From Pararhodobacter sp. SW119 (GTDB lineage: Bacteria; Pseudomonadota; Alphaproteobacteria; Rhodobacterales; Rhodobacteraceae), in the NCBI RefSeq assembly GCF_017811755.1, contig NZ_JADDJF010000003.1, positions 1 to 64,000 of the forward strand: a stretch of 64,000 nucleotides of DNA, in the 5' to 3' direction. The position numbers and the translations under genes are program-made. This document shows, piece by piece, positions 1-64,000 of this stretch. The notes beneath the pieces are model-generated. The model was not told the origin of the DNA. It was given only the letters and a program-made list of their open reading frames with translations, and did not search any database. The stretch's first letter is position 1. Each line of letters starts with the position of its first letter.

Positions 1-1
1 C

Positions 2-418
2 ACGCTGGGCTACGCGTGGGGCAGCGGCGACAGCGATCCCGCAAGCGAAGCGGACACCGCCTATCGTCAGACCGGCCTTCAGTCGAACGAGGCGCGCATG
101 GGCGGTTTTGCGAAGTTCCACTACTACGGCGAGGCGCTTGACCCGGACCTCAGCAACATCGCCATCGCGACCGCCGGGGTCGGCATCACCTCGAACGAAC
201 GCGTCTCGCTTGACATGTTCTATCATCACTACCGCGAGGTGACGGCTTCGGCCGGCGGCGCGCGTCACCTCGGCGACGGCCTCGACCTGGTCGTCGGCTA
301 TCGCCTTGCCAGGGGAATCGAGATCGACGCCGCGATCGGATGGTTCAAGCGCGGCGCCAGCGCAACCGCGCCCCGAAGCGGCGTCACCGCCCGCATCGAG
401 CTGGAGTACGCCTTCTGA
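2..418 (+). CDS. Alginate-export-type outer-membrane protein, C-terminal part (5' truncated by window)
   Basis: The gene enters from the left edge and 138 residues remain. They contain the pattern GYAWGSGDSDP, then RQTGLQSNEARMGG, a YYGEALDPDLSN stretch and MFYHHYR, which I recognise from the C-terminal strands of the alginate export family (PF13372, AlgE-like barrels). The chain ends in EYAF; a terminal Phe is usual for outer-membrane beta-barrels inserted by BamA. The role would be a porin for an anionic or sugar-like solute, but the substrate cannot be inferred. The true start lies outside the window. The 160 bases after it show no clear terminator. Confidence 0.75.
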   Translation, partial: TLGYAWGSGDSDPASEADTAYRQTGLQSNEARMGGFAKFHYYGEALDPDLSNIAIATAGVGITSNERVSLDMFYHHYREVTASAGGARHLGDGLDLVVGYRLARGIEIDAAIGWFKRGASATAPRSGVTARIELEYAF

Positions 419-578
419 CGCTGGTCGCCCGCAGTGGATTTCAGGGTCCCGCATGCGACAGGACCATCTTCTGTCGCCGGAGGCCCCCTTCTTCTCCCCC
501 TCGCATGCTGATAAACACCGCGCTTGAGCGCAAGACACCCGCGGCGGCGCACCGCATCGCTTCTCAGGATTCCGGCAC

Positions 579-1889
579 ATGGATGCCCCCATCTCTTCAA
601 CCTCGCTTCCGTTTCTGGCGGGCGCGGCGCTCGCCATTCTCTTCCTCCTGATCTGTTCCGCGATCTTCTCGGGGTCGGAAACGGCGCTGACCACCGCCAA
701 CCGCGGCAAGCTGCACAAGCGGGCCGAGCGCGGCGACAGGGGCGCACAGCGGGCGCTGCGGCTGACCGATGACAAGGAACGGCTGATCGGCGCGATCCTG
801 CTCGGCAACAATCTCGTCAACATCATGGCCGCCTCGCTCGCCACGATGATCTTCACCATCGTCCTGGGCGAGGGCGGCGTCGCCGTCGCGACCCTGCTGA
901 TGACCGCGCTGGTGCTGATCTTTTCCGAGGTGTTGCCCAAGACCTACGCGATCACCAATGCGGATACGGTGGCGCGGCGCGCGTCCGGCTTCATGACCCT
1001 CATCGTCCGGATCGCGGCGCCGGTCGTCACGGTGGTGCAGCTTCTGGTACGGGGTATCCTTCGCCTCTTCGGGGTGCAGGCGGCTGACGCGCATCCGTTC
1101 GCCGCGCACGAGGAGATCGCCGGCGCGATCTCGCTCCACCATTTCGAGGGTACGGTGGAGACGGCCGACCGGGACCGCCTGCTCGGGGCGCTTGACCTCG
1201 CGCAGCGCAGCATCGAGGAGGTCATGACCCACCGCCGGGACGTCGAGATGATCGATATCGACCGCCCGCCGACCGAGATCATCACCGCCGCCCTGGCGTC
1301 CGGGTACTCGCGCATCCCGCTCTGGCGCCGCTCGCCCGAGGACATCGTCGGTATCCTGCACACAAGGGACCTCGCGCGGGCCATGCACGCTGCGGTGCAA
1401 GCGGGCGGCGCCTCGGCGCTGGAGACGCTCGACATCGCCGCCATCGCCATGAAGCCCTCCTTCGTGCCCGAGGTGACAGGCCTCGACGATCAGCTTCATG
1501 CTTTCATGAAGAACAAGACCCATCTCGCCATCGTCATCGACGAATACGGCGCGATGCGGGGCCTGGTCACGCTGGAGGACATCCTTGAAGAGATCGTCGG
1601 CGACATCACCGACGAGCACGACACCCCCGTCGAGGCAGCGGTGAAGGCCGCGCCCGACGGCTCGGTCGCCGTGCGCGGCGGCATGAGCATACGCGAGGTG
1701 AACCGCGCCATGGGCTGGGACCTGCCCGAGGAAGATGCCGTCACCATGGCCGGGCTGGTGATCGATTTCGCCCGCCGCATCCCCGATCAGGGCGAGACCT
1801 TCGAGATCCACGGCCACGCGATCGAGGTCCTCGAACGGGATCAGACGCGGCTCACGCAGCTGCGGGTAAGAAAACTCCGGGAGGGTTGA
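579..1889 (+). CDS. CNNM/HlyC-CorC family membrane protein (DUF21 + CBS pair + CorC_HlyC)
   Basis: This 436-residue protein has an N-terminal DUF21 membrane region (about 1-190, with the family motif FSGSETALT near 30 and EVLPKTYA near 118). Two CBS domains follow (about 205-345; the second includes THLAIVIDEYGAMRG and LEDILEEIVGDI), then a C-terminal CorC_HlyC domain (about 350-432). The family is linked to Mg2+/Co2+ resistance or efflux at the inner membrane, with CBS domains as nucleotide sensors. The length is normal. The older name 'hemolysin' is historical and should not be taken literally. It stands alone on this strand, with an 11-bp repeat array about 160 bases downstream. Confidence 0.88.
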   Translation: MDAPISSTSLPFLAGAALAILFLLICSAIFSGSETALTTANRGKLHKRAERGDRGAQRALRLTDDKERLIGAILLGNNLVNIMAASLATMIFTIVLGEGGVAVATLLMTALVLIFSEVLPKTYAITNADTVARRASGFMTLIVRIAAPVVTVVQLLVRGILRLFGVQAADAHPFAAHEEIAGAISLHHFEGTVETADRDRLLGALDLAQRSIEEVMTHRRDVEMIDIDRPPTEIITAALASGYSRIPLWRRSPEDIVGILHTRDLARAMHAAVQAGGASALETLDIAAIAMKPSFVPEVTGLDDQLHAFMKNKTHLAIVIDEYGAMRGLVTLEDILEEIVGDITDEHDTPVEAAVKAAPDGSVAVRGGMSIREVNRAMGWDLPEEDAVTMAGLVIDFARRIPDQGETFEIHGHAIEVLERDQTRLTQLRVRKLREG

Positions 1890-2046
1890 TACCGCCGAGC
1901 CCATCACCCGACCCGCTTGCCCCGTCGCGCCGGGCGGGCGGGCATCGGTTGACGAAAGCTTGACGCGGCGCGCGGCCGGGCTGGCCGCGTACCGGGAAAA
2001 TGCCGGCCTGAGCCTTGTTTTGTTGGGATTCCGCCTGCCAGAAAGT

Positions 2047-2087
2047 GTATGGCAGGCGTATGGCAAACGTATGGCAAGTGTATGGCA
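2047..2087 (+). repeat. Four-unit tandem array, 11-bp period, core GTATGGCA
   Basis: Exact GTATGGCA octamers start at 2047, 2058, 2069 and 2080, that is, every 11 bases, separated by three variable bases. The last unit is followed by GTTT. A second array with the same period, unit number, strand and GTTT end lies at 49203-49243. The spacing of one helical turn would put all units on the same DNA face, as in iteron-like protein-binding arrays. No function is known to me. Confidence 0.85.
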
Positions 2088-2181
2088 GTTTGCGGCCATC
2101 TTGCCCCTTCGCGGGTCTTCCGGCGCCTACCGACCGGTCCGCCGGGCAAGTCGGCAGAGGCGCGCGGTGGTATGCCACCCC

Positions 2182-2219
2182 GCCCGTCCGGCGCGTGCCC
2201 TGCGGCAAACCGGACGGGC
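2182..2219 (-). terminator. Long hairpin after the hydrolase stop codon
   Basis: Arms GCCCGTCCGG (2182-2191) and CCGGACGGGC (2210-2219) pair perfectly over 10 bp, and TGCC/GGCA can pair inside the loop. It directly follows the stop codon of the minus-strand gene. No T-run follows on the minus strand, so it may act as an mRNA 3' stabiliser or a Rho-aided terminator. Confidence 0.5.
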
Positions 2220-3722
2220 CTAGACACCCGCGCCCGCCTCGAACATCGGAAAGGTGACACCCAGCGCCCAGGCAAGGACAAGGCCGAGCCCCAGCCCCGC
2301 GGCGGCGGGCAGTCCGGTGCGCCGGCCCACCCAGCCTGACATCATGCCGAAGAGCAGGAAGAAAAGAACGATCACCGGCAGGAAGATGATCAGGAAGAAA
2401 AGCGCCTGGAAATCCAGCGCCACCGCCAGCATGAGCGAGGCCAGGAATGCACCGCGCGCGAGGATCACCCGCCACAACCGGCCGGTCCCCCCGCCGGTCA
2501 GCAGCGCGTCGCCCAGCATGAACGGGATCGCACCCAGCGCCAGGCCCGCGACCACCAGTATCCGCCCCGGATGCGGGAGAAAGGACGCGACATAGCGGTC
2601 GATCACGCCGCCCACGACCGCGATGCCGAACAGTGCGACCGCCCCCGCGATCCACCAGACCCGCGGCGGAAACTGACCGCTCAGCCTCCCGCGCCAGGCC
2701 AGGACGCCCAGGGTGATCGCGCCATAGAGGCCCAGGTGCAGCGCAAGGTAATCGGCCACCAGCACCGGCAGCAGGTCCGTCTCCAGCGGCCAGAGAAGAA
2801 GCGGCACCGCCAGCGCCGGCATCAGGGCCGCCAGCAGAAAATCACGCCTGCCCAGCTCGCCCTGACCCGCCGTGCCGCGCGCCGGCAGCGCCCGCGCGAG
2901 CGGCCAGCCCAGCGCGACCGTCGCCGCCAGCAGCAGCACGATCCAGCCGCCGCGCGCCGCGACCGGTCCGTCGCTCCGCCGTCCGAAACCGGCATCGAGC
3001 CAGTCTCGCGCCGCCCGCAATGCCGTGGGCGAGTAGAGCACGCCGACATGTTCGACATGCGGCGCAAGCACGGCGCGCCGCGCAACGCCCGTTTCCGGGT
3101 CGCCGACCGTCTCGCCCAGGCTGGCCGCGGGATCGATCTGCCGCACCGCGCGCAACGCTTCCTCGGCCAGACGGACCTCCCATTCGCCGGCGATGATCAG
3201 CAGGTTCGCGGGGGCATCGGCGGTCACCGACCCGCTGAACATCGAAATCGCGATGACCGCATCGCCGGCGGGCGCGTCCTGCGCCTGACGCACCACGATG
3301 TCCGACGCCATCGAGTGCCCGAGGTACGCCAGCCGCCCGTCAGCGCGCGGATGCGCCAGCGCCGCGCGCGCCACCCGCGCGGTTTCCTCCATTAGCAACC
3401 GTGTCGTCCCGCTGACCGAGGAGACATCGCCCGACATCGGACGCGGGTTCCGGCCGTGACCCTGGAAATCGAAGCTGACCGCCAGATACCCCGCCTGCGC
3501 CAGCGTCAGCGCGAAGGACTCCATCAAGTGCCGCGATCCCGCGAAGCCGTGCGCGATCACCACGACCGGGGCCGGCCCGCCCGCCGCGCGCAGATAGAGG
3601 GTCGCGGGCGTGCCCCCCTCGACCGTGATCGGCGCGATCTCCAGCCCCGCCCGGTCCGCCTCCAGCTTCCAGACCGACAGCGCCATCACCGTGAGCGCCA
3701 GGATCGCCAGAAAGAACCGCAT
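2220..3722 (-). CDS. Alpha/beta hydrolase with C-terminal multi-pass membrane domain
   Basis: This 500-residue protein starts with one hydrophobic helix (about 3-19), followed by an alpha/beta hydrolase domain (about 35-255) with oxyanion-side HGFAGS (58-63), the nucleophile elbow GHSMAS (Ser137) and a late His in APHVEHVGVL. From about 265 to the end there are roughly seven or eight hydrophobic helices. The hydrolase part resembles dienelactone-hydrolase/serine-esterase types and is probably extracytoplasmic, tethered by both ends. The substrate is unknown. The gene stands alone, with a hairpin at its 3' end. The fusion to a large membrane domain is uncommon and is the main point of interest. 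Confidence 0.75.
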   Translation of the reverse strand: MRFFLAILALTVMALSVWKLEADRAGLEIAPITVEGGTPATLYLRAAGGPAPVVVIAHGFAGSRHLMESFALTLAQAGYLAVSFDFQGHGRNPRPMSGDVSSVSGTTRLLMEETARVARAALAHPRADGRLAYLGHSMASDIVVRQAQDAPAGDAVIAISMFSGSVTADAPANLLIIAGEWEVRLAEEALRAVRQIDPAASLGETVGDPETGVARRAVLAPHVEHVGVLYSPTALRAARDWLDAGFGRRSDGPVAARGGWIVLLLAATVALGWPLARALPARGTAGQGELGRRDFLLAALMPALAVPLLLWPLETDLLPVLVADYLALHLGLYGAITLGVLAWRGRLSGQFPPRVWWIAGAVALFGIAVVGGVIDRYVASFLPHPGRILVVAGLALGAIPFMLGDALLTGGGTGRLWRVILARGAFLASLMLAVALDFQALFFLIIFLPVIVLFFLLFGMMSGWVGRRTGLPAAAGLGLGLVLAWALGVTFPMFEAGAGV

Positions 3723-3850
3723 GCGTCACCCCCATTCCTCTGAGGGTTACGTTTCGCCGCGCCTGTCGGATCGCAAAATTGCGGTTGCCGCCGGAAGCGC
3801 GGGTTCCGCCGGAAGGAACAGGCGCATCCCATCCGTTTTGCTGACCCGGC

Positions 3851-5491
3851 TCAGTCGCGCGCCTGGAACGCCTGGCGCAGCCGATCGGTGTAGCGGATCA
3901 TCGTGCAGCCGGGCGCGTCCTCCGCGGCGCTGAGCGCCTCGGCCAAGGCGTCCGGGGCATCGACCGTGACCACCGACCAGCCGCAGGCGCGCGCGATCGC
4001 GGCCAGATCGGGGGTCAGGATGTCGACACCCAGCGGCGGCACGTTCTGTTGCCTCATCGCCGACTTGATCTCACCGTAGCCCTGGTTGTCGAACAGAAGC
4101 AGGATTACCCGCACCCCGGCCTCGGTCGCGCTGGTCATTTCCGCCATCGTGAACTGCAGCCCGCCATCGCCCGAAAGCGCGACCACCGGTCGGTCCTCGA
4201 CCAGCGCCGCGCCGATCGCGGCCGGCAACGCGTAGCCCAGCGTGCCGAAGCCGGTGGCCGAGTTGAAATACCCGCCCGGCAGGGACGCGGAAAAGCCCAT
4301 GTTTCCCGCGTAGACCGCCTGGGTCGAATCGCCGACGATCAACGCCCCCGGCAAAGCCGCGCGGACCTGCTCCAGCAACGCCAGATCCCCGCGGACCTCT
4401 GGCGGGAGCGCGCGCAGTCCCGCCTGCGCCTGTGCCGCCCGCGTCGCCCCCGTCGCGTCCGCGCCGTGCACGGGCGTCCGGTCCTGCAGCGCCGCGCGCA
4501 GGGCAGTGGCGGTCAGCGCCGCGCATCCCGGCAGCACCACCGCCGGCGGATGCCCGCGCCGCGCCTGCCGCGGGTCTATATCCGCCCGGATCAGCGTGCC
4601 GGGGATCGACAGTCCGCCGTCTTCGTACATGTCGTAGTCGGTCGGCCCCAACTCGGTCCCTATGGCCAGAAGCACATCGGCCCCGGCGATCAGTCCGCGC
4701 GTCGCGGGCATCGACGCGCTCAGCGTGACGGCCAGCGGGTGCTGCGGCGGCAGGATGCCGCGCGCGTTGGTGGTCATGACCACGGGCGCGTCCAACGCCT
4801 CGGCCAGCGCCGGCAGGTCACGGGCGCGCACCGCCCCGCCGCCGGCAAGGATCAGCGGGGCGCGGGCCCCGGCAAGCAGTTCCGCCGCCGCCTTGATCGC
4901 CATCGGGTCCGGGGCGGGTCGGGCGCCGCGCGCCGGGCGCTCGGGCACCGGCAGGTGGCCGGCCGGCGCCAGCATGACGTCGATCGGCAGTTCCAGATGC
5001 ACCGGCCGTGGGCGCGCGCCCTCGAAGATGGCGAAGGCTTCGGCCACCGCGCCGGCAAGCTCCTCGCTGCGGTGGATCGTCCGGCTGAAGGCGGTCACGC
5101 CCGCGGTCAGGCCGCGCTGGTCGGGCAGTTCGTGCAGCCAGCCCGCACCGGATCCCATCCGGCCATGCGCGTTCACCGTCGAGATGACGAGCATCGGCAC
5201 GGACTCGCCATAGGCCTGGCCCATCGCGGTCAGGATATTGGTCATCCCCGGCCCCGAGATGATGAAGCAGACCCCCGGCCGTCCGCTGGCGCGCGCGTAG
5301 CCATCCGCCATGAACCCGGCGCCCTGCTCATGGCGCGGGGTGACATGGCGGATGCCGCTGCCGGCAAGGCCGCGGTAAAGCTCGATCGTGTGGACGCCCG
5401 GAATGCCGAAGACCGTGTCGACGCCGTAGGCCGCAAGCAGCTTGACCAGATACATCCCGGTCGAAATTGCGGTCGAATTCTCCTGGCTCAT
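3851..5491 (-). CDS. ThDP-dependent 2-oxo acid decarboxylase, 5-guanidino-2-oxopentanoate decarboxylase (AruI)-like
   Basis: This 546-residue enzyme has the three-domain acetolactate-synthase/decarboxylase fold: an N-terminal PYR domain with GVDTVFGIPGVHTIELYRG and the catalytic Glu in RHEQGAGFMADGYAR, a central domain, and a PP domain with the ThDP motif beginning SGDGGLQFTMAE and the Asn in FDNQGYGEI. The HTIELYRGL and RHVTPRHEQGAG wording matches 5-guanidino-2-oxopentanoate decarboxylases of the arginine transaminase route, which make 4-guanidinobutanal. I chose the ATG at 5491 because AGGAG lies just upstream; an in-frame extension to 5662 has no family similarity. No other arginine-catabolic gene adjoins it, so the substrate is inferred from resemblance only. 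Confidence 0.75.
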   Translation of the reverse strand: MSQENSTAISTGMYLVKLLAAYGVDTVFGIPGVHTIELYRGLAGSGIRHVTPRHEQGAGFMADGYARASGRPGVCFIISGPGMTNILTAMGQAYGESVPMLVISTVNAHGRMGSGAGWLHELPDQRGLTAGVTAFSRTIHRSEELAGAVAEAFAIFEGARPRPVHLELPIDVMLAPAGHLPVPERPARGARPAPDPMAIKAAAELLAGARAPLILAGGGAVRARDLPALAEALDAPVVMTTNARGILPPQHPLAVTLSASMPATRGLIAGADVLLAIGTELGPTDYDMYEDGGLSIPGTLIRADIDPRQARRGHPPAVVLPGCAALTATALRAALQDRTPVHGADATGATRAAQAQAGLRALPPEVRGDLALLEQVRAALPGALIVGDSTQAVYAGNMGFSASLPGGYFNSATGFGTLGYALPAAIGAALVEDRPVVALSGDGGLQFTMAEMTSATEAGVRVILLLFDNQGYGEIKSAMRQQNVPPLGVDILTPDLAAIARACGWSVVTVDAPDALAEALSAAEDAPGCTMIRYTDRLRQAFQARD

Positions 5492-5709
5492 GACCCGCTC
5501 CTGTTCGCGCCGCGGATCCGCCGGATCGACCGCCCCTGGATCTCCGGGAACGTCGTCTTGCCCGACCCGGACGGCGCCGGGCGCATCCGGAACGCGCCGC
5601 GCGCGACGGTCCGCGGGATATCCGCCAGCGCCTGGAGCGTGCCGAGGGTCTTGACGGTGCACGTGGCCCCACTCTCAGCCGCGCTCCCTGCCGCCTGTAT
5701 TGCTTGCAC
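5488..5709 (-). CDS. Possible small ORF translationally coupled to the decarboxylase
   Basis: A 73-codon frame ends in TGA overlapping the decarboxylase ATG (ATGA, 5488-5491), the usual layout for coupled translation. It contains SGSGKTT, like a Walker A string, but has no room for an ATPase and no other motif. I do not recognise the product. It could be a leader peptide, a gene remnant or chance in GC-rich DNA. Confidence 0.25.
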   Translation of the reverse strand: MQAIQAAGSAAESGATCTVKTLGTLQALADIPRTVARGAFRMRPAPSGSGKTTFPEIQGRSIRRIRGANRSGS

Positions 5710-6081
5710 GCCGATGCCCCGATGCCTGGCCGCGCAGCGCGGCGCCGCGCAAGCCTAGGGATTCGCGGGCGGCAAAGGCAACCGGATATTTTTCGCGTGC
5801 GCGACCGGGATCGAGCAGATCGCCGCCAGTCGATGACCATGCGCCGCCAGCGAATCCGCCTTTCGGGATTTCCCCGCGGGGAAATCGGAGGGCCGGCGGT
5901 GTGTTGGTCGGCGCGAAGGTCTCGCAATTCCAGGTTGCGACGCGCAAGAACATTCAGCTTGCTGAAATCGACGGGTGGATCTACCCTTTCTTTTCTGGCC
6001 CGGATGCAGGCTCCAGACTAGGCGTGTTCTGCATGCCGTTCCGATCGCTGTTCAGTTCATGAACGCAGGGGAGGTCTGGAT
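5710..6081. other. Intergenic region between divergent genes
   Basis: These 372 bases hold no gene that I can support. They contain a perfect 20-bp palindrome (5867-5886) and a weaker inverted repeat TTCAGC-tt-GCTGAA (5951-5964), and must hold the promoters of the decarboxylase (leftward) and the repeat protein (rightward). Confidence 0.6.
5867..5886. promoter_or_regulatory. Perfect 20-bp palindrome, candidate operator
   Basis: GATTTCCCCGCGGGGAAATC is its own reverse complement over all 20 bases. It lies in the divergent intergenic region, about 375 bases from the decarboxylase start and 195 from the repeat-protein start. A dimeric repressor or activator is the likely ligand; the protein is unknown. 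Confidence 0.5.
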
Positions 6082-7038
6082 ATGTCTGTACACCGCTTCT
6101 TGGCGCTTTCCACAGGTCCTCTGTCGCTGGCCCTGACCGTGACGTTGGCCGGCATCGCCCCGGCGGCGGCGTCGAGCGTGACCTACCACGCGCTGCTGGA
6201 ATCCGTCGCCGATGCGCCGACCGGCAGCGAGGTTTACCGGCTGAGCTATCCCGACGTCGACGCGGTGCAGGCCGGCGCGTTCACCTTCGCCGGTTTCACG
6301 CAGATTGGCATTTCGGCGGACTTCTCGATCGCCGGGATGGCCTATGACGGTGCCTTTCAGGTACTGCTGGAATCCGACGCCGACGCGCCCACCGGCAACG
6401 AGGTCTACCTGCTGAGCTATCCCACGATCGATGCGGTGCAGGCTGGCGCGTTCACCTTCGCCGGCTTCACGCAGATCGGCATCTCGGCAGGTTTCTCGAT
6501 CGCCGGGCTGACCTATGACGGCGCATTCCGGATACTGCTCGAATCCGACACCGACGCGCCCACCGGCAGCGAGGTCTATCTGCTGAGCTATTCGGACCGG
6601 GCGGCGCTGATCGCGGGAACCTTCTTCGAGGCGGGATTCACCCAGATAGGCATCTCGGACGGCTTTTCGATCGCCGGCTTCACCTATGACGGGGCCTATC
6701 AGGTGCTGCTGGAATCCGACACCGACGCACCCACCGGCAGCGAGGTCTATCGATTGAGCTATCCCACGATCGACGCGCTGAAGGCCGGCGCATTCACCTT
6801 CGCTGGGTTCACGCAGATCGGCATCTCGGAGGGCTTCTCGATCCGGGCGTTCGAGGCGGTCGCGACCGCCGCGCCGCCACCGGACGGCAGCGGGCCGGGC
6901 ACCTCGCCCGCGCCGATACCGCTGCCGGCGGCCGGCTGGCTGCTTCTGGCCGGCCTCGGGTTGCTGGGCGCGGTGCGGCGTGGCGGGGGCGACGTTGGAC
7001 AGGGGCTTGCCTGCGCTTCGGCCCTTCCCCCGCGGTAA
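6082..7038 (+). CDS. Exported four-repeat protein with VPLPA-CTERM-like sorting tail
   Basis: The 318 residues comprise a signal peptide (about 1-31, cleavage near APAAAS), four tandem repeats of 57 residues (about 35-262), a Pro/Gly linker, and a C-terminal IPLPAAGW plus hydrophobic helix and RR. Each repeat carries LLES near its start (38, 95, 152, 209), then DAPTGSEVY, LSYP, AGFTQIGIS, FSIAG and YDGA. The tail is that of VPLPA-CTERM proteins, which are exported and processed by an exosortase in Rhodobacterales. Unusually, 18 residues follow the RR cluster, whereas such tails normally end within a few residues. The repeat fold is not one I can name; a beta-rich surface protein is likely. 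GGGGAGG lies before the ATG. Confidence 0.8.
   Translation: MSVHRFLALSTGPLSLALTVTLAGIAPAAASSVTYHALLESVADAPTGSEVYRLSYPDVDAVQAGAFTFAGFTQIGISADFSIAGMAYDGAFQVLLESDADAPTGNEVYLLSYPTIDAVQAGAFTFAGFTQIGISAGFSIAGLTYDGAFRILLESDTDAPTGSEVYLLSYSDRAALIAGTFFEAGFTQIGISDGFSIAGFTYDGAYQVLLESDTDAPTGSEVYRLSYPTIDALKAGAFTFAGFTQIGISEGFSIRAFEAVATAAPPPDGSGPGTSPAPIPLPAAGWLLLAGLGLLGAVRRGGGDVGQGLACASALPPR
6184..6867 (+). repeat. Four tandem 171-bp coding repeats
   Basis: Four in-frame copies of a 171-bp unit encode the 57-residue repeats. DNA similarity stays high between copies (for example the shared stretch coding AGFTQIGIS), pointing to recent duplication or gene conversion. Copy 3 is the most diverged (SDRAALIAGTFFE). 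Confidence 0.85.
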
Positions 7039-7054
7039 CCGCGCGCGGCGCTTG

Positions 7055-7070
7055 TTGACTTTCCAGTCAA
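7055..7070. promoter_or_regulatory. 16-bp inverted repeat overlapping a -35-like TTGACT
   Basis: TTGACT-TTCC-AGTCAA is a perfect 6+4+6 inverted repeat 75 bases upstream of the substrate-binding protein start. Its left arm is itself a -35-like hexamer, so a bound protein would block the polymerase. Sites of this shape are common for TetR-family regulators; which protein binds is unknown. Confidence 0.5.
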
Positions 7071-7145
7071 AGCGGAGAAACCTCGTCGCATTGCGCCGGG
7101 ACGGATGGTCGTCCGCGCACCAGAACACGAATTAGGGAGAGAACC

Positions 7146-8732
7146 ATGACATTCCAGATGACCAAGGGCATGCGCGCCGCGCTGATGGCGGGCGTGGCGG
7201 GACTTGCGCTGGGCGCGGCATCCGCCAGCGCCGAGACGCTGCGCTGGGCGCGCGTCGGCGATGCGCTGACGCTGGACCCGCACAGCCAGAACGAAGGGCC
7301 GACGCATACGCTCAACCACCATATCTACGAGACGCTGGTGGGCCGCAACGTTGACGGCACGCTGGAAGCGCGCCTTGCCACCGACTGGGAAATCGACCCC
7401 GAGGACGACACCGTCTGGGTCTTCACCATCCGCGAGGGCGTGACCTTCCACGAGGGGCAGGAACTGACCCCCGAGGATGTCGCCTTCTCGCTCGATCGGG
7501 CGCGCACGACGCCGTCGGGGATGGCGGCCCTGCACGCCGCGGTCGAGGAAGTGACGACCGACGGCAACACGGTGCGCGTGAAGCTGTCCGGGCCGGCGCC
7601 GCTCTATGTGCAGAACCTGACCAACACCTTCATCATGTCCAAGGCCTGGGCCGAGGAGCACGGCGTGGAAGCCGCGCCCAACTTCGCCGCCGGGGAAGAG
7701 GCGCATTCGATCCGCAACACCAACGGCACCGGCCCCTACATGTTGGTCTCGCGCGACCCCGAGGTGCGCACCGTGCTGCGCGTCTTCGAAGGGCACTGGG
7801 ACGAGGCGCCCGAGGTGACCGAGATCATCTACACGCCGATCAGCGAGGCCGCGACGCGAGTGGCCGCGCTGCTGTCGGGCGAGGTCGACCTGGTGCAGGA
7901 CGTGCCGGTGCAGGACATCGCGCGGCTGGAGCAGACCGACGGCGTGCGCGTGGTGCGCGGGCCCGAGAACCGCAACATCTTCTTCAGCTACGACATGACG
8001 TCGGAAACGCTGGCCTCGGCCAATGTCGATGACAACCCGTTCGCCAAGCCCGAGGTGCGGGAGGCGCTGGCGCTGGCCATCGACCGCGACGCGATCCAGC
8101 AGGTGGTGATGCGGGGCGAATCGCAGCCCTCGGCCGCGCCGCTGCCGCCCTTCGTCAACGGCTGGACCGAGGAGATGCACGAATACTCGCAGCCCGACTA
8201 CGAGCGGGCGGGCGAACTGATCCGCGAGGCGGGCTACGAGAACGGCTTCTCGGTCGACCTGCACTGCCCGAACGACCGCTACCTGAACGACGAGGCGATC
8301 TGCCAGGCGCTGGTCGGCATGCTGGGGCGGATCAACGTCAGCGTGAACCTGGTGTCTCAGACCCGGTCGCTGCACTTCCCGCTGATCGAGAACTGGGAGA
8401 CCGACTTCTACCTGCTGGGCTGGGGCGTGCCGACCTTCGACAGCCAGTACGTGTTCGACTTCCTGGTGCATTCGCGCGAAGGGGCCTATGGCGCCTTCAA
8501 CGGCACCCGCTATTCGAACGCGGAACTGGACGCGAAGATCGAGTCGCTCGCCACGATGACCGACCTCGAAGCCCGCGACGGCGTCATCGCCGAGATCTGG
8601 GAGCAGGTGATGGAGGACCGCATCTTCCTGAACGTGCATAACCAGATGCTGGCCTATGCGATGCGAGACGGAATCAACCTGGATGTGCATCCCGAGAACC
8701 AGCCGCGGATGTGGTCGGTCACCTTCGATTGA
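7146..8732 (+). CDS. Peptide/nickel-type ABC transporter substrate-binding protein
   Basis: This 528-residue periplasmic protein of the SBP_bac_5 (family 5) type has a signal peptide (about 1-29, cleaved near ASASAE). It then reads TLRWARVGDALTLDPHSQN, DPHSQNEGPTHTLNHHIYE, WVFTIREGVTFHEG and ALAIDRDAI, which are family signatures. It captures the substrate for the permeases and ATPases encoded directly downstream. Family 5 proteins bind oligopeptides, opines, glutathione or sugars, so the substrate is open. A GGGAGAG ribosome site precedes the ATG. A strong hairpin separates it from the permease genes, consistent with higher expression of the binding protein. Confidence 0.93.
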   Translation: MTFQMTKGMRAALMAGVAGLALGAASASAETLRWARVGDALTLDPHSQNEGPTHTLNHHIYETLVGRNVDGTLEARLATDWEIDPEDDTVWVFTIREGVTFHEGQELTPEDVAFSLDRARTTPSGMAALHAAVEEVTTDGNTVRVKLSGPAPLYVQNLTNTFIMSKAWAEEHGVEAAPNFAAGEEAHSIRNTNGTGPYMLVSRDPEVRTVLRVFEGHWDEAPEVTEIIYTPISEAATRVAALLSGEVDLVQDVPVQDIARLEQTDGVRVVRGPENRNIFFSYDMTSETLASANVDDNPFAKPEVREALALAIDRDAIQQVVMRGESQPSAAPLPPFVNGWTEEMHEYSQPDYERAGELIREAGYENGFSVDLHCPNDRYLNDEAICQALVGMLGRINVSVNLVSQTRSLHFPLIENWETDFYLLGWGVPTFDSQYVFDFLVHSREGAYGAFNGTRYSNAELDAKIESLATMTDLEARDGVIAEIWEQVMEDRIFLNVHNQMLAYAMRDGINLDVHPENQPRMWSVTFD

Positions 8733-8749
8733 TCCGGGCTTGACCGGGA

Positions 8750-8777
8750 CGCCCGCGCGGGGGTATCCGCGCGGGCG
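8750..8777 (+). terminator. Intercistronic hairpin (attenuator/mRNA stabiliser)
   Basis: Arms CGCCCGCGCG (8750-8759) and CGCGCGGGCG (8768-8777) pair perfectly over 10 bp with an 8-base loop, followed by TTGCGTTT. Its position between the binding-protein gene and the first permease fits partial termination or 3' protection of the first message. Confidence 0.65.
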
Positions 8778-8827
8778 TTGCGTTTGGGGCAGCAAGACTG
8801 ACCTGATTGCGTGAGGGGTCCCAGCCG

Positions 8828-9814
8828 ATGCTTGCCTTTATCATCCGGCGTCTTTTCCAGTCGGTCATCGTCATGCTCGCGGTTGCGCTGGTGTCGTTTT
8901 CGCTGTTCCGCTTCGTCGGCGACCCGATCGCCTCGATGGTCGGGCAGGAAACCACGCTGGCCGAGCGCGCCGCCCTGCGCGACGCGCTGGGTCTGAACGA
9001 CCCCTTCCTGGTGCAGTTCTGGAGTTTCGTCGCCCGCGCCGCGCAGGGCGATTTCGGCATTTCCTACCGGCTGCAGCAGCCGGTGATGGAACTGATCCTG
9101 TCGCGGCTGCCGGCGACGCTGGAACTGGCGATGATCTCGGGCATCTTCGCGTTCCTGTTCGGCGTGGGCTTCGGCGTCTACACGGCGCTGAAACGGCGCG
9201 GCTGGCTGTCGAACGCGATCATGACCGTGTCGCTGATCGGGGTGTCGCTGCCGACCTTCCTGATCGGCGTGCTACTGATCTGGGTCTTTGCGGTGGAACT
9301 GCAGATGCTGCCCAGCTTCGGGCGCGGCGACGTGGTGCCGGTGGGCGACTGGTGGCGCACCGGGCTGCTGACCCAGTCGGGGCGGATGTCGCTGATCCTG
9401 CCGGCGATCACGCTGGGGCTTTATCAGATGACGCTGATCATGCGCCTGGTCCGCGCCGAGATGCTGGAGGTGCTGCGCACCGACTACATCAAGTTCGCCC
9501 GCGCCCGCGGCCTGACCAACCGCGCGGTGAATTTCGGACACGCGCTGAAGAACACGATGGTGCCGGTGATCACCATCACCGGGTTGCAGTTGGGCTCGAT
9601 CATCGCCTTCTCGATCATCACCGAGACGGTGTTCCAGTGGCCGGGGGTCGGCGCGCTCTTCATCCGGTCGGTGCAGTTTGTCGACGTGCCGGTGATGGCC
9701 GCCTACCTGATGCTGATCGCGCTGATCTTCGTGGTCATCAACCTGATTGTCGATCTGCTGTACTACGCGGTCGACCCGCGGCTGCGCGTCAGCCGGTCCC
9801 ATGCGCGGCATTGA
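8828..9814 (+). CDS. ABC transporter permease, DppB-like
   Basis: This 328-residue inner-membrane permease has about six helices. The N-terminal stretch IIRRLFQSVIVMLAVALVSF is typical of DppB/GsiC proteins, and the EAA loop includes DYIKFARARGL, the contact for the ATPase. The C-terminus has WPGVGALFIRSV and YYAVDPRLR, both family hallmarks. I placed the start at the ATG at 8828 behind GAGGGG rather than at an upstream TTG. It forms a heterodimeric channel with the next gene. Confidence 0.92.
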   Translation: MLAFIIRRLFQSVIVMLAVALVSFSLFRFVGDPIASMVGQETTLAERAALRDALGLNDPFLVQFWSFVARAAQGDFGISYRLQQPVMELILSRLPATLELAMISGIFAFLFGVGFGVYTALKRRGWLSNAIMTVSLIGVSLPTFLIGVLLIWVFAVELQMLPSFGRGDVVPVGDWWRTGLLTQSGRMSLILPAITLGLYQMTLIMRLVRAEMLEVLRTDYIKFARARGLTNRAVNFGHALKNTMVPVITITGLQLGSIIAFSIITETVFQWPGVGALFIRSVQFVDVPVMAAYLMLIALIFVVINLIVDLLYYAVDPRLRVSRSHARH

Positions 9815-9824
9815 GGGGAACGCG

Positions 9825-10775
9825 ATGAGCAAGGACGACACAACCATCCCCCCGCGCCCGCGTTCCTGGGCCTATCGCGCCTGGGACAGCGACGTTGCCT
9901 ATTCGTTCCGCACCTCGCCGGTGGCAATGCTGGCGGGGCTGGTCGCGGTGATCATTATCGCCATGGCGGCGCTGGCGCCGTGGCTCGCGCCGTTCAACCC
10001 CTACGATCCGTCCCAACTGAACCTGATGGACGGCTTCACCCCGCCGATGGAGCCCAACGCCTTCACCGGCAACACCTACTGGCTGGGCACCGACAACCAG
10101 GGGCGCGACGTCTTCTCGACCATCCTTTACGGCGCGCGGATCTCGCTCTTCGTAGGGTTCTCGGCGGTCTTGTTCGCGATGGTGCTCGGCATCACGCTGG
10201 GGCTGATCGCGGGCTATCGCGGCGGATGGGTGGACAGCCTGCTGATGCGGGTCGCGGATGTGCAGTTGTCCTTCCCGTCGATCCTGATCGCGCTGCTGAT
10301 CTTTGGCGTCGCGCGCGGCTTCATCCCGCCGGCGTATCGCGAGACGATGGCGATCTGGGTGCTGATCGTCGCCATCGGGCTGTCGGACTGGGTGCAGTAT
10401 GCCCGCGTCGTGCGCGGGGCGACGATGGTCGAGAAGGGCAAGGAATACGTGCAGGCCGCGCGGGTCATCGGCGCGCATCCGATCAAGATCCTGGTGCGGC
10501 ATATCCTGCCCAACGTCATGGGGCCGGTGCTGGTCATCGCCACGATCGGGCTGGCGCTGGCGATCATCGCGGAAGCTACGCTCAGCTTTCTGGGCGTGGG
10601 GGTGCCGCCGACGCAGCCGAGCCTGGGCACGCTGATCCGCATCGGGCAGCAATACCTCTTCTCGGGTGAGTGGTGGATCCTGCTTTTCCCGTCGATCACG
10701 CTTCTGGCGCTGGCGCTGGCGGTGAACCTGCTGGGCGACTGGCTGCGCGATGCATTGAACCCGAGGCTTCGTTGA
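9825..10775 (+). CDS. ABC transporter permease, DppC-like
   Basis: This 316-residue protein has an N-terminal soluble segment, a first helix (VAMLAGLVAVIIIAMAALAP), then WLGTDNQGRDVFSTILYGAR, a signature of DppC permeases. The EAA loop has KEYVQAARVIGA and the end reads DWLRDALNPRLR. The ATG at 9825 lies 10 bases after the previous stop and follows GAGGGG; an upstream in-frame start overlaps the previous gene and lacks family similarity. It is the second channel half of the importer. Confidence 0.92.
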   Translation: MSKDDTTIPPRPRSWAYRAWDSDVAYSFRTSPVAMLAGLVAVIIIAMAALAPWLAPFNPYDPSQLNLMDGFTPPMEPNAFTGNTYWLGTDNQGRDVFSTILYGARISLFVGFSAVLFAMVLGITLGLIAGYRGGWVDSLLMRVADVQLSFPSILIALLIFGVARGFIPPAYRETMAIWVLIVAIGLSDWVQYARVVRGATMVEKGKEYVQAARVIGAHPIKILVRHILPNVMGPVLVIATIGLALAIIAEATLSFLGVGVPPTQPSLGTLIRIGQQYLFSGEWWILLFPSITLLALALAVNLLGDWLRDALNPRLR

Positions 10776-11759
10776 ATGGCTGAACCGCTTCTTTCCGTCC
10801 GCGACCTGGTCGTGGAATTTCCCACGCGCAAGGGCGTGCTGCGCGCCATCGACAAGGTGTCCTTCGACATCGCCGAGGGCGAGGTGCTGGGCATGGTCGG
10901 CGAATCGGGGGCCGGCAAGTCGATCACCGGCACCGCGATCATCGGGCTGATCGAACCGCCGGGGCGCATCGCCGGGGGCGAGATCTGGCTGAAGGGCAAG
11001 CGCATCGACAACATTGCACCCGAAGCCATGCGGCGCGTGCGCGGGCGGCGGATCGGCATGGTATTCCAGGACCCACTGACCAGCCTGAACCCGCTTTATA
11101 CCGTGGCGCAGCAACTGATCGAAACCATCCGCTCGCATCTGGACGTGTCCGAGAAGGAGGCGCGCGCGCGCGCCGTGGCGCTGCTGGACCGCGTCGGCAT
11201 CCCGGCGGCAGCTCGGCGGATCGACGACTATCCGCATCATTTCTCGGGCGGGATGCGGCAGCGGGTGGTGATCGCGCTGGCGCTCTGCGCCGAGCCGGAA
11301 CTGGTCATCGCGGACGAGCCGACGACGGCGCTGGACGTGAGCGTGCAGGCGCAGATCATCGACGTGCTGAAGGAAATCTGCGCCGAGCGCGGGGCTGCGG
11401 TCATGCTGATCACCCACGACATGGGCGTCATCGCCGAGACCGCCGACCGCGTCGCGGTTCTTTACGCTGGCCGCCTGGCCGAGATCGGCCCGGTGCGCGA
11501 CGTGATCCAGAAGGCCGAGCACCCCTATACGCAGGGGCTGATGGGATCGATCCCGACGCTGGCACAGGAAAGCGACCGGCTGGTGCAGATCCCCGGTTCG
11601 ATGCCGCGGCTGAACGCGATCCCGGAAGGCTGCGCCTTCAACCCGCGCTGCGAACACGCCTTCGAACGCTGCTTCCGCGAGCGGCCCGATCCGCTGGACC
11701 GCGGGACCGGGCGGCGGGTGGCGTGCTGGCTCTACGACCGGGTAGGGGCAGGCGCATGA
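10776..11759 (+). CDS. ABC transporter ATP-binding protein, DppD-like
   Basis: This 327-residue ATPase has Walker A GESGAGKS, Q-loop region RIGMVFQDPLTSLNPLY, signature FSGGMRQR, Walker B LVIADEPTTALDV and the H-loop in LITHDMGV. The C-terminal oligopeptide-transporter extension contains GCAFNPRCEHAFERC, which in relatives holds an Fe-S cluster or structural Cys. The ATG directly abuts the previous stop codon. It pairs with the following ATPase. Confidence 0.93.
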   Translation: MAEPLLSVRDLVVEFPTRKGVLRAIDKVSFDIAEGEVLGMVGESGAGKSITGTAIIGLIEPPGRIAGGEIWLKGKRIDNIAPEAMRRVRGRRIGMVFQDPLTSLNPLYTVAQQLIETIRSHLDVSEKEARARAVALLDRVGIPAAARRIDDYPHHFSGGMRQRVVIALALCAEPELVIADEPTTALDVSVQAQIIDVLKEICAERGAAVMLITHDMGVIAETADRVAVLYAGRLAEIGPVRDVIQKAEHPYTQGLMGSIPTLAQESDRLVQIPGSMPRLNAIPEGCAFNPRCEHAFERCFRERPDPLDRGTGRRVACWLYDRVGAGA

Positions 11760-12745
11760 GTGACGTGCTGCTGAAGGTCGAGGGGCTGACGCGGTATTTC
11801 GACGTCTCCAAACCCTGGCTGAACCGGGTGATCGAGCGCGAGGAAAAGCAGTTCCTGACCGCCGCCGCCGACGTGAACTTCGAGATCCGGCGCGGCGAGA
11901 CCTTTGCGCTGGTCGGCGAATCGGGGTCGGGCAAGTCGACCATCGCCAAGATGATCGTGGGGCTTCTGGAACCTTCGGCCGGGCGCATCACGTTCGACGG
12001 CAACGCGATGGACTTCGCCTCGGGGCGCGCGATGCGGGCGCTGCGCAAGCGGTTCCAGATGATCTTTCAGGACCCGTTCGCCAGCCTCAACCCGCGCTGG
12101 CGCGTGGGCGAGATCATCGCCGAGCCGATCCGCACCTTCGGGCTGCTGTCGGGCGCCGAGATCGGCCGCGAGGTCGGGCGCCTGCTGGAGGTGGTGGGGC
12201 TTTCGCCGGTGGACGCGGCCAAGTTCCCGCACGAGTTTTCGGGGGGGCAGCGGCAGCGCGTGGCGATCGCACGGGCGTTGAGTTCGAAACCCGAATTCAT
12301 CGTCTGCGACGAGCCGACCTCGGCGCTGGACGTGTCGGTGCAGGCGCAGATCCTGAACCTGATGCGCGATCTGCAGGACGAGTTCGGGCTGACCTACCTG
12401 CTGATTAGCCACGACCTGAGCGTCGTGCGGCACATGTCCAACCGCATCGGGGTGCTCTACCTGGGTCGGCTGGTCGAGGTGGCGGACGGCAAGAAGCTCT
12501 TCACCGACCCCGGCCATCCCTATAGCCGGATGCTGCTGGACGCGGTGCCGGACCTGACGCTGTCGGGCCGCCGCCGCCGGCAGGTCGAGGGCGAGATCCC
12601 GAACCCGATCGATCCGCCGCCGGGTTGCGCCTTTCATCCCCGCTGCCCGCACGCATTCGAGCGCTGCAAGCTGGAAGTCCCGCATGAGGTGCCGCGCGGA
12701 TCGGCCCGGGTGGCGTGTTTCGCGGTGGAGGAAGGGCGGATCTGA
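11756..12745 (+). CDS. ABC transporter ATP-binding protein, DppF-like
   Basis: This 329-residue second ATPase of the importer has Walker A GESGSGKS, FQMIFQDPFASLNPRW, signature FSGGQRQR, Walker B FIVCDEPTSALDV and H-loop LISHDLSVV. Its C-terminal GCAFHPRCPHAFERC is the DppF-type extension. The start overlaps the DppD-like stop by ATGA (11756-11759), so translation is coupled and the two subunits are made in equal amounts. It is the last gene of the operon; no strong terminator was seen in the 16 bases before the convergent gene. Confidence 0.93.
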   Translation: MSDVLLKVEGLTRYFDVSKPWLNRVIEREEKQFLTAAADVNFEIRRGETFALVGESGSGKSTIAKMIVGLLEPSAGRITFDGNAMDFASGRAMRALRKRFQMIFQDPFASLNPRWRVGEIIAEPIRTFGLLSGAEIGREVGRLLEVVGLSPVDAAKFPHEFSGGQRQRVAIARALSSKPEFIVCDEPTSALDVSVQAQILNLMRDLQDEFGLTYLLISHDLSVVRHMSNRIGVLYLGRLVEVADGKKLFTDPGHPYSRMLLDAVPDLTLSGRRRRQVEGEIPNPIDPPPGCAFHPRCPHAFERCKLEVPHEVPRGSARVACFAVEEGRI

Positions 12746-12761
12746 GTCGCGCGCGCGCTGC

Positions 12762-13466
12762 TCAGACGATGCGGATAGCCTTGCGGTCGATGGCCAGCAG
12801 ATAGCCCTGCCGCGCGATGTTGCGCACCAGAAGCTCGCTGACGATCTGGTTGCCCAGGCTGTCGCGCAGCCGCTTGATGCGGGTGGCGCCCGCGGCCTCG
12901 TCGCAATCGGCGGCGTCGCGGCCGCTGATCATCGCCTCGATCTGCGCGCCCGAGAGGATATCGCCGTCCATCCGCGCCTCGGCCAGGACCGCCAGCGTTT
13001 CCAGCGCGGCCTCGGTCAGGGGAAATTCCATGTCGTTCAGCGCGACCTTGCGTTCGGTCCGGTCGATCACCAGCGACGAGACCTGGATGCCCGCGCGTTC
13101 CAGCTGCGCCAGCCGCCGGTTCAGCGCAATCAGCATCAGGATCACGCCCAACGCGGTGATCAGAAGCGCGCTGGCAAAAACCATCAGCACGAAGATAACC
13201 ATGCGATAGGATTTCAGCGTCTCGGCAAAGGCGGTGCCGGAGAGCGCGAGGATCTCCAGCAGCTTGAGTTCGGACTGGCTGGTCAGATCGGCGTTGTCGA
13301 TGAAGATCCGCTCCACCCGCGCGTTGAAGGTATTGCCGTCGGGCAGGTTGAAGAACAGCAGGACCGCCGTGATCGCCAGAACGGTCACGATCGCCGAAAA
13401 CCCCCAGAGCACCGCCCGTGAGGCCGTGCGCGTCAGGTCAGTAGCGGAGGAAGAACCGCCCTGCAT
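12762..13466 (-). CDS. Membrane-anchored winged-helix protein (ToxR-like layout)
   Basis: This 234-residue protein has two transmembrane helices (about 17-38 and 80-101) around a short outside loop of about 40 residues. A C-terminal cytoplasmic domain follows (about 105-234), with FPLTEAALETLAVLAE, DILSGAQIEAMISG, RIKRLRDSLGNQI and an ending YLLAIDRKAIRIV. That pattern (helices, recognition-like helix, beta wing) is like OmpR/ToxR-type winged helices, but here it is C-terminal to the membrane part. I infer a membrane-bound transcription regulator; no target is known. The start at 13466 is supported by AAGGAGAGAGG. It overlaps the next upstream gene by 29 bases. Confidence 0.6.
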   Translation of the reverse strand: MQGGSSSATDLTRTASRAVLWGFSAIVTVLAITAVLLFFNLPDGNTFNARVERIFIDNADLTSQSELKLLEILALSGTAFAETLKSYRMVIFVLMVFASALLITALGVILMLIALNRRLAQLERAGIQVSSLVIDRTERKVALNDMEFPLTEAALETLAVLAEARMDGDILSGAQIEAMISGRDAADCDEAAGATRIKRLRDSLGNQIVSELLVRNIARQGYLLAIDRKAIRIV

Positions 13467-13731
13467 CCTCTCTCCTTGCATCAAGCCCTTCGGGCCCGAA
13501 TGTGGACATGATCTGCAGGAGAATCCAGCCATCCTGCTGCAGCCTCGGCGCCAGATGGCCGGCAGCGGCGCGGGCGTCGCCGCAGGCCGAGGCCGGAAGC
13601 TCCACCACACCGTAATGCAGGCGCAGCGGATTGTCCTGCTTGGCCTTGTAATCGGCGTAGCACTGCGCCGCCGCCGGTAGGGCCGAGGTCAGGATCAGGG
13701 CAAGGGCAAGGAGGGCGGGGCGCGGATTCAT
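13438..13731 (-). CDS. Small exported conserved protein of unknown function
   Basis: The 97-residue protein has a clear signal peptide (LLALALILTSALPAAAQ, about 1-22). The mature 75 residues have two Cys (CYADYKAKQDNPLRLHYG and SACGDA), probably a disulfide, and end in RREDAGRFFLRY. I recall similar small proteins in other Rhodobacterales but know no function. Its 3' end overlaps the membrane regulator gene, so the two are co-translated. An exported partner that modulates the regulator's outside loop is a reasonable guess only. Confidence 0.7.
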   Translation of the reverse strand: MNPRPALLALALILTSALPAAAQCYADYKAKQDNPLRLHYGVVELPASACGDARAAAGHLAPRLQQDGWILLQIMSTFGPEGLDARREDAGRFFLRY

Positions 13732-13799
13732 GCCGTCACCTTCGCGCGGGTGCCTGCGATAATCAATATCCACCGCGCCCGCCAGCCGCGCGCAGAGTT

Positions 13800-13812
13800 G
13801 TTATCCGATAAC
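13800..13812. promoter_or_regulatory. Palindrome GTTATCCGATAAC, candidate operator
   Basis: GTTATC-C-GATAAC is a perfect palindrome in the divergent gap between the small exported protein (leftward) and the first Cys-rich paralog (rightward). A one-mismatch copy (GTTATCCGCTAAC) occurs at 14838-14850, upstream of the second paralog. Shared spacing and sequence suggest one common regulator. Confidence 0.55.
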
Positions 13813-13930
13813 AGCGCACGCCGCTTGCCCGAAGCCGGCGATGGGCGCAGACTGAACCCTTAAATTCTGCGGTGCCGGTCACACGCCGTGCCTTTCCTGT
13901 GGCTGGCATCGGTACCGAAAGGACGGACCG

Positions 13931-14701
13931 ATGACCCATCCCCCCGCTGCCCCGGTGCCTTCGGACCCGTCGCGCCCTGACGCCAGATCGCTGTCGGGCT
14001 GGCTGGGACGCGGCCGGCTGCTGCTGTCGGCCGGGGTCATCGCGCTGGCCGCCGTGGTCGCGCCGGCCACCCCGGCAAAGTCGCAATCGACGGAAGAGCT
14101 GCTCGCGCTCATCCTCGGCGCGGCGGCGGTGGCGGTGATCGTGCGGTCCTTCGACAATTCCGGCGGGGTGCGGCAGCGCCCGCGCGCGGGCGTGCTGCCC
14201 GACGCCTGCCTGGAAACGGTGCGCCTGAACCGGCGCAACATCGAACTTTATCACGCCACCTGCCTGGGCTGGTACGGCCTCGACCGTTTTCCGGCGCGCT
14301 GCGAGACGCGCATCCGCACCAATGTCGGGGTGCGGCGCTACTTCCTGGCGCAGTGCCTCTATGACGCGAACTACCGGTCCGAAAGCGGGCGCTACCCCGC
14401 ACCCCGGGCGTGGGAGGCGCCGCGCGATGTGCCGCGCCACTTCGCGCCGGTCTACCCGCGCGACGACCGGGACTGGTACCGGGACCGTAGCGACCGGCGC
14501 GACTGGAACCGCGACCGGCGCGGCGACCGCGGCTGGCGGGGCGACCGTGACCGGCGGGGCGACCGCGAGTGGCGCCGCGACCGCAGCCATCGCGACCGGG
14601 CCCGTAGCGACCGACGCGGCGACGGCCGGCATTGGCGCCGGGATGGCCATGGTTTCGGCGGGCGCGGAAACAGCGATCCCTTTGGCGACAAGGGGCCCTG
14701 A
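13931..14701 (+). CDS. Exported Cys-motif protein with Arg/Asp-rich tail (paralog 1)
   Basis: Of 256 residues, about 1-52 form a long signal/anchor region, followed by a second hydrophobic stretch (ALILGAAAVAVIVRSF). The core (about 90-155) has four Cys in the pattern ACLETVRLNRRNIELYHATC, CLGWYGLDRFPARC and RRYFLAQCL. After about 175 the chain is almost entirely R, D, G and W in short repeats (RDWYRDRSDRRDWNRDRR). The core is shared with the gene at 15002. I do not recognise a named family. The basic/acidic tail could bind nucleic acid, polysaccharide or the cell surface. Confidence 0.75.
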   Translation: MTHPPAAPVPSDPSRPDARSLSGWLGRGRLLLSAGVIALAAVVAPATPAKSQSTEELLALILGAAAVAVIVRSFDNSGGVRQRPRAGVLPDACLETVRLNRRNIELYHATCLGWYGLDRFPARCETRIRTNVGVRRYFLAQCLYDANYRSESGRYPAPRAWEAPRDVPRHFAPVYPRDDRDWYRDRSDRRDWNRDRRGDRGWRGDRDRRGDREWRRDRSHRDRARSDRRGDGRHWRRDGHGFGGRGNSDPFGDKGP

Positions 14702-14739
14702 TCGGCCGTCCCAAGAACACGTAGGTCGGGATCGGCGAA

Positions 14740-14771
14740 GCGGGCCGCGGGGGGTGCATCCCGCGGCCCGC
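14740..14771 (+). terminator. Strong intrinsic terminator after paralog 1
   Basis: Perfect 12-bp arms GCGGGCCGCGGG (14740-14751) and CCCGCGGCCCGC (14760-14771) enclose an 8-base loop and are followed by GCCTTTT. It lies 39 bases after the stop codon. Confidence 0.8.
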
Positions 14772-15001
14772 GCCTTTTGTCGCCGGCCCGCGAACGTCCC
14801 CCGCCCAGGCGTTGCGCAAAAGCCGCGATCCCGTCGTGTTATCCGCTAACCCCGGGAACCTGCCCCCCGAATGCGCGGTTGTTATCGCGTAGCAAGCGCC
14901 CGTTATTGCCTGTCAGCGCCGACCGACGGCAGGTGGAGGCCATCGGGCGTCCCCGTTGCCTGCCGACGGGCCGGGCGCGCCGACAGCGAAAGGAGCGAAC
15001 C
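14772..15001. promoter_or_regulatory. Leader of paralog 2 with GTTATC motifs
   Basis: Between the terminator and the second paralog there is no gene. It holds GTTATCCGCTAAC (14838-14850) and a further half-site GTTATCGCG (14881-14889), matching the palindrome before paralog 1. The second gene is therefore probably transcribed from its own promoter under the same control. Confidence 0.5.
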
Positions 15002-15574
15002 ATGACGACGATCCAATCCGGCTTCGGGGCCTTCACCCGGCGCACCTCGCGGCGACTGAAGCTGCTGCTCTCGGCCGGTGTCATCGCGCTGGCCGGGATT
15101 TCCACCAGCGCCGCGCCGGCGCGCGCGCAAAGCTCGGACGACGTGATCCGCTTTCTGCTGGGTGCCGCCGCCGTCGCCGTCGTCGTGCGGGCGATCGACA
15201 GTTCCGCCGCGCCCCGCCGCGACCGTTTGCGACACGGCACCTTGCCCGCCGCCTGCCTGGAAACGTTGCGCGTCAATCGCCAGCACGTGGATGTCTACCA
15301 CACCGGCTGTCTGGGCTGGTACGGGATCAACCGCTTGCCGCAGCGTTGCGAAGCTCGCGTGCGCACCGACCGCGGCGGGCGCAGCTATCATCTGGCGCAA
15401 TGTCTGCACAGATCGGGCTGGACGCCGGAGTATGCAAGCGTGCCGCAGCGGCCGCGGCAGGGGCCCCCGCCCCGCGCAGATTACCGCCGCGACTGCCCGC
15501 CGGGATGGCAGGGGCGCGGCCACCACCGCCGCGACAGCCGTTGCGGGCCGACGCCCGGCTGGGCACGGCGCTGA
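15002..15574 (+). CDS. Exported Cys-motif protein (paralog 2)
   Basis: This 190-residue protein has a signal sequence (about 1-43, LLLSAGVIALAGISTSAAPARAQ), a hydrophobic stretch (FLLGAAAVAVVVRAI) and the same four-Cys core as the preceding gene: ACLETLRVNRQHVDVYHTGC, CLGWYGINRLPQRC and SYHLAQCL. The tail is shorter, basic and contains two further Cys (RRDCPPGWQ and SRCGPTPG). AAAGGAG precedes the ATG. The tandem paralogs arose by duplication, and the tails then diverged. The function is unknown; Cys spacing suggests two conserved disulfides in the core. Confidence 0.75.
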   Translation: MTTIQSGFGAFTRRTSRRLKLLLSAGVIALAGISTSAAPARAQSSDDVIRFLLGAAAVAVVVRAIDSSAAPRRDRLRHGTLPAACLETLRVNRQHVDVYHTGCLGWYGINRLPQRCEARVRTDRGGRSYHLAQCLHRSGWTPEYASVPQRPRQGPPPRADYRRDCPPGWQGRGHHRRDSRCGPTPGWARR

Positions 15575-15735
15575 ACCGAATGGCCGCCCGAAAGTTTTTG
15601 GTAATGCTTCGAGAGTAGCACGGGCGGCAGTACGAGTGTTCCGAGTAACGAGTACCGTAACGAGTATCTTCCGTATCAGTACCAAGTCCCGGCCTCTCGC
15701 AGGCCAGGCAGGGCGGGTCTTCGGACCCGCCCATT
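15575..15735 (+). other. Structured 3' UTR or small-RNA candidate
   Basis: The sequence holds iterated CGAGTA units (15642, 15649, 15661), a 10-base direct repeat GTAACGAGTA at 15645 and 15657, a long-range pair TTGGTA/TACCAA, a small hairpin GGCCT-ctcgc-AGGCC and finally the UUCG hairpin. No ORF of note is present. It may be the 3' UTR of paralog 2 or a separate RNA. Confidence 0.35.
15711..15732 (+). terminator. UUCG-capped hairpin before rnhB
   Basis: Arms GGGCGGGTC (15711-15719) and GACCCGCCC (15724-15732) pair over 9 bp around TTCG, a very stable tetraloop, followed by ATTCCATTT. Confidence 0.7.
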
Positions 15736-15783
15736 CCATTTCTGATGCTTGATCGCAGCGCAGGCAAATGCCATCAGGTCGGC

Positions 15784-17630
<1,847 letters not shown>

Positions 17631-17678
17631 CAGGTTACCGCCAGCGCCGGCCGTTTCGAAGCCCGGTCGGCGCAAACT

Positions 17679-17705
17679 GACCCCGCCCCCGGGCGGGGTC
17701 TTTTT
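17679..17705 (+). terminator. Intrinsic terminator after ccrM
   Basis: GACCCCGCCC (17679-17688) pairs with GGGCGGGGTC (17691-17700), followed directly by TTTTT (17701-17705). This is a textbook Rho-independent terminator between ccrM and the convergent yacG. Confidence 0.9.
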
Positions 17706-17713
17706 CATCGACT

Positions 17714-17899
17714 TCAGGTGTCGTCGCGCTCGTCCGGGTCGACGAGGTCCGAAGCCGCCTCGCCATTGCGGCCGGGGATGACGTAATCCTCGCGGAACCA
17801 GCGCGCGAGGTCGACATCGGCGCAGCGGCGCGAGCAGAACGGGCGATAGGCCGCCGCCGTGGGTTTGCGGCAAACCGGGCATTTCGCGGCGCGGCTCAC
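17714..17899 (-). CDS. yacG: YacG family zinc protein (DNA gyrase inhibitor)
   Basis: This 61-residue protein has four zinc ligands: C7, C10, C22 and C26 (CPVC then FCSRRC), followed by DLARWFREDYVIPG, a signature of YacG. In E. coli YacG binds GyrB and inhibits gyrase. Its start overlaps the RNase E/G stop by 4 bases (ATGA), so it is the last gene of the infA-maf-RNase operon. Confidence 0.92.
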   Translation of the reverse strand: MSRAAKCPVCRKPTAAAYRPFCSRRCADVDLARWFREDYVIPGRNGEAASDLVDPDERDDT

Positions 17900-18930
17900 G
17901 CGCGCAACCAGTCGGCCAGCGGCGCCCGGTCCCGCCGGCGCTGCAACTCGTAGTTGCCCAGCGGGGTCCAGCCGGCGAGGACCGTTTCGTTCGCCTCGCC
18001 GCGGAAGGCCTTGCGCAGAACCTGTTGCAGCGCGGCGCGGTCGCGTTTGGGGAACGGGGCGAAATCGATCACCACCTGCCCGCCCAGTCCGCGCAGGCGC
18101 AACTGCCGGGGCAGTTCGCGCACGGCGGCGATGCTGGCCTTCAGCCCCGCGGCCGGCGAGACATCGGCGCCGGTGTTCACGTCGACGGCGACCAGCGCGC
18201 GAGTGGCTTCGACCGTCATCGACGCGCCGGACCCGAGCGCCACGTCGGGCCGCACCAGCGCATCGAGCGCCTCGCGCACGCCGTGATGGTCCAGCGCATC
18301 GGGGCCATCGTCGAAGACATCGGGCAGCGGCCAGTCCCGCCAGGCGAGGTCGCGCGGCGCCGGCGGATCGAGCAGCAATTCGGGCGGGCCCTGCGTATCG
18401 GTGCAGATCGCGTCGGTCAGCGCGCGCAGATCGCCGGCCTCTGCGGCGACATCCTCGGGCGCGGCTTCCTCGCAGGCGGAACGCAGGATCAGCCCCAGCG
18501 TGGGGGCCGCGCCGGCAAGCGCGCCCTCCCCCAGCGCGGTCAGTTCCGTGCGCAGCGCCTCGTTCCGGATCTGGCGCGAGACATTGATCCCCGGCGCGTC
18601 CGGCGTCAGGATCACGTAGTGGCCCTTGATCAGAAGGCGCGTGGTCAGCGGCACGGCCTTGCCCGGCTCGGCCGCGCCCGACACCTGCACCAGAACCGGC
18701 TGGCCGGGCGCCAGGCCGCGGGTCTGGCGCAGGAACCCGCGCAGCCCGTCCGGCAGATCGACGAAGACACCGCCCAGCCCCTTGACCGGCCGGCCGACAG
18801 TGCCGCGCAGGATTGCGGCGGGGGCCAGCCCCTCGGTCTCAAGCGCCAGGTCCTCAAGCCGGCCATCGACCATCAGCGCGGCAACCTCGCGCCCGTCGAT
18901 CGTGCCGAGTGCGATCACCGACCCCTTCAT
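17896..18930 (-). CDS. Ribonuclease E/G family protein, short form
   Basis: At 344 residues this is well below RNase G (about 490) or RNase E. An N-terminal S1-like stretch ([23 protein letters not shown] region) is followed by the catalytic half with [13 protein letters not shown] and [11 protein letters not shown], each carrying an Asp that binds the active-site metal in RNase E. The CPxCxG zinc-link that joins RNase E dimers is absent. It probably processes or decays RNA, and similar short forms accompany maf and yacG in Rhodobacterales. I placed the start at 18930, overlapping the maf stop by 4 bases; longer in-frame starts run through maf. Confidence 0.88.
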
Positions 18931-19496
18931 GCCGCGCACCGGATGCCGGCGGCCTGCAGAAGCGTCGCGGTTTCGGCCAGCGGCAGGCCGACGACGCCGG
19001 TGAACGACCCCGAAATCCAGGGGATGAACGCCCCGGCGCGACCCTGGATGCCGTAGGCCCCGGCCTTGCCGCGCCATTCCCCGCTGTCGAGATAGGCGTT
19101 CACCTCCAGATCCGACAGCCGCTTCATCTTCACCGCGGTGACCACTTCGCGGTGCCAGAGCCGGTCGCCGGCGCGCAGCGCGATGGCGGTGATCACCGAA
19201 TGCCGCCGCCCGCCCAGCAGCAGCAGGAATTCCGCCGCCTGCGCCGCGCTTTCGGGCTTGCCCAAGATGCGCCGGCCGAGCGCCACGGTGGTGTCGGCGG
19301 TCAGCACCGCCTCGTGCGCCTCAGCGGGCACTGCGCGCCCCTTTTCCAACGCCATCCGCGCGCAATAGGGCCGCGGCAGTTCTCGCTTTCGGGGGGTTTC
19401 GTCGATATCGGCGGGGCGCACCGCATCGGGGACGACGCCGATCTGCGCCAGCAGTTCCAGCCGGCGCGGACTGGCCGAGCCGAGGATGAGGCGCAT
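18927..19496 (-). CDS. maf: Maf-like nucleoside triphosphate pyrophosphatase
   Basis: This 189-residue protein begins with [14 protein letters not shown], the invariant Maf motif, and continues with [28 protein letters not shown] and [10 protein letters not shown]. Maf proteins hydrolyse non-canonical or certain canonical nucleoside triphosphates (housecleaning) and affect septation when overproduced in B. subtilis. The ATG at 19496 overlaps the infA stop by one base (TGATG). It is part of the infA operon. Confidence 0.93.
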
Positions 19497-19714
19497 CACT
19501 TGAATCGGTAGTTGATCCGCCCCTTGGTCAGATCATAGGGGGTCATTTCAACCTGAACACGGTCGCCGGCAAGAACCCTGATACGGTTCTTCCGCATCTT
19601 CCCTGCCGTGTGCGCGATGATCTCATGGCCGTTTTCCAGCTCGACCCGAAACGTCGCATTCGGCAGGAGTTCCTTCACGACGCCGGGAAATTCGAGCAGT
19701 TCTTCCTTGGCCAT
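19496..19714 (-). CDS. infA: Translation initiation factor IF-1
   Basis: The 72 residues starting [18 protein letters not shown] are a near-invariant alphaproteobacterial IF-1: a single S1/OB-fold domain that occupies the ribosomal A site during initiation. [17 protein letters not shown] and [13 protein letters not shown] are diagnostic. A GTG six bases upstream is in frame, but the ATG gives the standard length. It heads the block infA - maf - RNase E/G - yacG. Confidence 0.97.
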
Positions 19715-19790
19715 GGTCACTCCATTGCAGTTCCGCCCGCAATCCCACAGGCGGGGCCTAGATGCGCCTTCGGTCGCGGGATTTCAAGGA

Positions 19791-20687
19791 TTATGTTGCG
19801 CGAATGCTTCCCACCGGGGCGGAAAGCCGGGCCTCCTGCTCGTCCCAGTGGCGGAAGTTGAGGACGCCACCATCTGCGCGTGTGTCGGCGATCAACTTGC
19901 GCGACACCGTGGCGTAGGTCCAGCCCGGCGCGTCGCGGTCGCCTTCGGCGATCACGCCCTCGGCGGGCCAGCCGCGATCGGGCGGGCCGTAGATGCCGGC
20001 GCGGCCGGTGTTCTCCTCGCAGCCGGCGCACCAGTCCGCCTGCCCGACCAGCGGCGCCTGGACGCTGACACACTGGTTTTCCAGCGCGCGCGCCATGGCG
20101 CCGATCCGCACGCGGTTGTAGCCCGCCCAGGTTTCGGTCGCCGAGGGCGCCAGCAGGATTTCCGCGCCGGCCTCGGCAAGGCGGCGCGACAGCAGGGGAA
20201 ACTCGCAGTCGTAGCAAATGACCACGCCGATCCGGCCCAGCGGCGTGTCGAAAAGCGACAGGCCGCTGCCCGGCACCACGTCCCATTCCTCGCGCTCGAA
20301 GCGGACCATGATCTGCTTGTCCTGCTCCCCGAGGATGCCCGACGGGCCGAAGAAGGTCGCTCGGTTGACCGGCCGATTGCCGGTGAAGACCGGCCCTGAC
20401 GCGCCCAGGATCCAGACGCCGTGTTCGCCGGCCAGCCGCGCGTGCAACGCATCCGCCGCAGGCCGGTGACGCGCGACCTCGGAAAGCGCGCCCTCGAGGT
20501 CGCCGGCAACCGCCCGGCCGCCCAGGCTGGCGAGTTCCATGGCGCCGTATTCGGGAAAGACCAAAAGCTGCGCGCCCGCGCCCGCCGCCTCGGCCACCCA
20601 GCGGGTGAGCTTGGCCTCGTAGTCCGCGAAGGTCTCGAACCAGTCCAGCGGATAGGCGGCGGCGGCGATGGTGACGGTGTCGGTCAT
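19791..20687 (-). CDS. Carbon-nitrogen hydrolase (nitrilase superfamily)
   Basis: This 298-residue enzyme has the Glu-Lys-Cys triad context: LLVFPEYGAMEL (Glu), GEQDKQIMVRFEREEW (Lys) and GVVICYDCEFPLLSR (Cys). The family hydrolyses amides or nitriles; members with this architecture include predicted amidases for small metabolites. The substrate is unknown. Its ATG overlaps the GNAT stop by 4 bases; in some bacteria a GNAT and a C-N hydrolase are fused in one protein, so the two probably work together. It lies between the LMW phosphatase group and infA, breaking a normally tight block. Confidence 0.85.
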   Translation of the reverse strand: MTDTVTIAAAAYPLDWFETFADYEAKLTRWVAEAAGAGAQLLVFPEYGAMELASLGGRAVAGDLEGALSEVARHRPAADALHARLAGEHGVWILGASGPVFTGNRPVNRATFFGPSGILGEQDKQIMVRFEREEWDVVPGSGLSLFDTPLGRIGVVICYDCEFPLLSRRLAEAGAEILLAPSATETWAGYNRVRIGAMARALENQCVSVQAPLVGQADWCAGCEENTGRAGIYGPPDRGWPAEGVIAEGDRDAPGWTYATVSRKLIADTRADGGVLNFRHWDEQEARLSAPVGSIRAT

Positions 20688-21274
20688 GTCAGCCTTCGTA
20701 TCCAGAACTGCAGCGGTTTGCGAGTCTCCTCGGTGTTGCCCAGGTCCCGCCAGGCGAAACGCGCGACGACGCCGGGCAGTGGCGCGTATCCCCGCCCTGT
20801 CCAGAAATCGTCCAGAGGTCGATAATCCGCCGGGCGCGCAGGATGATCCGCGGGCCGCACGACCGAACAGAATGCGACATGCTTGCACCCCAACTCCCGC
20901 GCATGGGTTTCTCGGATATCAAAAAAGCGATGACCAATCCCAAGGCCGCGACATTCCGGCAGCAACACGCTTTCAGCGCAATAGAAGATTTCCGACAAAT
21001 CCAGACCCGTTCCGGCGAAGGCCTCGGCAAAGTCGCCGGCGTGATCCGTCATCGGCGTCCCGGTCGCCGCGCCCACCAGCCTGTCGCCATCGAAGCCACC
21101 GACGACTATCGCACCCGGACTGCTGCGATAGGGTTCGAGGTAGCGGCACTCGTAGTCGAGGTCCCCGTCGTAGAGATAGGGAAAGGCGCGGAAGACCGCG
21201 ATGCGCAGCCGCGCCACATCGTCGAGCGCGGCTGAAAGCGCCGCGCCGGTCAACGCCTCCACCCGAAGTGTCAT
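20684..21274 (-). CDS. GNAT family N-acetyltransferase
   Basis: This 196-residue protein has the acetyl-CoA pyrophosphate loop in ECRGLGIGHRFFD and a preceding beta strand (EIFYCAESVLLP). The N-terminal FRAFPYLYDGDLDYECRYLEPY is typical of the GNAT type found with, or fused to, C-N hydrolases. It overlaps the hydrolase by 4 bases on one side and the SnoaL-like gene by 4 bases on the other, so all three belong to one transcript. Confidence 0.82.
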   Translation of the reverse strand: MTLRVEALTGAALSAALDDVARLRIAVFRAFPYLYDGDLDYECRYLEPYRSSPGAIVVGGFDGDRLVGAATGTPMTDHAGDFAEAFAGTGLDLSEIFYCAESVLLPECRGLGIGHRFFDIRETHARELGCKHVAFCSVVRPADHPARPADYRPLDDFWTGRGYAPLPGVVARFAWRDLGNTEETRKPLQFWIRRLT

Positions 21275-21672
21275 GCCGAGACCTGCTCGATCCAGTCCTG
21301 AAGGTTGTAGTAGGTGGTGATCCGCGTGATCCGGCCATCCTTCAACGCGAAGAACGATCCTGCCGGCAGCACGTAGCGTTGCCCCTTCGCTTCGGGCAGG
21401 CCGCCGTCGGTCCGCAGATACGCGCCCTCGACGATGAATTCGGCCGCCGCCCTTGTGCCGTCGTCACTGACGAAAACGAGGATGTCGCGCAACGTCTCGC
21501 GGTAGCTCACGCCCATATGGCTGCAGAACTCGGCGAACTTCGCCTTGCCGCGGCGAATGTCCCCCTGATTGACGTGGTGTTCGATGTCGTCGCTGACCAG
21601 GGCCAGCATGCCATCGGCATCGCCGGCGTTGAAGGCCGCGAAATAGGCCTCGATCATCTCTCGCGCGGTCAT
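21271..21672 (-). CDS. SnoaL-like/NTF2-fold polyketide cyclase or isomerase-type protein
   Basis: This 133-residue protein with an NTF2-like cone fold contains MIEAYFAAFNAGDADGMLALVSDDIEHHVNQG, RGKAKFAEF and DGRITRITTYYNLQDW, the usual layout of ketosteroid-isomerase-related proteins. The His pair HH near 33 may be catalytic. The substrate is unknown. Overlaps of 4 bases on both sides show tight coupling with the GNAT and the phosphatase genes. Confidence 0.8.
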   Translation of the reverse strand: MTAREMIEAYFAAFNAGDADGMLALVSDDIEHHVNQGDIRRGKAKFAEFCSHMGVSYRETLRDILVFVSDDGTRAAAEFIVEGAYLRTDGGLPEAKGQRYVLPAGSFFALKDGRITRITTYYNLQDWIEQVSA

Positions 21673-22148
21673 GCGGTCTTCTCCCTCGTTCTGTCAGCGC
21701 TTGGCGGCCCGAAGCGCTCAAGCATGCGGGTGCGGATCTGGTCGCGGGTCTGGCGGTAGGCGGCAAGCTTCGCCTCGCGGCTTTCGCCCAGCCCCGTCGG
21801 GTCCATGATCGGCCAGTATTCGACGTCGATATGCGCAAAGCGAGTCAGCTCCAGCGCCGCGCGCTGGCTGGCCGGCGACAGCGACACGATCAGGTCGAAC
21901 TGCGCCAGATCATCCCCCCACTGCACCATCTCCTCGAAACTGCGCGATCGGTGGCGTTCAAGCTCCAGCCCCAGTTCGGCGCTGACCGCGATGGCGAAGC
22001 CGTCGACCTCCAGATCGTTGTGCACACCCGCCGACTGGACATAGGCGCGCTGGCCATAGAGCTGTTTCATCATAGCCTCTGCCATGGGCGAGCGCACGGC
22101 GTTATGGTCGCAGCAGAACAGCACCGACTGGGGAAAGCGCTTGCTCAA
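21669..22148 (-). CDS. Low-molecular-weight protein-tyrosine phosphatase family protein
   Basis: The 159 residues start with VLFCCDHNAVRSPMAEA: the P-loop C13-X5-R19 followed by Ser is the phosphate-binding signature, and the general-acid Asp is in EYWPIMDPTG. Related to arsenate reductases and LMW phosphatases. In Rhodobacterales this gene regularly sits between UPF0262 and infA. It overlaps UPF0262 by 4 bases. The physiological substrate is not established. Confidence 0.88.
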   Translation of the reverse strand: MSKRFPQSVLFCCDHNAVRSPMAEAMMKQLYGQRAYVQSAGVHNDLEVDGFAIAVSAELGLELERHRSRSFEEMVQWGDDLAQFDLIVSLSPASQRAALELTRFAHIDVEYWPIMDPTGLGESREAKLAAYRQTRDQIRTRMLERFGPPSADRTREKTA

Positions 22149-22630
22149 GCTCCCTCCCCGCGGTTGAGCACGCAGATGAGCGTGAAGAGCCGCCGCGCCG
22201 TGTCGATGTCGATCTCGGCCTTGCCCTCCAGCCGCTCCATCAGGATGCGTGCCCCCTCGTTGTGGATGCCGCGGCGGGCCATGTCGATCGCCTCGATCTG
22301 GCTGGGCGGCAAGCGCTTGACTGCGTCGAAATAGCTGTCGCAGATCTGGAAATAGTCCTTCACCACCTGCCGGAACGGACCCAGGCTCAGGTGGAATTCC
22401 GCCACCTTCTCGCCGTCTTCCTGCGTGATGTCGACGACCAGGCGCTTCTCGCGCACGGCCAGCGCCAGCCGGTAGGGGCCGGGCGGAACGTCGCGACCGT
22501 CGCGCGCGGGCAGGCCGAAGCTGTTGTCCTCCAGCAGGTCGAAGACCGCCACCCGGCGCTCCTGCTCCATCTCGGGCGTGGGGGCGGGCAGACCCGCGTC
22601 GTCGATCTCGATTTGGCTGATGCGGGTCAT
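22145..22630 (-). CDS. UPF0262 family protein
   Basis: This 161-residue cytoplasmic protein matches UPF0262 (PF06793): ENSFGLPARDG, GPYRLALAVREKRLVVDI, FHLSLGPFRQVVKDYFQICDSY and MARRGIHNEGARIL. The function is unknown, but the family is nearly always downstream of hisD in Rhodobacterales. Here hisD is 2 kb away because creatinase and a small membrane protein intervene. The ATG at 22630 has AGGAAAG upstream. Confidence 0.9.
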   Translation of the reverse strand: MTRISQIEIDDAGLPAPTPEMEQERRVAVFDLLEDNSFGLPARDGRDVPPGPYRLALAVREKRLVVDITQEDGEKVAEFHLSLGPFRQVVKDYFQICDSYFDAVKRLPPSQIEAIDMARRGIHNEGARILMERLEGKAEIDIDTARRLFTLICVLNRGEGA

Positions 22631-22735
22631 GCGGGGCGCTTTCCTGGGCAGGGTCCCGTGATGCATCAGGGCCTGCGCGGGATCAAGGCCAAGCTTGCCC
22701 GACGCCGCCCGCTGCGATATGCGAAGCATCGAGCG

Positions 22736-22756
22736 CGTGGCGATGGCGTCGCCACG
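22736..22756. promoter_or_regulatory. Inverted repeat in the UPF0262/creatinase divergent gap
   Basis: CGTGGCGA-tggcg-TCGCCACG forms perfect 8-bp arms (22736-22743, 22749-22756). A second palindrome, GACCCC-C-GGGGTC, lies at 22814-22826. Either could be an operator for the creatinase gene or an RNA hairpin. Confidence 0.35.
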
Positions 22757-22863
22757 ACGGGGGTCGCGCCCCGAGCTTGCGGTCAGCCCTGGCCGCCGCG
22801 TCCTGCACGCCGGGACCCCCGGGGTCTCGCCTGCCCGCCAGACCCCGCAACGGAGGTCTGATC

Positions 22864-24069
22864 ATGAACCAGCGTCCCGCCTATTTCCGCTTCCATCAGG
22901 GCCCGCGGACCCTGCCCTTCACGCCTGCCGAATACGACACCCGCCTCGCCGGCCTGCGCCGCGCCATGGCCGAGGCCGGCGTCGAGGTCGCGCTCTTCAC
23001 CTCGATGCAGAACATTGCCTACTACGCGGGCTTCCTCTATTGCGCCTTCGGTCGGCCCTACGGGCTGGTCGTCACCCCGTCCGACAGCGTCACGATCAGC
23101 GCCAATATCGACGGCGCACAGCCCTGGCGCCGGGGCCATGGCGACAACCTGACCTACACCGACTGGGCGCGCGACAACTTCTGGCGCGCGGTGGCGCATG
23201 TCGCCGGGAGCGGCCGGGCGGTGGGGTTCGAATGCGATCACCTGACACTGCAGCAATCCGCGAAGCTCGACGCCTTCCTGGCGCCGCGGGCGCGGATCGA
23301 CCTCGCCCCGGCGACCATGCGCCAGCGGATGTTCAAGTCGCCGGCGGAACTGGCGCTGATCCGCGCCGGCGCGGCGGTGGCCGACCTCGGCGGCTACGCC
23401 ATCCGCGAAGCCGTGCGCGAGGGCGCGCGCGAGATCGACGTGGCGATGGCGGGCCGCGACGCGATGGAGCGGGAAATCGCCCGCCGCTTCCCCAAGGCCG
23501 AGTACCGCGATACCTGGGTCTGGTTCCAGTCCGGCCTCAACACCGACGGCGCACACAACCCGGTCACGGCGCGCAGGTTGCACGTGGGCGACATCCTCAG
23601 CCTCAACACCTTCCCGATGATCTCGGGCTACTACACCGCGCTCGAACGCACGATGTTCCTGCGCGAGGTTGACGACGCCTCGCTCGCCCTCTGGCAGGCG
23701 AATGTGGCGGCGCATGAATACGGCATGAGCCTGCTGAAACCCGGCGCCAGCTGCGGCGAGGTGACGGCGAAGATCAACGCCCATCTGGCCGAACGCGACC
23801 TGCTGCAGTACCGCAGTTTCGGCTACGGCCATTCCTTCGGGATCCTGAGCCACTACTACGGGCGCGAGGCGGGGCTGGAGCTGCGCGAGGATATCGAGAC
23901 GGTGCTGCAGCCCGGCATGGTCATCTCGATGGAGCCGATGCTGACCGTCCCGCAGGGCCAGCCCGGCGCCGGCGGCTACCGCGAGCATGACATCCTGATC
24001 GTGTCCGAGACCGGGGCCGAGAACATCACCGGCTATCCCTACGGCCCGGAATTCAACGTCGTGGGTTGA
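22864..24069 (+). CDS. Creatinase (creatine amidinohydrolase)
   Basis: The 401 residues show the M24 'pita-bread' fold: an N-terminal domain (about 1-155) with NIAYYAGFLYCAFGRPYGLV and ANIDGAQPWRRGHGDN, then the catalytic domain with FQSGLNTDGAHNPVTARR, YYTALERTMF, YGHSFGILSHYYGREAGLE and GGYREHDILIV. These match Pseudomonas creatinase closely, including the His of GAHNPV, and the length is right. The enzyme splits creatine into sarcosine and urea without metal. ACGGAGG precedes the ATG. No creatininase, sarcosine oxidase or urease gene adjoins it, so it seems an isolated insert. Confidence 0.92.
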   Translation: MNQRPAYFRFHQGPRTLPFTPAEYDTRLAGLRRAMAEAGVEVALFTSMQNIAYYAGFLYCAFGRPYGLVVTPSDSVTISANIDGAQPWRRGHGDNLTYTDWARDNFWRAVAHVAGSGRAVGFECDHLTLQQSAKLDAFLAPRARIDLAPATMRQRMFKSPAELALIRAGAAVADLGGYAIREAVREGAREIDVAMAGRDAMEREIARRFPKAEYRDTWVWFQSGLNTDGAHNPVTARRLHVGDILSLNTFPMISGYYTALERTMFLREVDDASLALWQANVAAHEYGMSLLKPGASCGEVTAKINAHLAERDLLQYRSFGYGHSFGILSHYYGREAGLELREDIETVLQPGMVISMEPMLTVPQGQPGAGGYREHDILIVSETGAENITGYPYGPEFNVVG

Positions 24070-24117
24070 GGATCCGGGCCAGACCCCCCGCGTGAAACCA
24101 TGATCGTGCGTAGCGAA

Positions 24118-24146
24118 TTGACCGGTGTCGGGCGCCGGCCTACGCT
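24118..24146 (+). promoter_or_regulatory. Candidate sigma-70 promoter
   Basis: TTGACC (24118-24123), a 17-base spacer and TACGCT (24141-24146) lie 44 bases upstream of the small membrane protein start. The spacing is ideal. Confidence 0.45.
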
Positions 24147-24189
24147 TCTTCCCGGCGCCACGCGCCAGGCACAGCCAAGGAGTTTCACG

Positions 24190-24465
24190 ATGCGCGATTT
24201 CTTCATTCGGTCTTTTGAGGTGATTGTCGGCCTTCTGGTCATCGTCATGTCGGTCGGGGTCCTCATCGCCGGTCTGGCGGCGATGGCGGGCGCCGGGCAG
24301 ATGATGGGCGGCCAGGGCGGGTTCTTCGCCGGCCTCGCGATCCTGGTCGTCGGCGCGCTTTATGTGCTGTTCATCGGGGGCGCGATGTATCTGGGGCTCG
24401 GCATCTACCAGAACACGCGCCGCACGGCCGACGCGCTGGAACGGCTCGCGGCCGCGCGCGACTGA
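24190..24465 (+). CDS. Small two-helix inner-membrane protein
   Basis: This 91-residue protein has helices at about 8-36 and 46-72, joined by a short Gly/Met loop (GAGQMMGGQGG) and followed by a charged cytoplasmic tail (NTRRTADALERLAAARD). No family is recognised. AAGGAG lies nine bases before the ATG. It sits between creatinase and the convergent hisD. Confidence 0.7.
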   Translation: MRDFFIRSFEVIVGLLVIVMSVGVLIAGLAAMAGAGQMMGGQGGFFAGLAILVVGALYVLFIGGAMYLGLGIYQNTRRTADALERLAAARD

Positions 24466-24500
24466 CCCGTCGGCCGGCACGCAACCTGCGGAAGCAGCCC

Positions 24501-24544
24501 CGGGGGCGCCAGCCCCGCGGCGCGAGGCCCCCTCGACGGGGGCC
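24501..24544. repeat. CG-rich double-hairpin element, copy 1
   Basis: The prefix CGGGGGCGCCAGCCCC (24501-24516) is followed by GGCCCCC-TCGAC-GGGGGCC (24526-24544). The element at 47171-47221 has the same prefix and the same TCGAY loop. It lies between convergent genes and may act as a bidirectional terminator. Confidence 0.65.
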
Positions 24545-24581
24545 GAGCGCCGCCGCCCTCAGCCGGTCAACGCGCGCGCCC

Positions 24582-25886
24582 TCAGCCCTCGTTCAGCCGG
24601 TCCAGCCGCGCCCGGACGCTGGCCCCGTGCGCCTGCAATCCCTCGGCCTGCGCCAGCCGTTCGGCGGCCGGCCCGATGGCGGCCAGCGCCGCGGGCGTCA
24701 TCCGGGCAATCGTCGTGCGCTTCATGAAGTCCGGCACCGACAACCCCGAGGAGAACCGCGCCGAGCGCGCCGTCGGCAGCACATGGTTCGGCCCGCCGAC
24801 ATAATCGCCGATCGCCTCGGGCGTCCAGTGACCCAGAAAGACCGCCCCGGCATGGCGAATGCGCTTCAACAACGCCTCCGGGTCGTCAACGCAAAGCTCC
24901 AGATGCTCGGGCGCCACCCGGTTCGACAGCATCGCCGCCTCTTCCAGGTCGCGCGCCAGGATCACCGCGCCGTGCGCGCGCCAGCTCGCCCCGGCGATCG
25001 CGCGCCGCTCCAGTCGCGCAAGCTGGCGCTCCACCGCCTCGGCCACGGCGCGGGCCTCCGCCTCCGAGGTCGTGATCAGGATCGACTGCGCGCTCTCATC
25101 GTGCTCAGCTTGGCTCAGCAGGTCCAGCGCGATCCAGTCGGCCTCCCCGCTCCCGTCGCCGATCACCAGGATCTCGGACGGCCCGGCGATCATGTCAATT
25201 CCCACGCGCCCGAACGCCCGCCGCTTGGCCGCCGCGACGAAGGCGTTGCCCGGCCCGGTGATCTTGTCGACCGGCGCCACGCTTTCGGTCCCGTAGGCCA
25301 GCGCGGCGATCGCCTGCGCCCCGCCGATCCGGTAGATGGTTTCCACGCCGCAGATGCGCGCCGCCAGCACCACCAGCGGATTGATCCTTCCCTCGGGCAT
25401 CGGCGCGCAGACCACCAGCCGCTCGACCCCCGCGACCTGCGCCGGGATCGCGTTCATCAGGACCGAGGACGGATAGCTCGCCTGCCCCCCCGGCACATAA
25501 AGCCCGGCCGAGGCGACCGCCGTCCAGTACCAGCCCAACGTCGCGCCCTCGGGGTCGGTCCAGCGCGCGTCCTGGGGCTGCTGGCGGACGTGGTAGGCGC
25601 GGATGCGCTCCGCCGCGGTTTCCAGCGCGGCGCGATCTTGCGGCGCGACCGCGGCGCAGGCCGCGTCGATTTCCGGCGCGGACAGCGCCAGCGTCTCGGG
25701 CGTCAGTTGCAGCCGGTCGAAGCGCGCGGTCAACTCGATCAGCGCGGCGTCGCCGCGGGCGCGGACATCGGCGATGATCCCGGCCACGGCATCGTCGACA
25801 TCCTGCGCCTCCTCGCGCTTGGCGCCCAGCAGATGCGCGAAGTCAGCCTCGAACCCCGACTCGCGGGTGGAAAGGAAGCGGGGCAT
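24582..25886 (-). CDS. hisD: Histidinol dehydrogenase
   Basis: This 434-residue enzyme performs the last two steps of histidine synthesis (L-histidinol to L-histidine, NAD+ dependent, zinc). Diagnostic stretches are SAGLYVPGGQASYPSSVLMNAIPAQVAGV, KITGPGNAFVAAAKR, the zinc-site LLSQAEHDESAQ and RVAPEHLEL. I placed the start at 25886 (MPRFLSTRESGFE) with AAGGAC-type spacing after the DUF2948 stop. It follows DUF2948 in one operon. Confidence 0.97.
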   Translation of the reverse strand: MPRFLSTRESGFEADFAHLLGAKREEAQDVDDAVAGIIADVRARGDAALIELTARFDRLQLTPETLALSAPEIDAACAAVAPQDRAALETAAERIRAYHVRQQPQDARWTDPEGATLGWYWTAVASAGLYVPGGQASYPSSVLMNAIPAQVAGVERLVVCAPMPEGRINPLVVLAARICGVETIYRIGGAQAIAALAYGTESVAPVDKITGPGNAFVAAAKRRAFGRVGIDMIAGPSEILVIGDGSGEADWIALDLLSQAEHDESAQSILITTSEAEARAVAEAVERQLARLERRAIAGASWRAHGAVILARDLEEAAMLSNRVAPEHLELCVDDPEALLKRIRHAGAVFLGHWTPEAIGDYVGGPNHVLPTARSARFSSGLSVPDFMKRTTIARMTPAALAAIGPAAERLAQAEGLQAHGASVRARLDRLNEG

Positions 25887-25896
25887 CCGGTGTCCT

Positions 25897-26448
25897 TCAG
25901 TCGATCGGGTGATCCGGGGCGCGGCGCGACGGCGCCACATAGGGGCGCGTCACATCGCACAGCTGAACCTCGAGGCATTCGACATCCAGCGAGATCGCCC
26001 CGTCGCCCGAAAACACCAGAAGGATGCGACCCGGCCCCGCAGGCACCTTGGTTTCCGCAGGCGCATCGGCCTCCGCAGCCGCATCGGTCTCCGCCGGCGT
26101 ATCGGGCACGTCCGGCGCGGGCTCCCAGCGCAGGGCCAGCAGGGACAGGACGGTATCGGCATCCCGCTCCGACAGGCCCTGATGGCGCACGGTGCGCACA
26201 TCCGCGAAATCAAGGATCGCGCGCGCCCGCTCGAACCCGGTGCCGCGGGCTTCGGCCTTGGGTCGATCCTCCCAGCGGAAGCGGTTGAGCAGAAGCGAGA
26301 AGCGCCGCTGCTGCGCATCATAGCGCAGATCGACGCCGGTCAGCACCGCATCCTGCACCAGCGCCGAGATCACCTGCAGATCGTCGGCATCGCGCGCGAT
26401 CAGCCTGAGCGGCCGCTCCTGTCCCTCCTCGAAGGTCGCATCAGTCAT
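25897..26448 (-). CDS. DUF2948 family protein
   Basis: This 183-residue cytoplasmic protein has RPLRLIARDADDLQVISALVQDA and FSLLLNRFRWED, and ends with SLDVECLEVQLCDVTRPYVA, which I recognise as DUF2948 (PF11164). This uncharacterised family usually lies between murA and hisD. An Ala/Glu/Pro-rich stretch (about 115-140) looks like a low-complexity insertion. It overlaps the upstream small gene by 8 bases. Confidence 0.85.
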   Translation of the reverse strand: MTDATFEEGQERPLRLIARDADDLQVISALVQDAVLTGVDLRYDAQQRRFSLLLNRFRWEDRPKAEARGTGFERARAILDFADVRTVRHQGLSERDADTVLSLLALRWEPAPDVPDTPAETDAAAEADAPAETKVPAGPGRILLVFSGDGAISLDVECLEVQLCDVTRPYVAPSRRAPDHPID

Positions 26449-26626
26449 CGCGCCGGTTCTCCTGACCGTCAGAATTTCTCTGGGCCTCTGCGGCGCGCGC
26501 CCGCGCCTGTTCCTTGCGGCGGGCGAGGTTGGCCTTCAACGCCGTCTTGAGCCGCGCCGCGCGCCCCGTCGCCTCGGATCGGGTCGAGGGTTTGCGCCGA
26601 CGGTCTTCGGGATCGGTTGCACTCAT
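26441..26626 (-). CDS. Small basic conserved protein
   Basis: The 61 residues are rich in Arg, Lys and Ala (AARLKTALKANLARRKEQARAR), predicted to be a long helix with disordered ends. Comparable small genes often precede DUF2948 in Rhodobacterales. The function is unknown; RNA or ribosome binding is possible from the charge. It is the first gene of the operon leading to hisD. Confidence 0.6.
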   Translation of the reverse strand: MSATDPEDRRRKPSTRSEATGRAARLKTALKANLARRKEQARARAAEAQRNSDGQENRRDD

Positions 26627-26670
26627 GCCCGCTGTCTTAGCGCAGGCGCACCAGAGCGTCCAGATTGCGC

Positions 26671-26699
26671 TTGCGCCCTCATGCGTTTGCGTCTATCCA
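26671..26699 (+). promoter_or_regulatory. Candidate promoter of tRNA-Thr
   Basis: TTGCGC (26671-26676), 17 bases, TATCCA (26694-26699); the predicted start is about seven bases before the tRNA. Confidence 0.4.
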
Positions 26700-26712
26700 C
26701 CCGCCGCAAGCG

Positions 26713-26787
<75 letters not shown>

Positions 26788-27181
26788 TCTTACCGGAAGT
26801 CTCCGACCGGATGCGCGTGATGCGTTCAACGCGTCGGCGGCGACCTCCCGCGCAAGCGTTCCGCACCAATCAAACGAACCGGGATGAGAGCCGCCTTGCG
26901 CCGCGCGTTTTGGCGGGCCCGGCCGTGAAGCGCGCTGATCCGGCCGAAAGTCATACCAGATATGGTATACCGCGCTCCGCCGATCACAAAACGGCCCGAA
27001 AATCGTGCAAAATTCATCGGCCTCAAAACGACGTTTTTTTTCACTTTCGCCGCCGAAATCGTCGTTTCATTTCATCTTCGGGGCAAGATCCTGAAAAATT
27101 CGACGATTTGCGCGCGCGAGGGCGGGGTTGCGCAAGCTTGCGCACCTTCCCGGCCGCGGCAGGGGTCCGCCGCGCGCCCGA
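26788..27181. other. AT-richer intergenic region downstream of tRNA-Thr
   Basis: No gene is supported here. The stretch from about 26940 to 27110 is much richer in A+T than the rest of the window. It holds the inverted repeat ATACCA-GATA-TGGTAT (26953-26968), a T8 run after AAAACGACG, the pair AAACGACG (27026-27033)/CGTCGTTT (27060-27067) and several AAATCGT motifs. It could be a remnant of integration beside the tRNA or a regulatory region. Confidence 0.5.
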
Positions 27182-28849
27182 TCAACCGGCGGCGGCCAGT
27201 TGGCGGCCGGCACAGAAGCAGGAAACCTCGACCGGCAGGTCGGACCGGGCAGCGGCCAGATCAAGGCGCTGCCGCAGCAGCCGGGCCTCGGCCGTACCGG
27301 TTTCGCCGCGCCGGGTCAGGCACGCCACTAGGCCGCGCAGCGACCAGAGGTTGTCGGGATGGATCTGCGCCCGCGTGAGCGTGCCGCCGATGCCCAGATC
27401 CTCGCGATAGACCGACTCGGCCTCCTCGACCCGTCCCTGCTCCAGCAGCAGCGCCCCCAGCGCGTGCCGCACCGGCTGCATCCAGCCCCAAGGCTCGTCA
27501 TAGGGCAACCAATCCTCGCGCGCCACGGCCTCGAGCAGGTCGGCGAAGGCCGCCGGGTAATCGCCCTTCCGATAGGCGATCTCGCCCGAAAGCATCTTCT
27601 CGGCCACCGCCAGCAGGTCCACGCAGCGATTGTTGTGCAGAAGGCGCGTCTCCGGCACGCGCGCCACGGCGGCATGGAACGCCGCCTGCTCGGCCTCGGC
27701 GTCCTCCACCTGCCCCAACGCGGCATGGGCGACGCCCTTCGCGTAATGCATCGTCGCGACGAGGTTTCGGTAGAGGTCGGGATCGTCGGGCATCGGCTGG
27801 GCGATGATCTCCTGCCAGCGGCCGAAACGGATGAGCACGTGCTGCTTCACCGCGATGTAGCTTTCGAAATAGTCGGCCATCGGCGGCGAGGGGATGCGCA
27901 GAAAATCTTCCGGCATGGTCGCGATCAGTTCCTCGGCGGCAGCCAGTGCCGGGGCGAACTGCCCCAGGAACATCGCCCCGTAGACCGCGAAATGGTAGTC
28001 GTGCACCCGGTAGCCGGTGTAGATGTTCATTACCCCGGCATGGGTCAGGAACTTCCGGTCCGCCTCGATCGCCTTCTGGTTCCAGTGCAGCGCGTCGCGG
28101 TAGTGCCCGCAAAGGATGTCGACATGGGTCGGCATGTGCACCAGATGGCCGGCATCGGGCACCAGTTCGCGCAACCGATCCGCCACCTTCAGCGCCGTTT
28201 CCGGAAACGGCGACATCTCCATCAGGTGAACGTAGAGGTGCAGCAGACCCGGGTGATCCATCGCGCCCGGGATCCGGTCGAAAGCCTCCTCCAGCACGTG
28301 CCGCGCCTCGGCCGTGTCCGCGCCCGGGGCGGGCTCGCCACTGCGCAGGTCCCACATCCGCCAGGGGGTACGGTTCATCATCGCCTCGACAAAGACGGTC
28401 ACGATCTCGGGGTCCTGGGGGTGGGCGCGGCAGGCTTTCCGCATGGCATCGGCGAAGGCGTCGTTCCAGACGCTCATGTCCTCGATCGGCTCGGCCTGCG
28501 GATAGCGTGCCGGCAAGGCCGCGATCAACGCGCGCTCGGCCGGGCTGACCCGGTCGGACAATTCAAGGGCAGCCTCGGTCGCCTCGCGCGCGCGGGCCAG
28601 CGCGGCGGCGCGGCCGGCGGCATCAAATAGCTCCCACGGCATGTTGTAGTTGGGTCCGGCGGCATAGGCGACGCCCCACTGCGCCATCGCGCAACCGGGG
28701 TCGGCGGCCAGCGCCTTCTCGAAACAGGCGATGGCTTCCTCGTGGTTGTAGCCGTAGCACCAGACCAGGCCGCGGTCGAACCAGAGCTGCGCCTCGGCAG
28801 AGCGAGTGGTGACCGCGCGCGAATGGGTTCCCAGGTTGAAGTATTCCAT
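27182..28849 (-). CDS. TPR repeat protein
   Basis: This 555-residue soluble protein begins MEYFNLGTHSRAVTT, then WFDRGLVWCYGYNHEEAIACFEKALAADP, a canonical TPR pair, and has further TPR-like helices near 230-290 (HLVHMPTHVDILCGHYRDAL) and 370-480. No signal peptide is visible. The motif HMPTHVDI and the preserved HLY/His residues are typical of a family of long bacterial TPR proteins of unknown role. AGGAGAAG precedes the ATG. It is divergent from the ABC operon, separated by 207 bases with a palindrome, so joint control is possible. Confidence 0.8.
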   Translation of the reverse strand: MEYFNLGTHSRAVTTRSAEAQLWFDRGLVWCYGYNHEEAIACFEKALAADPGCAMAQWGVAYAAGPNYNMPWELFDAAGRAAALARAREATEAALELSDRVSPAERALIAALPARYPQAEPIEDMSVWNDAFADAMRKACRAHPQDPEIVTVFVEAMMNRTPWRMWDLRSGEPAPGADTAEARHVLEEAFDRIPGAMDHPGLLHLYVHLMEMSPFPETALKVADRLRELVPDAGHLVHMPTHVDILCGHYRDALHWNQKAIEADRKFLTHAGVMNIYTGYRVHDYHFAVYGAMFLGQFAPALAAAEELIATMPEDFLRIPSPPMADYFESYIAVKQHVLIRFGRWQEIIAQPMPDDPDLYRNLVATMHYAKGVAHAALGQVEDAEAEQAAFHAAVARVPETRLLHNNRCVDLLAVAEKMLSGEIAYRKGDYPAAFADLLEAVAREDWLPYDEPWGWMQPVRHALGALLLEQGRVEEAESVYREDLGIGGTLTRAQIHPDNLWSLRGLVACLTRRGETGTAEARLLRQRLDLAAARSDLPVEVSCFCAGRQLAAAG

Positions 28850-29015
28850 GATCTTCTCCTGCGGCGGTGGCGATAAGGTGCGCTGTCCAGCATGGCCCCG
28901 ACTCGGCCTCGCCGTCCAGCAGGACCGCCCTTCCATGCAGGATTTATTGCCGCGCGCCGCGTCCGCGCTTTGACGACGCTTGACTCGATGCGCGTTCTCA
29001 TCCAGATATAAACTG

Positions 29016-29039
29016 AAACATGAACCATGTGTCATGTTT
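29016..29039. promoter_or_regulatory. Inverted repeat AAACATG-N10-CATGTTT
   Basis: Seven-base perfect arms at 29016-29022 and 29033-29039 lie just downstream of TATAAA (29007-29012) and 18 bases before the start of the binding-protein gene. TTGACT at 28980 is a possible -35. The position suits a repressor site; the TetR regulator encoded later in the operon is a candidate. Confidence 0.45.
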
Positions 29040-29056
29040 TTGTCAGGGAGGACATC

Positions 29057-30238
29057 ATGAAACTGAAACTCGCCACTGCGGCGACGCTGGCGCTCGTTCT
29101 CGGCCTGCCCGCGGCCGCCGAAATCCGCATCGCGCATGTCTACGACCGCACCGGCGCGCTCGAGGCCTATGCCGCGCAGACCCAGGTCGGCCTGATGCTG
29201 GGCATCGAATACGCGACCGAGGGCACATTCGAGATCGACGGCGAACCGATTCGCGTGATCGAGAAGGACAGCCAGCTGCGCCCCGATCTGGGCCGCGCCC
29301 TTCTGGCCGAAGCCTTCGGCGACGACGACGCGCATATCGCCGTTGGCCCCACCTCCTCGGGCGTGGCGCTGGCGATGCTGCCGGTCGCCGAGGAGTTCGA
29401 GCGCATCCTGATCGTCGAGCCTGCGGTCGCCGACTCGATCACCGGCAGCGAATGGAACCGCTACATCTTCCGCACCGGGCGGAACTCCAGCCAGGATGCC
29501 ATCTCGAACGCGGTGGCACTGGGTCAGGAGGGCGTGATCATCGCCACTCTGGCGCAGGACTATGCCTTCGGCCGCGACGGCATCGCCGCCTTCCGCGAGG
29601 CGCTGGCCGACACGCCGGCGCAACTGGTGCACGAGGAATACGTGCCCACCGACACGACCGATTTCACCGCCGCGGCCGAACGCATCTTCAACGCGCTTGA
29701 CGCGCATGACGGCGACAAGCGGCTCTTCGTGATCTGGGCGGGCGGCGGCAACCCGATGGGCCGCATCCAGGCGATGAACCCCGAACGCCGCGGAGTCAGC
29801 CTGGCGACCGGCGGCAACATCCTGCCGGCGATGGCCGCCTACAAGGACTTCCCGGGCATGGAGGGGGCGACCTACTACTACTACGAGATTCCGCAGAACC
29901 CGGTAAACGAATGGCTGGTCGAGCAGCATTTCGACCGCTATGGCACGCCACCCGACTTCTTCACCGCCGGCGGTATGGCCGCGGGCCTGGCCGTGGTCGA
30001 GGCGATCCGCGCCGCCGGTGGCGCCGACGATACCGAGGCGCTGATCGCGGCGATGGAAGGCATGGAATGGGAAACGCCGAAGGGCACCATGCGCTTCCGC
30101 GCGGAGGATCATCAGGCGATGCAGTCGATGTATCACTTCCGCATCCGGGTCGAGGATGACGTGGACTGGGGCATTCCCGACCTGGTGCGCGAACTCGGCC
30201 TCGACGACATGGATATCCCGATCCGCAACCAGCAGTGA
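29057..30238 (+). CDS. Branched-chain-type ABC transporter substrate-binding protein
   Basis: This 393-residue periplasmic protein has a signal peptide (about 1-21, LALVLGLPAAAE) and the Peripla_BP_6 fold: IRIAHVYDRTGALEAYAAQTQ, GVALAMLPVAEEF, ATLAQDYAFGRDGIAAFR and GGMAAGLAVVEAI. Relatives bind amino acids, amides, urea or aromatic/aliphatic acids. The link with acyl-CoA genes downstream suggests a carboxylic acid ligand here. GGGAGGAC precedes the ATG at 29057. It heads the long operon. Confidence 0.9.
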   Translation: MKLKLATAATLALVLGLPAAAEIRIAHVYDRTGALEAYAAQTQVGLMLGIEYATEGTFEIDGEPIRVIEKDSQLRPDLGRALLAEAFGDDDAHIAVGPTSSGVALAMLPVAEEFERILIVEPAVADSITGSEWNRYIFRTGRNSSQDAISNAVALGQEGVIIATLAQDYAFGRDGIAAFREALADTPAQLVHEEYVPTDTTDFTAAAERIFNALDAHDGDKRLFVIWAGGGNPMGRIQAMNPERRGVSLATGGNILPAMAAYKDFPGMEGATYYYYEIPQNPVNEWLVEQHFDRYGTPPDFFTAGGMAAGLAVVEAIRAAGGADDTEALIAAMEGMEWETPKGTMRFRAEDHQAMQSMYHFRIRVEDDVDWGIPDLVRELGLDDMDIPIRNQQ

Positions 30239-30245
30239 CCGGCGC

Positions 30246-30269
30246 GGGGGCGCGGACGACCGCGCCCCC
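30246..30269 (+). terminator. Intercistronic hairpin after the binding-protein gene
   Basis: GGGGGCGCGG-ACGA-CCGCGCCCCC has perfect 10-bp arms with a 4-base loop and no T-run. It probably stabilises the binding-protein message or attenuates read-through, as in the first ABC operon of this window. Confidence 0.6.
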
Positions 30270-30341
30270 CGTCACCAACGGCTTCTGCCGCGCGCCCCGG
30301 CGCGAGCGGCCGGGCTCTCTGCATCCCCCAGCGAGGACGCC

Positions 30342-31106
30342 ATGACCGGACCCTCCCTCGAAACCCGCGACCTGACGGTGCGCTTTGGCGGCCATGTCGC
30401 GGTCGATCACGTCAGCGCGGCCTTTCATCCCGGCGAACTGACCGCAATCGTCGGCCCCAACGGCGCCGGCAAGACGACCTGGTTCAACCTGATCTCGGGC
30501 CAGATCCCGGCGAGCGGGGGCAAGGTCCTGCTCAAGGGCGAGGACATCACCCGCCTTTCCGTCGCGGCCCGCACCGACCGCGGCATCGGCCGCGCGTTCC
30601 AGCTGACCAACCTCTTTCCGAAACTCACGGTGCTCGAAAACGTGCGCCTGGTCATTCAGGCCCGCGCCCGGCGTGGCTTCAACATGTGGACCGTGGCGAT
30701 GGGCCACCGCGACATGATCGAGGCCGCCGAGCGCATCCTGGAGCGTGTCCGCCTGCAGCACCTGGCGAACCAGCCGGTGAACACCCTGCCCCACGGCGAC
30801 CAGCGCAAGCTGGAGGTCGCGACGCTGATCGCGATGCAGCCCGAGGTCTTCATGTTCGACGAACCCACCGCCGGCTTGTCGCTGGACGAGGCCCCGGTAA
30901 TCCTGGAACTGATCGCCGAGATCAAGCGCGACCCCGGCGCGACGGTACTTCTGGTCGAGCACAAGATGGACGTGATCCGCTCGCTCGCCGACCGGATCAT
31001 CGTGCTGCACAACGGCGCGCTCGTGGCCGATGGCCCCCCTGCCGAGGTGATGGCGTCCGCCGTCGTCAAGGAAGCCTATCTGGGCGGGGAACTGGAAGAT
31101 GTATGA
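30342..31106 (+). CDS. Branched-chain-type ABC ATPase, LivG-like
   Basis: This 254-residue ATPase has Walker A GPNGAGKT, GIGRAFQLTNLFPKLTVLENV (typical LivG), an unusual signature LPHGDQRKLE as in LivG proteins, Walker B VFMFDEPTAGLS and VLLVEHKMDVI. The ATG at 30342 follows GAGGACG. Together with the next ATPase it powers import through the two permeases. Confidence 0.93.
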   Translation: MTGPSLETRDLTVRFGGHVAVDHVSAAFHPGELTAIVGPNGAGKTTWFNLISGQIPASGGKVLLKGEDITRLSVAARTDRGIGRAFQLTNLFPKLTVLENVRLVIQARARRGFNMWTVAMGHRDMIEAAERILERVRLQHLANQPVNTLPHGDQRKLEVATLIAMQPEVFMFDEPTAGLSLDEAPVILELIAEIKRDPGATVLLVEHKMDVIRSLADRIIVLHNGALVADGPPAEVMASAVVKEAYLGGELEDV

Positions 31107-31821
31107 GCCGATCCTGACGCTCTCGGGCGTGCATACCGACATCGCCCAGTACCAGATCCTGCACGGCATCGACCTGACGGTGCCGCGCGGGCAGGTGACG
31201 ATGCTTCTGGGCCGTAACGGCGCCGGCAAGACCACGACCCTGCGCACGATCATGGGGCTCTGGCCGCCGCGCGCCGGCCAGATCACCTTCGACGGGGCGG
31301 CGATCAGCGGGCTGCCGCCCCCTGCCATCGCCCGCCGCGGCATCGGCTTCGTGCCCGAGGACATGGGCATCTTCGCCGATCTCACGGTCGAGGAGAACCT
31401 GATCCTCGCCGCGGTCTCGGGCCCGATCACGCGCGACCGGCTGGACTGGGTCTTTGCCGCTTTCCCCGCCCTCGCCACCTTCTGGAAGATGCCCGCGGGT
31501 AACCTCTCGGGCGGGCAGAAGCAGATGCTCGCCATCGCGCGCGCCGTGATCGAGAAGCGCGGCCTCTATCTGATCGACGAGCCGTCGAAGGGCCTTGCCC
31601 CCGCGATCGTCGCCACCATGGCCCGCGCGCTGAAGGACCTGAAGCGCGACGGCGCGACGATCCTGATGGTCGAGCAGAACTTCGCCTTGGCCCGCGCGCT
31701 TGGCGATCAGGCCGCGGTGATGGAGGACGGCCGCATAATCTGGACCGGCGCCATGGCGGAACTGGCCGCCGACGCCCAGCTGCAAGAACGCCTGATGGGC
31801 CTGAAGATGGAGTCCGCATGA
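31099..31821 (+). CDS. Branched-chain-type ABC ATPase, LivF-like
   Basis: This 240-residue ATPase has Walker A GRNGAGKT, signature LSGGQKQM, Walker B LYLIDEPSKGLAP and VEQNFALARALGD. The GFVPEDMGIFADLTVEENL stretch is LivF-like. It overlaps the previous gene by 8 bases and the next by 4, so the subunits are translationally coupled. Confidence 0.93.
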   Translation: MYEPILTLSGVHTDIAQYQILHGIDLTVPRGQVTMLLGRNGAGKTTTLRTIMGLWPPRAGQITFDGAAISGLPPPAIARRGIGFVPEDMGIFADLTVEENLILAAVSGPITRDRLDWVFAAFPALATFWKMPAGNLSGGQKQMLAIARAVIEKRGLYLIDEPSKGLAPAIVATMARALKDLKRDGATILMVEQNFALARALGDQAAVMEDGRIIWTGAMAELAADAQLQERLMGLKMESA

Positions 31822-32849
31822 CCCTCGCCCCCGAACACGCGCCGCGCATGGCCAAGCTCTCGCTGGCCGAGCGGCTGGAACCGTGGATGCCGCTTCTGCT
31901 GGTCCCGGCGCTGATCCTCGCGGGATACCTCGCCATCGCCTCGCCCACCTCCTGGCTGACGCTGACCGTCTCGGGCCTCGCGATGGGGATGATGATCTTC
32001 GTCATTGCCAGCGGCATGACCCTGGTCTTCGGCCTGATGGACGTGATCAACTTCGGCCACGGCGCGTTCGTGTCCTTCGGCGCCTTCGTCGGCGTCTCGG
32101 TCCTGCTGATGCTCGCGCACATGACCGGCGCGCCGTCGCTGATGCTCAACCTCGCGGCCTTCGCGCTGGCGGTGCTGGCGGCGATGGCGGTGACCGGCGC
32201 GATGGGCTTCGCCTTCGAGCGGGTGATCGTGCGGCCGGTCTACGGCAGCCACCTCAAGCAGATCCTCGTCACCATGGGCGGGCTGATCGTGGCCGAGCAG
32301 CTGATCCACGTCATCTGGGGCGGCGAGGAGATCTTCATCGGCCGCCCCGAGATGCTGAAAGGCTCCATCGAGATCTTCGGCGCCACGCTCGAACGCTATC
32401 GCCTGGTCGCCGTTGGCATCGGCTTCGTGCTGTTCCTCGGCATGCGCGCCGTGCTGCGCGGCACCAAGATCGGACTGATCGTGCGCGCCGGCGTGGAAAA
32501 CCCCGAGATGGTGCAGGCCATGGGCTACCACATCCGCCGCGTCTTCGTGCTGGTCTTCGTCGCCGGCTCGGCGCTCGCCGGCCTCGGCGGCGTCATGTGG
32601 GGCCTCTATCAGGAGATGATCACCGCCCACATGGGCATGGAGATCATGATCCTCGTCTTCATCGTCGTCATCATCGGCGGCCTCGGCTCGGTCGAGGGGT
32701 GCTTCATCGGCGCGCTGCTCGTCGGTCTGATGCAGAACTACACGGCCTTTCTGGAACCGAAACTGGCGCTGGTGTCGAACATCGCGCTGATGGTCGCCAT
32801 CCTGATGTGGCGCCCGCAGGGCATGATGCCCGTGATCAAGGCGAAATGA
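31818..32849 (+). CDS. Branched-chain-type ABC permease, LivH-like
   Basis: This 343-residue permease has about eight to nine helices. It contains GMTLVFGLMDVINFGHGAFVS, a LivH hallmark, ILVTMGGLIVAEQL and the coupling loop RGTKIGLIVRAGVENPEM, and ends with WRPQGMMPVIKAK. A long N-terminal cytoplasmic segment precedes helix 1. The ATG overlaps the LivF-like stop (ATGA). Confidence 0.92.
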   Translation: MTLAPEHAPRMAKLSLAERLEPWMPLLLVPALILAGYLAIASPTSWLTLTVSGLAMGMMIFVIASGMTLVFGLMDVINFGHGAFVSFGAFVGVSVLLMLAHMTGAPSLMLNLAAFALAVLAAMAVTGAMGFAFERVIVRPVYGSHLKQILVTMGGLIVAEQLIHVIWGGEEIFIGRPEMLKGSIEIFGATLERYRLVAVGIGFVLFLGMRAVLRGTKIGLIVRAGVENPEMVQAMGYHIRRVFVLVFVAGSALAGLGGVMWGLYQEMITAHMGMEIMILVFIVVIIGGLGSVEGCFIGALLVGLMQNYTAFLEPKLALVSNIALMVAILMWRPQGMMPVIKAK

Positions 32850-32874
32850 GATGACCTGCCCCACCCGCTTCATC

Positions 32875-32932
32875 TGTCCCCAAATATCCCGGGGGGGTCC
32901 CCGCCTTGGCGGGGACGGGGGCAGCGCCCCCA
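32875..32932. repeat. Tandem-hairpin extragenic element inside the ABC operon
   Basis: CCCCAAATATCCCGGGG is followed by GTCCCCGCC-TT-GGCGGGGAC (32897-32916) and GGGGGC-AGC-GCCCCC (32917-32931). I recall this AAATATCCCGGG-plus-hairpin arrangement as a dispersed intergenic repeat in Rhodobacterales. It sits between the two permease genes and may lower expression of the distal ones. Confidence 0.6.
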
Positions 32933-32965
32933 CCGCCCGCCGCCCCCAAAGACAAGAGGCCTGAC

Positions 32966-34024
32966 ATGGTGCGCCTTCTCCTCTCCGGCGACCGGCCGCA
33001 AAGCGTGCTCCTCGGTGCGCTGCTGCTAACCATCCTGGTCTGCCTCGCCTTCGCGCCCTTCCTGTTCCCCGGCACCCGCAGCCTGGAGACCGCGGCGCGG
33101 ATCTGCATCTTCATCGTGCTGGTGGCCAGCTACGACCTGCTGCTGGGTTATGCCGGGATCGTCAGCTTCGCGCATACGATGTTCTTCGGCATGGGGGCCT
33201 ACGGGGTCGCCATCGCCACCCAGCGCATGGGCACGGGTTATGATGCCCTGGCCGTCGGCACCGCCGCCGGCGCCGGGCTCGCCGCGGTTTTCGCCTTTCT
33301 GATCGCGCTCTTCTCGCTGCGGGTCCGGGCGATCTTTTTCGCCATGATCACGCTCGCCGTCGCCTCTGCCGTGGCGGTCCTTGTCAGCCAGCTTTCCGCC
33401 ATCACGGGCGGCGAGGACGGCATGAACATCCGCATCCCGCGCGAGCTGACGCCCGCCTTCCGCCCCTTCGACGGCCCCGTCCTGGGTCTCAACGTCAACG
33501 GACGGGTGCTCAACTACTACCTCGTCTTCGTCAGCTGCCTCGTGCTCTTCCTGCTGATGCTGCGCATCGTCAACTCGCCCTTCGGCCGCGTCCTGCAGGC
33601 GATCCGCGAAAACGCCTTCCGGGCCGAGGCGATCGGCTACCGAGTCGTCTTCTACCGCGCCGCAGCGACGGTGATCTCGGCCGTCGTCGCTTCGCTGGCC
33701 GGCGCGATCTTCGCAATCTGGCTGCGCTATGTCGGACCCGCAACCACGCTGGGGGTCGAGATCATGCTGGATATCCTGCTGATTGTGGTCATCGGCGGCA
33801 TGGGCACGATGTACGGCGCCGTCGTCGGCACGGCAGCCTTCGTGCTGGCGCAGAACTACCTGCGCGACTGGATGGGCGGCGCGTCCGAGGCGACCTCGTT
33901 CCTGCCCTTGGTGCCGGACCTGCTGAACCCCGACCGCTGGCTGATGTGGCTGGGGATCCTGTTCATCCTCTCGGTCTACTTCTTCCCGACCGGCATGGTC
34001 GGGCGGCTGCGCGGGGTGCGCTGA
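32966..34024 (+). CDS. Branched-chain-type ABC permease, LivM-like
   Basis: This 352-residue permease has about nine helices, with YDLLLGYAGIVSFAHTMFFGMGAYG (LivM hallmark), FGRVLQAIRENAFRAEAIGY (ATPase coupling loop) and VVIGGMGTMYGAVVG. The ATG at 32966 follows AAGAGG; an earlier in-frame ATG lies inside the hairpin element. It completes the importer. Confidence 0.92.
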   Translation: MVRLLLSGDRPQSVLLGALLLTILVCLAFAPFLFPGTRSLETAARICIFIVLVASYDLLLGYAGIVSFAHTMFFGMGAYGVAIATQRMGTGYDALAVGTAAGAGLAAVFAFLIALFSLRVRAIFFAMITLAVASAVAVLVSQLSAITGGEDGMNIRIPRELTPAFRPFDGPVLGLNVNGRVLNYYLVFVSCLVLFLLMLRIVNSPFGRVLQAIRENAFRAEAIGYRVVFYRAAATVISAVVASLAGAIFAIWLRYVGPATTLGVEIMLDILLIVVIGGMGTMYGAVVGTAAFVLAQNYLRDWMGGASEATSFLPLVPDLLNPDRWLMWLGILFILSVYFFPTGMVGRLRGVR

Positions 34025-34026
34025 CC

Positions 34027-34812
34027 GTGGGCGTTCATCTGCACCGTGCAGGCACCGGCCCCCCGATCGTCTTCCTGCATGGCTGGACGATGACGGGCGA
34101 CATCTTCGCCCCGGCCTTCGCGCGCCTGTCGGACCGCTTCACCTGCCTCGCCCCCGACCTGCCCGGCCACGGGGCGACCACGGGCTTTCCCGCGACGGTT
34201 GCGGGCGGCGCCGAAATGCTCGGCGATCTGCTCTCAGACCTCAAGGACGCCACGCTCGTCGGCTGGTCGCTGGGCGCGCTGATCGCCTGGTCGTGCCTCG
34301 ATGCGGGACGCGCCGGGCCCGTCCGCGCGATGGTCAGCCTGGACATGAGCCCGCGCCCCCTGCCCGCCCCCGACTGGGACCTGGGTCTGCGCGGCCAGAC
34401 CGCCGCGGAGGCGCGCGCCAAGACCGACTGGTTCCGCAGCGACTGGCCCGCCGCCGCCAGCGCCATCGCCCACACCATGTTCGCCAGCGCCGACGGCGCC
34501 CCGGCGCTGTCCGTCGCGCAGGCACAGGCCCGCATCGCCGCGCAGAACCCCGGCACCATGGCCGACTTCTGGGCCTCGCTGGTCGAGGTCGATCTGCGCC
34601 CTGCCATCGCCCGCCTGCCGGTGCCGCTCCTGGCGATCCACGGCGCCGAGAGCCGCGTCTACCCGCCCGCGACCGCGCATTGGCTCGCCACCACCGCCCC
34701 CCGCGGACAGGCCCTGGTCTTACCCGGCGCCGGCCACGCCCCGCACCTGGAAGCCCCCGATCAGGTCTGCGCCGCCATCGCGCGCTTCGCCACCCGTCCG
34801 GAGGCCGGCTGA
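34027..34812 (+). CDS. Alpha/beta-fold hydrolase
   Basis: This 261-residue soluble hydrolase has IVFLHGWTMTG (oxyanion), APDLPGHGAT, nucleophile elbow VGWSLGAL (Ser) and GAGHAPHLEAP (His). It resembles BioH/ester hydrolases. I chose a GTG start at 34027, two bases after the permease stop, because an earlier in-frame start reads through the permease. It could release the imported acid from an ester or lactone; no direct proof. Confidence 0.82.
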   Translation: MGVHLHRAGTGPPIVFLHGWTMTGDIFAPAFARLSDRFTCLAPDLPGHGATTGFPATVAGGAEMLGDLLSDLKDATLVGWSLGALIAWSCLDAGRAGPVRAMVSLDMSPRPLPAPDWDLGLRGQTAAEARAKTDWFRSDWPAAASAIAHTMFASADGAPALSVAQAQARIAAQNPGTMADFWASLVEVDLRPAIARLPVPLLAIHGAESRVYPPATAHWLATTAPRGQALVLPGAGHAPHLEAPDQVCAAIARFATRPEAG

Positions 34813-35405
34813 TGGAGAAGGCCGCCGTCCACCGCCCCCGCACCCGCCGCGGCCGCGAAACCCGCGCCGCGATCCTGCGCGCGGCCGAGGAGGTGATCGG
34901 CGCGCAGGGCTACGCGGCGGCAGCCATTTCCGACATCACCCGCACCGCCGGCATCGCGCAGGGCACGTTCTACATCTATTTCGACGGCAAGGAGCATGTC
35001 TTCCGCGAACTCGTCACCGAAATGGGCCGCCTGACCCGCAAGACCCTTTCCGACGCCGTCGCCGGCGCCCCCGACCGGCTGAGTGCCGAACGCCTCGGCC
35101 TTCGCGCCTTCCTCGAGATTGCCGCCACCCGCCCGACGCTCTACAACATCGTCGAGGAAGCGCGCTTCGTCGCGCCCGAGGCCTACCACGCCTATTTCAC
35201 CGCCTTCGCCCGCAACTACGCCCGCAACCTCGCCGCCGCCGCGGTCGAGGGCGAGATCCGCCCCGGCAATGCCGAGATCCGCGCCTGGGCCCTGATGGGC
35301 ATGGCCGTGACCCTGGGCGAGCGCTACATGACCGCCCCGCCCGCGACCCGCGACGCCATCGTGGTCGAGGTCTTCGACATGATCGAGCGGGGCCTGAAAC
35401 CATGA
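34812..35405 (+). CDS. TetR family transcriptional regulator
   Basis: This 197-residue protein has an N-terminal HTH (about 14-60: TRAAILRAAEEVIGAQGYAAAAISDITRTAGIAQGTFYIYF), the exact TetR consensus, followed by a variable all-helical ligand domain. The ATG overlaps the hydrolase stop (TGATG) and its stop overlaps the enoyl-CoA hydratase start. Such embedded TetR genes usually sense an acyl-CoA and repress their own operon; the palindrome at 29016 is a possible site. Confidence 0.9.
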   Translation: MEKAAVHRPRTRRGRETRAAILRAAEEVIGAQGYAAAAISDITRTAGIAQGTFYIYFDGKEHVFRELVTEMGRLTRKTLSDAVAGAPDRLSAERLGLRAFLEIAATRPTLYNIVEEARFVAPEAYHAYFTAFARNYARNLAAAAVEGEIRPGNAEIRAWALMGMAVTLGERYMTAPPATRDAIVVEVFDMIERGLKP

Positions 35406-36163
35406 ACGCGGTGCTTTTCGACCAGCGCGACGGCGTGGCGGTCCTCACGCTCAACCGCCCCGACCGCAGCAACGCGCTGACCGACGATCTGCTCGACGCG
35501 CTCCATACCGCGCTCGACCGGCTGAACGACCCGCGCGCCCTGGTCCTGCGCGGCGCGGGGCGGCATTTCTCGACCGGCGGCGATGTCGCACGCTTCGCGG
35601 CCGAGGTCGCGGCAGGGACCGGACGCGCCTATGCCGACCACGTCGTCGGCGGCCTCAACCGCGCGATCCTGCGGCTGGCGGCGCTGCCCTGTCCGGTGAT
35701 CGCGCAGGTGAAGGGCGCGCTGACCGGCGGCGCGCTGGGTCTGGTGCTGGCCGCCGATCTGGTGGCGATGGACCGCACGGCCTTCATCCAGCCCTATTAT
35801 GTCCGGGTCGGCTTTGCCCCCGATGGCGGCTGGACCGCGATGCTGCCCGCCCGCATCGGCGCGGCCCGCGCGCGCGCGATCCAGCTTCTGAACACGCGCC
35901 TCTCGGCGGCGGAGGCGTTGCAGCTGAACCTTGCCCAGTCCGTCAGCGACGATCCGGGCGCGGTGGTGGATACCTGGCTAGCCCAGCTTGAAGGTAAAGA
36001 TGCCGGCGCCATGGCCGCAACCAAACGCCTGCTCGCGCCCGCCGACCTCGAAGCCGGGCTCGAGGCCGAGCGCCGCGCCTTCCTCGCGCGGATCGAAACC
36101 CCGGAAGTCCGCGCCGGAATGCAACGATTTCTCGACACAATCAAGCACCCCGCCCAGCCATGA
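35402..36163 (+). CDS. Enoyl-CoA hydratase/isomerase family protein
   Basis: This 253-residue crotonase-fold enzyme has VAVLTLNRPDRSNALTDDL, the oxyanion-hole stretch GRHFSTGGDVARF and VKGALTGGALGLVLAADLVAM. At the position of the hydratase Glu pair the sequence reads FAPDGGWT, so the exact reaction (hydration, isomerisation or other) is uncertain. It overlaps TetR and the synthetase by 4 bases each. Probably acts on the CoA ester made by the next gene. Confidence 0.87.
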   Translation: MNAVLFDQRDGVAVLTLNRPDRSNALTDDLLDALHTALDRLNDPRALVLRGAGRHFSTGGDVARFAAEVAAGTGRAYADHVVGGLNRAILRLAALPCPVIAQVKGALTGGALGLVLAADLVAMDRTAFIQPYYVRVGFAPDGGWTAMLPARIGAARARAIQLLNTRLSAAEALQLNLAQSVSDDPGAVVDTWLAQLEGKDAGAMAATKRLLAPADLEAGLEAERRAFLARIETPEVRAGMQRFLDTIKHPAQP

Positions 36164-37629
36164 CCCGCGCCCCCGACCTTGCCGCCCGCCGGGCGGAACT
36201 GACGCCCGACGCCCCCGCCTTCACCGACGCCGCCACCGGCCGGACCTGGACCTTCGCCGAAATCGACGCGGAAGCCGCTGCCCTTGCCCGCTTCCTGCGC
36301 GCCGAGGGGCACGCACCGGGCGATCGCCTCGCCATCCTCTGCCTCAACCGGGTGGAGTTCTTCGTAGCGCTTTTCGCCTGCCGAAAGGCCGGGCTGATCC
36401 TCTGCCCGCTCAACTGGCGCCAGCCGGTGGCCGAGTTGACGCCGATCCTGCAAAGCGTCGGCTGCTCGGCCCTCCTCCACGATGCCGATCACGTCGGCAT
36501 TGCCGCCGAACTCGGCCTACCCTGCATCCCCATGGCGCCCGAGGGGGGCTTCAACAGGGACGGTCCTGAATTCACCCCGGTCGATCTGGACGATGACGCG
36601 CCGTGGTACCTGCTCTTCACCTCCGGCACGACCGGCCTGCCCAAGGCGGTGATCCAGACCCCGCGCATGGCGATGGCGAATGCGGTCAATATCGCGCAGT
36701 TCCTGGGCCTGTCGGCCGCCGACCGCTCGGTCTGCTTCCTGCCGCTGTTCCACACGGCGGGCATCAACCTCTTCACGCTGCCGGTCTTCCTCTGGGGCGG
36801 GCACAGCCACTTGCTGCCGAAATTCGCGTCCGACGATCTCTTCGACCTGATCGCCGAAGGGCGGATCACGCAGTTCTTCGGCGTCCCGGCGATCTATCAG
36901 GCGTTCAGCCTGCATCCCCGGATCGACGCCGTGGACCTCACCCGCGTGCGCGGCTACGCCTGCGGCGGCGCAGCTCTGCCGGTCGACCTGATCCGCTTCT
37001 TCGCGGATCGCGGGGCAATCATCTGCAACGGCTTCGGGATGACCGAAACCGGCCCGACCGGCTTCCTTCTGGACCGCGACCAGGCGATCGACCGGATTGG
37101 TTCGGTCGGCAAGCCGCAGATGATGACCGAGGCGCGGCTGGCGGGCGTGCCTGATGGCCAGCCCGGCGAAGGCGAACTCCTGCTCCGGGGCGCAACCGTG
37201 ACACCGGGCTACTTCGGCAACCCCGAGGCCACGCGCGCCGCCTTCACCCCGGACGGCTGGCTGAAATCCGGCGATGTCGCACGGCGCGACGCGAGCGGCT
37301 GCTACAGCATCGTCGACCGGATCAAGGACATGTACATCTCGGGCGGCGAGAACGTCTATCCCGCCGAGGTCGAGCGCGTGCTGGTCACCCACCCCGACAT
37401 CCTGGAAGCGGCCGTCATCGGCATGCCGGACGCCCGCTGGGGCGAGGTCGGCGCCGCCTTCCTGATCGCCCGCCCCGGCAGCACTCCGGACCTGCAAGCC
37501 CTCTCCGCCTGGTGCCGCGAACGAATGGCCGGCTACAAGGTGCCGAAGGGCTTTCACCTGCTCGACGACTTTCCCCGCACCGCCGCCGGCAAGGTGCGCA
37601 AGCCGCTGCTGCGCGAAAGGCTGACATGA
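36160..37629 (+). CDS. Acyl-CoA synthetase (AMP-binding)
   Basis: This 489-residue ANL-family ligase has the P-loop YLLFTSGTTGLPKAV, the motif GFGMTETGPT, DGWLKSGDVARRD and IVDRIKDMYISGGENVYPAEVE, and the C-terminal catalytic Lys in PRTAAGKVRK. It activates a carboxylic acid with ATP and CoA. The relatively short length is like medium-chain or aromatic acid ligases. It is the entry step of the inferred pathway, coupled by 4-base overlaps on both sides. Confidence 0.93.
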   Translation: MTRAPDLAARRAELTPDAPAFTDAATGRTWTFAEIDAEAAALARFLRAEGHAPGDRLAILCLNRVEFFVALFACRKAGLILCPLNWRQPVAELTPILQSVGCSALLHDADHVGIAAELGLPCIPMAPEGGFNRDGPEFTPVDLDDDAPWYLLFTSGTTGLPKAVIQTPRMAMANAVNIAQFLGLSAADRSVCFLPLFHTAGINLFTLPVFLWGGHSHLLPKFASDDLFDLIAEGRITQFFGVPAIYQAFSLHPRIDAVDLTRVRGYACGGAALPVDLIRFFADRGAIICNGFGMTETGPTGFLLDRDQAIDRIGSVGKPQMMTEARLAGVPDGQPGEGELLLRGATVTPGYFGNPEATRAAFTPDGWLKSGDVARRDASGCYSIVDRIKDMYISGGENVYPAEVERVLVTHPDILEAAVIGMPDARWGEVGAAFLIARPGSTPDLQALSAWCRERMAGYKVPKGFHLLDDFPRTAAGKVRKPLLRERLT

Positions 37630-37982
37630 AGACACTGATCCAGGCGGACTGGGTGCCGACCCAGCAGGAATTCGACGCCTTTGCGCGCGTCTCGGGCGAC
37701 GACAACCCGATCCATGTCGATCCCGATTTCTCGTCCCGCACCCGGTTCGGGCGGACGGTCAGCCACGGGATGCTGATCTACACGAAGCTCTGGGCGATGG
37801 TCCGGCAGGTCCGGCCGGAGCTGCCGCACCGCCTGCAGACCCTGATGTTTCCCAACCCCGCCTTCGCCGGCGAACCCGTGACCCTGGCGGTGCAGGAGAC
37901 ACCGGAAGGCCATCTGGCGGTAAGCGCGACGCGCAAGGCGGACGGCATGATCCTGCTGCAAGGCACGACCGAGGGCGCGTGA
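37626..37982 (+). CDS. MaoC-like (R)-hydratase domain protein
   Basis: This 118-residue hotdog-fold protein has FARVSGDDNPIHVDPDFSS, the hydratase-2 motif with catalytic Asp and His, and FGRTVSHGMLIYT. The single-domain length requires dimerisation. It overlaps the ligase stop (ATGA). Likely hydrates an enoyl-CoA to the (R)-3-hydroxyacyl-CoA, or acts with the adjacent gene as two halves of one enzyme. Confidence 0.87.
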   Translation: MKTLIQADWVPTQQEFDAFARVSGDDNPIHVDPDFSSRTRFGRTVSHGMLIYTKLWAMVRQVRPELPHRLQTLMFPNPAFAGEPVTLAVQETPEGHLAVSATRKADGMILLQGTTEGA

Positions 37983-38338
37983 TGGAAATCGATCAGACAG
38001 CCCGCACCAGCCGCAGCTTCAGCCGCGACGACCTGGCGCAATTCGCCCGCATGGCCGGCGTCGCGCCCGGCGACACGGTGCCCGAACCCCTGATCGGCGC
38101 GCTCTTTTCCTACCTGCTGGGGGTCGAACTGCCGGGCTTCGGAACGAACTACCTCAAGCAGGAATTGCGCTTTCACGACTCCGCGCCGGCGGACGAGCCG
38201 TTGACCGCCGAAGTCCGCATCACCCGCCTGCGTCCGGAAAAGCACCTGGTCGATCTGGCCACCACCTGCCACGACAGCGCCGGCCGCTTGATCTGCGAAG
38301 GCAGCGCGCTGGTTCTGGTCAAGGACGTCAAGCGCTAA
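37982..38338 (+). CDS. MaoC-related hotdog protein lacking the hydratase motif
   Basis: This 118-residue protein with SRSFSRDDLAQFARMAGVAPGD, IGALFSYLLGVELPGFGTNYLKQELRF and EVRITRLRPEKHLVDLATTC is of hotdog type, similar to the second half of MaoC dehydratases, but the D-x-N-x-x-H motif is missing (residues read AGVAPGDTVP). I infer a structural partner for the preceding hydratase. The ATG overlaps the previous stop (TGATG). It is the last gene of the operon. Confidence 0.75.
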   Translation: MEIDQTARTSRSFSRDDLAQFARMAGVAPGDTVPEPLIGALFSYLLGVELPGFGTNYLKQELRFHDSAPADEPLTAEVRITRLRPEKHLVDLATTCHDSAGRLICEGSALVLVKDVKR

Positions 38339-38349
38339 GGTCGCGCGGA

Positions 38350-39354
38350 TCAGGCCGTCGCCGGGGTCGCCAGCGACTTCAGCGCCTCGGCCGCGATCGC
38401 GAAGGACCGGCGGCGCGCGGCGTGGTCATGCATCATGCCGGTGATCATCAACTCGTCCGGTTTGTAGCGGCGCAGGATCGCGGCGAGCCCGCGCTCCACC
38501 GTCTCGGGCGATCCGGTGGCCGAGACCGACAGCGCCTGCTCGACCTGCGCCATCACCGGCGGCGGCACCTCGTCCGACAGGTCCGCGCGCGGGCGCGGCA
38601 GCCGGCCCGGCCGCCCGGTGCGCAGCCGCGCAAAGGCCAGCAGTTGCGAGGAGCGCAGGAAACGCGCCTCCTCGTCGGTTTCGGCGGCGCAGACCCCGGC
38701 GGCGATCATCGCGTAGGGTCGCGCCAGCCAGGCCGACGGGCGAAAATCGCGCCGATAGGTCGCCAGCGCCTCGTCCAGCATCATCGGCGCGAAATGCGAC
38801 GCAAACGCATAGGGCAGGCCGAAATAGGCCGCCAGCTGCGCCCCATAAAGGCTGGAGCCGAGGATCCAGACCGGTACATGCGTGCCCACGCCCGGGATGG
38901 CGCGGACCGGCGCGTTGTCCGGCATGTCGCCGAAGTAAGCCAGCAATTCCGCCACATCCTCGGGGAAACGGTCTTCCTGCGCCATGTTCCGGCGCAGGGC
39001 GCGGGCGGTGCCCTGGTCGGTCCCCGGCGCCCGCCCGATGCCGAGGTCGATCCGGTCGGGGTGCAGGGTCGCCAGCGTGCCAAACGCCTCGGCCACCATC
39101 AGCGGCGCGTGGTTGGGCAGCATGATCCCTCCGGCGCCGACGCGGATGCGATCTGTCGCGGCCGCGACATGGCCGATCAGCACCGCCGTCGCGGCACTGG
39201 CAATGCCCGGCATGTTGTGATGCTCGGCCAGCCAGAAGCGGTGATAGCCCAGCGCCTCGGCATGGCGGGCCAGATCGGTGGTGTTGGCCAGCGCATCGGC
39301 CACCGTCGCGCCCTCGGCCACGGGCGACAGGTCGAGCAGGGAAAAATTGTGCAT
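38350..39354 (-). CDS. LLM-class (luciferase-like) flavin-dependent oxidoreductase
   Basis: This 334-residue TIM-barrel protein starts [18 protein letters not shown], with [45 protein letters not shown] and [12 protein letters not shown], typical of the bacterial luciferase-like family with the LAEHH motif. It uses reduced flavin to oxidise an unknown substrate. It converges on the acyl-CoA operon with only 11 bases between stops. Confidence 0.88.
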
Positions 39355-39434
39355 GCGGATCTCCTTGCCGCAAAGCTAAGCCCCGGCGGGCGGGTGTTCA
39401 AGCGCCCGCCTCCGCCGGCGCATCGCTGCGGGTG

Positions 39435-40550
39435 TCAGCCGGCGGCCGCTTCAGTCCGTCGGCGCCAACGGTGCATCAGGTCGTCGCCGCAGGGCGTGGC
39501 CTCGATCAGCTCATAGGGCCGCTCGCCGATGGTGGTCACGCCCATGCCGGCCAGCCCGGCGGTGCCGTCGGCGCCAAACGCGCGACCGGCGGAAAACACC
39601 ACCAGTTCGTCCACCAGCCCGGCCTGCAGCAGGCTGGCGCCCAGCCCGCCGCCGCCCTCGCACAGGACGCGTGTCAGGCCGCGCGCGCCCAACTGCGCCA
39701 TGGCGTTCACGATATCGAGCCGCACCAGCGGATCGCCGTCGCAGCGGATCGTCTGCGCCCCGCGCCGCGCCCAGGCGTTGCGCGTCGCCGGCGCCGCCTT
39801 CGGCCCATGCAGCAGCCAGACGGGCGCCGCACTCAGGCTGCGGCCCAGCCGGCTGTCGACAGTCAGCCCCAGCCGGCTGTCGGCGACGATCCGCACGGGT
39901 TGCCAGTCAATGCCCAGGTCGCGCACGCGCAGGTCGGGATCGTCGGCACGCGCGGTCCCGGCCCCGACCAGCACCGCATCGTGATTGGCGCGCATCAGGT
40001 GAACGCGCCGGCGGGCCGCGGCCCCGGTGATCCAGCGGCTGGCCCCGCTGGAGGTGGCGATCCGCCCATCCAGCGTCAGCGCCAGCTTCAGCGTGACCCA
40101 GGGCCGCCCCTGGCGGATACGGCACAGGAAACCGGCATTCGCCGCGGCCGCCTCGGCCGCCGCGACCCCCTCGGTCACCTCGATCCCCGCGGCGCGCAGC
40201 ATCGCGTGCCCGCGGCCACTGACCCGGCTGTCGGGATCGGTCAGCGTGGTGACGACGCGGCCGACCCCGGCCGCCGCCAGCGCCCCGGCACAGGGCGGCG
40301 TCGCGCCATGATGCGCGCAGGGCTCCAGACTGACATAGGCGGTGGCGCCGCGCGCCGCCGCGCCGGCCTGCGCCAGCGCCACGGTTTCGCCATGAGGGCG
40401 CCCGCCGGGCTGCGTCCAGCCGCGGCCGATGATCCGGCCGTCGCGGACGATCACGCAGCCCACCGCCGGGTTCGGCCAGACCCGCCCCAGCCCCCTCCGC
40501 CCCAGCGCGATGGCCAGACGCATGTAGCGAAGATCGGTGTCCTGCGTCAT
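39435..40550 (-). CDS. ribD: Bifunctional riboflavin biosynthesis deaminase/reductase RibD
   Basis: This 371-residue enzyme combines an N-terminal zinc deaminase (MRLAIALGRRGLGRVWPNPAVGCV, then PHGETVAL and EPCAHHGATPPC, the zinc ligands) with a C-terminal reductase (TLKLALTLDGRIATSSGASRWITG, HDAVLVGAGTARADDP, VLCEGGGGLGASLL). It makes the pyrimidine intermediate of riboflavin. The ATG at 40550 has its GGAG too close; a GTG at 40586 overlaps the nrdR stop (GTGA) and may be the true coupled start. Confidence 0.95.
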   Translation of the reverse strand: MTQDTDLRYMRLAIALGRRGLGRVWPNPAVGCVIVRDGRIIGRGWTQPGGRPHGETVALAQAGAAARGATAYVSLEPCAHHGATPPCAGALAAAGVGRVVTTLTDPDSRVSGRGHAMLRAAGIEVTEGVAAAEAAAANAGFLCRIRQGRPWVTLKLALTLDGRIATSSGASRWITGAAARRRVHLMRANHDAVLVGAGTARADDPDLRVRDLGIDWQPVRIVADSRLGLTVDSRLGRSLSAAPVWLLHGPKAAPATRNAWARRGAQTIRCDGDPLVRLDIVNAMAQLGARGLTRVLCEGGGGLGASLLQAGLVDELVVFSAGRAFGADGTAGLAGMGVTTIGERPYELIEATPCGDDLMHRWRRRTEAAAG

Positions 40551-40582
40551 CTCCTGCGGCCGACCGGGCGCCTGCCCAGGGG

Positions 40583-41050
40583 TCACTCCTCGGGCGCGGT
40601 CTGCGGGCGCAACTCGGCGACGAAGCGGTCGAAATCGTCGGCGGCCTGGAAGTTCTTGTAGACACTGGCGAAACGCACATAGGCGACGGTGTCGATGCGC
40701 GCCAGAGTCTCCATCACGATCTCGCCGATCAGCCGCGACGGCACATCGGTATCGCCCAGGCTTTCCAGCCGCCGCACGATGCCCGACAGCATCTGGTCGA
40801 TCCGCTCGGGCTCGATCGGGCGTTTCTGCATCGCGATACGGACCGAGCGTTCCAGCTTGTCGCGGTCGAAGGGCTCGCGCTTGCCCGAGCTCTTGACGAC
40901 CACCAGGTCGCGCAGCTGCACCCGCTCATAGGTGGTGAAGCGGCCGCCGCAGGCCGGACAGAAACGACGCCGGCGGATGGCGACATGGTCTTCGGCAGGG
41001 CGCGAATCCTTGACCTGGGTATCGACGTTTCCGCAGAACGGGCAGCGCAT
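40583..41050 (-). CDS. nrdR: Transcriptional repressor NrdR
   Basis: This 155-residue protein has a zinc ribbon (MRCPFCGN and [14 protein letters not shown], two CxxC pairs) and an ATP-cone ([32 protein letters not shown]). NrdR represses ribonucleotide reductase genes in response to ATP/dATP. The start at 41050 gives the standard MRCPFC opening, with GGGAGAGG upstream on the coding strand. It is followed by ribD in one transcript, a common alphaproteobacterial pair. Confidence 0.96.
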
Positions 41051-41169
41051 GACCTCTCCCTTGGCGTGGCGGCGGCAATAGCCACAGCGACTATAGGGAG
41101 CAGCCAACAGATTGGGTAGTCGAAAAATTCGACCCCCAGATCATGCTGGCGGGCTGTTGCGGAGTGACC

Positions 41170-41598
41170 TCAGTTGAGCACGACGATCCGCATGTTGTCG
41201 GTCCCCTCGGCGCGCACCATGTCGAACAGCACCCGCGCATTCTCGGGGTGCAGCCGGACGCAGCCTGCGCTGGCCGGACGGCCCAGGCGGCCGACCTGAT
41301 CCGTGCCGTGGATCGCGTAGTGCCCGTCGTAGAAGATGGCAAAAGGCATCGGCGCATTGTCGTAGCGGCGCGAGCGGTGATTGCGCGAAAGCCACTGCGC
41401 GGTCCATTCGCCGGTGGGCGTGATCTTGCCCCGGCGCGCGGTCGAAACCGGCCATTCGTGGATCAGCTGGCCGTCCTCGTAGACATGCATGGTCTGGCTG
41501 GCGATGCTGACCCGGGCGACGATGCGGTCGGCCTGCGCGGCAGCGGGCAGGCAGACCGAGGCAAGCACCGCGAACGCGGCGCGACGGAAAAATGTCAA
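41170..41598 (-). CDS. L,D-transpeptidase (YkuD fold), exported
   Basis: This 142-residue protein has a signal peptide (about 1-23, AFAVLASVCLPAAAQA) and a compact YkuD domain with YAIHGTDQVGRLGRPASAGCVRLHPENA: the His and the catalytic Cys of S-x-GC-x-R are present. It forms peptidoglycan 3-3 cross-links or attaches proteins to peptidoglycan in the periplasm. It lacks any LysM or peptidoglycan-binding domain and is among the shortest of the family. Confidence 0.92.
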   Translation of the reverse strand: MTFFRRAAFAVLASVCLPAAAQADRIVARVSIASQTMHVYEDGQLIHEWPVSTARRGKITPTGEWTAQWLSRNHRSRRYDNAPMPFAIFYDGHYAIHGTDQVGRLGRPASAGCVRLHPENARVLFDMVRAEGTDNMRIVVLN

Positions 41599-41798
41599 TC
41601 GAAGCCCCCAGGCAAAAAATGCAATGGACTCAAATTGGCAGACGCCGGTTCAAGGATCGTAAACGCCGCCCCGCCCCGTCAAGCACGAAACACGCCCGCC
41701 GCTGCACCCCGTCGCCCGGCAACGGCTGGCGGGCGCGAAAACCTTTCCAAAAGGTTGCGATCACGGAGTATGTGTTTGTTTTTCAATTAGATGATCGA

Positions 41799-41816
41799 CG
41801 GTCCGCTGGCGGACCG
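41799..41816 (-). terminator. Hairpin downstream of lolD
   Basis: CGGTCCGC-TG-GCGGACCG forms 8-bp arms 26 bases after the lolD stop on the minus strand. The following bases are AT-rich but lack a T-run, so termination is uncertain. Confidence 0.4.
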
Positions 41817-41841
41817 CGCGCGATTCACCCCTCCGCGCGGC

Positions 41842-42525
41842 TCAGGCGGCCTCGATGCGCCCGTCCTCCAGGTGCAGCCGGCGGTCCATCCGCTCGGCCA
41901 GCGCCAGGTTGTGCGTGGCGATCAGCGCCGCCAGCCCGGTACTGCGGACCAGGTCCATCAGCACCCCAAAGACCTGGTCCGAGGTGCCGGGATCGAGGTT
42001 CCCCGTCGGCTCGTCCGCCAGCAGGATCTGCGGCGCATTCGCCATCGCCCGGCAGAACGCCACCCGCTGCTGCTCGCCGCCCGACAGCGCCGCGGGGCGG
42101 TGGTCGGTCCGGTCGGCCAGTCCCACCTGCGCCAGCAACCCCCGCGCCCGCTCGGCGGCCGGCGCGCGGCCGGCACCGTTCGCCAGCTGCGGCAGGGCCA
42201 CGTTTTCCATCGCGGTGAATTCCGGCAGGAGGTGGTGGAACTGGTAGACAAACCCCACCCGGTTACGCCGTGCCATCGTCCGCGCGTCGTCGCCCAGCCG
42301 GCTCATGTCCTGCCCGTCGATCACCACGCGCCCCGCATCCGGCTGATCCAGCAGCCCCGCGATATGCAGCAAGGTCGATTTCCCCGCCCCCGACGGCGCG
42401 ACCAGCGCCACCACCTCGCCGCGCTGCAGGGTCAGGCTCGCCCCGGCCAGCACGCGTACGGGTTCGGCCAACCCGCGCTTGTAGGTCTTCTCGATCGCGT
42501 CGAGTTCCAGCACCGGATCACTCAT
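41842..42525 (-). CDS. lolD: Lipoprotein-releasing ABC transporter ATPase LolD
   Basis: This 227-residue ATPase has Walker [10 protein letters not shown], signature LSGGEQQR, Walker [16 protein letters not shown] and [36 protein letters not shown] is the characteristic LolD Q-loop segment. It works with the LolC/E-type permease encoded just upstream to extract lipoproteins from the inner membrane and hand them to LolA. Overlaps the permease gene by 8 bases. Confidence 0.95.
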
Positions 42526-43804
42526 AGCGCAGCGCCTCGACCGGGTTCATCCGCGCCGCCCGCCGCGCCGGGAACAGCGTCACGCTGAACGACAGCCCCA
42601 ACGACAGCCCGACCGCCCGCGCCACGTCCCACGCCCGCAACTCGGCCGGCAGCGCATAAATGCCGCGGATCGACGGGTCCCAGACATCGCCGCCGGAAAA
42701 GTAGTTCACAGCTGTAAAAATCGGATCGATATAGATGGTGAATAGCACGCCCAAGATCACCCCGAAGATCGTGCCCAGCACCCCGATCGACGCCCCGCAG
42801 ATGAAGAAGACGCGCATCACCGCCCCCTCGGTCAGCCCCATCGTGCGCAGGATGCCGATGTCGCGGCCCTTGTTCTTGACCAGCATGATCAGGCCCGAGA
42901 TGATGTTCATCGCCGCGATCAGCACCAGGATCGACAGGATCACGAACATCACGTTGTCCTCGATCGTCAGCGCCCGCAGAAACCCCCCGGCGCTGTCCCG
43001 CCAGGTCCAAAGCATCGCGCGCTCGCCCGCGGCCTGCAGGATCGGCAGGCTCAGCGCCTCGATCCGGTCGGGATCGGCGACCATCACCTCCAGCTCGTCC
43101 GCCACCCCGTCGCGGTTGAAATAGATCTGCGCCTCGGAAAACGGCAGGTAGACCCGCGTGCGGTCGATGTCGTAGCGCCCGGCGGTGAAGATGTAGACGA
43201 CCTCGAAGGCCGACACCCGCAGCGAAGTGCCGAACGCCGTCTGCGCCCCGTCGGGCGAGATGATCCTGATCCGGTCGCCCACCACCACGCCCAGTTCGCG
43301 CGCCACGCCCGATCCGATGGCGATGCCCTCGTCGAACCGGCCGATGTCGCCCTGCGCCTCCTCGGGGTTGGCGACGCGGGGAATGGTCAGAAGGTCGTCG
43401 TGGCGGATGCCGAACACCTCGACCCCGGCGGAGCCTTCGTCGCGGCTGGCCATCACCTGGCCCTTGATCAGTGGCGCGACCCGCGTCACCCCCGGTACCG
43501 CCGCGATCCGTTCGGCCATCGCGTCGAAGTCCTGAAGCGCCCGCGACACCCGCCCGTCGTCATCGACCTGCGCCGAGGCGTAGATCGTCACATGCGCGTT
43601 CGCGCCCAGGATCGTGTCCACGAACTCGGCCCGAAAGCCCGAACGCACGGCCAGCGTGGCGATCAGCGCGAAAACGGCCAGCGTGATCCCGATCAGCGAG
43701 ATCCAGGTCATCACGCTGACCCCACCCTCGGCGCGCCGGGCGCGCAGATAGCGCCAGGCGATCATCCATTCGAAAGCGGCGAAGGGGCGGGTCTTGCCGG
43801 TCAT
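42518..43804 (-). CDS. lolC: Lipoprotein-releasing ABC transporter permease LolC/LolE type
   Basis: This 428-residue protein has an N-terminal helix (about 28-50), a periplasmic MacB_PCD domain (about 55-270) and three C-terminal FtsX helices (about 280-415; [24 protein letters not shown] is diagnostic, as are [18 protein letters not shown] at the end). Alphaproteobacteria commonly have a single LolC/E-like gene next to lolD. It extracts lipoproteins from the inner-membrane outer leaflet. Confidence 0.94.
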
Positions 43805-43915
43805 CCTGCGGTCCCGTCTGAGGCGCGCGCACCCTTGGCAGAATGCGCGCCGGGGTCAAGGGCGGACGTGGCGCCGACCCGCCCGGCGACGGGATCGTGA
43901 CCCGCCCCGGCGCGG

Positions 43916-44374
43916 CTATAGCGGCATGCGGTAGACGATGAACGACGACCGCGGCACGATCGTGTCATAGAGCGAGCGCGCCGCGCCGTTGTATTCCTGC
44001 GTCTGCCAGTAGAGGCGGAAGGCCCCGGCCTTCCGCGCCGCGTCCTCGCAGGCCAGGATCAGCGCCCGCGCCGCGCCAGCGCCGCGCGCGTCCCGGTCGA
44101 CATAAAGGTCCTGCAGATAGGCGATGGGCTGGGTCGACCAGGTCGAGGCATGGAAGAGGTAGTTGCAGATGCCGACCACCCGCCCCTCGTGCTCGGCCAC
44201 CAGGCAGGCCATGTCGCTGCCCTCGTCGAGAAGCCGCGCCCATGTCGCCGCCGTCGCCGCCTCGGGCACCGCGGCGCGGTAGAATTTCAGATACCCGGCC
44301 CAAAGGCGGCGCCAATCGGCTTCGTCCTGCGGGGTGGCGGGTCGGATCACGGGGTCGGAACCGGACTGGGTCAT
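43916..44374 (-). CDS. GNAT family N-acetyltransferase
   Basis: This 152-residue protein contains VIRPATPQDEADWRRLWAGYL, YLQDLYVDRDARGAGAARALI (acetyl-CoA loop) and RLYWQTQEYNGAARSLYD, typical of a GNAT clade with unknown small amine substrates. The ATG at 44374 is supported by GGAGG six bases upstream. In related genomes lolC is close to proS; here this gene and a VPLPA-CTERM protein gene lie between them. Confidence 0.87.
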   Translation of the reverse strand: MTQSGSDPVIRPATPQDEADWRRLWAGYLKFYRAAVPEAATAATWARLLDEGSDMACLVAEHEGRVVGICNYLFHASTWSTQPIAYLQDLYVDRDARGAGAARALILACEDAARKAGAFRLYWQTQEYNGAARSLYDTIVPRSSFIVYRMPL

Positions 44375-44466
44375 GGGCGCCTCCATTTGCCGGCAGGCTA
44401 GTCGGCGCAGGGCGGGCCGGCAAGGGATTTCGGCGCGACCCGGGGAAGCGCATAAATTTGTGCACC

Positions 44467-44524
44467 TTGCCAAGCCTCTGGTTTCTAATGATGAAACGAC
44501 GCCGTTAACCTCAAGGAAAGCTTT
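44467..44524 (+). promoter_or_regulatory. Promoter-like element, copy A
   Basis: TTGCCA (44467), 17-base spacer, GATGAA (44490-44495), then the 17-base core AAACGACGCCGTTAACC (44494-44510) and CAAGGAAAGCTTT. A copy with identical 17-base spacing and identical core lies on the minus strand at 63.2 kb. No gene follows in this orientation, so the transcript, if any, may be a small RNA. Confidence 0.5.
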
Positions 44525-44680
44525 GGGCCGGCGGGTGGAATCGGCACCGGGCGGGCCTGGAGGCGACGCGCAATCGCGCCGGTCACACCGCGCCCACGCT
44601 CCAGCAAAGGCTCGAACGCGGCGCGCGGTATGTCGCGCCCATCCGCCCCGCACCCAGCGTCTCGCCGCCGCCCCCGGAAA

Positions 44681-44708
44681 GCGAAAAGGGCGGCCCGCGA
44701 GCCGCCCT
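44681..44708 (-). terminator. Intrinsic terminator of the second VPLPA-CTERM gene
   Basis: On the minus strand the hairpin AGGGCGGC-TCGCGG-GCCGCCCT (44708-44687) is followed by TTTTCGC, 25 bases after the stop codon. Confidence 0.75.
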
Positions 44709-44733
44709 ACCCATTCCGGTCGCGCCTCAAGGC

Positions 44734-45303
44734 TCAGGCGTTCGCCCGCGCCTTGCGCCGCGCCGCCACGCCCAGCCCGCCAAAAGCCGCGAGCAGCAGC
44801 CAGCCGGCTGCGGGGAGGGGAATTGGTGCGAGTGCGGTGAACTCGCCCCGGGTCTGGCTACCGCCAAAGGTCGCTGAACCTGCGAAGACGATATTCGAGG
44901 AACTCGAGTTGAACAGCAGGTAGACGCCGGGATCGAAGTCGAAACGATCGTCGTTGTTAAAGTCCTGCAGCAGGGTCGTGAGGCCGAGGGCCTCGAACTC
45001 GTCCCCCGAATACGACAAGGCCGACGCCGATCCGTTCCGCAACCCGAGAATGGCCCCCCCGTTGCTGGTGACCGAAGCAAAAATGCTGTCTGCATCAAAG
45101 GTGTCGCCTGCAGCACCGCTGCGAATACGGATTTGACCAATGCGGTCAGCTGTCGGTGCGCCAAGCAGATTAGCCTGCTCTGCAGTTAGGGTGAACACGC
45201 CCGCATTCGTCACAGTTGCGAACTGCGCGATGTAGGTTGAGGCATTGGCCGCACCAGACAGGGCCATCGCGCCGGCGACTACGATTAGTCTAAGATACTT
45301 CAT
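44734..45303 (-). CDS. Exported VPLPA-CTERM sorting-domain protein
   Basis: The 189 residues have a signal peptide (about 1-22, LIVVAGAMALSGAANA), a beta-rich middle with many Ser, Asn and Gly (SNGGAILGLRNGSASALSY, FNNDDRFDFDPGVYLLF), and a tail PIPLPAAGWLLLAAFGGLG then ARRKARANA. This is a standard VPLPA-CTERM tail: PLPA motif, membrane helix, basic end. Such proteins are exported and processed by an exosortase. The body matches no family I know. AGGAAG lies 10 bases before the ATG. Confidence 0.85.
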   Translation of the reverse strand: MKYLRLIVVAGAMALSGAANASTYIAQFATVTNAGVFTLTAEQANLLGAPTADRIGQIRIRSGAAGDTFDADSIFASVTSNGGAILGLRNGSASALSYSGDEFEALGLTTLLQDFNNDDRFDFDPGVYLLFNSSSSNIVFAGSATFGGSQTRGEFTALAPIPLPAAGWLLLAAFGGLGVAARRKARANA

Positions 45304-45748
45304 TGTTCTTGCTTCCTCACGTTGCACTACTTTAACTGGCGACAACCCATACCCGGTACCATTACCCTGAGACGGCTCCACCCTGGTGAGCAATGCCCGG
45401 GCGGCGTGACCCCGGCAAGTGGAAAACGGCAACTTGATTAAATTTGTCAGGGGCTTGGCGCCGTCTGGTTGTCCAGCCACCAAGCCCTCTCTCGCAGGTT
45501 GCGTGCGAAACTTCAGTGGCTGCGCGCCGGGCGAATTTGGCACGCTCACGGACCTGTGACCGAGCGACTTCGCGTCGCGTCGATCCGGTCCCGCCGGCGC
45601 TACCTTCCGCGTTCGTCGCGGGATGTGGCAAGGCGTCCCCGCAGTGCTGGAAAGGGCCGCACGGGTGTTGAAATCCGGTTAACAAAAAAATCGAAACCGA
45701 ACGGAGTCAATGCCTTGGCCGATTGCTCAAGCTTGAGCACCCGCCCGT
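45304..45748. other. Long intergenic region between proS and the VPLPA-CTERM gene
   Basis: There is no supported gene in these 445 bases. Features seen: a strong imperfect hairpin (45451-45487), and AACAAAAAAATCGAAACCG near 45680, an A-rich run. The region is the leader and promoter of the leftward VPLPA-CTERM gene and the 3' flank of proS. Confidence 0.5.
45451..45487. promoter_or_regulatory. Two-tier hairpin in the VPLPA-CTERM leader
   Basis: GGGCTTGG (45451-45458) pairs with CCAAGCCC (45480-45487), with CTGG/CCAG (45465-45468/45473-45476) pairing inside around TTGT. It lies about 150 bases upstream of the VPLPA-CTERM start and could be a leader structure or a terminator for proS read-through. 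Confidence 0.4.
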
Positions 45749-47086
45749 TCAGACCCCGTCGTAGATCTCGGCCAGCCGGGCGACGGCGGCCTCGGGCGAC
45801 ATCTCCTCGCTCTCGCCGGTGCGGCGGCTGGTCAGTTCGACCTTGCCTGCGGCGAGGCCCCGCGGCCCCACCGTCACCCGCCACGGCAGGCCGATCAGGT
45901 CCTGCGTGGCGAACTTCGCCCCCGCCCGCTCAGAGGTGTCGTCGTAGAGGGGCTCGAGCCCGCGGGCCTTCAGCGCGCCGTAAAGCCCCTCGCAGGCCGC
46001 GTCCGTCGCCGCGTCCCCCTGCCGCAGGTTGACGATCCCGGCGTGGAAGGGCGTCACCCCCTCGGGCCAGATGATGCCGCGGTCGTCGTGGCTGGCCTCG
46101 ATGATCGCGCCCAGCAGGCGGGAAACGCCGATCCCGTGGCTGCCCATGTGGACGGGCACACGCTCGCCCTTGTCGTTGACCACCACCGCGCCCATCGGCT
46201 CGGAATACTTGGTGGCGAAGTAGAAGATCTGCCCGACCTCGATTCCGCGCCCGACCTTGCGGTGCGCCTCGGGGACATCGGCGAAGGCCGCCTCGTCATG
46301 CGTTTCGTCCGTGCGGGCATAGAGCGAGGTGAACTCGCCACAGACCGCCGCCACCTGGTCGCGGTCGTCGTAGTCGACGTCGCGCGCGCCCAGCTTCAGA
46401 CCGGTCACCCGGTCATCGTAGAAAACCTCGGACTCGCCGGTCTGGGCGAGGACAAGGAACTCATGCGTGTTGTCGCCGCCGATGGGACCACTGGCCGCGC
46501 GCATCGGAATCGCGGTCAGCCCCATCCGCTCGTAGCTGCGCAGGTAGCTGACCATGTGGCGGTTGTAGGCGTGTAGCGCCGCGTCCTTGTCGATGTCGAA
46601 ATTGTAGCCGTCCTTCATCAGGAACTCGCGCCCGCGCATGATGCCGAACCGCGGGCGGATCTCGTCGCGGAACTTCCACTGGATGTGGTAGAGCGTTAGC
46701 GGCAGGTCCTTGTAGCTGGACACGTGGCTGCGGAAGATGTCGGTTATCATCTCCTCGTTCGTCGGCCCGTAGAGCAGGTCGCGCTTGTGCCGGTCGCGGA
46801 TGCGCAGCATCTCGGGGCCGTAGGCGTCGTAGCGCCCGCTTTCCTGCCACAGGTCGGCGGGCTGCAGCGTCGGCATCAGGAGCGGGATGTGCCCTGCGCG
46901 CGCCTGCTCCTCGTGCACGATCGCCTCGATCCGGCGCAGCACGCGGTAGCCCAGCGGCAGCCAGGAATAGATGCCGGCGGCCTGCTGCTTGATCATGCCG
47001 GCGCGCAGCATCAGCCGGTGGCTGACGATCTGCGCCTCGGAAGGGGTTTCCTTCAGGACGGGCAGGAAATAGCGGGACAGGCGCAT
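45749..47086 (-). CDS. proS: Prolyl-tRNA synthetase (short alphaproteobacterial type)
   Basis: This 445-residue class II synthetase starts [34 protein letters not shown]. It has [27 protein letters not shown] (motif 2), [42 protein letters not shown] and the motif 3 region [19 protein letters not shown], then an anticodon-binding domain. It lacks the large editing insert found in the E. coli enzyme, as is usual for this subtype (about 440 residues). Confidence 0.97.
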
Positions 47087-47170
47087 CGGACCCCCTTGGC
47101 AAGCGATTGCGCACGGGTTTAGGCGCTTGCGGCGCCCGCGGCAAGGGCGACACCGGGCGCGGCCGGGCCA

Positions 47171-47221
47171 CGGGGGCGCCAGCCCCCGGCGTTCGCGCCC
47201 CCCTCGATGGGGGGCGCGAAC
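47171..47221. repeat. CG-rich double-hairpin element, copy 2
   Basis: The prefix CGGGGGCGCCAGCCCCC (47171-47187) precedes a perfect 13-bp hairpin GTTCGCGCCCCCC-TCGAT-GGGGGGCGCGAAC (47191-47221). Prefix and TCGAY loop are shared with 24501-24544. Here it lies between divergent genes (proS left, ABC exporter right), so it cannot simply be a terminator. Confidence 0.7.
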
Positions 47222-47311
47222 GCGCCTCCGTCACCCGCGTCCGGCCGGCCGGTTCAATCCGCCCGCGAATCGCGCTAAGAGAGCACAAACCCCTGCGACG
47301 GAGCCAGGCGC

Positions 47312-49165
47312 ATGCAGCCGCCCCCCACGCCTGTGCCTTCGCCATCTTCCGCGCCGCCACCCGCGCCGCCGCCCTCCGCCCCTGTCGATCCCGGGCCGCG
47401 CCCCTCGGACCGCGTCCTTATGGACTGGCTCTGGCGCGGCCATGTCCGCCAGCGGCTCGGCTTTCTTCTGGTCGCCGTCGTCCTGATGGCGATCGACGGC
47501 AGCATGCTCGGCGCGCTCTCGCTGATGATCGAGCCGCTTTTCGACGAGGTTCTGGTCGGCGGGCGCGGCGGCCTCATCGGCGTCGTGGCCGCGGGGATCG
47601 CCGGGGTCTTCATCATCCGCGGCGTCACCTCGCTGATCCACAAGACGATGATCGCCTGGCTCTCGGAAAAGGTGATGGCCGAGTTGCAGCAGCAGCTTCT
47701 GGCGCATCTGATGCGGCTCGACCACGGGTTCTTCCACCGCCATCCGCCCGGCGCGCTGATCGAACGTGTGCGCGGCGACAGCCAGGCGATGGGCGGGCTG
47801 TTCACCGCGGTTCTGCCGAAGCTGGCGCGCGACGGGATTTCGGTGGTCGCCCTGCTGGGCGCGGCGATCTGGATCGACTGGCGCTGGACGCTGATCGCGC
47901 TGCTGGGCATCCCGCTTCTGATCCTGCCGATCATGGTGCTGCAGCGGATCGTGCGGCGGATGGGGGGCGACGCACGCATTTCGGCCGCCGATGCCGCGAC
48001 GCGCCTGGACGAGATCTTCCACGGCATCTTCACCATCCAGCGCAGCGGGCTGGAGCGGCACGAGGCCGGCCGCTTCGAGCGCGTGCTCAGCCGGTTCCGC
48101 AAGGCGCAGGTGCGCACGGTGGCGGGCGGCGCGGGCATGGGGTCGCTGGCCGATCTGGTCGCGGCGATGGGCTTCGCGCTGGTCCTGATCTACGGCGGCG
48201 CGCAGATCGCGGCGGGCGAGCGGACGGTCGGGCAGTTCATGGCGTTCTTCACCGCTTTTGCGTTACTTATCGAGCCGTTGCGCAGCCTGAGTGCGCTGAA
48301 CGGGGCGTGGCAGACGGTGTTGGCGAGCCTGGAGCGGGTGTACGGGCTGTTGCAGATCCGGCCGCGGATCGCCCAGCCGACGCCGCCGCTGGCGCCCCTG
48401 CCCACGCGGTCCCAGACGACCGTCCGGTTCGAGGGGGTGGAGTTCGCCTATGACAGCGAGCCAGTGCTGCGCGGCTTCGATCTGGAGGCGCGGGCAGGGC
48501 AGACGACGGCGCTGGTCGGTCCCTCGGGGGCGGGCAAGACCACGGTCTTCACGCTGCTCACGCGGCTGGCCGATCCGCAGGCCGGGCGCATCACCATCGG
48601 CGGGCACGACATCGCCCGGATGGACCTGCGCGGGTTGCGCGACCTCTTCGCCGTGGTCGCCCAGGACAGCGCGCTCTTCGACGAGACCCTGCGCGACAAC
48701 GTGTTGATGGGCGCGACCGGCGTCAGCGACGCGCGGTTGCGCGAAGTCCTTGATGCGGCTCATGTTTCCGAGTTCGCCGCGCAACTGCGCGAGGGGCTGG
48801 AAACCCGCGTCGGACCGCGCGGATCGGCGCTCTCCGGGGGTCAGCGGCAGCGCGTCGCGATTGCCCGCGCGCTCTTGCGCGACGCGCCGATCCTGCTTCT
48901 GGACGAGGCGACCTCGGCGCTCGATGCGCGCTCGGAATCGCTGGTGCAGGAGGCGCTGGACCGGCTGGCGGAGGGGCGCACGACGCTAGTGATTGCCCAT
49001 CGGTTGACGACGGTGCGGCGGGCGGACAAGATCGTGGTGATGGAGCGCGGCGTGGCCATCGAGGAGGGCGATCACGCCACGCTGATCGCCCGCAGCGGCG
49101 CCTATGCGCGCCTGCATGCACTGCAATTTTCGGGCCCCGAAGCGGGTCAGCCCCCCCCCGGTTGA
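47312..49165 (+). CDS. ABC exporter (fused membrane and ATPase domains, MsbA-like)
   Basis: This 617-residue half-transporter has a Pro-rich N-terminus (about 1-32), six helices (about 45-340) and an ATPase with Walker A GPSGAGKTT, signature LSGGQRQR, Walker B ILLLDEATSALDARS and VIAHRLTTVRRADKIVV. A homodimer would flip lipid or export a hydrophobic compound across the inner membrane; the resemblance to MsbA/lipid flippases is general. It stands alone, and the second 11-bp array follows its stop codon by 37 bases. Confidence 0.92.
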   Translation: MQPPPTPVPSPSSAPPPAPPPSAPVDPGPRPSDRVLMDWLWRGHVRQRLGFLLVAVVLMAIDGSMLGALSLMIEPLFDEVLVGGRGGLIGVVAAGIAGVFIIRGVTSLIHKTMIAWLSEKVMAELQQQLLAHLMRLDHGFFHRHPPGALIERVRGDSQAMGGLFTAVLPKLARDGISVVALLGAAIWIDWRWTLIALLGIPLLILPIMVLQRIVRRMGGDARISAADAATRLDEIFHGIFTIQRSGLERHEAGRFERVLSRFRKAQVRTVAGGAGMGSLADLVAAMGFALVLIYGGAQIAAGERTVGQFMAFFTAFALLIEPLRSLSALNGAWQTVLASLERVYGLLQIRPRIAQPTPPLAPLPTRSQTTVRFEGVEFAYDSEPVLRGFDLEARAGQTTALVGPSGAGKTTVFTLLTRLADPQAGRITIGGHDIARMDLRGLRDLFAVVAQDSALFDETLRDNVLMGATGVSDARLREVLDAAHVSEFAAQLREGLETRVGPRGSALSGGQRQRVAIARALLRDAPILLLDEATSALDARSESLVQEALDRLAEGRTTLVIAHRLTTVRRADKIVVMERGVAIEEGDHATLIARSGAYARLHALQFSGPEAGQPPPG

Positions 49166-49202
49166 GCGACGTTCCGACCGCGCAAAACCCCCGCCGGCAG
49201 GG

Positions 49203-49243
49203 GGCTGGCAAGGGGCTGGCAAGCGTATGGCAAGCGTATGGCA
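49203..49243 (+). repeat. Four-unit tandem array, 11-bp period, second locus
   Basis: GGCTGGCA at 49203 and 49214 and GTATGGCA at 49225 and 49236 repeat every 11 bases; the last is followed by GTTT. Period, unit number, strand and end match the array at 2047-2087. The first two units share GGCA with the core and differ at the start. It also lies between convergent genes. Confidence 0.8.
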
Positions 49244-49403
49244 GTTTCGCGCGTTGCGTTCAGACGCCGGTAGGGAACCGCCCCGGCGCACCCGCGTCCG
49301 CGCCACGGGGCGGGTGGGTGGGCGTGGCGTGGACGCGGGTGCGGGTGCGGCGGGGCCCGGCGGCGGCGGGTCCGTCCGGGCCCCGTTTGGCCGTCTGGCG
49401 CGA

Positions 49404-50039
49404 TCAGTCCAGCGGGGCCGGGGCTGTCGGGGCGCCGGTGTCGCCGACCGCGGGGGCCGGAAGGTCCGAACGGTCGCGGAAGGTGTATTCCGGTGCCGCG
49501 TCGGCTTGCTCGCGCGTCAGGTCCATCTGGATCTCGCGCGCATCGAAGTCGATCTGCAGTTCCTCGAAATGGACCGCGATCTGTTTGGCCCCGATGCCGA
49601 GGAAGCCACCGACGGCCAGGATCGCGGCGCTGATCTCGTTCGTGTCCTCGTCGAAGATCAGGTCGTTGATCCGACCGATGTTCTCGCCTGTGCGCGAGTA
49701 GACCCGCGAACCGGTGATCCAGTCGACGCGCAACTCGTTCGGCGCCTGTTCGCGCACGATCGCCTCGCTGGGCGGTGGCGCTGTGTCCTCGGTCGCTTCC
49801 ATCGGCGCGGCCTCGGGTTCAGACTGGGGCTCAGACTCGGACTGCGTATCGGGCAGGGTATCGGCCTGCTCGGTATCGGCCTGGTCGACATCGGTCTGGT
49901 CGACATCGGTCTGGTCGGTATCGGTCTGCTCGTCGGCAGGCGGGTCCGCAGGTATCTGGGTGGCGGGGGGATCCTGCGCCAGGGCCGATCCGATCAGGAA
50001 CGGCGCGATCAGCGCGGATGTGGAAAGAAGGGTACGCAT
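49404..50039 (-). CDS. Exported PRC-barrel domain protein
   Basis: The 211 residues have a signal peptide (about 1-22, ALIAPFLIGSALAQ), a low-complexity acidic stretch (about 25-85) of Asp/Gln/Thr repeats such as DQTDVDQTDVDQAD, then a PRC-barrel domain (about 100-175: RVDWITGSRVYSRTGENIGRINDLIFDED and EISAAILAVGGFLGIGAKQIAV). PRC barrels in periplasmic proteins are little studied and may be structural. GGAGGATG precedes the ATG. Related exported PRC-barrel proteins are frequent in Rhodobacterales. Confidence 0.85.
   Translation of the reverse strand: MRTLLSTSALIAPFLIGSALAQDPPATQIPADPPADEQTDTDQTDVDQTDVDQADTEQADTLPDTQSESEPQSEPEAAPMEATEDTAPPPSEAIVREQAPNELRVDWITGSRVYSRTGENIGRINDLIFDEDTNEISAAILAVGGFLGIGAKQIAVHFEELQIDFDAREIQMDLTREQADAAPEYTFRDRSDLPAPAVGDTGAPTAPAPLD
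49861..49935 (-). repeat. Five 15-bp coding repeats
   Basis: Near-identical 15-mers beginning TCGGYCTG start at 49861, 49876, 49891, 49906 and 49921 (plus-strand view) and encode the Asp/Gln/Thr pentapeptides of the PRC-barrel protein. The in-frame microsatellite could vary in copy number. Confidence 0.85.
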
Positions 50040-50204
50040 GTCATCCTCCAGCTCGGTTGATGTGGCGCGCCCCGGCATGGGGCATGCCACTGGGATAGAA
50101 GTTCAATCCTCAAACCTGACGCGGGTTCCCTCCGCGGAAAGGCATCGGCAAACATCCGCCACCCTCGCCGAAGGGCCGGCGCGGCCCCTGCGCCGGACCG
50201 CGCC

Positions 50205-50465
50205 TCAGGCGCGCCGCATCCTCAGGTCGTGGAAAAGCGCGATGGCGACGCCGATGACATAGGCCGGGATGATCGTGTAGAGGCCGACCTGGGCGGCGGC
50301 CATTTCGCAGCGGCCGGCGCTGCCGGGCCCGCAGGCGCCCGCCAGATGCCCGGCGGCAAGCACGCCCAGCGCCGCCCCCAGCGGCAGCACGATCATCAGG
50401 ACCAGGCCAAGGGCCACGGCGCGCAGCACGACCCACAGGAGGCGGGGGGATCGACGCGCGGTCAT
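50205..50465 (-). CDS. Small two-helix membrane protein
   Basis: This 86-residue protein has helices at about 10-40 and 56-78 and an intervening loop with two Cys (GACGPGSAGRCEMAAAQ), which could form a disulfide if the loop is periplasmic. It has a basic N-terminus and a basic C-terminal end (HDLRMRRA), so both ends are probably cytoplasmic. No family is recognised. An FNR-like palindrome lies about 180 bases upstream. Confidence 0.6.
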   Translation of the reverse strand: MTARRSPRLLWVVLRAVALGLVLMIVLPLGAALGVLAAGHLAGACGPGSAGRCEMAAAQVGLYTIIPAYVIGVAIALFHDLRMRRA

Positions 50466-50644
50466 AACCCCGGCCCCGCCGGACGGAAACGCCGCGGAAG
50501 GCAGCGGTCAGTCAGGCCCGGATGCACCTGAACCCCTGGCGCCGGTGGAGTGCAGGCAGCTATCGGCAGGACGTGAGCGACTGGCAAGTTGCACATTCCA
50601 ACCCTCCGCCGCGATACGCATGTTCGGGTTGTATCATACACGGT

Positions 50645-50666
50645 CCGCTTGAGCAAAATCAAGCGG
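50645..50666. promoter_or_regulatory. Palindrome with FNR/FnrL-like site
   Basis: CCGCTTGA-GCAAAA-TCAAGCGG has perfect 8-bp arms and contains TTGAG-CAAA-ATCAA (50649-50662), one base off the FNR consensus TTGAT-N4-ATCAA. On the minus strand TATGAT (50638-50633) follows as a possible -10, so the site would overlap the -35 of a promoter for the small membrane protein and could repress it. Confidence 0.45.
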
Positions 50667-50698
50667 GGTCGATACGGGTAACCGACCAATTGCGCAGG

Positions 50699-53434
50699 TT
50701 ACTCCGCCGGTTCGCGCACGTCCCCGCGCGGGCGCGCCGGGGCCAGGACGATGGGGAAGGTGACGCGGAAGGCGGCGCCGCCCTGGCCGGGGACATAGGT
50801 GATGTCGCCGCCCAGGTTGACCATGATCTCGCGGCAGATGGCCAGTCCCAGACCGGCGCCGCCAGCCTTGTGGGTGTCGGTCAGGCGCCAGAACTTCTCG
50901 AAGATCAGGGCCTGGCTTTTCTTCGGAATGCCCGAGCCGTTGTCGATGAAATCGACCGAGACCTTCGGGCCGCGCCGGCGCACGGTGATGCGCATGACCG
51001 GGGCTTCGGCGTCGCAATACTTGCGGGCGTTCGACAGCACGTTGATGAAGACCTGCGTCAGCCGCCCGGTGTCGGTGCTGAGCGCGATCTGCTCGTCGGC
51101 GGGGTGGCGCAGGATGCGGAAGTCGCGCTGCGGCAGGACCGAGTTGGAGGCGGTGATCGACTTGTCGATCAGCTCCGACAGGTTGGCCTGCCCGATGTCG
51201 AGGTTGACCTGCCCGTGTTCCAGCACGCTGAGGTCCAGCAGGTCGTCCAGAAGGCGGGTCAGGCGGATGCTTTCGTCGTGGATGATGCGGGCGTACTTGG
51301 TCTGCTCCTCGCCGGTGATCTCGTCGTCCATCAGGATCTCGGAGAAGGCGCGGATCGAGGTCATCGGCGTGCGCAACTCGTGGCTGATCTGGCTCAGGAA
51401 GCTGTCCTTCTGGATGCTCAGCTTCTGCAAAAGCTCGTTCGCCTCGCGCAACTGGCGGGCGGTTCGGGCCAGTTCCTCGGACTTCGCCTCCAGCTGCGCG
51501 GAATGTTCCATGATCTGCGCGGTTTCCGACGCCACCGCCATCAGCGCCTCGACCGAGACGATGGCGCCGCCGGTGATCTGGGCGATCATCGCATGGGCGG
51601 TGGCGGTGCCGACGGAACTGGCCAGTTTCAACTCCAGCTTGTCGAGGAAGGCGGGCGTCGGGTCGGGCAGGTAGCCCTGCTTGCCCTGCTCGGCGGCCTC
51701 GGCCTGAAAGAAGCTCTGCGCCTCGGTCGCGCCCATGATCCGCTGGGCCATGGCCAGCAGGTCCTCGGCCTCGGGCTCGATCCGCGACTGCGGCGGCATC
51801 CAGCCGCGCGTGGCGTCGCCGTCCTGCGACAGGGCGAAGGCGTTGACGAACTGCGCGCCCTGAAGCCGCTCCATCGGGCCGGGGAAGCTGAGCAGCGAGC
51901 CGGCGAGGAAGGCGGTGGCGTTCAGGCCCAGCGACCAGAAGAGCGCGTGCAGCAGCGGGTCGAGCGTGCCGACGCCGAAAAGCGCATGCGGGCGCAGCCA
52001 GGAGATGCCGAAGGCGCCCTCGGCCATGACGCGGGCGGGGACCAGGACATCGGGGCCGAAGGAGGGCAGGAAGAGCGCGTAAAGCCAGACCAGCGCGCCG
52101 GTGACCAGCCCCGCCGCCGCCCCGACCCGCGTCGCCCCGCGCCAGTAGAGCGCGCCGATCAGAACCGGCAGGACCTGCGCCATGCCGACGAAGGCGATGA
52201 GCCCGATCGCCGCCAGCGCCGCGCCCCCGCCCGAGACCGCGTAGTAGAGATAGCCCAGCGTCAGGATGATGCCGATGGCGAAGCGGCGCGAGTTCAGCAC
52301 CAGCCCGCGCACGTCGCCCTGCATCCGCCCGCCGCGCGCCCGGTGCCGCAGCCAGAGCGGCACGACGATATGGTTCGACACCATCGTCGAGAGCGCGATG
52401 GAGGCGATGATGACCATCGAGGTCGCCGCCGAGAAGCCGCCGAGGAAGGCCAAGAGCGCCAGATCCTCGCGCCCCATCGCCAGCGGCAGGGAGAGGACGA
52501 ACATGTCGGGGTTCTTGCCTTCCGGCATCAGCTCCAGCCCCATCACCGCGATGGGCAGCACGAAAAGGCTCATCAGGATCAGGTAGAGCGGGAAGGCCCA
52601 GGAGGCGACGGCGAGGTGGCGTTCATCGGCGTTTTCGACGACCAGCACCTGGAACATGCGCGGCAGGGTGGCGATGGCGATACCGGCGAGCAGCGTCAGC
52701 CCCAGCCAGCGCCCCGGCTGGATCGTCCATTCCACGCGCGAGGCGGCCTCGATCCGGGTCAGCACGTCGGCGGGGCCGTCCGCCAGCCCCCAGACGACGA
52801 AGGTGCCGACGGCCAGCAATGCCACCAGCTTGACCACCGCCTCGACCGCGATGGCGATGACGACGCCGTGGTGCTGTTCCTTGGCGTCGAGGTTGCGGGT
52901 TCCGAAGAGGATGGTGAACACCGCCAGCCCCGCCGCCACCCAGAGCGCAAGCTGGCGCGCCGCCATGCTGTCGTCGCCGGCAAACGCCTCGAACGAGAGC
53001 GCGATGGATTGCAACTGCAGCGCGATGTAGGGCGTGGTCGCGGCCATCGCCAGCAGCGTCACGATCACGCCGAGCGCGTTCGACTTGCCGTAGCGCGACG
53101 AGATCATGTCGGCGATCGAGGTGACGCTGTGCGCCTTGCCGACGCGCACCAGCTTGCGCAGAAGCCACCACCAGCCGACGAAGACCAGCGTCGGGCCGAG
53201 GTAGATCGTGGCGAATTCCAGCCCCGAGCGCGCGGCGTAGCCGACCGCACCGTAAAAGGTCCAGGCGGTGCAGTAGACCGACAGCGACAGCGTGTAGACC
53301 AGCGGCGAGCGCAACAGGCGGAAGGGCCGGCCCTGCACGCGCGCCATCTCGGCCCGGCGTTCGGCCGCCCAGGCGATGGTGAACAGAAAGGCGACGTAGA
53401 AAAGCGCGGCGAGGATGAGCAGGTTGAGGCTCAT
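50699..53434 (-). CDS. Sodium/solute symporter-fused sensor histidine kinase (CrbS/CbrA-like)
   Basis: This 911-residue protein has about 13 transmembrane helices of the SSS (PutP-like) type in the first 520 residues (YTLSLSVYCTAWTFYGAVGYAAR, AHSVTSIADMISSRYGKS). A linker with a coiled coil (EELARTARQLREANELLQ) follows, then the kinase core: H-box SQISHELRTPMTSIRAFSEIL, N-box FINVLSNARKYC, G-boxes VDFIDNGSGIP and GGAGLGLAIC. Relatives (CrbS) sense acetate-type carbon status and control acetyl-CoA synthetase. It overlaps the small upstream gene by 4 bases. The ligand is inferred, not shown. Confidence 0.92.
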   Translation of the reverse strand: MSLNLLILAALFYVAFLFTIAWAAERRAEMARVQGRPFRLLRSPLVYTLSLSVYCTAWTFYGAVGYAARSGLEFATIYLGPTLVFVGWWWLLRKLVRVGKAHSVTSIADMISSRYGKSNALGVIVTLLAMAATTPYIALQLQSIALSFEAFAGDDSMAARQLALWVAAGLAVFTILFGTRNLDAKEQHHGVVIAIAVEAVVKLVALLAVGTFVVWGLADGPADVLTRIEAASRVEWTIQPGRWLGLTLLAGIAIATLPRMFQVLVVENADERHLAVASWAFPLYLILMSLFVLPIAVMGLELMPEGKNPDMFVLSLPLAMGREDLALLAFLGGFSAATSMVIIASIALSTMVSNHIVVPLWLRHRARGGRMQGDVRGLVLNSRRFAIGIILTLGYLYYAVSGGGAALAAIGLIAFVGMAQVLPVLIGALYWRGATRVGAAAGLVTGALVWLYALFLPSFGPDVLVPARVMAEGAFGISWLRPHALFGVGTLDPLLHALFWSLGLNATAFLAGSLLSFPGPMERLQGAQFVNAFALSQDGDATRGWMPPQSRIEPEAEDLLAMAQRIMGATEAQSFFQAEAAEQGKQGYLPDPTPAFLDKLELKLASSVGTATAHAMIAQITGGAIVSVEALMAVASETAQIMEHSAQLEAKSEELARTARQLREANELLQKLSIQKDSFLSQISHELRTPMTSIRAFSEILMDDEITGEEQTKYARIIHDESIRLTRLLDDLLDLSVLEHGQVNLDIGQANLSELIDKSITASNSVLPQRDFRILRHPADEQIALSTDTGRLTQVFINVLSNARKYCDAEAPVMRITVRRRGPKVSVDFIDNGSGIPKKSQALIFEKFWRLTDTHKAGGAGLGLAICREIMVNLGGDITYVPGQGGAAFRVTFPIVLAPARPRGDVREPAE

Positions 53435-53787
53435 GGCGCGCGTCCCGGCGCCTCCGTCGGGGCCGTGTTGTCGGTTTCGGCGTTCTCGGTTGCGGCGTGC
53501 GAACTTTCGTCCGTCCTGTCGGGGGGCGGCTGTACCGGGGGCGGCGGCGGCGTTTCGGTCCGGCGCAAGGGGCCCGCCAGCAGCGCCGCCGCGACGATCA
53601 GCAGCGCCCAGACCGTGAAGACATAAAGCGCCTCGGCCGCGGCGTTGGGCGCGCGGTCGATGCGCCAGAGCGCCGGCAGCAGTAGCAGCACCAGCCCGAT
53701 CACCGGCAGCGCGCGCGCGCCGTCCATCAGCCGCCGGCGGCGATAGGATTCACGTTCCAGGAAAAGCGGCGGGCGCGGCCGGCTCAT
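53431..53787 (-). CDS. Small membrane protein between response regulator and kinase genes
   Basis: The 118 residues have a basic N-terminus (LFLERESYRRRRLMDGAR), two helices (about 26-44 and 53-73) and a Pro/Thr/Glu-rich disordered tail (TPPPPPVQPPPDRTDES). It overlaps both neighbours by 4 bases, so it is made in step with them. Comparable small proteins accompany this kinase type in Rhodobacterales. It may be an accessory of the sensor; the function is unknown. Confidence 0.7.
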   Translation of the reverse strand: MSRPRPPLFLERESYRRRRLMDGARALPVIGLVLLLLPALWRIDRAPNAAAEALYVFTVWALLIVAAALLAGPLRRTETPPPPPVQPPPDRTDESSHAATENAETDNTAPTEAPGRAP

Positions 53788-54233
53788 GCGCCGACGAGCT
53801 GGCGCACCGCGGCCAGCAATTCCGCATTGGCGAAGGGCTTCGCCATGTAGAGCGACGCGCCCGAGCGCATGGCGATCTCGCGGTCGGTGGCGTGCCCCTT
53901 GGCGGTCAGCACGATCACCGGCAGTCCGGCCAACGCGGGCCGGGCGCGGATCGCCTGCAGCACGTCCAGCCCGCTGCGCCCCGGCAGCATCACGTCGAGG
54001 ATCGCCAGCGCCGGCGCCTTGCTCTCGATCAGGTCGAGCGCGTCATGCCCGTCACCGCGGCTGAGCACGTCCCAGCCATCGCGGTGCAGGATGAAGCGGA
54101 TCGCTTCGGAGATGTTCGGCTCGTCCTCGAGCACGAGTACCAGTCGGCCCCGGCCATGTCCGGTGCCCGGCGCTTCCGCCCTGTCCGCAGCCGCCCCCCG
54201 CGGGGCGCAGTCGTTCTGCGCCATGCTGCTCAC
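53784..54233 (-). CDS. REC-only response regulator
   Basis: The 149 residues have an N-terminal variable stretch of about 30, then a receiver domain: LVLVLEDEPNISEAIRFIL (acidic pair), LAILDVMLPGRSGLDVLQ (phospho-acceptor Asp), VIVLTAKGHATD (Thr) and LYMAKPFANAELL (Lys). No output domain follows. A GTG at 54233 with GGAGG upstream is the longest start; an ATG at 54224 is also possible. As the partner of the symporter kinase, it must act by protein contact or phosphotransfer. Confidence 0.9.
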   Translation of the reverse strand: MSSMAQNDCAPRGAAADRAEAPGTGHGRGRLVLVLEDEPNISEAIRFILHRDGWDVLSRGDGHDALDLIESKAPALAILDVMLPGRSGLDVLQAIRARPALAGLPVIVLTAKGHATDREIAMRSGASLYMAKPFANAELLAAVRQLVGA

Positions 54234-54334
54234 GCCCTCCTCCGGCGTTGCGCTGCCCCCGATGCCCCTTCCCTTGATCTATTGCGGGAAACGGTGCGCA
54301 TGTCAAAGCCCGTGACCGGATCGGTCGGCCCCGA

Positions 54335-55666
54335 TCATCCGGCGACGATCGAGGGTTCGCGGCGGGCGATGCAGTCGAGGCGCGGGCAGATGCGGCAGTT
54401 CGAGCCGACGTAAAGATGCGGCAGCGCCGCCGGGGTCTCGCCCAGGGTCGCCGGGGTGGCGGGCGTCAGCAGCATGCTGGCACGCAGCACGACGGGCGGT
54501 GCGAAGCCGGCGGGCACGCTCGGCTCGGCCAGCGCGAAGGCCAGGAAACGCGGCGCCGGGCGGCCGGGAAATTCGACCAGAGCCGAAAGCGGCCGAAGCG
54601 GACTGACCAGCGCCTGATAAAGGGGCCAGACCGGGCAGGCACCGCCGAAGCGCGGCAGCGTTAGCCCCTCGATCGGGCGGCGCCGGGTGAGCGTGCCGGA
54701 GCCGTCGCATTCGACGAGGCCGAAGCGCGGCAGCCCGCTACCTTCCGGCAGGGTGGCGAGCCGCCGGAACAGCCGCACCAGCGGCACGCCGAGGTCGCGC
54801 GCCAGCCGCTCCGGATCAAAGCCCTGCCCGCCGTCCAGCGTCGCCCGCAACGCCGCGACCAGGCGCGCCAGCGGCAGTGCGCGCGCGTCGGCATGCGCCT
54901 CGGCCAGCCAGGCGCGGGCCATTTCGCGCGCCGCCTGGCTGGCCAGTTCCGCCTCGCCGCGGGTCAGCGCGTGGAAGTCGGGCGCGGCGGATTTCTCGAC
55001 CGCCTCGATGCGGTGATCGTGGCGCGCGAGCCAGCTTTCCAGTTCCTCCAGCGGCGCGGCAAGGCCCGTCTCCTCGCCCGAGGTGTCGAGATAGGCCACC
55101 AGCGCCTCGGCGGCGCGGGCCATGCGTTGCGAATCGGCATGGATGTTGGCGTGGAACTTGCCGCGCCAGTCCGCGTCCAGTTCCTCGGTCTCGACCAGGA
55201 TCGCGGCGGTGGACTGCACCGCGGTCACCGCCGAGACGATCTCGTGCAGCGCGGCCGACAGGTTCGGGTCGTGCGCCATCCGGTCGCTGAAGCGTTCGAT
55301 GGCGCGTTCCTGCGCCGCGACCCGCTGGGTCAGCGCGCCCAGCTGGCCGGCCCAGCCGGGAAAGCGGCCGACGAACTCCTCCAGCCGGTCCAGCTCGGGC
55401 AGGATGCCGGGGGCGGCCATCGCCGCCGCGGCGCGCAGCACCTCGACCAGCTCGTCCTCGGCGCCGCGGGCAAGGGTCTGCTCGGGGATGTTCAGCGCGC
55501 CGGCGATCGCGGTCAGCAGGGCCGGCCCGGGGCGGCGCTTGTTGTGCTCGATCAGGTTCAGATACGAGGGCGAGATGCCGGTGAGCCGCGCCAGTTCCGC
55601 CTGCGCGAGGTTGCGCGCCTTGCGCAACGCGCGGATACGGGTGCCGGAGAGCGAACTGCGGGGCAT
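54335..55666 (-). CDS. ScfR-like XRE family regulator (HTH + DUF2083)
   Basis: This 443-residue protein has an XRE helix-turn-helix (about 5-62: [35 protein letters not shown]) and a long C-terminal part with the DUF2083 feature [20 protein letters not shown]. Proteins of this architecture (RamB/ScfR-like short-chain fatty acyl regulators) sense acyl-CoA or redox and control acetate, propionate and glyoxylate genes. It is next to the symporter kinase system, and accBC is divergent, which supports a role in short-chain acid or fatty-acid metabolism. Confidence 0.85.
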
Positions 55667-55821
55667 GGCTTTCTGTCGGGCCTGCGGCGCGGTCTGTCAA
55701 TCTTTACACGCCCGCCGCGCGCCGCGAAATGACCTTTTCAGGCCCCGCCCCCTCGCGTATAAGGCCGCCGATCGGGCCGCGCCCCGCGCCGGCGCGCCCG
55801 CCAGATAACCGAGGACCGCGA

Positions 55822-56319
55822 ATGAGCACCGATCGCATCACCGCCGACGTGGCCTTCATCCAGGCCCTCGCCGAGCTGTTGAACGACAACGCGCTGACCG
55901 AGATCGCGGTCAAGCGCGAATACGGCGAGAACGACACGCTGAACGTGAAGGTGTCGAAGCAGGCGCCGCAGCCGGTGATGATGCACGCCCCCGCACCCGC
56001 CGCAGCGCCCCCCCAGACGCAGGGCGCCCCCGCCGCGACCGAGCGTCCCGCCGCCTCCACCGCCGCCACCGATCCGGCCGATCACCCCGGCGCGGTCACC
56101 TCGCCCATGGTCGGCACCGCCTACCTCGCGCCGGAGCCGGGCACCGACGCCTTCGTCGCGGTCGGCGATCAGGTCACGGTGGGTCAGACGCTGTTGATCA
56201 TCGAGGCGATGAAGACCATGAACCAGATCCCCGCCCCGCATTCGGGGACGGTGAAGCGCATCCTGGTCGTCGACGGCACGCCGGTGGAATACGGCGCGCC
56301 CCTGATGATCGTGGAATAG
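55822..56319 (+). CDS. accB: Acetyl-CoA carboxylase biotin carboxyl carrier protein
   Basis: This 165-residue protein has an N-terminal helical part ([23 protein letters not shown]), a Pro/Ala linker (about 55-90) and a biotinyl domain with the modified Lys in [20 protein letters not shown] precedes the ATG at 55822. It supplies the carrier for the first step of fatty-acid synthesis together with accC, 9 bases downstream. Confidence 0.96.
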
Positions 56320-56328
56320 GCGGCGGGA

Positions 56329-57675
56329 ATGTTTTCCAAGATCCTGATCGCCAACCGCGGCGAGATCGCCCTGCGCGTCGTTCGCGCCTGCCGCGAGATG
56401 GGCATCGCTTCGGTCGCGGTGCATTCGACCGCCGATTCCGACGCGATGCACGTGCGCATGGCCGACGAGGCGATCTGCATCGGTCCCGCCTCCTCGACCG
56501 ACAGCTACCTGAGCGTGCCGGCGATCATCTCGGCCTGCGAGATCACCGGCGCCGAGGCGATCCACCCGGGCTACGGGTTCCTGAGCGAGAACGCGAATTT
56601 CGTCCAGATCGTCGAGGACCACGGCCTGACCTTCATCGGCCCGCGCGCGGAACACATCCGCATCATGGGCGACAAGATCACCGCCAAGGAAACCATGCGC
56701 AAGCTGGGCGTGCCCTGCGTGCCGGGGTCCGAGGGCGGCGTGCCCGACCTGGAGAGCGCGCGGCGCGTCGCCGCCGAGATCGGCTATCCGGTGATCGTCA
56801 AGGCCACCGCCGGCGGCGGCGGGCGCGGCATGAAGCTCGCCCGCTCGGCCGAGGAACTGGACAACGCCTTCGGCGGCGCGCGGCGCGAGGCCAAGGCCGC
56901 CTTCGGCAACGACGAGGTCTATATCGAGAAGTACCTGGGCCGGCCCCGGCATATAGAGATCCAGGTCTTCGGCGACGGCAAGGGCAACGCGGTCCACCTG
57001 GGCGAGCGCGACTGCTCGCTGCAGCGCCGCCACCAGAAGGTCCTGGAAGAGGCGCCGGGCCCGGTCATCGACGCCGAGACGCGCGCCCGGATCGGCAAGG
57101 TCTGCGCCGATGCGGTGGCGGCGATCGGCTATGCCGGCGCCGGCACGATCGAGTTCCTCTACGAGGACGGCGAGTTCTACTTCATCGAGATGAACACCCG
57201 CCTTCAGGTCGAACACCCGGTGACCGAGGCGATCTTCGGCGTCGACCTGGTGCGCGAGCAGATCCGCGTCGCCTCGGGTCAGCCGCTGTCCTTCGCCCAG
57301 GACGAGCTGCAGATAAACGGCCATGCGATCGAGGTGCGGATCAACGCCGAGAAACTCCCGAACTTCTCGCCCTGCCCGGGGCTGGTGAACACCTTCCATG
57401 CGCCGGGGGGCTTGGGCGTGCGGATGGATTCGGCGATCTACGCGGGCTACCGCATTCCGCCCTATTACGACAGCCTGATCGCCAAGCTGATCGTCCACGG
57501 CCGCGACCGGCCCGAGGCGCTGGCACGGTTGCGCCGGGCGCTGGGAGAGCTGATCATCGACGGGATCGACACCACCGTGCCGCTGTTCTTCGACCTGCTT
57601 GCCCAAGACGAGATCCAGCGCGGGGACTACACGATCCACTGGCTCGAGTCCTACCTGGCCCGCCCGCAGGGGTAA
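56329..57675 (+). CDS. accC: Acetyl-CoA carboxylase biotin carboxylase subunit
   Basis: This 448-residue ATP-grasp enzyme starts [26 protein letters not shown]. It has [19 protein letters not shown] (P-loop), [43 protein letters not shown] and [18 protein letters not shown]. It carboxylates the biotin on AccB. Length and motifs are complete. Confidence 0.97.
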
Positions 57676-57682
57676 TGGCCCG

Positions 57683-58333
57683 ATGCGGTTGACGTCCGAG
57701 CAGGTGCTGGGGGCCTATGCGCGCGGGATATTCCCGATGGCGGCCAGCGCCGAAAGCCCGTCCCTCCACTGGTTCGAGCCGACCTGGCGAGGGGTGCTGC
57801 CGCTGGACAGGTTTCACGCCTCGCGCTCGCTGATCCGCAGCCTGCGGCGCGGCGACTGGCGGTTTTCCTGCGACCGGGATTTCGCCGGCGTTCTGGCCGG
57901 CTGCGCCGACCGGGAGGAAACCTGGATCAACGCCGAGATCGCGCAGATCTTTCTCGAACTGCACGCCCAGGGCCACGCGCATTCGATCGAGGTGCGCAGC
58001 GAAGCGGGCGATCTGGTGGGCGGGGTCTACGGTCTGGCGCTGGGGGCTGTGTTCTTCGCGGAAAGCATGTTCTCGAAGCGGACCGATGCGTCCAAACTGG
58101 CGCTGGCGGAACTGGTCGCGCGGCTGCGCCGCGGCGGTTTCCAGCTGCTCGACACGCAATACCTGACCGAACATCTGGCCCGGATGGGCGGGACCGAGGT
58201 GCCGCGCAGCGCCTACCGGGTGTATCTGCGCCAGGCCTTGTCCGTCGAAGCCGACCCTGCCGCCGCGTTCGCGCCCGAAAACCCCGAAACCGCATCAGGC
58301 GCCTACTGGCAGCCGATCACCCAGACATCGTAG
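57683..58333 (+). CDS. aat: Leucyl/phenylalanyl-tRNA-protein transferase
   Basis: This 216-residue enzyme starts MRLTSEQVLGAYARGIFPMA, continues with LHWFEPTWRGVLPLDRFH, TWINAEIAQIFLELHAQGHAHSIEV and VFFAESMFSKRTDASKLAL, all diagnostic. It adds Leu or Phe to N-terminal Arg/Lys of proteins, marking them for ClpAP. The ATG at 57683 is 7 bases after accC. Its 3' end overlaps the convergent DUF2155 gene by 31 bases. Confidence 0.96.
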   Translation: MRLTSEQVLGAYARGIFPMAASAESPSLHWFEPTWRGVLPLDRFHASRSLIRSLRRGDWRFSCDRDFAGVLAGCADREETWINAEIAQIFLELHAQGHAHSIEVRSEAGDLVGGVYGLALGAVFFAESMFSKRTDASKLALAELVARLRRGGFQLLDTQYLTEHLARMGGTEVPRSAYRVYLRQALSVEADPAAAFAPENPETASGAYWQPITQTS

Positions 58334-58653
58334 CGCACGTGGTCCAGCGCATTCAGCGCCGGTGACGAGGCGATCATCCAGCCGCTGAAAAGCGCCTCGG
58401 CGTCGCGGGTATCCTCGATCTCGAGGAAGGCGAAGGCGTCGGCGGAGGGATTCTCGGCGGGATAGCGGCACTCGCGCAGGGTGATGCGCAGCCGGCCGTA
58501 ATCCACCTGCTCTCCCGCGGCGATGCGCAGTTCGGTCGTCTCGCCCGCGATCCGGTCCAGCCCGCGCAGGATCACCGTCGACCCCGGCGCCATTTCCTGC
58601 CCCTGCGAGGGCGAGGTCAGCAGCAGCGAAAGGGCAAGCGCGCGAACGATCAT
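58303..58653 (-). CDS. DUF2155 domain protein, exported
   Basis: The 116 residues have a signal peptide (about 1-18, ALALSLLLTSPSQG) and the DUF2155 pattern VILRGLDRIAGETTELRIAAGE, RITLRECRYPAENPSADAFAFLEI and DHVRYDVWVIGCQ, with a Cys pair likely in a disulfide. A periplasmic protein of unknown function, commonly found next to aat and NDUFA12 in Rhodobacterales. Overlap with aat is convergent. Confidence 0.9.
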   Translation of the reverse strand: MIVRALALSLLLTSPSQGQEMAPGSTVILRGLDRIAGETTELRIAAGEQVDYGRLRITLRECRYPAENPSADAFAFLEIEDTRDAEALFSGWMIASSPALNALDHVRYDVWVIGCQ

Positions 58654-58734
58654 CGGGACCCGCCCCGCGCGCTGTGCAGGCAGCAGCAGATGCTCATGGC
58701 CGGTTGGCCCGGAAAAAGCGGCCGCGCGTCCCCA

Positions 58735-59109
58735 TCACTCGGGTCGCCAGGCCTCGTAGTCCTGCCGCTCCACCGGGGCGGGACGACGCATGGAGCCGGC
58801 GGGCACGTAGGCCGCGGGCGTGCCGGTCAGGTTTTCCACATGCGGCCGTTCCCAGGACTGGTGGCTCATCGCCTTCTCGCTCGGCGGTTCGTTCCAGGTG
58901 TGGTGCAGCCAGCCGTGCCAGTCGGGGCTGACCCGGCTCGCCTCGGCCTCGCCGTTGTAGATCACCCAGCGCCGCTTGCCGCCCTCCGACTGGTAGAAGA
59001 TGTTGCCCTGATCGTCTTCGCCCACCCGCTGGCCGTACCGCCACGTGTGCAGCTGCGTGCCGACGGTCTGACTGTTCCACCAGGTGAGAAGCCGAAGCAG
59101 GAATTTCAT
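58735..59109 (-). CDS. NDUFA12/B17.2-like NADH dehydrogenase accessory subunit
   Basis: The 124 residues start [40 protein letters not shown] and include [31 protein letters not shown], the signature of the mitochondrial B17.2 subunit family. In Alphaproteobacteria it is an extra complex I subunit or assembly factor. The ATG at 59109 gives the usual N-terminus. It belongs to the run DUF2155 - NDUFA12 on the minus strand. Confidence 0.95.
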
Positions 59110-59188
59110 GAGCCCGATCCCTTGCGTTGCCCGCGACATATGGCGCAAACGGGCGGCGAAAGAAAGCCCCGCCCGCCTGCCTGTCGCC

Positions 59189-59797
59189 TCAGTCCAGCAC
59201 GCGGACGCGTTCCATGATGTCGGGCGCGCCCATCACCGCGCCGTTCGGCCCGGTGCCGCGCTTGATCGCGTCCAGCACGTCCATCCCGTCGGTGATCTGG
59301 CCCAGCACGGTGTATTGCCCGTTCAGGTGCGGGGCGGGCGCGAACATCAGGAAGAACTGGCTGTTGGCGCTGTCGGGCGACTGCGAACGCGCCATGCCCA
59401 TGACGCCACGCGCGAAGGGCTCGTCCGAGAACTCGGCCGGCAGGTTCGGCATGTCCGAGCCGCCGGTGCCGGCGCGCGCGGTGTCGCCCTCGGCGCGGCC
59501 GAACTGCACGTCGCCGGTCTGCGCCATGAAGCCGTCGATCACGCGATGAAAGACGACACCGTCATAGGCGCCCGATTCGGCCAGCGCGATCACCCGCTCG
59601 ACATGCTGCGGGGCCAGGTCGGGGCGCAGCGTGACCTCGATCACGCCCTCGGCCTGCCCGGCGACGGTGATTTCCAGGACCGGCGCATCCTCGGGCGCGG
59701 CGGTCTGGGCCTGGCCTTGCGCGGCGTTGAACGCATAGGCGCCCAGGACGGCGAAACCCAGCGCGAAGAGGCCGGCGAAAAGGAACCGATCACGCAT
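59189..59797 (-). CDS. Cyclophilin-type peptidylprolyl isomerase, membrane-anchored/exported
   Basis: This 202-residue protein has an N-terminal hydrophobic anchor or signal (about 4-24, [19 protein letters not shown]) and a cyclophilin domain with [43 protein letters not shown] and [12 protein letters not shown]. The Arg of FHRVI and the QFF motif of the active site are present. It would assist folding in the periplasm. It overlaps the cytoplasmic paralog by 8 bases. Confidence 0.93.
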
Positions 59798-60296
59798 CGG
59801 ACGCCACCTTGACCGAGATCATCCGGTCCGGGCTGGTGGGGGGCTCGCCGCGGGTGATGGCGTCGACATGTTCCATCCCGTCGATCACCCGGCCGTAGAC
59901 CGTGTACTGGCGGTTCAGGAAGTGGTTGTCGCTGAAGTTGATGAAGAACTGGCTGTTGGCGCTGTTGGGGTTCTGCGAACGCGCCGCGCCCAGCGTGCCC
60001 CGGTCGTGCGGCACGCCCGAGAATTCGGCCGGCAGGTCGGGCAGGTCCGACGCGCCGGTGCCGGCGCGGCGGATGTCGAAGCCCTGCTCGGCATTGCCGT
60101 GGGCGACATCGCCGGTCTGCGCCATGAAGCCCTCGATCACGCGGTGAAAGACCACGTTGTCGTAGGCGCCGGCGCGCGCCAGCTCCTTCATCCGCTCGGC
60201 ATGTTTCGGGGCCACGTCGGGCAGCAGTTCGATCACGACGGTGCCGCCCTTCAGCTCCATCAGGATGGTGTTTTCGGGGTCCTTGATCTCGGCCAT
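59790..60296 (-). CDS. ppiB: Cyclophilin-type peptidylprolyl isomerase, cytoplasmic
   Basis: This 168-residue protein without signal peptide has the full cyclophilin core: [61 protein letters not shown]. It is a paralog of the next gene, which has an added membrane anchor. The start at 60296 gives [18 protein letters not shown]. The gene pair serves both compartments. Confidence 0.93.
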
Positions 60297-60395
60297 CGGG
60301 AATCCTTCCAGTTCGGTTCGCGCGAAACTACCCATCCCGGCGGGCAAGGGAAAGCCCCCCATCTGCGGCGCAGCGCCGCCCCGCCCGCAGAGCGG

Positions 60396-60401
60396 TTGAC
60401 A
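60396..60401 (+). promoter_or_regulatory. -35-like TTGACA before pgk
   Basis: A consensus TTGACA hexamer lies 52 bases upstream of the pgk start; no clear -10 is present at 17 bases (AACAAC). Confidence 0.35.
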
Positions 60402-60452
60402 GCCCGGCACGCGGCCGCAACAACACGGCGCGACGGGATGCAGGAGGCGGCG

Positions 60453-61640
60453 ATGGGCTGGAAGACGCTGGAGGCGATGGATTTCGCGGGCAAGGTGGCG
60501 CTGGTGCGGGTCGACATCAACGTCCCGGTTTCGGACGGGCGCGTGACCGACACCACGCGCATCGACGCCGTCCTGCCGACGATCCGCGCCATCGCCGGCA
60601 GCGGCGGCAAGGTCGTGCTGCTGGCCCATTTCGGTCGCCCCAGGGGCAAGGTCGTCCCCGAGATGTCTTTGGCCCCGATCCGCCCGGCGCTGGCCGACCG
60701 GCTTGGTGCACCAGTGGCCTTTGCTGCCGATTGCACGGGCCCCGCCGCCCGCAAGGCCATCGCCGCGCTGCAACCCGGCGGGGTGCTCCTGCTGGAAAAC
60801 ACCCGCTTCCACCCCGGCGAGGAGGCAAACGACGCCGATTTCGCCGCCGAACTGGCTGCCTTGGGTGATGTCTATGTCGACGACGCCTTCTCGGCCGCGC
60901 ATCGCGCGCATGCCTCGACCGAAGGCATCGCGCATCTGCTGCCGGCCTGCGCGGGGCTTTTGATGGCGGCCGAACTCAAGGCGCTGGAATCGGCCCTGAC
61001 CGCGCCGGAACGTCCGGTGGTGGCCGTGGTCGGCGGTGCCAAGGTCTCGACCAAGATCGACCTTCTGCGGAACCTGGTGCGCAAGGCCGAGCATGTCGTG
61101 ATCGGTGGCGGCATGGCCAACACCTTCCTCGCCGCGCAGGGCGTCGCCATCGGCCGCTCGCTCTGCGAGCCGGGCATGGAGGACACGGTGCACGAGATCC
61201 TCGCGCGGGCGGGCGAGGCCGCCTGCACGCTGCACCTGCCCCGTGATTTCCGCATCGCGCAGGACCTCGAGCCCGGGGGCGAAATGCGCATCGCCACCGA
61301 CTGCCCGCCCGACTGGATGATCCTCGATGCCGGGCCGGATAGCGTGGCGGACATTTGCGCGGTCTTCGACCAATGCCGGACGCTGGTCTGGAACGGCCCG
61401 CTCGGCGCGTTCGAGGTGGCGCCCTTCGACACCGCCACGGTCGAGGCCGCGCGCCACGCCGCCGAGCTGACGCGCGCGGGCAAGCTGGTCACGGTCGCCG
61501 GCGGCGGCGACACGGTCGCCGCGCTCAACCAGGCCGGGGTCGCGCGCGAGTTCAGCTATGTCTCGACCGCCGGCGGCGCCTTTCTGGAATGGATGGAGGG
61601 CAAGACCCTGCCCGGCGTCGCCGCGCTTGATCGCGGATAG
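60453..61640 (+). CDS. pgk: Phosphoglycerate kinase
   Basis: This 395-residue enzyme has [82 protein letters not shown] and [11 protein letters not shown] near the C-terminus. It interconverts 1,3-bisphosphoglycerate and 3-phosphoglycerate in glycolysis. The ATG at 60453 has AGGAGG five bases upstream; an ATG at 60438 is too early for it. Confidence 0.97.
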
Positions 61641-61709
61641 GTCGCAGCCGGACCTTGGCAGGGCGCGCGCAGGCCTTATCTTCGCGCGATCCCTTGGCCC
61701 GAGGATGCC

Positions 61710-62021
61710 ATGACCGCCCCCGACCGCCCCGCCGCCGACCGCCCGACACCCGACCCCGACGATCCCAAGGGCCTGATCCGGGAAAGCTACCGCATCGAGG
61801 GCATCTCCGCCGCCGAGTGCCGCTCGATCCTTGTCGACTGGGCGCTGAGCCTGCCGGCGGGCGCGGACCCGCAGGCGGCAATGGCGCGCCTGCTGGATCG
61901 CTACGGCATGGAGGCCGGGGATCACCCGATGTCCCGGCTGCTGGGCGTGGGCGCGCAGACCCCGTCAGCGCAGCCCAGCCGGCGCGGCGGACGGGCCGGG
62001 CGCATGGCCCGCGACGGTTGA
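61710..62021 (+). CDS. Conserved hypothetical protein
   Basis: The 103 residues have a Pro/Asp-rich start (DRPAADRPTPDPDDPKGL), a helical middle with GLIRESYRIEGISAAECRSILVDWALSLP and MARLLDRYGMEAGDHPMSRLL, and a basic tail (SRRGGRAGRMARDG). The middle looks conserved and folded, the ends disordered. I know no function; similar small proteins occur in Rhodobacterales. Confidence 0.7.
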   Translation: MTAPDRPAADRPTPDPDDPKGLIRESYRIEGISAAECRSILVDWALSLPAGADPQAAMARLLDRYGMEAGDHPMSRLLGVGAQTPSAQPSRRGGRAGRMARDG

Positions 62022-62068
62022 GGCCTCGGGCGCTGGACGCGGTCGCGCGCCGCGCTAAGCTCCTTGGA

Positions 62069-63082
62069 TTGCGCCTGAAACCGAAAGAGACGAGGCTCCC
62101 GCTGTCCAACTCCTCCCTCCTGCTGCTCGCCGTTCTGGCGCTTGCCGTCGGCGCGCTGGCCGGCTGCGCCACGCTGATCGATTCCCGCGCAACGACGCGC
62201 GAAACCACTTGGGAGGCTGAAAATCCCCCCGTCGGCCGGCTGCTGGCGCTGGACGGCCGCCAGGTTCACGTGCTGGAGGCCGGGCGACCGCAGGGGACTG
62301 CCCCCGATATCGTGCTGATCCACGGCGCCAACGGCAATCTGCGCGACTTCACCTTCGACCTGGTCGACCGGCTGGCCCCCGACTGGCGGGTGATCGCGGT
62401 CGACCGTCCGGGCCTCGGCTGGTCGGACAGTTGGGGCGAGGCCGACAGCGATCCGCGCTTTCAGGCGCGCATCCTGCGCCACGCGCTGGCCGAGGTCGGG
62501 GTGACACGGCCGCTGGTGCTGGGCCATTCCTATGGCGGCGCGGTGGCGATGGCCTGGGCGTTGGAAGCGCCCGAGGATACCGCCGCGCTGGTCCTGCTGG
62601 CCGGCGCCACGCATCCCTGGCCGGGCGATCTGGGCTTCTGGTACCGCATGCACGACTCGGCGCTGGGGCGGTTTGCGCGCGCCGCGCTCGCCGCACTGGC
62701 CCCGAAATCGGTGGCCGAAGGCGTCCTTCAAGATGTCTTCGCCCCCGCGCCGATGCCGCCGGGATACTCCGAGCATTTCGGCACCGGGCTGGCGTTGCGC
62801 CGTGACCAGCAGGCGGCGAATGCCCGTCAGGTCAATGCGCTCCTTGAACATGTCAGCCAGATGCGCCCGCATTACGCCGACCTGACCCTCCCGATCGAGG
62901 CCGTGCACGGCGCCGCCGACACCATCGTCGGGCTCGAGATCCACTCGGCCGCGCTGGCCGGAGAGGTCGACAGCGTCAACCTGACCGTGATCGAGGGCGC
63001 GGGCCACATGCCGCATCACAGCCATCCGCAAGTCGTAATGGACGCGATCGACCGTGCCGCCCGCCGCGCCGGGCTGCGCTGA
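62069..63082 (+). CDS. Lipoprotein alpha/beta hydrolase
   Basis: The protein has a lipoprotein signal (LLLLAVLALAVGALAGC, lipobox LAGC) and a hydrolase domain with IVLIHGANGNLRDF, VDRPGLGWSDSW, nucleophile elbow LGHSYGGAVAMAW (Ser) and GAGHMPHHSHPQ (His). The start is uncertain: no ATG fits. A TTG at 62069 gives 337 residues and a basic n-region (RLKPKETR); a CTG at 62102 behind GAGG is an alternative. It is anchored in a membrane facing the periplasm; substrate unknown. Confidence 0.82.
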   Translation: MRLKPKETRLPLSNSSLLLLAVLALAVGALAGCATLIDSRATTRETTWEAENPPVGRLLALDGRQVHVLEAGRPQGTAPDIVLIHGANGNLRDFTFDLVDRLAPDWRVIAVDRPGLGWSDSWGEADSDPRFQARILRHALAEVGVTRPLVLGHSYGGAVAMAWALEAPEDTAALVLLAGATHPWPGDLGFWYRMHDSALGRFARAALAALAPKSVAEGVLQDVFAPAPMPPGYSEHFGTGLALRRDQQAANARQVNALLEHVSQMRPHYADLTLPIEAVHGAADTIVGLEIHSAALAGEVDSVNLTVIEGAGHMPHHSHPQVVMDAIDRAARRAGLR

Positions 63083-63187
63083 ACGCGGCTTGATGCCGGC
63101 CCGGACTTGCAAGGCCGTGCCCCCGCGGCGTAGGGGTCGGTCACCACCGGCAATTGGGTCGGACTTGCCCCCACGGCGCGACTTCAG

Positions 63188-63244
63188 AAAGTTTCATTGC
63201 GGTTAACGGCGTCGTTTTATCTTTCTATCGCAACATCTTGCCAA
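63188..63244 (-). promoter_or_regulatory. Promoter-like element, copy B
   Basis: Read on the minus strand: TTGGCA (63244-63239), 17 bases, GATAAA (63221-63216), then AAACGACGCCGTTAACC (63217-63201) and CAATGAAACTTTC. The core is identical to that of copy A at 44494-44510. No minus-strand gene starts within the next 2.5 kb. Confidence 0.5.
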
Positions 63245-63302
63245 ATGGTCCGCATGCGGACCGCCCCGACCTCAGGGGCCAGAACCCCCGCCAGCGTCGG
63301 CG

Positions 63303-64000
63303 TCAGCCCCCGATGAGGCCCTTCGCGCCGTCCCAGACCAGCCGCAGCCCGACCAGCGCGACGGTCGCGTACATGAAGGGATAGAAGACCTCGGCCCGCA
63401 TGCGCTTGACCACCGCCGCCCCGGCCAGTACCGCCACCACCGCGACCGGCAGCAGCACCCCCGCCGTCAGCAGCGTGCGCGCGTCGAAGAACCCGAGCGC
63501 GGCATAGGGCGCGACCTTCACCGTGTTGACCACCGCAAAGAAGATCACGCTGGTGCCGGTCAGCACCTTCGGGTCCAGCTTCAGGGGCAGCGCATAGACC
63601 TGGAACGGCGGCCCGCCGGCATGCGCCACGAACGAGGTGAAGCCGGCCACCGCCCCCCAGAACCACCCCGCCTTGCGCCCCGGCCGCGCGACCCGGCGCA
63701 GCAACACGCGCGCCACGAAGCCGAGCGCGACCAGACCGACGATCAGGCGCACCGCGGCCTCGGGCGTTACCGCCGCGGTCAGCGCGCCGATGCCGATCCC
63801 CAGCAGCGCCGCCGGCAGCATCGCCGACAGCACCGCCCGGTCGTACCACCCCCGCCAGGTCCACAGCCCCACCGCGTCCATCATCAGCAGGACCGGCAAC
63901 AGCAGCGCCGCCGCCTGCACCGGCGGCAGGACCATCGCCAGCACCGCAACCCCGATCAGCGCGAACCCGCCGCCCAGCCCGCCCTTCGACAGCCCGAAGA
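63303..64000 (-). CDS. TauE/SafE family permease, N-terminus outside window
   Basis: About 232 residues are visible. They include GLSKGGLGGGFALIG near the visible start, MMDAVGLWTWRGWYD, FTSFVAHAGGPPFQVYALP and TGTSVIFFAVVNTVKVAPY, the repeated motifs of the sulfite-exporter/anion permease TauE family, with about six visible helices. It probably exports sulfite or an organosulfonate or other anion. The reading frame continues past the right end of the window, so the start is missing. Confidence 0.9.
   Translation of the reverse strand, partial: FGLSKGGLGGGFALIGVAVLAMVLPPVQAAALLLPVLLMMDAVGLWTWRGWYDRAVLSAMLPAALLGIGIGALTAAVTPEAAVRLIVGLVALGFVARVLLRRVARPGRKAGWFWGAVAGFTSFVAHAGGPPFQVYALPLKLDPKVLTGTSVIFFAVVNTVKVAPYAALGFFDARTLLTAGVLLPVAVVAVLAGAAVVKRMRAEVFYPFMYATVALVGLRLVWDGAKGLIGG

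Follow-up and report, generated by a model that had tools for sequence, protein, structure and literature searches.

Among described systems, those closest to the arrays reported here are the REP/BIME elements of enteric bacteria and Pseudomonas, the STRR repeats of heterocystous cyanobacteria, the Pho and CtrA boxes, and the parC repeats of plasmids. REP/BIME elements resemble them in their dispersed intergenic copies after genes or inside operons, their mosaic composites, their avoidance of divergent gaps and their probable protein binding. REP units, however, are palindromes tied to RAYT transposases, whereas the arrays are built of an 11-bp direct repeat. The many intergenic copies and mosaic composites of REP/BIME are found here as well; the palindromic unit is not, the repeat being a direct 11-mer that folds near the shuffled expectation, and CATATG words, locally palindromic, are yet repeated head to tail. 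A RAYT-driven REP was rejected because the Y1 transposase (PF01797) is absent from seven other array-bearing genomes: it is matched in the source genome (G000) only, and not in G175, G285, G074, G116, G191, G145 or G067. The Y1 (RAYT-type) matches of the source genome lie at C35:63425-63682 and C143:10-93 (loci L293-L295), with none in the 11 relatives tested.

STRR repeats are likewise dispersed short intergenic tandem repeats, of unknown function. They consist of heptamer units without helical pitch, and no word replacement at conserved sites is known among them. Short intergenic tandem units also characterize the present family (47 arrays in 1.62 Mb, see below), with a pitch of 11 in place of the heptamer. 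Pho and CtrA boxes have the same 11-bp direct-repeat spacing, some words of congeners fit TGTCAT-N5-TGTCAT, and GGTTAA half-sites lie near the arrays. Unlike these boxes, the arrays stand off promoters, comprise three to seven units, reach up to ~85 copies per genome and vary in word by lineage. On plasmid parC sites, ParR forms head-to-tail protein arrays on 11-bp repeats, at single loci beside its own gene. The repeat length is shared, but the head-to-tail protein is only inferred here, and the arrays are dispersed over chromosomes.

Arrays of the window and of the source genome

The window (64,000 nucleotides of Pararhodobacter sp. SW119, contig NZ_JADDJF010000003.1) contains two arrays, whose features are as follows.

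579..1889, forward strand: CNNM/CorC-type transporter gene, upstream neighbour of array 1
1947..1974, forward strand: left box of array 1, GGTTGACGAAAGCTTGACGCGGCGCGCG (TTGA-N7-TTGA, also 11-bp phased)
2012..2029, forward strand: conserved middle segment of array 1, GCCTTGTTTTGTTGGGAT, from the alignment of congener copies
2030..2046, forward strand: conserved entry of array 1, TCCGCCTGCCAGAAAGT (a degenerate first unit), common to congener copies and other own copies
2047..2087, forward strand: array 1, four GTATGGCA units at 11-bp pitch (starts at 2047, 2058, 2069 and 2080), then GTTT; exact two-unit matches at 2047, 2058 and 2069
2088..2130, forward strand: right flank of array 1, beginning GTTTGCGGCCAT, partly kept in congener copies (alignment)
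2220..3722, reverse strand: alpha/beta-hydrolase gene, convergent neighbour of array 1
47420..49165, forward strand: MsbA-like ABC transporter gene, upstream neighbour of array 2
49203..49243, forward strand: array 2, GGCTGGCA, GGCTGGCA, GTATGGCA, GTATGGCA at 11-bp pitch
49244..49247, forward strand: GTTT end of array 2
49288..49342, no strand assigned: hairpin with a perfect 20-bp stem (CGCACCCGCGTCCGCGCCAC) in the convergent gap of array 2, 45 bp past the array, from folding
49404..50039, reverse strand: PRC-barrel protein gene, convergent neighbour of array 2

The original prediction described array 1 as four exact 11-base units closed by GTTT, with which the sequence agrees, and array 2 as its like. 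The latter is true of the period, the unit count and the GTTT end, but units 1 and 2 of array 2 are GGCTGGCA and only units 3 and 4 are GTATGGCA; a decayed extra unit lies ahead of it at 49192-49199. Both arrays do occupy convergent gaps, between the CNNM/CorC-type and alpha/beta-hydrolase genes and between the MsbA-like and PRC-barrel genes, respectively. Chance, already thought very unlikely, is excluded by the five window matches to the two-unit pattern (up to three mismatches), against 0.11 expected. The left box of array 1 recurs at about equal distance before arrays in three own and many congener copies. One other sampled array (C101:29170) is also trailed by a hairpin, related to that at 49288-49342. 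The window further holds a tandem repeat of 171 bp in 3.8 copies at 6193-6843, which is probably coding.

Across the source genome (4.51 Mb, 192 contigs), three TGGCA words at 11-bp pitch give 199 matches, split 84 to 115 between the strands; the reversed control of this pattern gives none in the whole genome. Fifty arrays of three to six units were counted in a 1.62 Mb sample, which scales to ~85 genome-wide; the sample was picked partly for arrays, so that array contigs are enriched in it, and its genes were called with a home-made caller. It is therefore misleading to regard the window arrays, 47 kb apart, as a matched pair, and their common strand means little, because the ~85 arrays of the genome occupy both strands. 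In an unbiased scan of the same 1.62 Mb for fourfold repeats of any 4-mer at pitches of 7 to 20, 47 intergenic arrays fall at pitch 11 and 0-3 at each of the other pitches; in coding sequence, repeats are commonest at multiples of three. The spacing is equally strict between TATGGCA words, all 160 pairs within 60 bp being 11, 22, 33 or 44 bp apart.

GTTCCGAACG, or a sequence close to it, forms the right flank of 31 of 49 sampled copies, many of which run on into a ~290-bp mosaic with two hairpin modules. These modules are found without arrays, and arrays without modules; unit order is the same in most copies. Array 1 belongs to a different subfamily, with the left box GGTTGACGAAAGCTTGACG ~100 bp upstream that recurs in ~15 congener copies. 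A hairpin module GGGGGGCGCTGCCCCCC..CCCCCCGGGATATTT follows stop codons at own-genome loci including L043, L066 and L079; several congeners that have no array after the orthologous ABC-transporter gene carry modules of a similar kind there, as if in the same slot. The original prediction took membership of an ordinary mobile repeat, or restriction to random sites of this genome, to refute a conserved binding role: many own copies do sit in a dispersed mosaic repeat, but arrays also occur outside the source genome.

Words and sites across the Rhodobacteraceae

In many Rhodobacteraceae genera, arrays of this family are spread over the genome. Their pitch is fixed, their words are specific to the lineage, and some occupy orthologous positions directly behind stop codons or between the genes of an operon. 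The family is patchy across genera, and the pitch of 11 is constant. The unit words of different lineages include CATATGANNNN, CGTATGGNNNN, GTATGGCANNN and GTCTGGCANNN, and a word series runs through CATATGA, CGTATGA, CGTATGG, CGTATGGCA and CGTCTGGCA. Of 394 family genomes, a few have TGGCA-word arrays, chiefly G175, G285, G074, G116, G191 and G145 besides the source genome; Rhodobacter calidifons, Tabrizicola soli, Puniceibacterium sediminis and a Marinosulfonomonas bin are among the named carriers. Within the genus they are present in 3 of 18 genomes and absent from 15, where other words were only partly searched. Such other words, which came to light via the backwards control of a looser pattern, give four-unit matches in G067 (62), G140 (44), G341 (17), G197 (9) and G019 (9); scans for TGGCA alone underestimate the distribution, and genomes scored empty are empty for the searched words only. 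CGTATGG cores in G067 are 11, 22 or 33 bp apart, the exception being one array with a 12-bp step. Congener copies of the array 1 subfamily vary in word between and within arrays (GTATGGCA, GTATGACA, GTAGGAC, GTACACCA, GGGTGGCA), with mixing within single arrays in two congeners, and keep pitch 11 throughout.

Orthologous positions were established by blastp between flanking proteins; MAPEG and some other gene names were read from the sequence by eye. An array lies downstream of gltD in eight genera, with TGGCA-type words in the source genome, G175, R. calidifons, Tabrizicola and G285, and CATATG words in G197, G019 and the genome of locus L393. An NCBIfam match confirmed gltD, with gltB as the next gene in G197; between genera, the downstream neighbour varies and the array stays. 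Words are likewise replaced in the manganese pyrophosphatase (PPase)/HAD, lpdA/MAPEG and cobH/cobL gaps. Further common sites are the livG-livH, leuC-leuD and serC-serA gaps, the last with arrays in opposite orientation in two genera, and sdaA and argF are also among the neighbours. The amino-acid flavour of these neighbours (gltD, serA, sdaA, liv, leu) may offer a lead. Array 2 has an ortholog in congener G401, a four-unit array of GGGTGGCA words after the same ABC-transporter gene, and no array follows the gene orthologous to that of array 1 in the congeners examined.

Conserved places and pitch, combined with replaced words, suggest function through helical phase and local recognition, and hence a protein array at the DNA level. 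The arrays may thus be helically phased DNA sites, of some three to seven short words every 11 bp, which a DNA-binding protein would fill head to tail along one helix face, as OmpR/PhoB-family regulators or wrapping proteins do. The recognition word of this putative protein would drift between lineages and the sites would follow, probably working as architectural or nucleoid-type sites kept off promoters. We favour this reading tentatively, as plausible but well short of secure. Cooperative binding on one face had already been proposed from the window alone; the strict pitch, and its persistence at orthologous sites while words change, speak for that idea, in which the protein is still a supposition. 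The accompanying suggestion of a transcription roadblock is unlikely, and a strong one implausible, because arrays lie inside operons (gltD-gltB, livG-livH, leuC-leuD, serC-serA and cobH-cobL gaps). Several observations count against the protein model: no binding protein was identified for the arrays; TGGCA arrays are missing from most genomes tested, including those 15 of the genus; many own copies lie within a mosaic repeat able to spread without function; and words mixed within an array in two congeners do not sit easily with one strict recogniser.

The main and serious rival, which is quite possible if on balance doubtful, sees in the arrays a dispersed tandem repeat that is selfish or neutral, comparable to REP/BIME or the cyanobacterial STRR. 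Slippage would multiply the units, copies would spread intergenically, gene conversion would homogenise the words, and selection would only purge copies from promoters and genes. The ~290-bp composite with its hairpin modules, which also occur separately, fits such a repeat, as do the like unit order of most copies, the patchiness within one genus, the avoidance of divergent gaps, and words that are common to different loci and mixed within arrays. Slippage, however, creates indels and the pitch is almost invariant, and eight genera keep arrays at the same sites while words are replaced.

Under the protein reading, the arrays could represent a previously undescribed class of site on Rhodobacteraceae chromosomes, with one-helical-turn arrays in fixed places near core genes. 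The protein reading them would have its word replaced genome-wide between lineages, site and recogniser evolving fast as a pair, and might belong to an unrecognised nucleoid-organising system; this extension is put forward with some doubt. Literature searches on the sequence words and on Rhodobacter/Roseobacter repeats returned nothing relevant. In the usual bacterial case, binding sites change singly and the recogniser stays, whereas here dozens per genome seem to switch word together, with pitch and places retained. If a protein lies behind the arrays, a recogniser and its sites all over the genome would be co-evolving fast in bacteria, and the arrays would give access to chromosome organisation in a large bacterial family. 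Failing that, something else keeps a dispersed repeat at exactly one helical turn, which would likewise call for an explanation.

Gene context and regulatory, RNA and polarity readings

Of 45 classifiable intergenic arrays in the source-genome sample, 24 are convergent (25.6% expected, p = 9e-5, or ~1e-4) and three divergent (25.3% expected, p = 0.003). The association with convergent gaps noticed in the window is therefore real in this genome but no general rule: the convergent gaps of other genera show no enrichment (15/84 vs 17%), and their divergent gaps are depleted (10/84 vs 32%). Arrays there tend to follow stop codons directly or to separate operon genes; those in tandem gaps are closer to the stop codon than to the start by 45 to 14 (p = 6.5e-5), with no preference in orientation to the tandem neighbours (28 to 31). 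GTTAAC occurs within 60 bp downstream at 11-bp-phased distances in 23 of 93 arrays, against ~1% expected, although these belong to few copy families and are not 23 independent events; with that limit, the phasing agrees with a protein array at the DNA level. The flanks of arrays L111-L250 carry GTTAAC and GGTTAA half-sites at 11-bp-phased distances, resembling CtrA boxes.

It is unlikely that the arrays are ordinary regulator sites for adjacent genes, whether OmpR/PhoB-type (Pho boxes, CtrA boxes) or Lrp-type for amino-acid genes. OmpR/PhoB-family binding suits 11-bp direct repeats, TGACA words read as TGTCAT-N5-TGTCAT on the opposite strand, the GGTTAACN4GGTTAA beside arrays suits TTAA-N7-TTAA, and the common sites include gltD, serC/serA, sdaA, livG/livH, leuC/leuD and argF. 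The 11-bp direct half-sites are thus present, but the regulon-promoter position is not, gene ends and intercistronic gaps being favoured over promoters. Moreover, the gltD array remains where the downstream neighbour changes between genera, the copy number far exceeds a normal regulon of four-site arrays, and the array words are unlike the CenR motif, TGA-N8-TGA (PMC9275681). Mimicry of a sigma-54 promoter (-24/-12) by TGGCA-N6-TGGCA was rejected, as the CATATG-word gltD arrays keep the pitch and lose the GG/GC.

An RNA element (a 3'-end terminator, a stabiliser or a protein-binding RNA array) is considerably less probable still. Arrays do lie close behind stop codons, and a TGGCA/TGCC inverted pair ends some of them, but sense and antisense arrays are equally common by tandem genes and folding is near the shuffled expectation (mean z of the groups from +0.5 to -1.9); RNA readings are weakened by this neutral orientation and plain folding. 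Rfam returned only tRNA matches in the window and six further stretches. Neither window array has a terminator-like signal, and an intrinsic terminator was discarded because a GC-rich hairpin with a T run is missing at both; a rut-like role for the C-rich strand was given up, orientation being unbiased. A KOPS- or Ter-like signal of replication or segregation polarity is scarcely credible, since the genome-wide spread, and a stretch of genome G175 (1.99-2.92 Mb) without two-unit matches, are set against mixed strand use and a gap that is not significant for ~25 arrays (estimate ~0.06). In a single-contig genome, arrays divide ~11 to ~14 between the strands, without evident bias.

Bacteroidales and Anaerolineae bins (loci L148, L149, L170, L180 and similar) have GTATGGCA 11-bp arrays of their own, with different linkers. 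These matches, whose linkers and flanks differ, were set aside as probably unrelated, and may be independent examples of the 11-bp pitch.

Follow-up and report, generated by a model that had tools for sequence, protein, structure and literature searches.

Among known repeats, those most similar to the element described here are the RIB/BIME repeats of E. coli, which bind IHF and lie at 3′ ends. According to the accessible text of PMC2817692, a stretch interacting with IHF is flanked by two opposed REPs in BIME-1, and REPs facilitate Rho-dependent termination; the location of RIBs at 3′ ends is stated in the title of Boccard and Prentki (1993). REPs are defined by a 5′ tetranucleotide, GTAG or GGAG, in front of the palindrome (PMC3686654, accessible part). 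In alphaproteobacteria, intergenic CIR repeats of approximately 110 bp occur in Caulobacter and other members of the class (PMC2229807, accessible part). Within the accessible open-licence literature, IHF-bound 3′-end repeats are documented for E. coli, and a search there gave no report of elements of this kind from Rhodobacteraceae. Here, we describe a new variant of IHF-associated palindromic 3′-end repeats, in which the IHF site is predicted.

A dispersed family of approximately 80-bp elements

An earlier note on the window (the whole stretch of DNA analyzed, 64,000 nucleotides) had pointed to two similar sites, A and B. Their sequence was described correctly. The 17-mer AAACGACGCCGTTAACC occurs exactly twice in the window (44494-44510 on the plus strand and 63201-63217 on the minus strand), and two matches at up to three mismatches were obtained in 0 of 100 dinucleotide shuffles of the window. 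Likewise, TTGsCA-N17-GATrAA is found at 44467 (+) and 63244 (-) and at no other place in the window, and no ORF starts after either site, both being positioned behind or between genes. The description was incomplete, though, since a palindrome 5′ of the “−35” was left out and the conserved stretch comprises approximately 80 bp.

The genome-wide search proposed in the note, applied to the assembly (4.51 Mb in 192 contigs, the window being C116:1-64000), did yield further copies, both as 17-mer matches and as model matches. At up to three mismatches, the 17-mer has 33 matches, 24 of which terminate in GTTAACC; a reversed control has 11. From these 24 hits, 22 served as seeds for a whole-element covariance model (R1), which later recovered the two left out. 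In nearly all of the 22 hits, a second conserved part, the palindrome, is centred 47 bp upstream of GTTAACC. R1 finds at least 150 matches at E ≤ 1 and at least 139 at E ≤ 0.001 in its own genome. The family is thus an approximately 80-bp element dispersed in the genome, with four copies in the window. Studied in detail were 102 R1 matches from 90 sources, out of the at least 150. Gene context was tabulated for 99 copies (duplicate rows L118:43, L037:106 and L032:2459 removed) and palindromes were counted in 98 of the 102 rows (after removal of exact duplicates and of the weak copy at 45662-45754 in the window), while the column tables hold 84 and 83 copies after removal of those with other spacing or cut flanks.

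Each element consists, in this order, of a 14-18 bp palindrome, an IHF consensus match 14 bp from the palindrome centre with an A/T tract, and the tail CGTTAACCGCAATGAAACTTTYG. Conservation extends over approx. columns 13-92 with sharp edges, and none is seen outside this core. The closest pair of copies is 77% identical over 92 bp, and mean identity in the variable middle (columns 48-69) is 40%. The copies have diverged outside the fixed blocks and hence do not stem from a recent transposition burst. Some element matches lie at extreme contig ends (C2:1-58, C24:1-44, C122:1-35), as if the draft assembly had broken at the repeats. Covariation that would indicate an RNA fold of the whole element was absent outside the palindrome. 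A tail hairpin proposed by RNAalifold was rejected, as no pair is altered on both sides, and covariation between palindrome and tail is weak and chiefly due to one tail column.

A predicted IHF site at fixed distance from the palindrome

In columns 38-50 the sequence is YAANNNNYTGATW, which corresponds to the IHF consensus WATCARNNNNTTR (PMC8421141 and PMC9820253, accessible parts) in reverse complement. Allowing two mismatches, the consensus is present at offset 14 from the palindrome centre in 94 of 98 copies, and at the six other offsets tried in 0-1 of 98. As background, shuffles of the same bases match in 1.3% and the window at large at 193 of 127,976 positions. The 22 seed copies were picked on the tail alone, and 20 of them have the consensus match. 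A/T content reaches 0.68 in columns 51-63 vs. 0.25 beside them; this A/T-rich stretch flanks the predicted IHF site on the side that is assigned to the A-tract in the accessible text of PMC8421141. In the related genomes G014 and G008 (see below), the site is found in 39 of 44 copies. With fairly high confidence, we predict from the consensus match that IHF binds the element. The palindrome is centred at column 23.5 and the tail at about column 81. Around an IHF bend of about 160° (PMC8421141, accessible part), we infer that the two lie on opposite arms, roughly equidistant from the bend.

The four copies in the window differ in their degree of preservation. Element A covers 44434-44525 on the plus strand as a whole model match (columns 1-92; R1 74.4 bits); R2, a model of the palindrome and IHF part alone, gives E = 2.1e-10 over columns 9-63. 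The imperfect palindrome of A, GCGCATAAATTTGTGCAC (44448-44465, six of the inner seven pairs), is followed on the same strand by the predicted IHF site CAAGCCTCTGGTT (44471-44483, one mismatch to YAANNNNYTGATW), by the A/T-rich spacer on the A-tract side of this site (44484-44496) and by the tail CGTTAACCTCAAGGAAAGCTTTG (44503-44525). Element B was found on the minus strand after a TauE/SafE gene (63186-63277; R1 87.3 bits, R2 E = 2.6e-12). It has a palindrome with the perfect 16-bp core GGTCCGCATGCGGACC (63246-63263), the predicted IHF site CAAGATGTTGCGA with two mismatches (63228-63240) and the tail CGTTAACCGCAATGAAACTTTCT (63186-63208), all on the minus strand. Copy C (45662-45754, minus strand; R1 22.3 bits, E = 7.5e-4; R2 33.7 bits, E = 1.7e-7) lies behind proS, the proline-tRNA ligase gene at 45749-47086 (-), and combines the palindrome TGCTCAAGCTTGAGCA and a predicted IHF-type site with one mismatch (45705-45717) with a degenerate tail. 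Copy D (41739-41830, minus strand; R2 23.9 bits, E = 1.3e-4 for 41768-41822) contains GGTCCGCCAGCGGACC and is degenerate, with a poorly kept tail and a predicted IHF-type site with two mismatches (41781-41793); it is placed behind a LolD-like ABC ATPase gene at 41842-42513 (-). Two further observations in the window may be mentioned. A perfect palindrome, TGCGCAAGCTTGCGCA, at 27129-27144 lies approx. 40 bp past the stop codon of a gene at 27182-28849 (-); no recognizable IHF site or tail was found with it, and it is perhaps a decayed copy. A VPLPA-CTERM sorting domain protein is encoded at 44734-45549 (-) (TIGR03370, E = 6.8e-9, over its cut-off).

Elements are located behind genes

Gene ends were taken from a codon-usage gene caller built for this analysis. 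In 88 of 99 copies a gene 3′ end is found on the palindrome side, the element being located shortly after the stop codon. Convergent genes enclose 64 of the 99 copies and divergent genes one, and a neighbour is missing in five. The others are located between tandem genes, 20 with the palindrome behind the upstream gene and nine reversed; in these 29 copies alone, the orientation bias has p = 0.06. Element A is one of the nine wrong-way exceptions, with its palindrome centre 70 bp before a GNAT gene. For comparison, 8 of 66 gene junctions in the window are convergent, or 5 of 30 for gaps of at least 90 bp. Within convergent gaps, the palindrome side is closer to its stop codon in 52 of 64 cases (p = 2e-8), at a median distance of 37 bp vs. 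100 bp. Neighbouring copies form seven tail-to-tail pairs among the matches listed, as counted by eye. Terminator-like hairpins showed no clear deficit behind element-bearing genes: they were detected before the palindrome in 9 of 89 cases and after the tail in 12 of 89, vs. 21 of 66 control ends, for which longer regions were used.

This location also bears on the suggestion of the earlier note that A and B are promoter-like and may start small RNAs. Both do contain TTGsCA-N17-GATrAA. However, only 5 of the 98 copies retain GATrAA as the −10 hexamer, and at least four bases of TATAAT are matched at this place in 22 of 98. At the −35 place at least four bases of TTGACA are matched in 59 of 98 copies, but the stretch overlaps the predicted IHF site, and the copies sit behind genes. 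Further, no Rfam family reaches its gathering score on the elements: with Rfam 15, one tRNA only was found in the window at gathering thresholds, and a search of five loci at E ≤ 1 gave three microRNA-type matches far under their gathering scores, two of which span a tail-to-tail pair in L024. Sigma-70 promoters of small RNAs are therefore extremely improbable; A and B are real conserved elements, not promoters, and the element looks like a gene-end marker instead. The note's other proposal, a binding site for a global regulator recognizing GTTAAC, holds in so far as the element has many copies, almost invariably with GTTAACC; the site that can be recognized as that of a global protein, however, is of IHF type and located approximately 20 bp upstream of GTTAAC.

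Symmetry of the palindrome is kept while its sequence is exchanged

The inner seven pairs of the palindrome are Watson-Crick pairs in 89, 97, 96, 96, 96, 97 and 98 of 98 copies, counted from the centre outward, and G.U pairs are almost absent. In 81 of the 98 copies the palindrome is perfect over 14 bp, and these comprise 19 different sequences; when left and right halves are re-paired between copies, only 5.5% are perfect. Each half-site draws on a restricted alphabet (G Y N C R M R), with outer modules joined fairly freely to inner ones (association p = 0.02). The central pair, i.e., two directly adjacent bases, is complementary in 89 of 98 copies where 48 are expected. Since adjacent bases cannot pair with each other in a hairpin, the symmetry must either be maintained at the level of duplex DNA, or the arms have been copied from each other. 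Consequently, an RNA hairpin as the sole constraint was ruled out. As a side observation, a near-palindrome with a non-symmetric centre, CAAGGTTG, is common to four copies (L078, L090, L091, L129).

Palindromes are diverse in relatives, too: in G014 and G008, symmetry over 14 bp is perfect in 30 of 44 copies, with 14 sequences. At matching junctions of the own genome and G014, six same-direction pairs and one second element were aligned and read by eye. The inner module is shared in two cases and has switched in the other five, and both versions are palindromic apart from one G014 copy with a mismatch. In the comparison of locus L121 with G008, the element is present there in another arrangement.

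Occurrence in relatives and in other genera

Among 17 other genomes of the same genus, R1 matches were obtained only in G008 (63) and G014 (at least 107), and 22 further genomes of the same search had none. Scanning genome contigs for the tail led to two Rhodobacteraceae MAGs, CSSed165cm_288 and CSSed165cm_500, which are the same genomes as G008 and G014. Behind rpoD, the element is present in the own genome and in G014; G008 keeps the converging neighbour with no intact element, and G001, G004 and G002 have a different neighbour. For two G014 copies (L053, L061), the own genome has no element at the corresponding junctions, which are rearranged and do not represent clean empty sites. At L061 (1135-1758), about 600 bp of G014 contain the element and a small ORF, and the same two genes are approx. 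33 bp apart in the own genome (L257, 2639-2671).

R1 matches in other genera are weak. There, each genome has one uniform palindrome, with 48 pattern copies in G151, 25 in G276 and 10 in G098; in 9 of 11 other same-genus genomes searched the uniform-palindrome pattern was not found, and G002 and G004 have one asymmetric match each. The palindrome-to-IHF offset of 14 recurs in 16 of 16 copies in G151, 9 of 10 in G098 and 5 of 21 in G276. The right half is followed, exactly 42 bp further downstream, by a third half-site in 15 of 15, 5 of 10 and 1 of 10 copies of G151, G098 and G276, respectively, and in 0 of 96 in the own genome. G276 also shows a second arrangement (L191, L192, L197, L202, L207, L208), in which the same palindrome, GTCCACATGTGGAC, precedes an inverted IHF-type motif (AATCAANNNNTTG-like) and a conserved tail that is longer and includes GTTAAC. 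Using R2 under stricter filters, 32 of 394 genomes of the family matched at E ≤ 0.001, some matches having new palindromes, e.g., GTCCCCATGGGGAC and TTTTCACGCGTGAAAA. Many genomes with a single match may be due to chance, and several of 26 R2-derived loci, for which a script chose the best palindrome, lack a convincing element.

Discussion

Taken together, A and B are assigned to a dispersed family of IHF-type 3′-end elements that most likely act at the 3′ ends of genes as a nucleoprotein boundary bent by IHF; judged from sequence, we give this reading, including the predicted IHF binding, a probability of roughly 60%. Its parts differ in strength. Confidence is high for the architecture derived from the alignments, i.e., a DNA palindrome, a predicted IHF site, an A/T tract and a fixed tail at constant spacing past stop codons, and low to moderate for the boundary role. 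In the proposed mechanism, IHF would fold the element by about 160° and a dimeric protein would sit on the two inverted half-sites of the palindrome, so that the bend would bring this dimer to a partner on the far arm; in other genera, the far-arm contact might be the same protein on the third half-site. The compact complex could act as a boundary at the 3′ end, either by stopping read-through or converging RNA polymerases or by pinning supercoils.

More tentatively, the elements may represent a Rhodobacteraceae-wide class of 3′-end nucleoprotein sites with an IHF-bent complex, where a restricted set of interchangeable perfect palindromes (GYNCRMR|YKYGNRC) maintains symmetry as such and not any single sequence. 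These could serve as an address code for related dimeric proteins, or their arms could be identical by templated copying. With at least 139 copies per genome, a fixed palindrome-to-IHF geometry in several genera and changing sequence at constant symmetry, the family is a natural experiment. It raises the questions of what reads symmetry without reading sequence and of whether there is a dedicated complex that insulates converging genes.

Given the turnover of copies among relatives and their patchy distribution, a selfish repeat is also conceivable. A small, non-autonomous REP/MITE-like repeat could be spread in trans by some transposase, IHF assisting transposition, and would be tolerated at 3′ ends as the least harmful location. 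This is possible but rather doubtful. It would fit the confinement to G008 and G014 among the 17 other same-genus genomes, the presence or absence between relatives (L053 and L061, rpoD in G008) and the uniform palindrome of each genome in other genera; Correia repeats likewise carry an IHF site (PMC2229807, accessible part). On the other hand, recent copies are lacking, the best pair being 77% identical over 92 bp, and without conservation beyond the core no end repeats are visible. Neither missing site is a clean empty one. A RAYT-type Y1 transposase (Y1_Tnp, PF01797) was found only in the own genome among the six element-bearing genomes G000 (own genome), G008, G014, G098, G151 and G276, G008 and G151 being 82-84% complete; its main match lies within a 144-aa frame.

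A bidirectional terminator, in which both transcripts form an RNA hairpin from the palindrome, would agree with a position behind stop codons and between convergent genes. It would also account for strict Watson-Crick pairing, because G.U on one strand would correspond to A.C on the opposite one, and on the sense strand, purine-left/pyrimidine-right bases lengthen the stem via G.U pairs. We nevertheless consider it unlikely, as the complementary central bases (89 of 98, 48 expected) are unpairable in a hairpin, the IHF site and fixed tail are left unexplained, and a U tract is missing: of the six bases after the palindrome, four are T in 12 of 98 copies and five in none. At P1 parS and phage att sites, a protein occupies half-sites flanking an IHF bend. 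A recombination or partition site of this design, with protein on half-sites on both sides of the bend, would be consistent with the two inverted half-sites, the predicted IHF bend and, in G151 and G098, the third half-site on the opposite arm at a distance of 42 bp. It is very unlikely, however, given at least 139 copies over many contigs in both orientations and many different palindromes in one genome.

Regarded as a predicted IHF-bent boundary element, the family can be compared with the known repeats. Correia/NEMIS elements measure 105-155 bp and have terminal inverted repeats, whereas no terminal inverted repeats were seen in the element here. Both are small intergenic repeats with an IHF site, predicted in our case (Neisseria; PMC2229807, accessible part). 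With CIR, the element shares its nature as an intergenic repeat in alphaproteobacteria; CIR repeats are defined by conserved GANTC sites, in contrast to our column table, which has no conserved GANTC. High copy number, intergenic location, a variable palindromic part and opposed pairs are reminiscent of REPs with RAYT. Unlike in REPs, the consensus is GGGG/GAAG (columns 9-14 being mostly G, then G/A) and not GTAG/GGAG. Assignment to the REP-RAYT system was rejected, as neither the 5′ tetranucleotide nor, in five of the six element-bearing genomes, a Y1 transposase was found.

RIB/BIME-1 differs in having two REPs around the IHF site, whereas here one full double-stranded DNA palindrome lies beside it; a second palindrome in the place of an opposed REP was not found in the element, and the tail has no palindrome-like covariation. 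Also unlike RIB/BIME-1, the palindromes are interchangeable, the tail GTTAACC is fixed and there is no tie to a Y1 transposase. Nevertheless, both consist of dispersed intergenic palindromes with an IHF site, here at the level of consensus matches (offset 14 in 94 of 98 copies), and both are found at 3′ ends of transcription units, here as a gene 3′ end in 88 of 99 copies and convergent genes in 64 of 99. The element may thus work in a mode like that of the E. coli RIB/BIME-1 elements.
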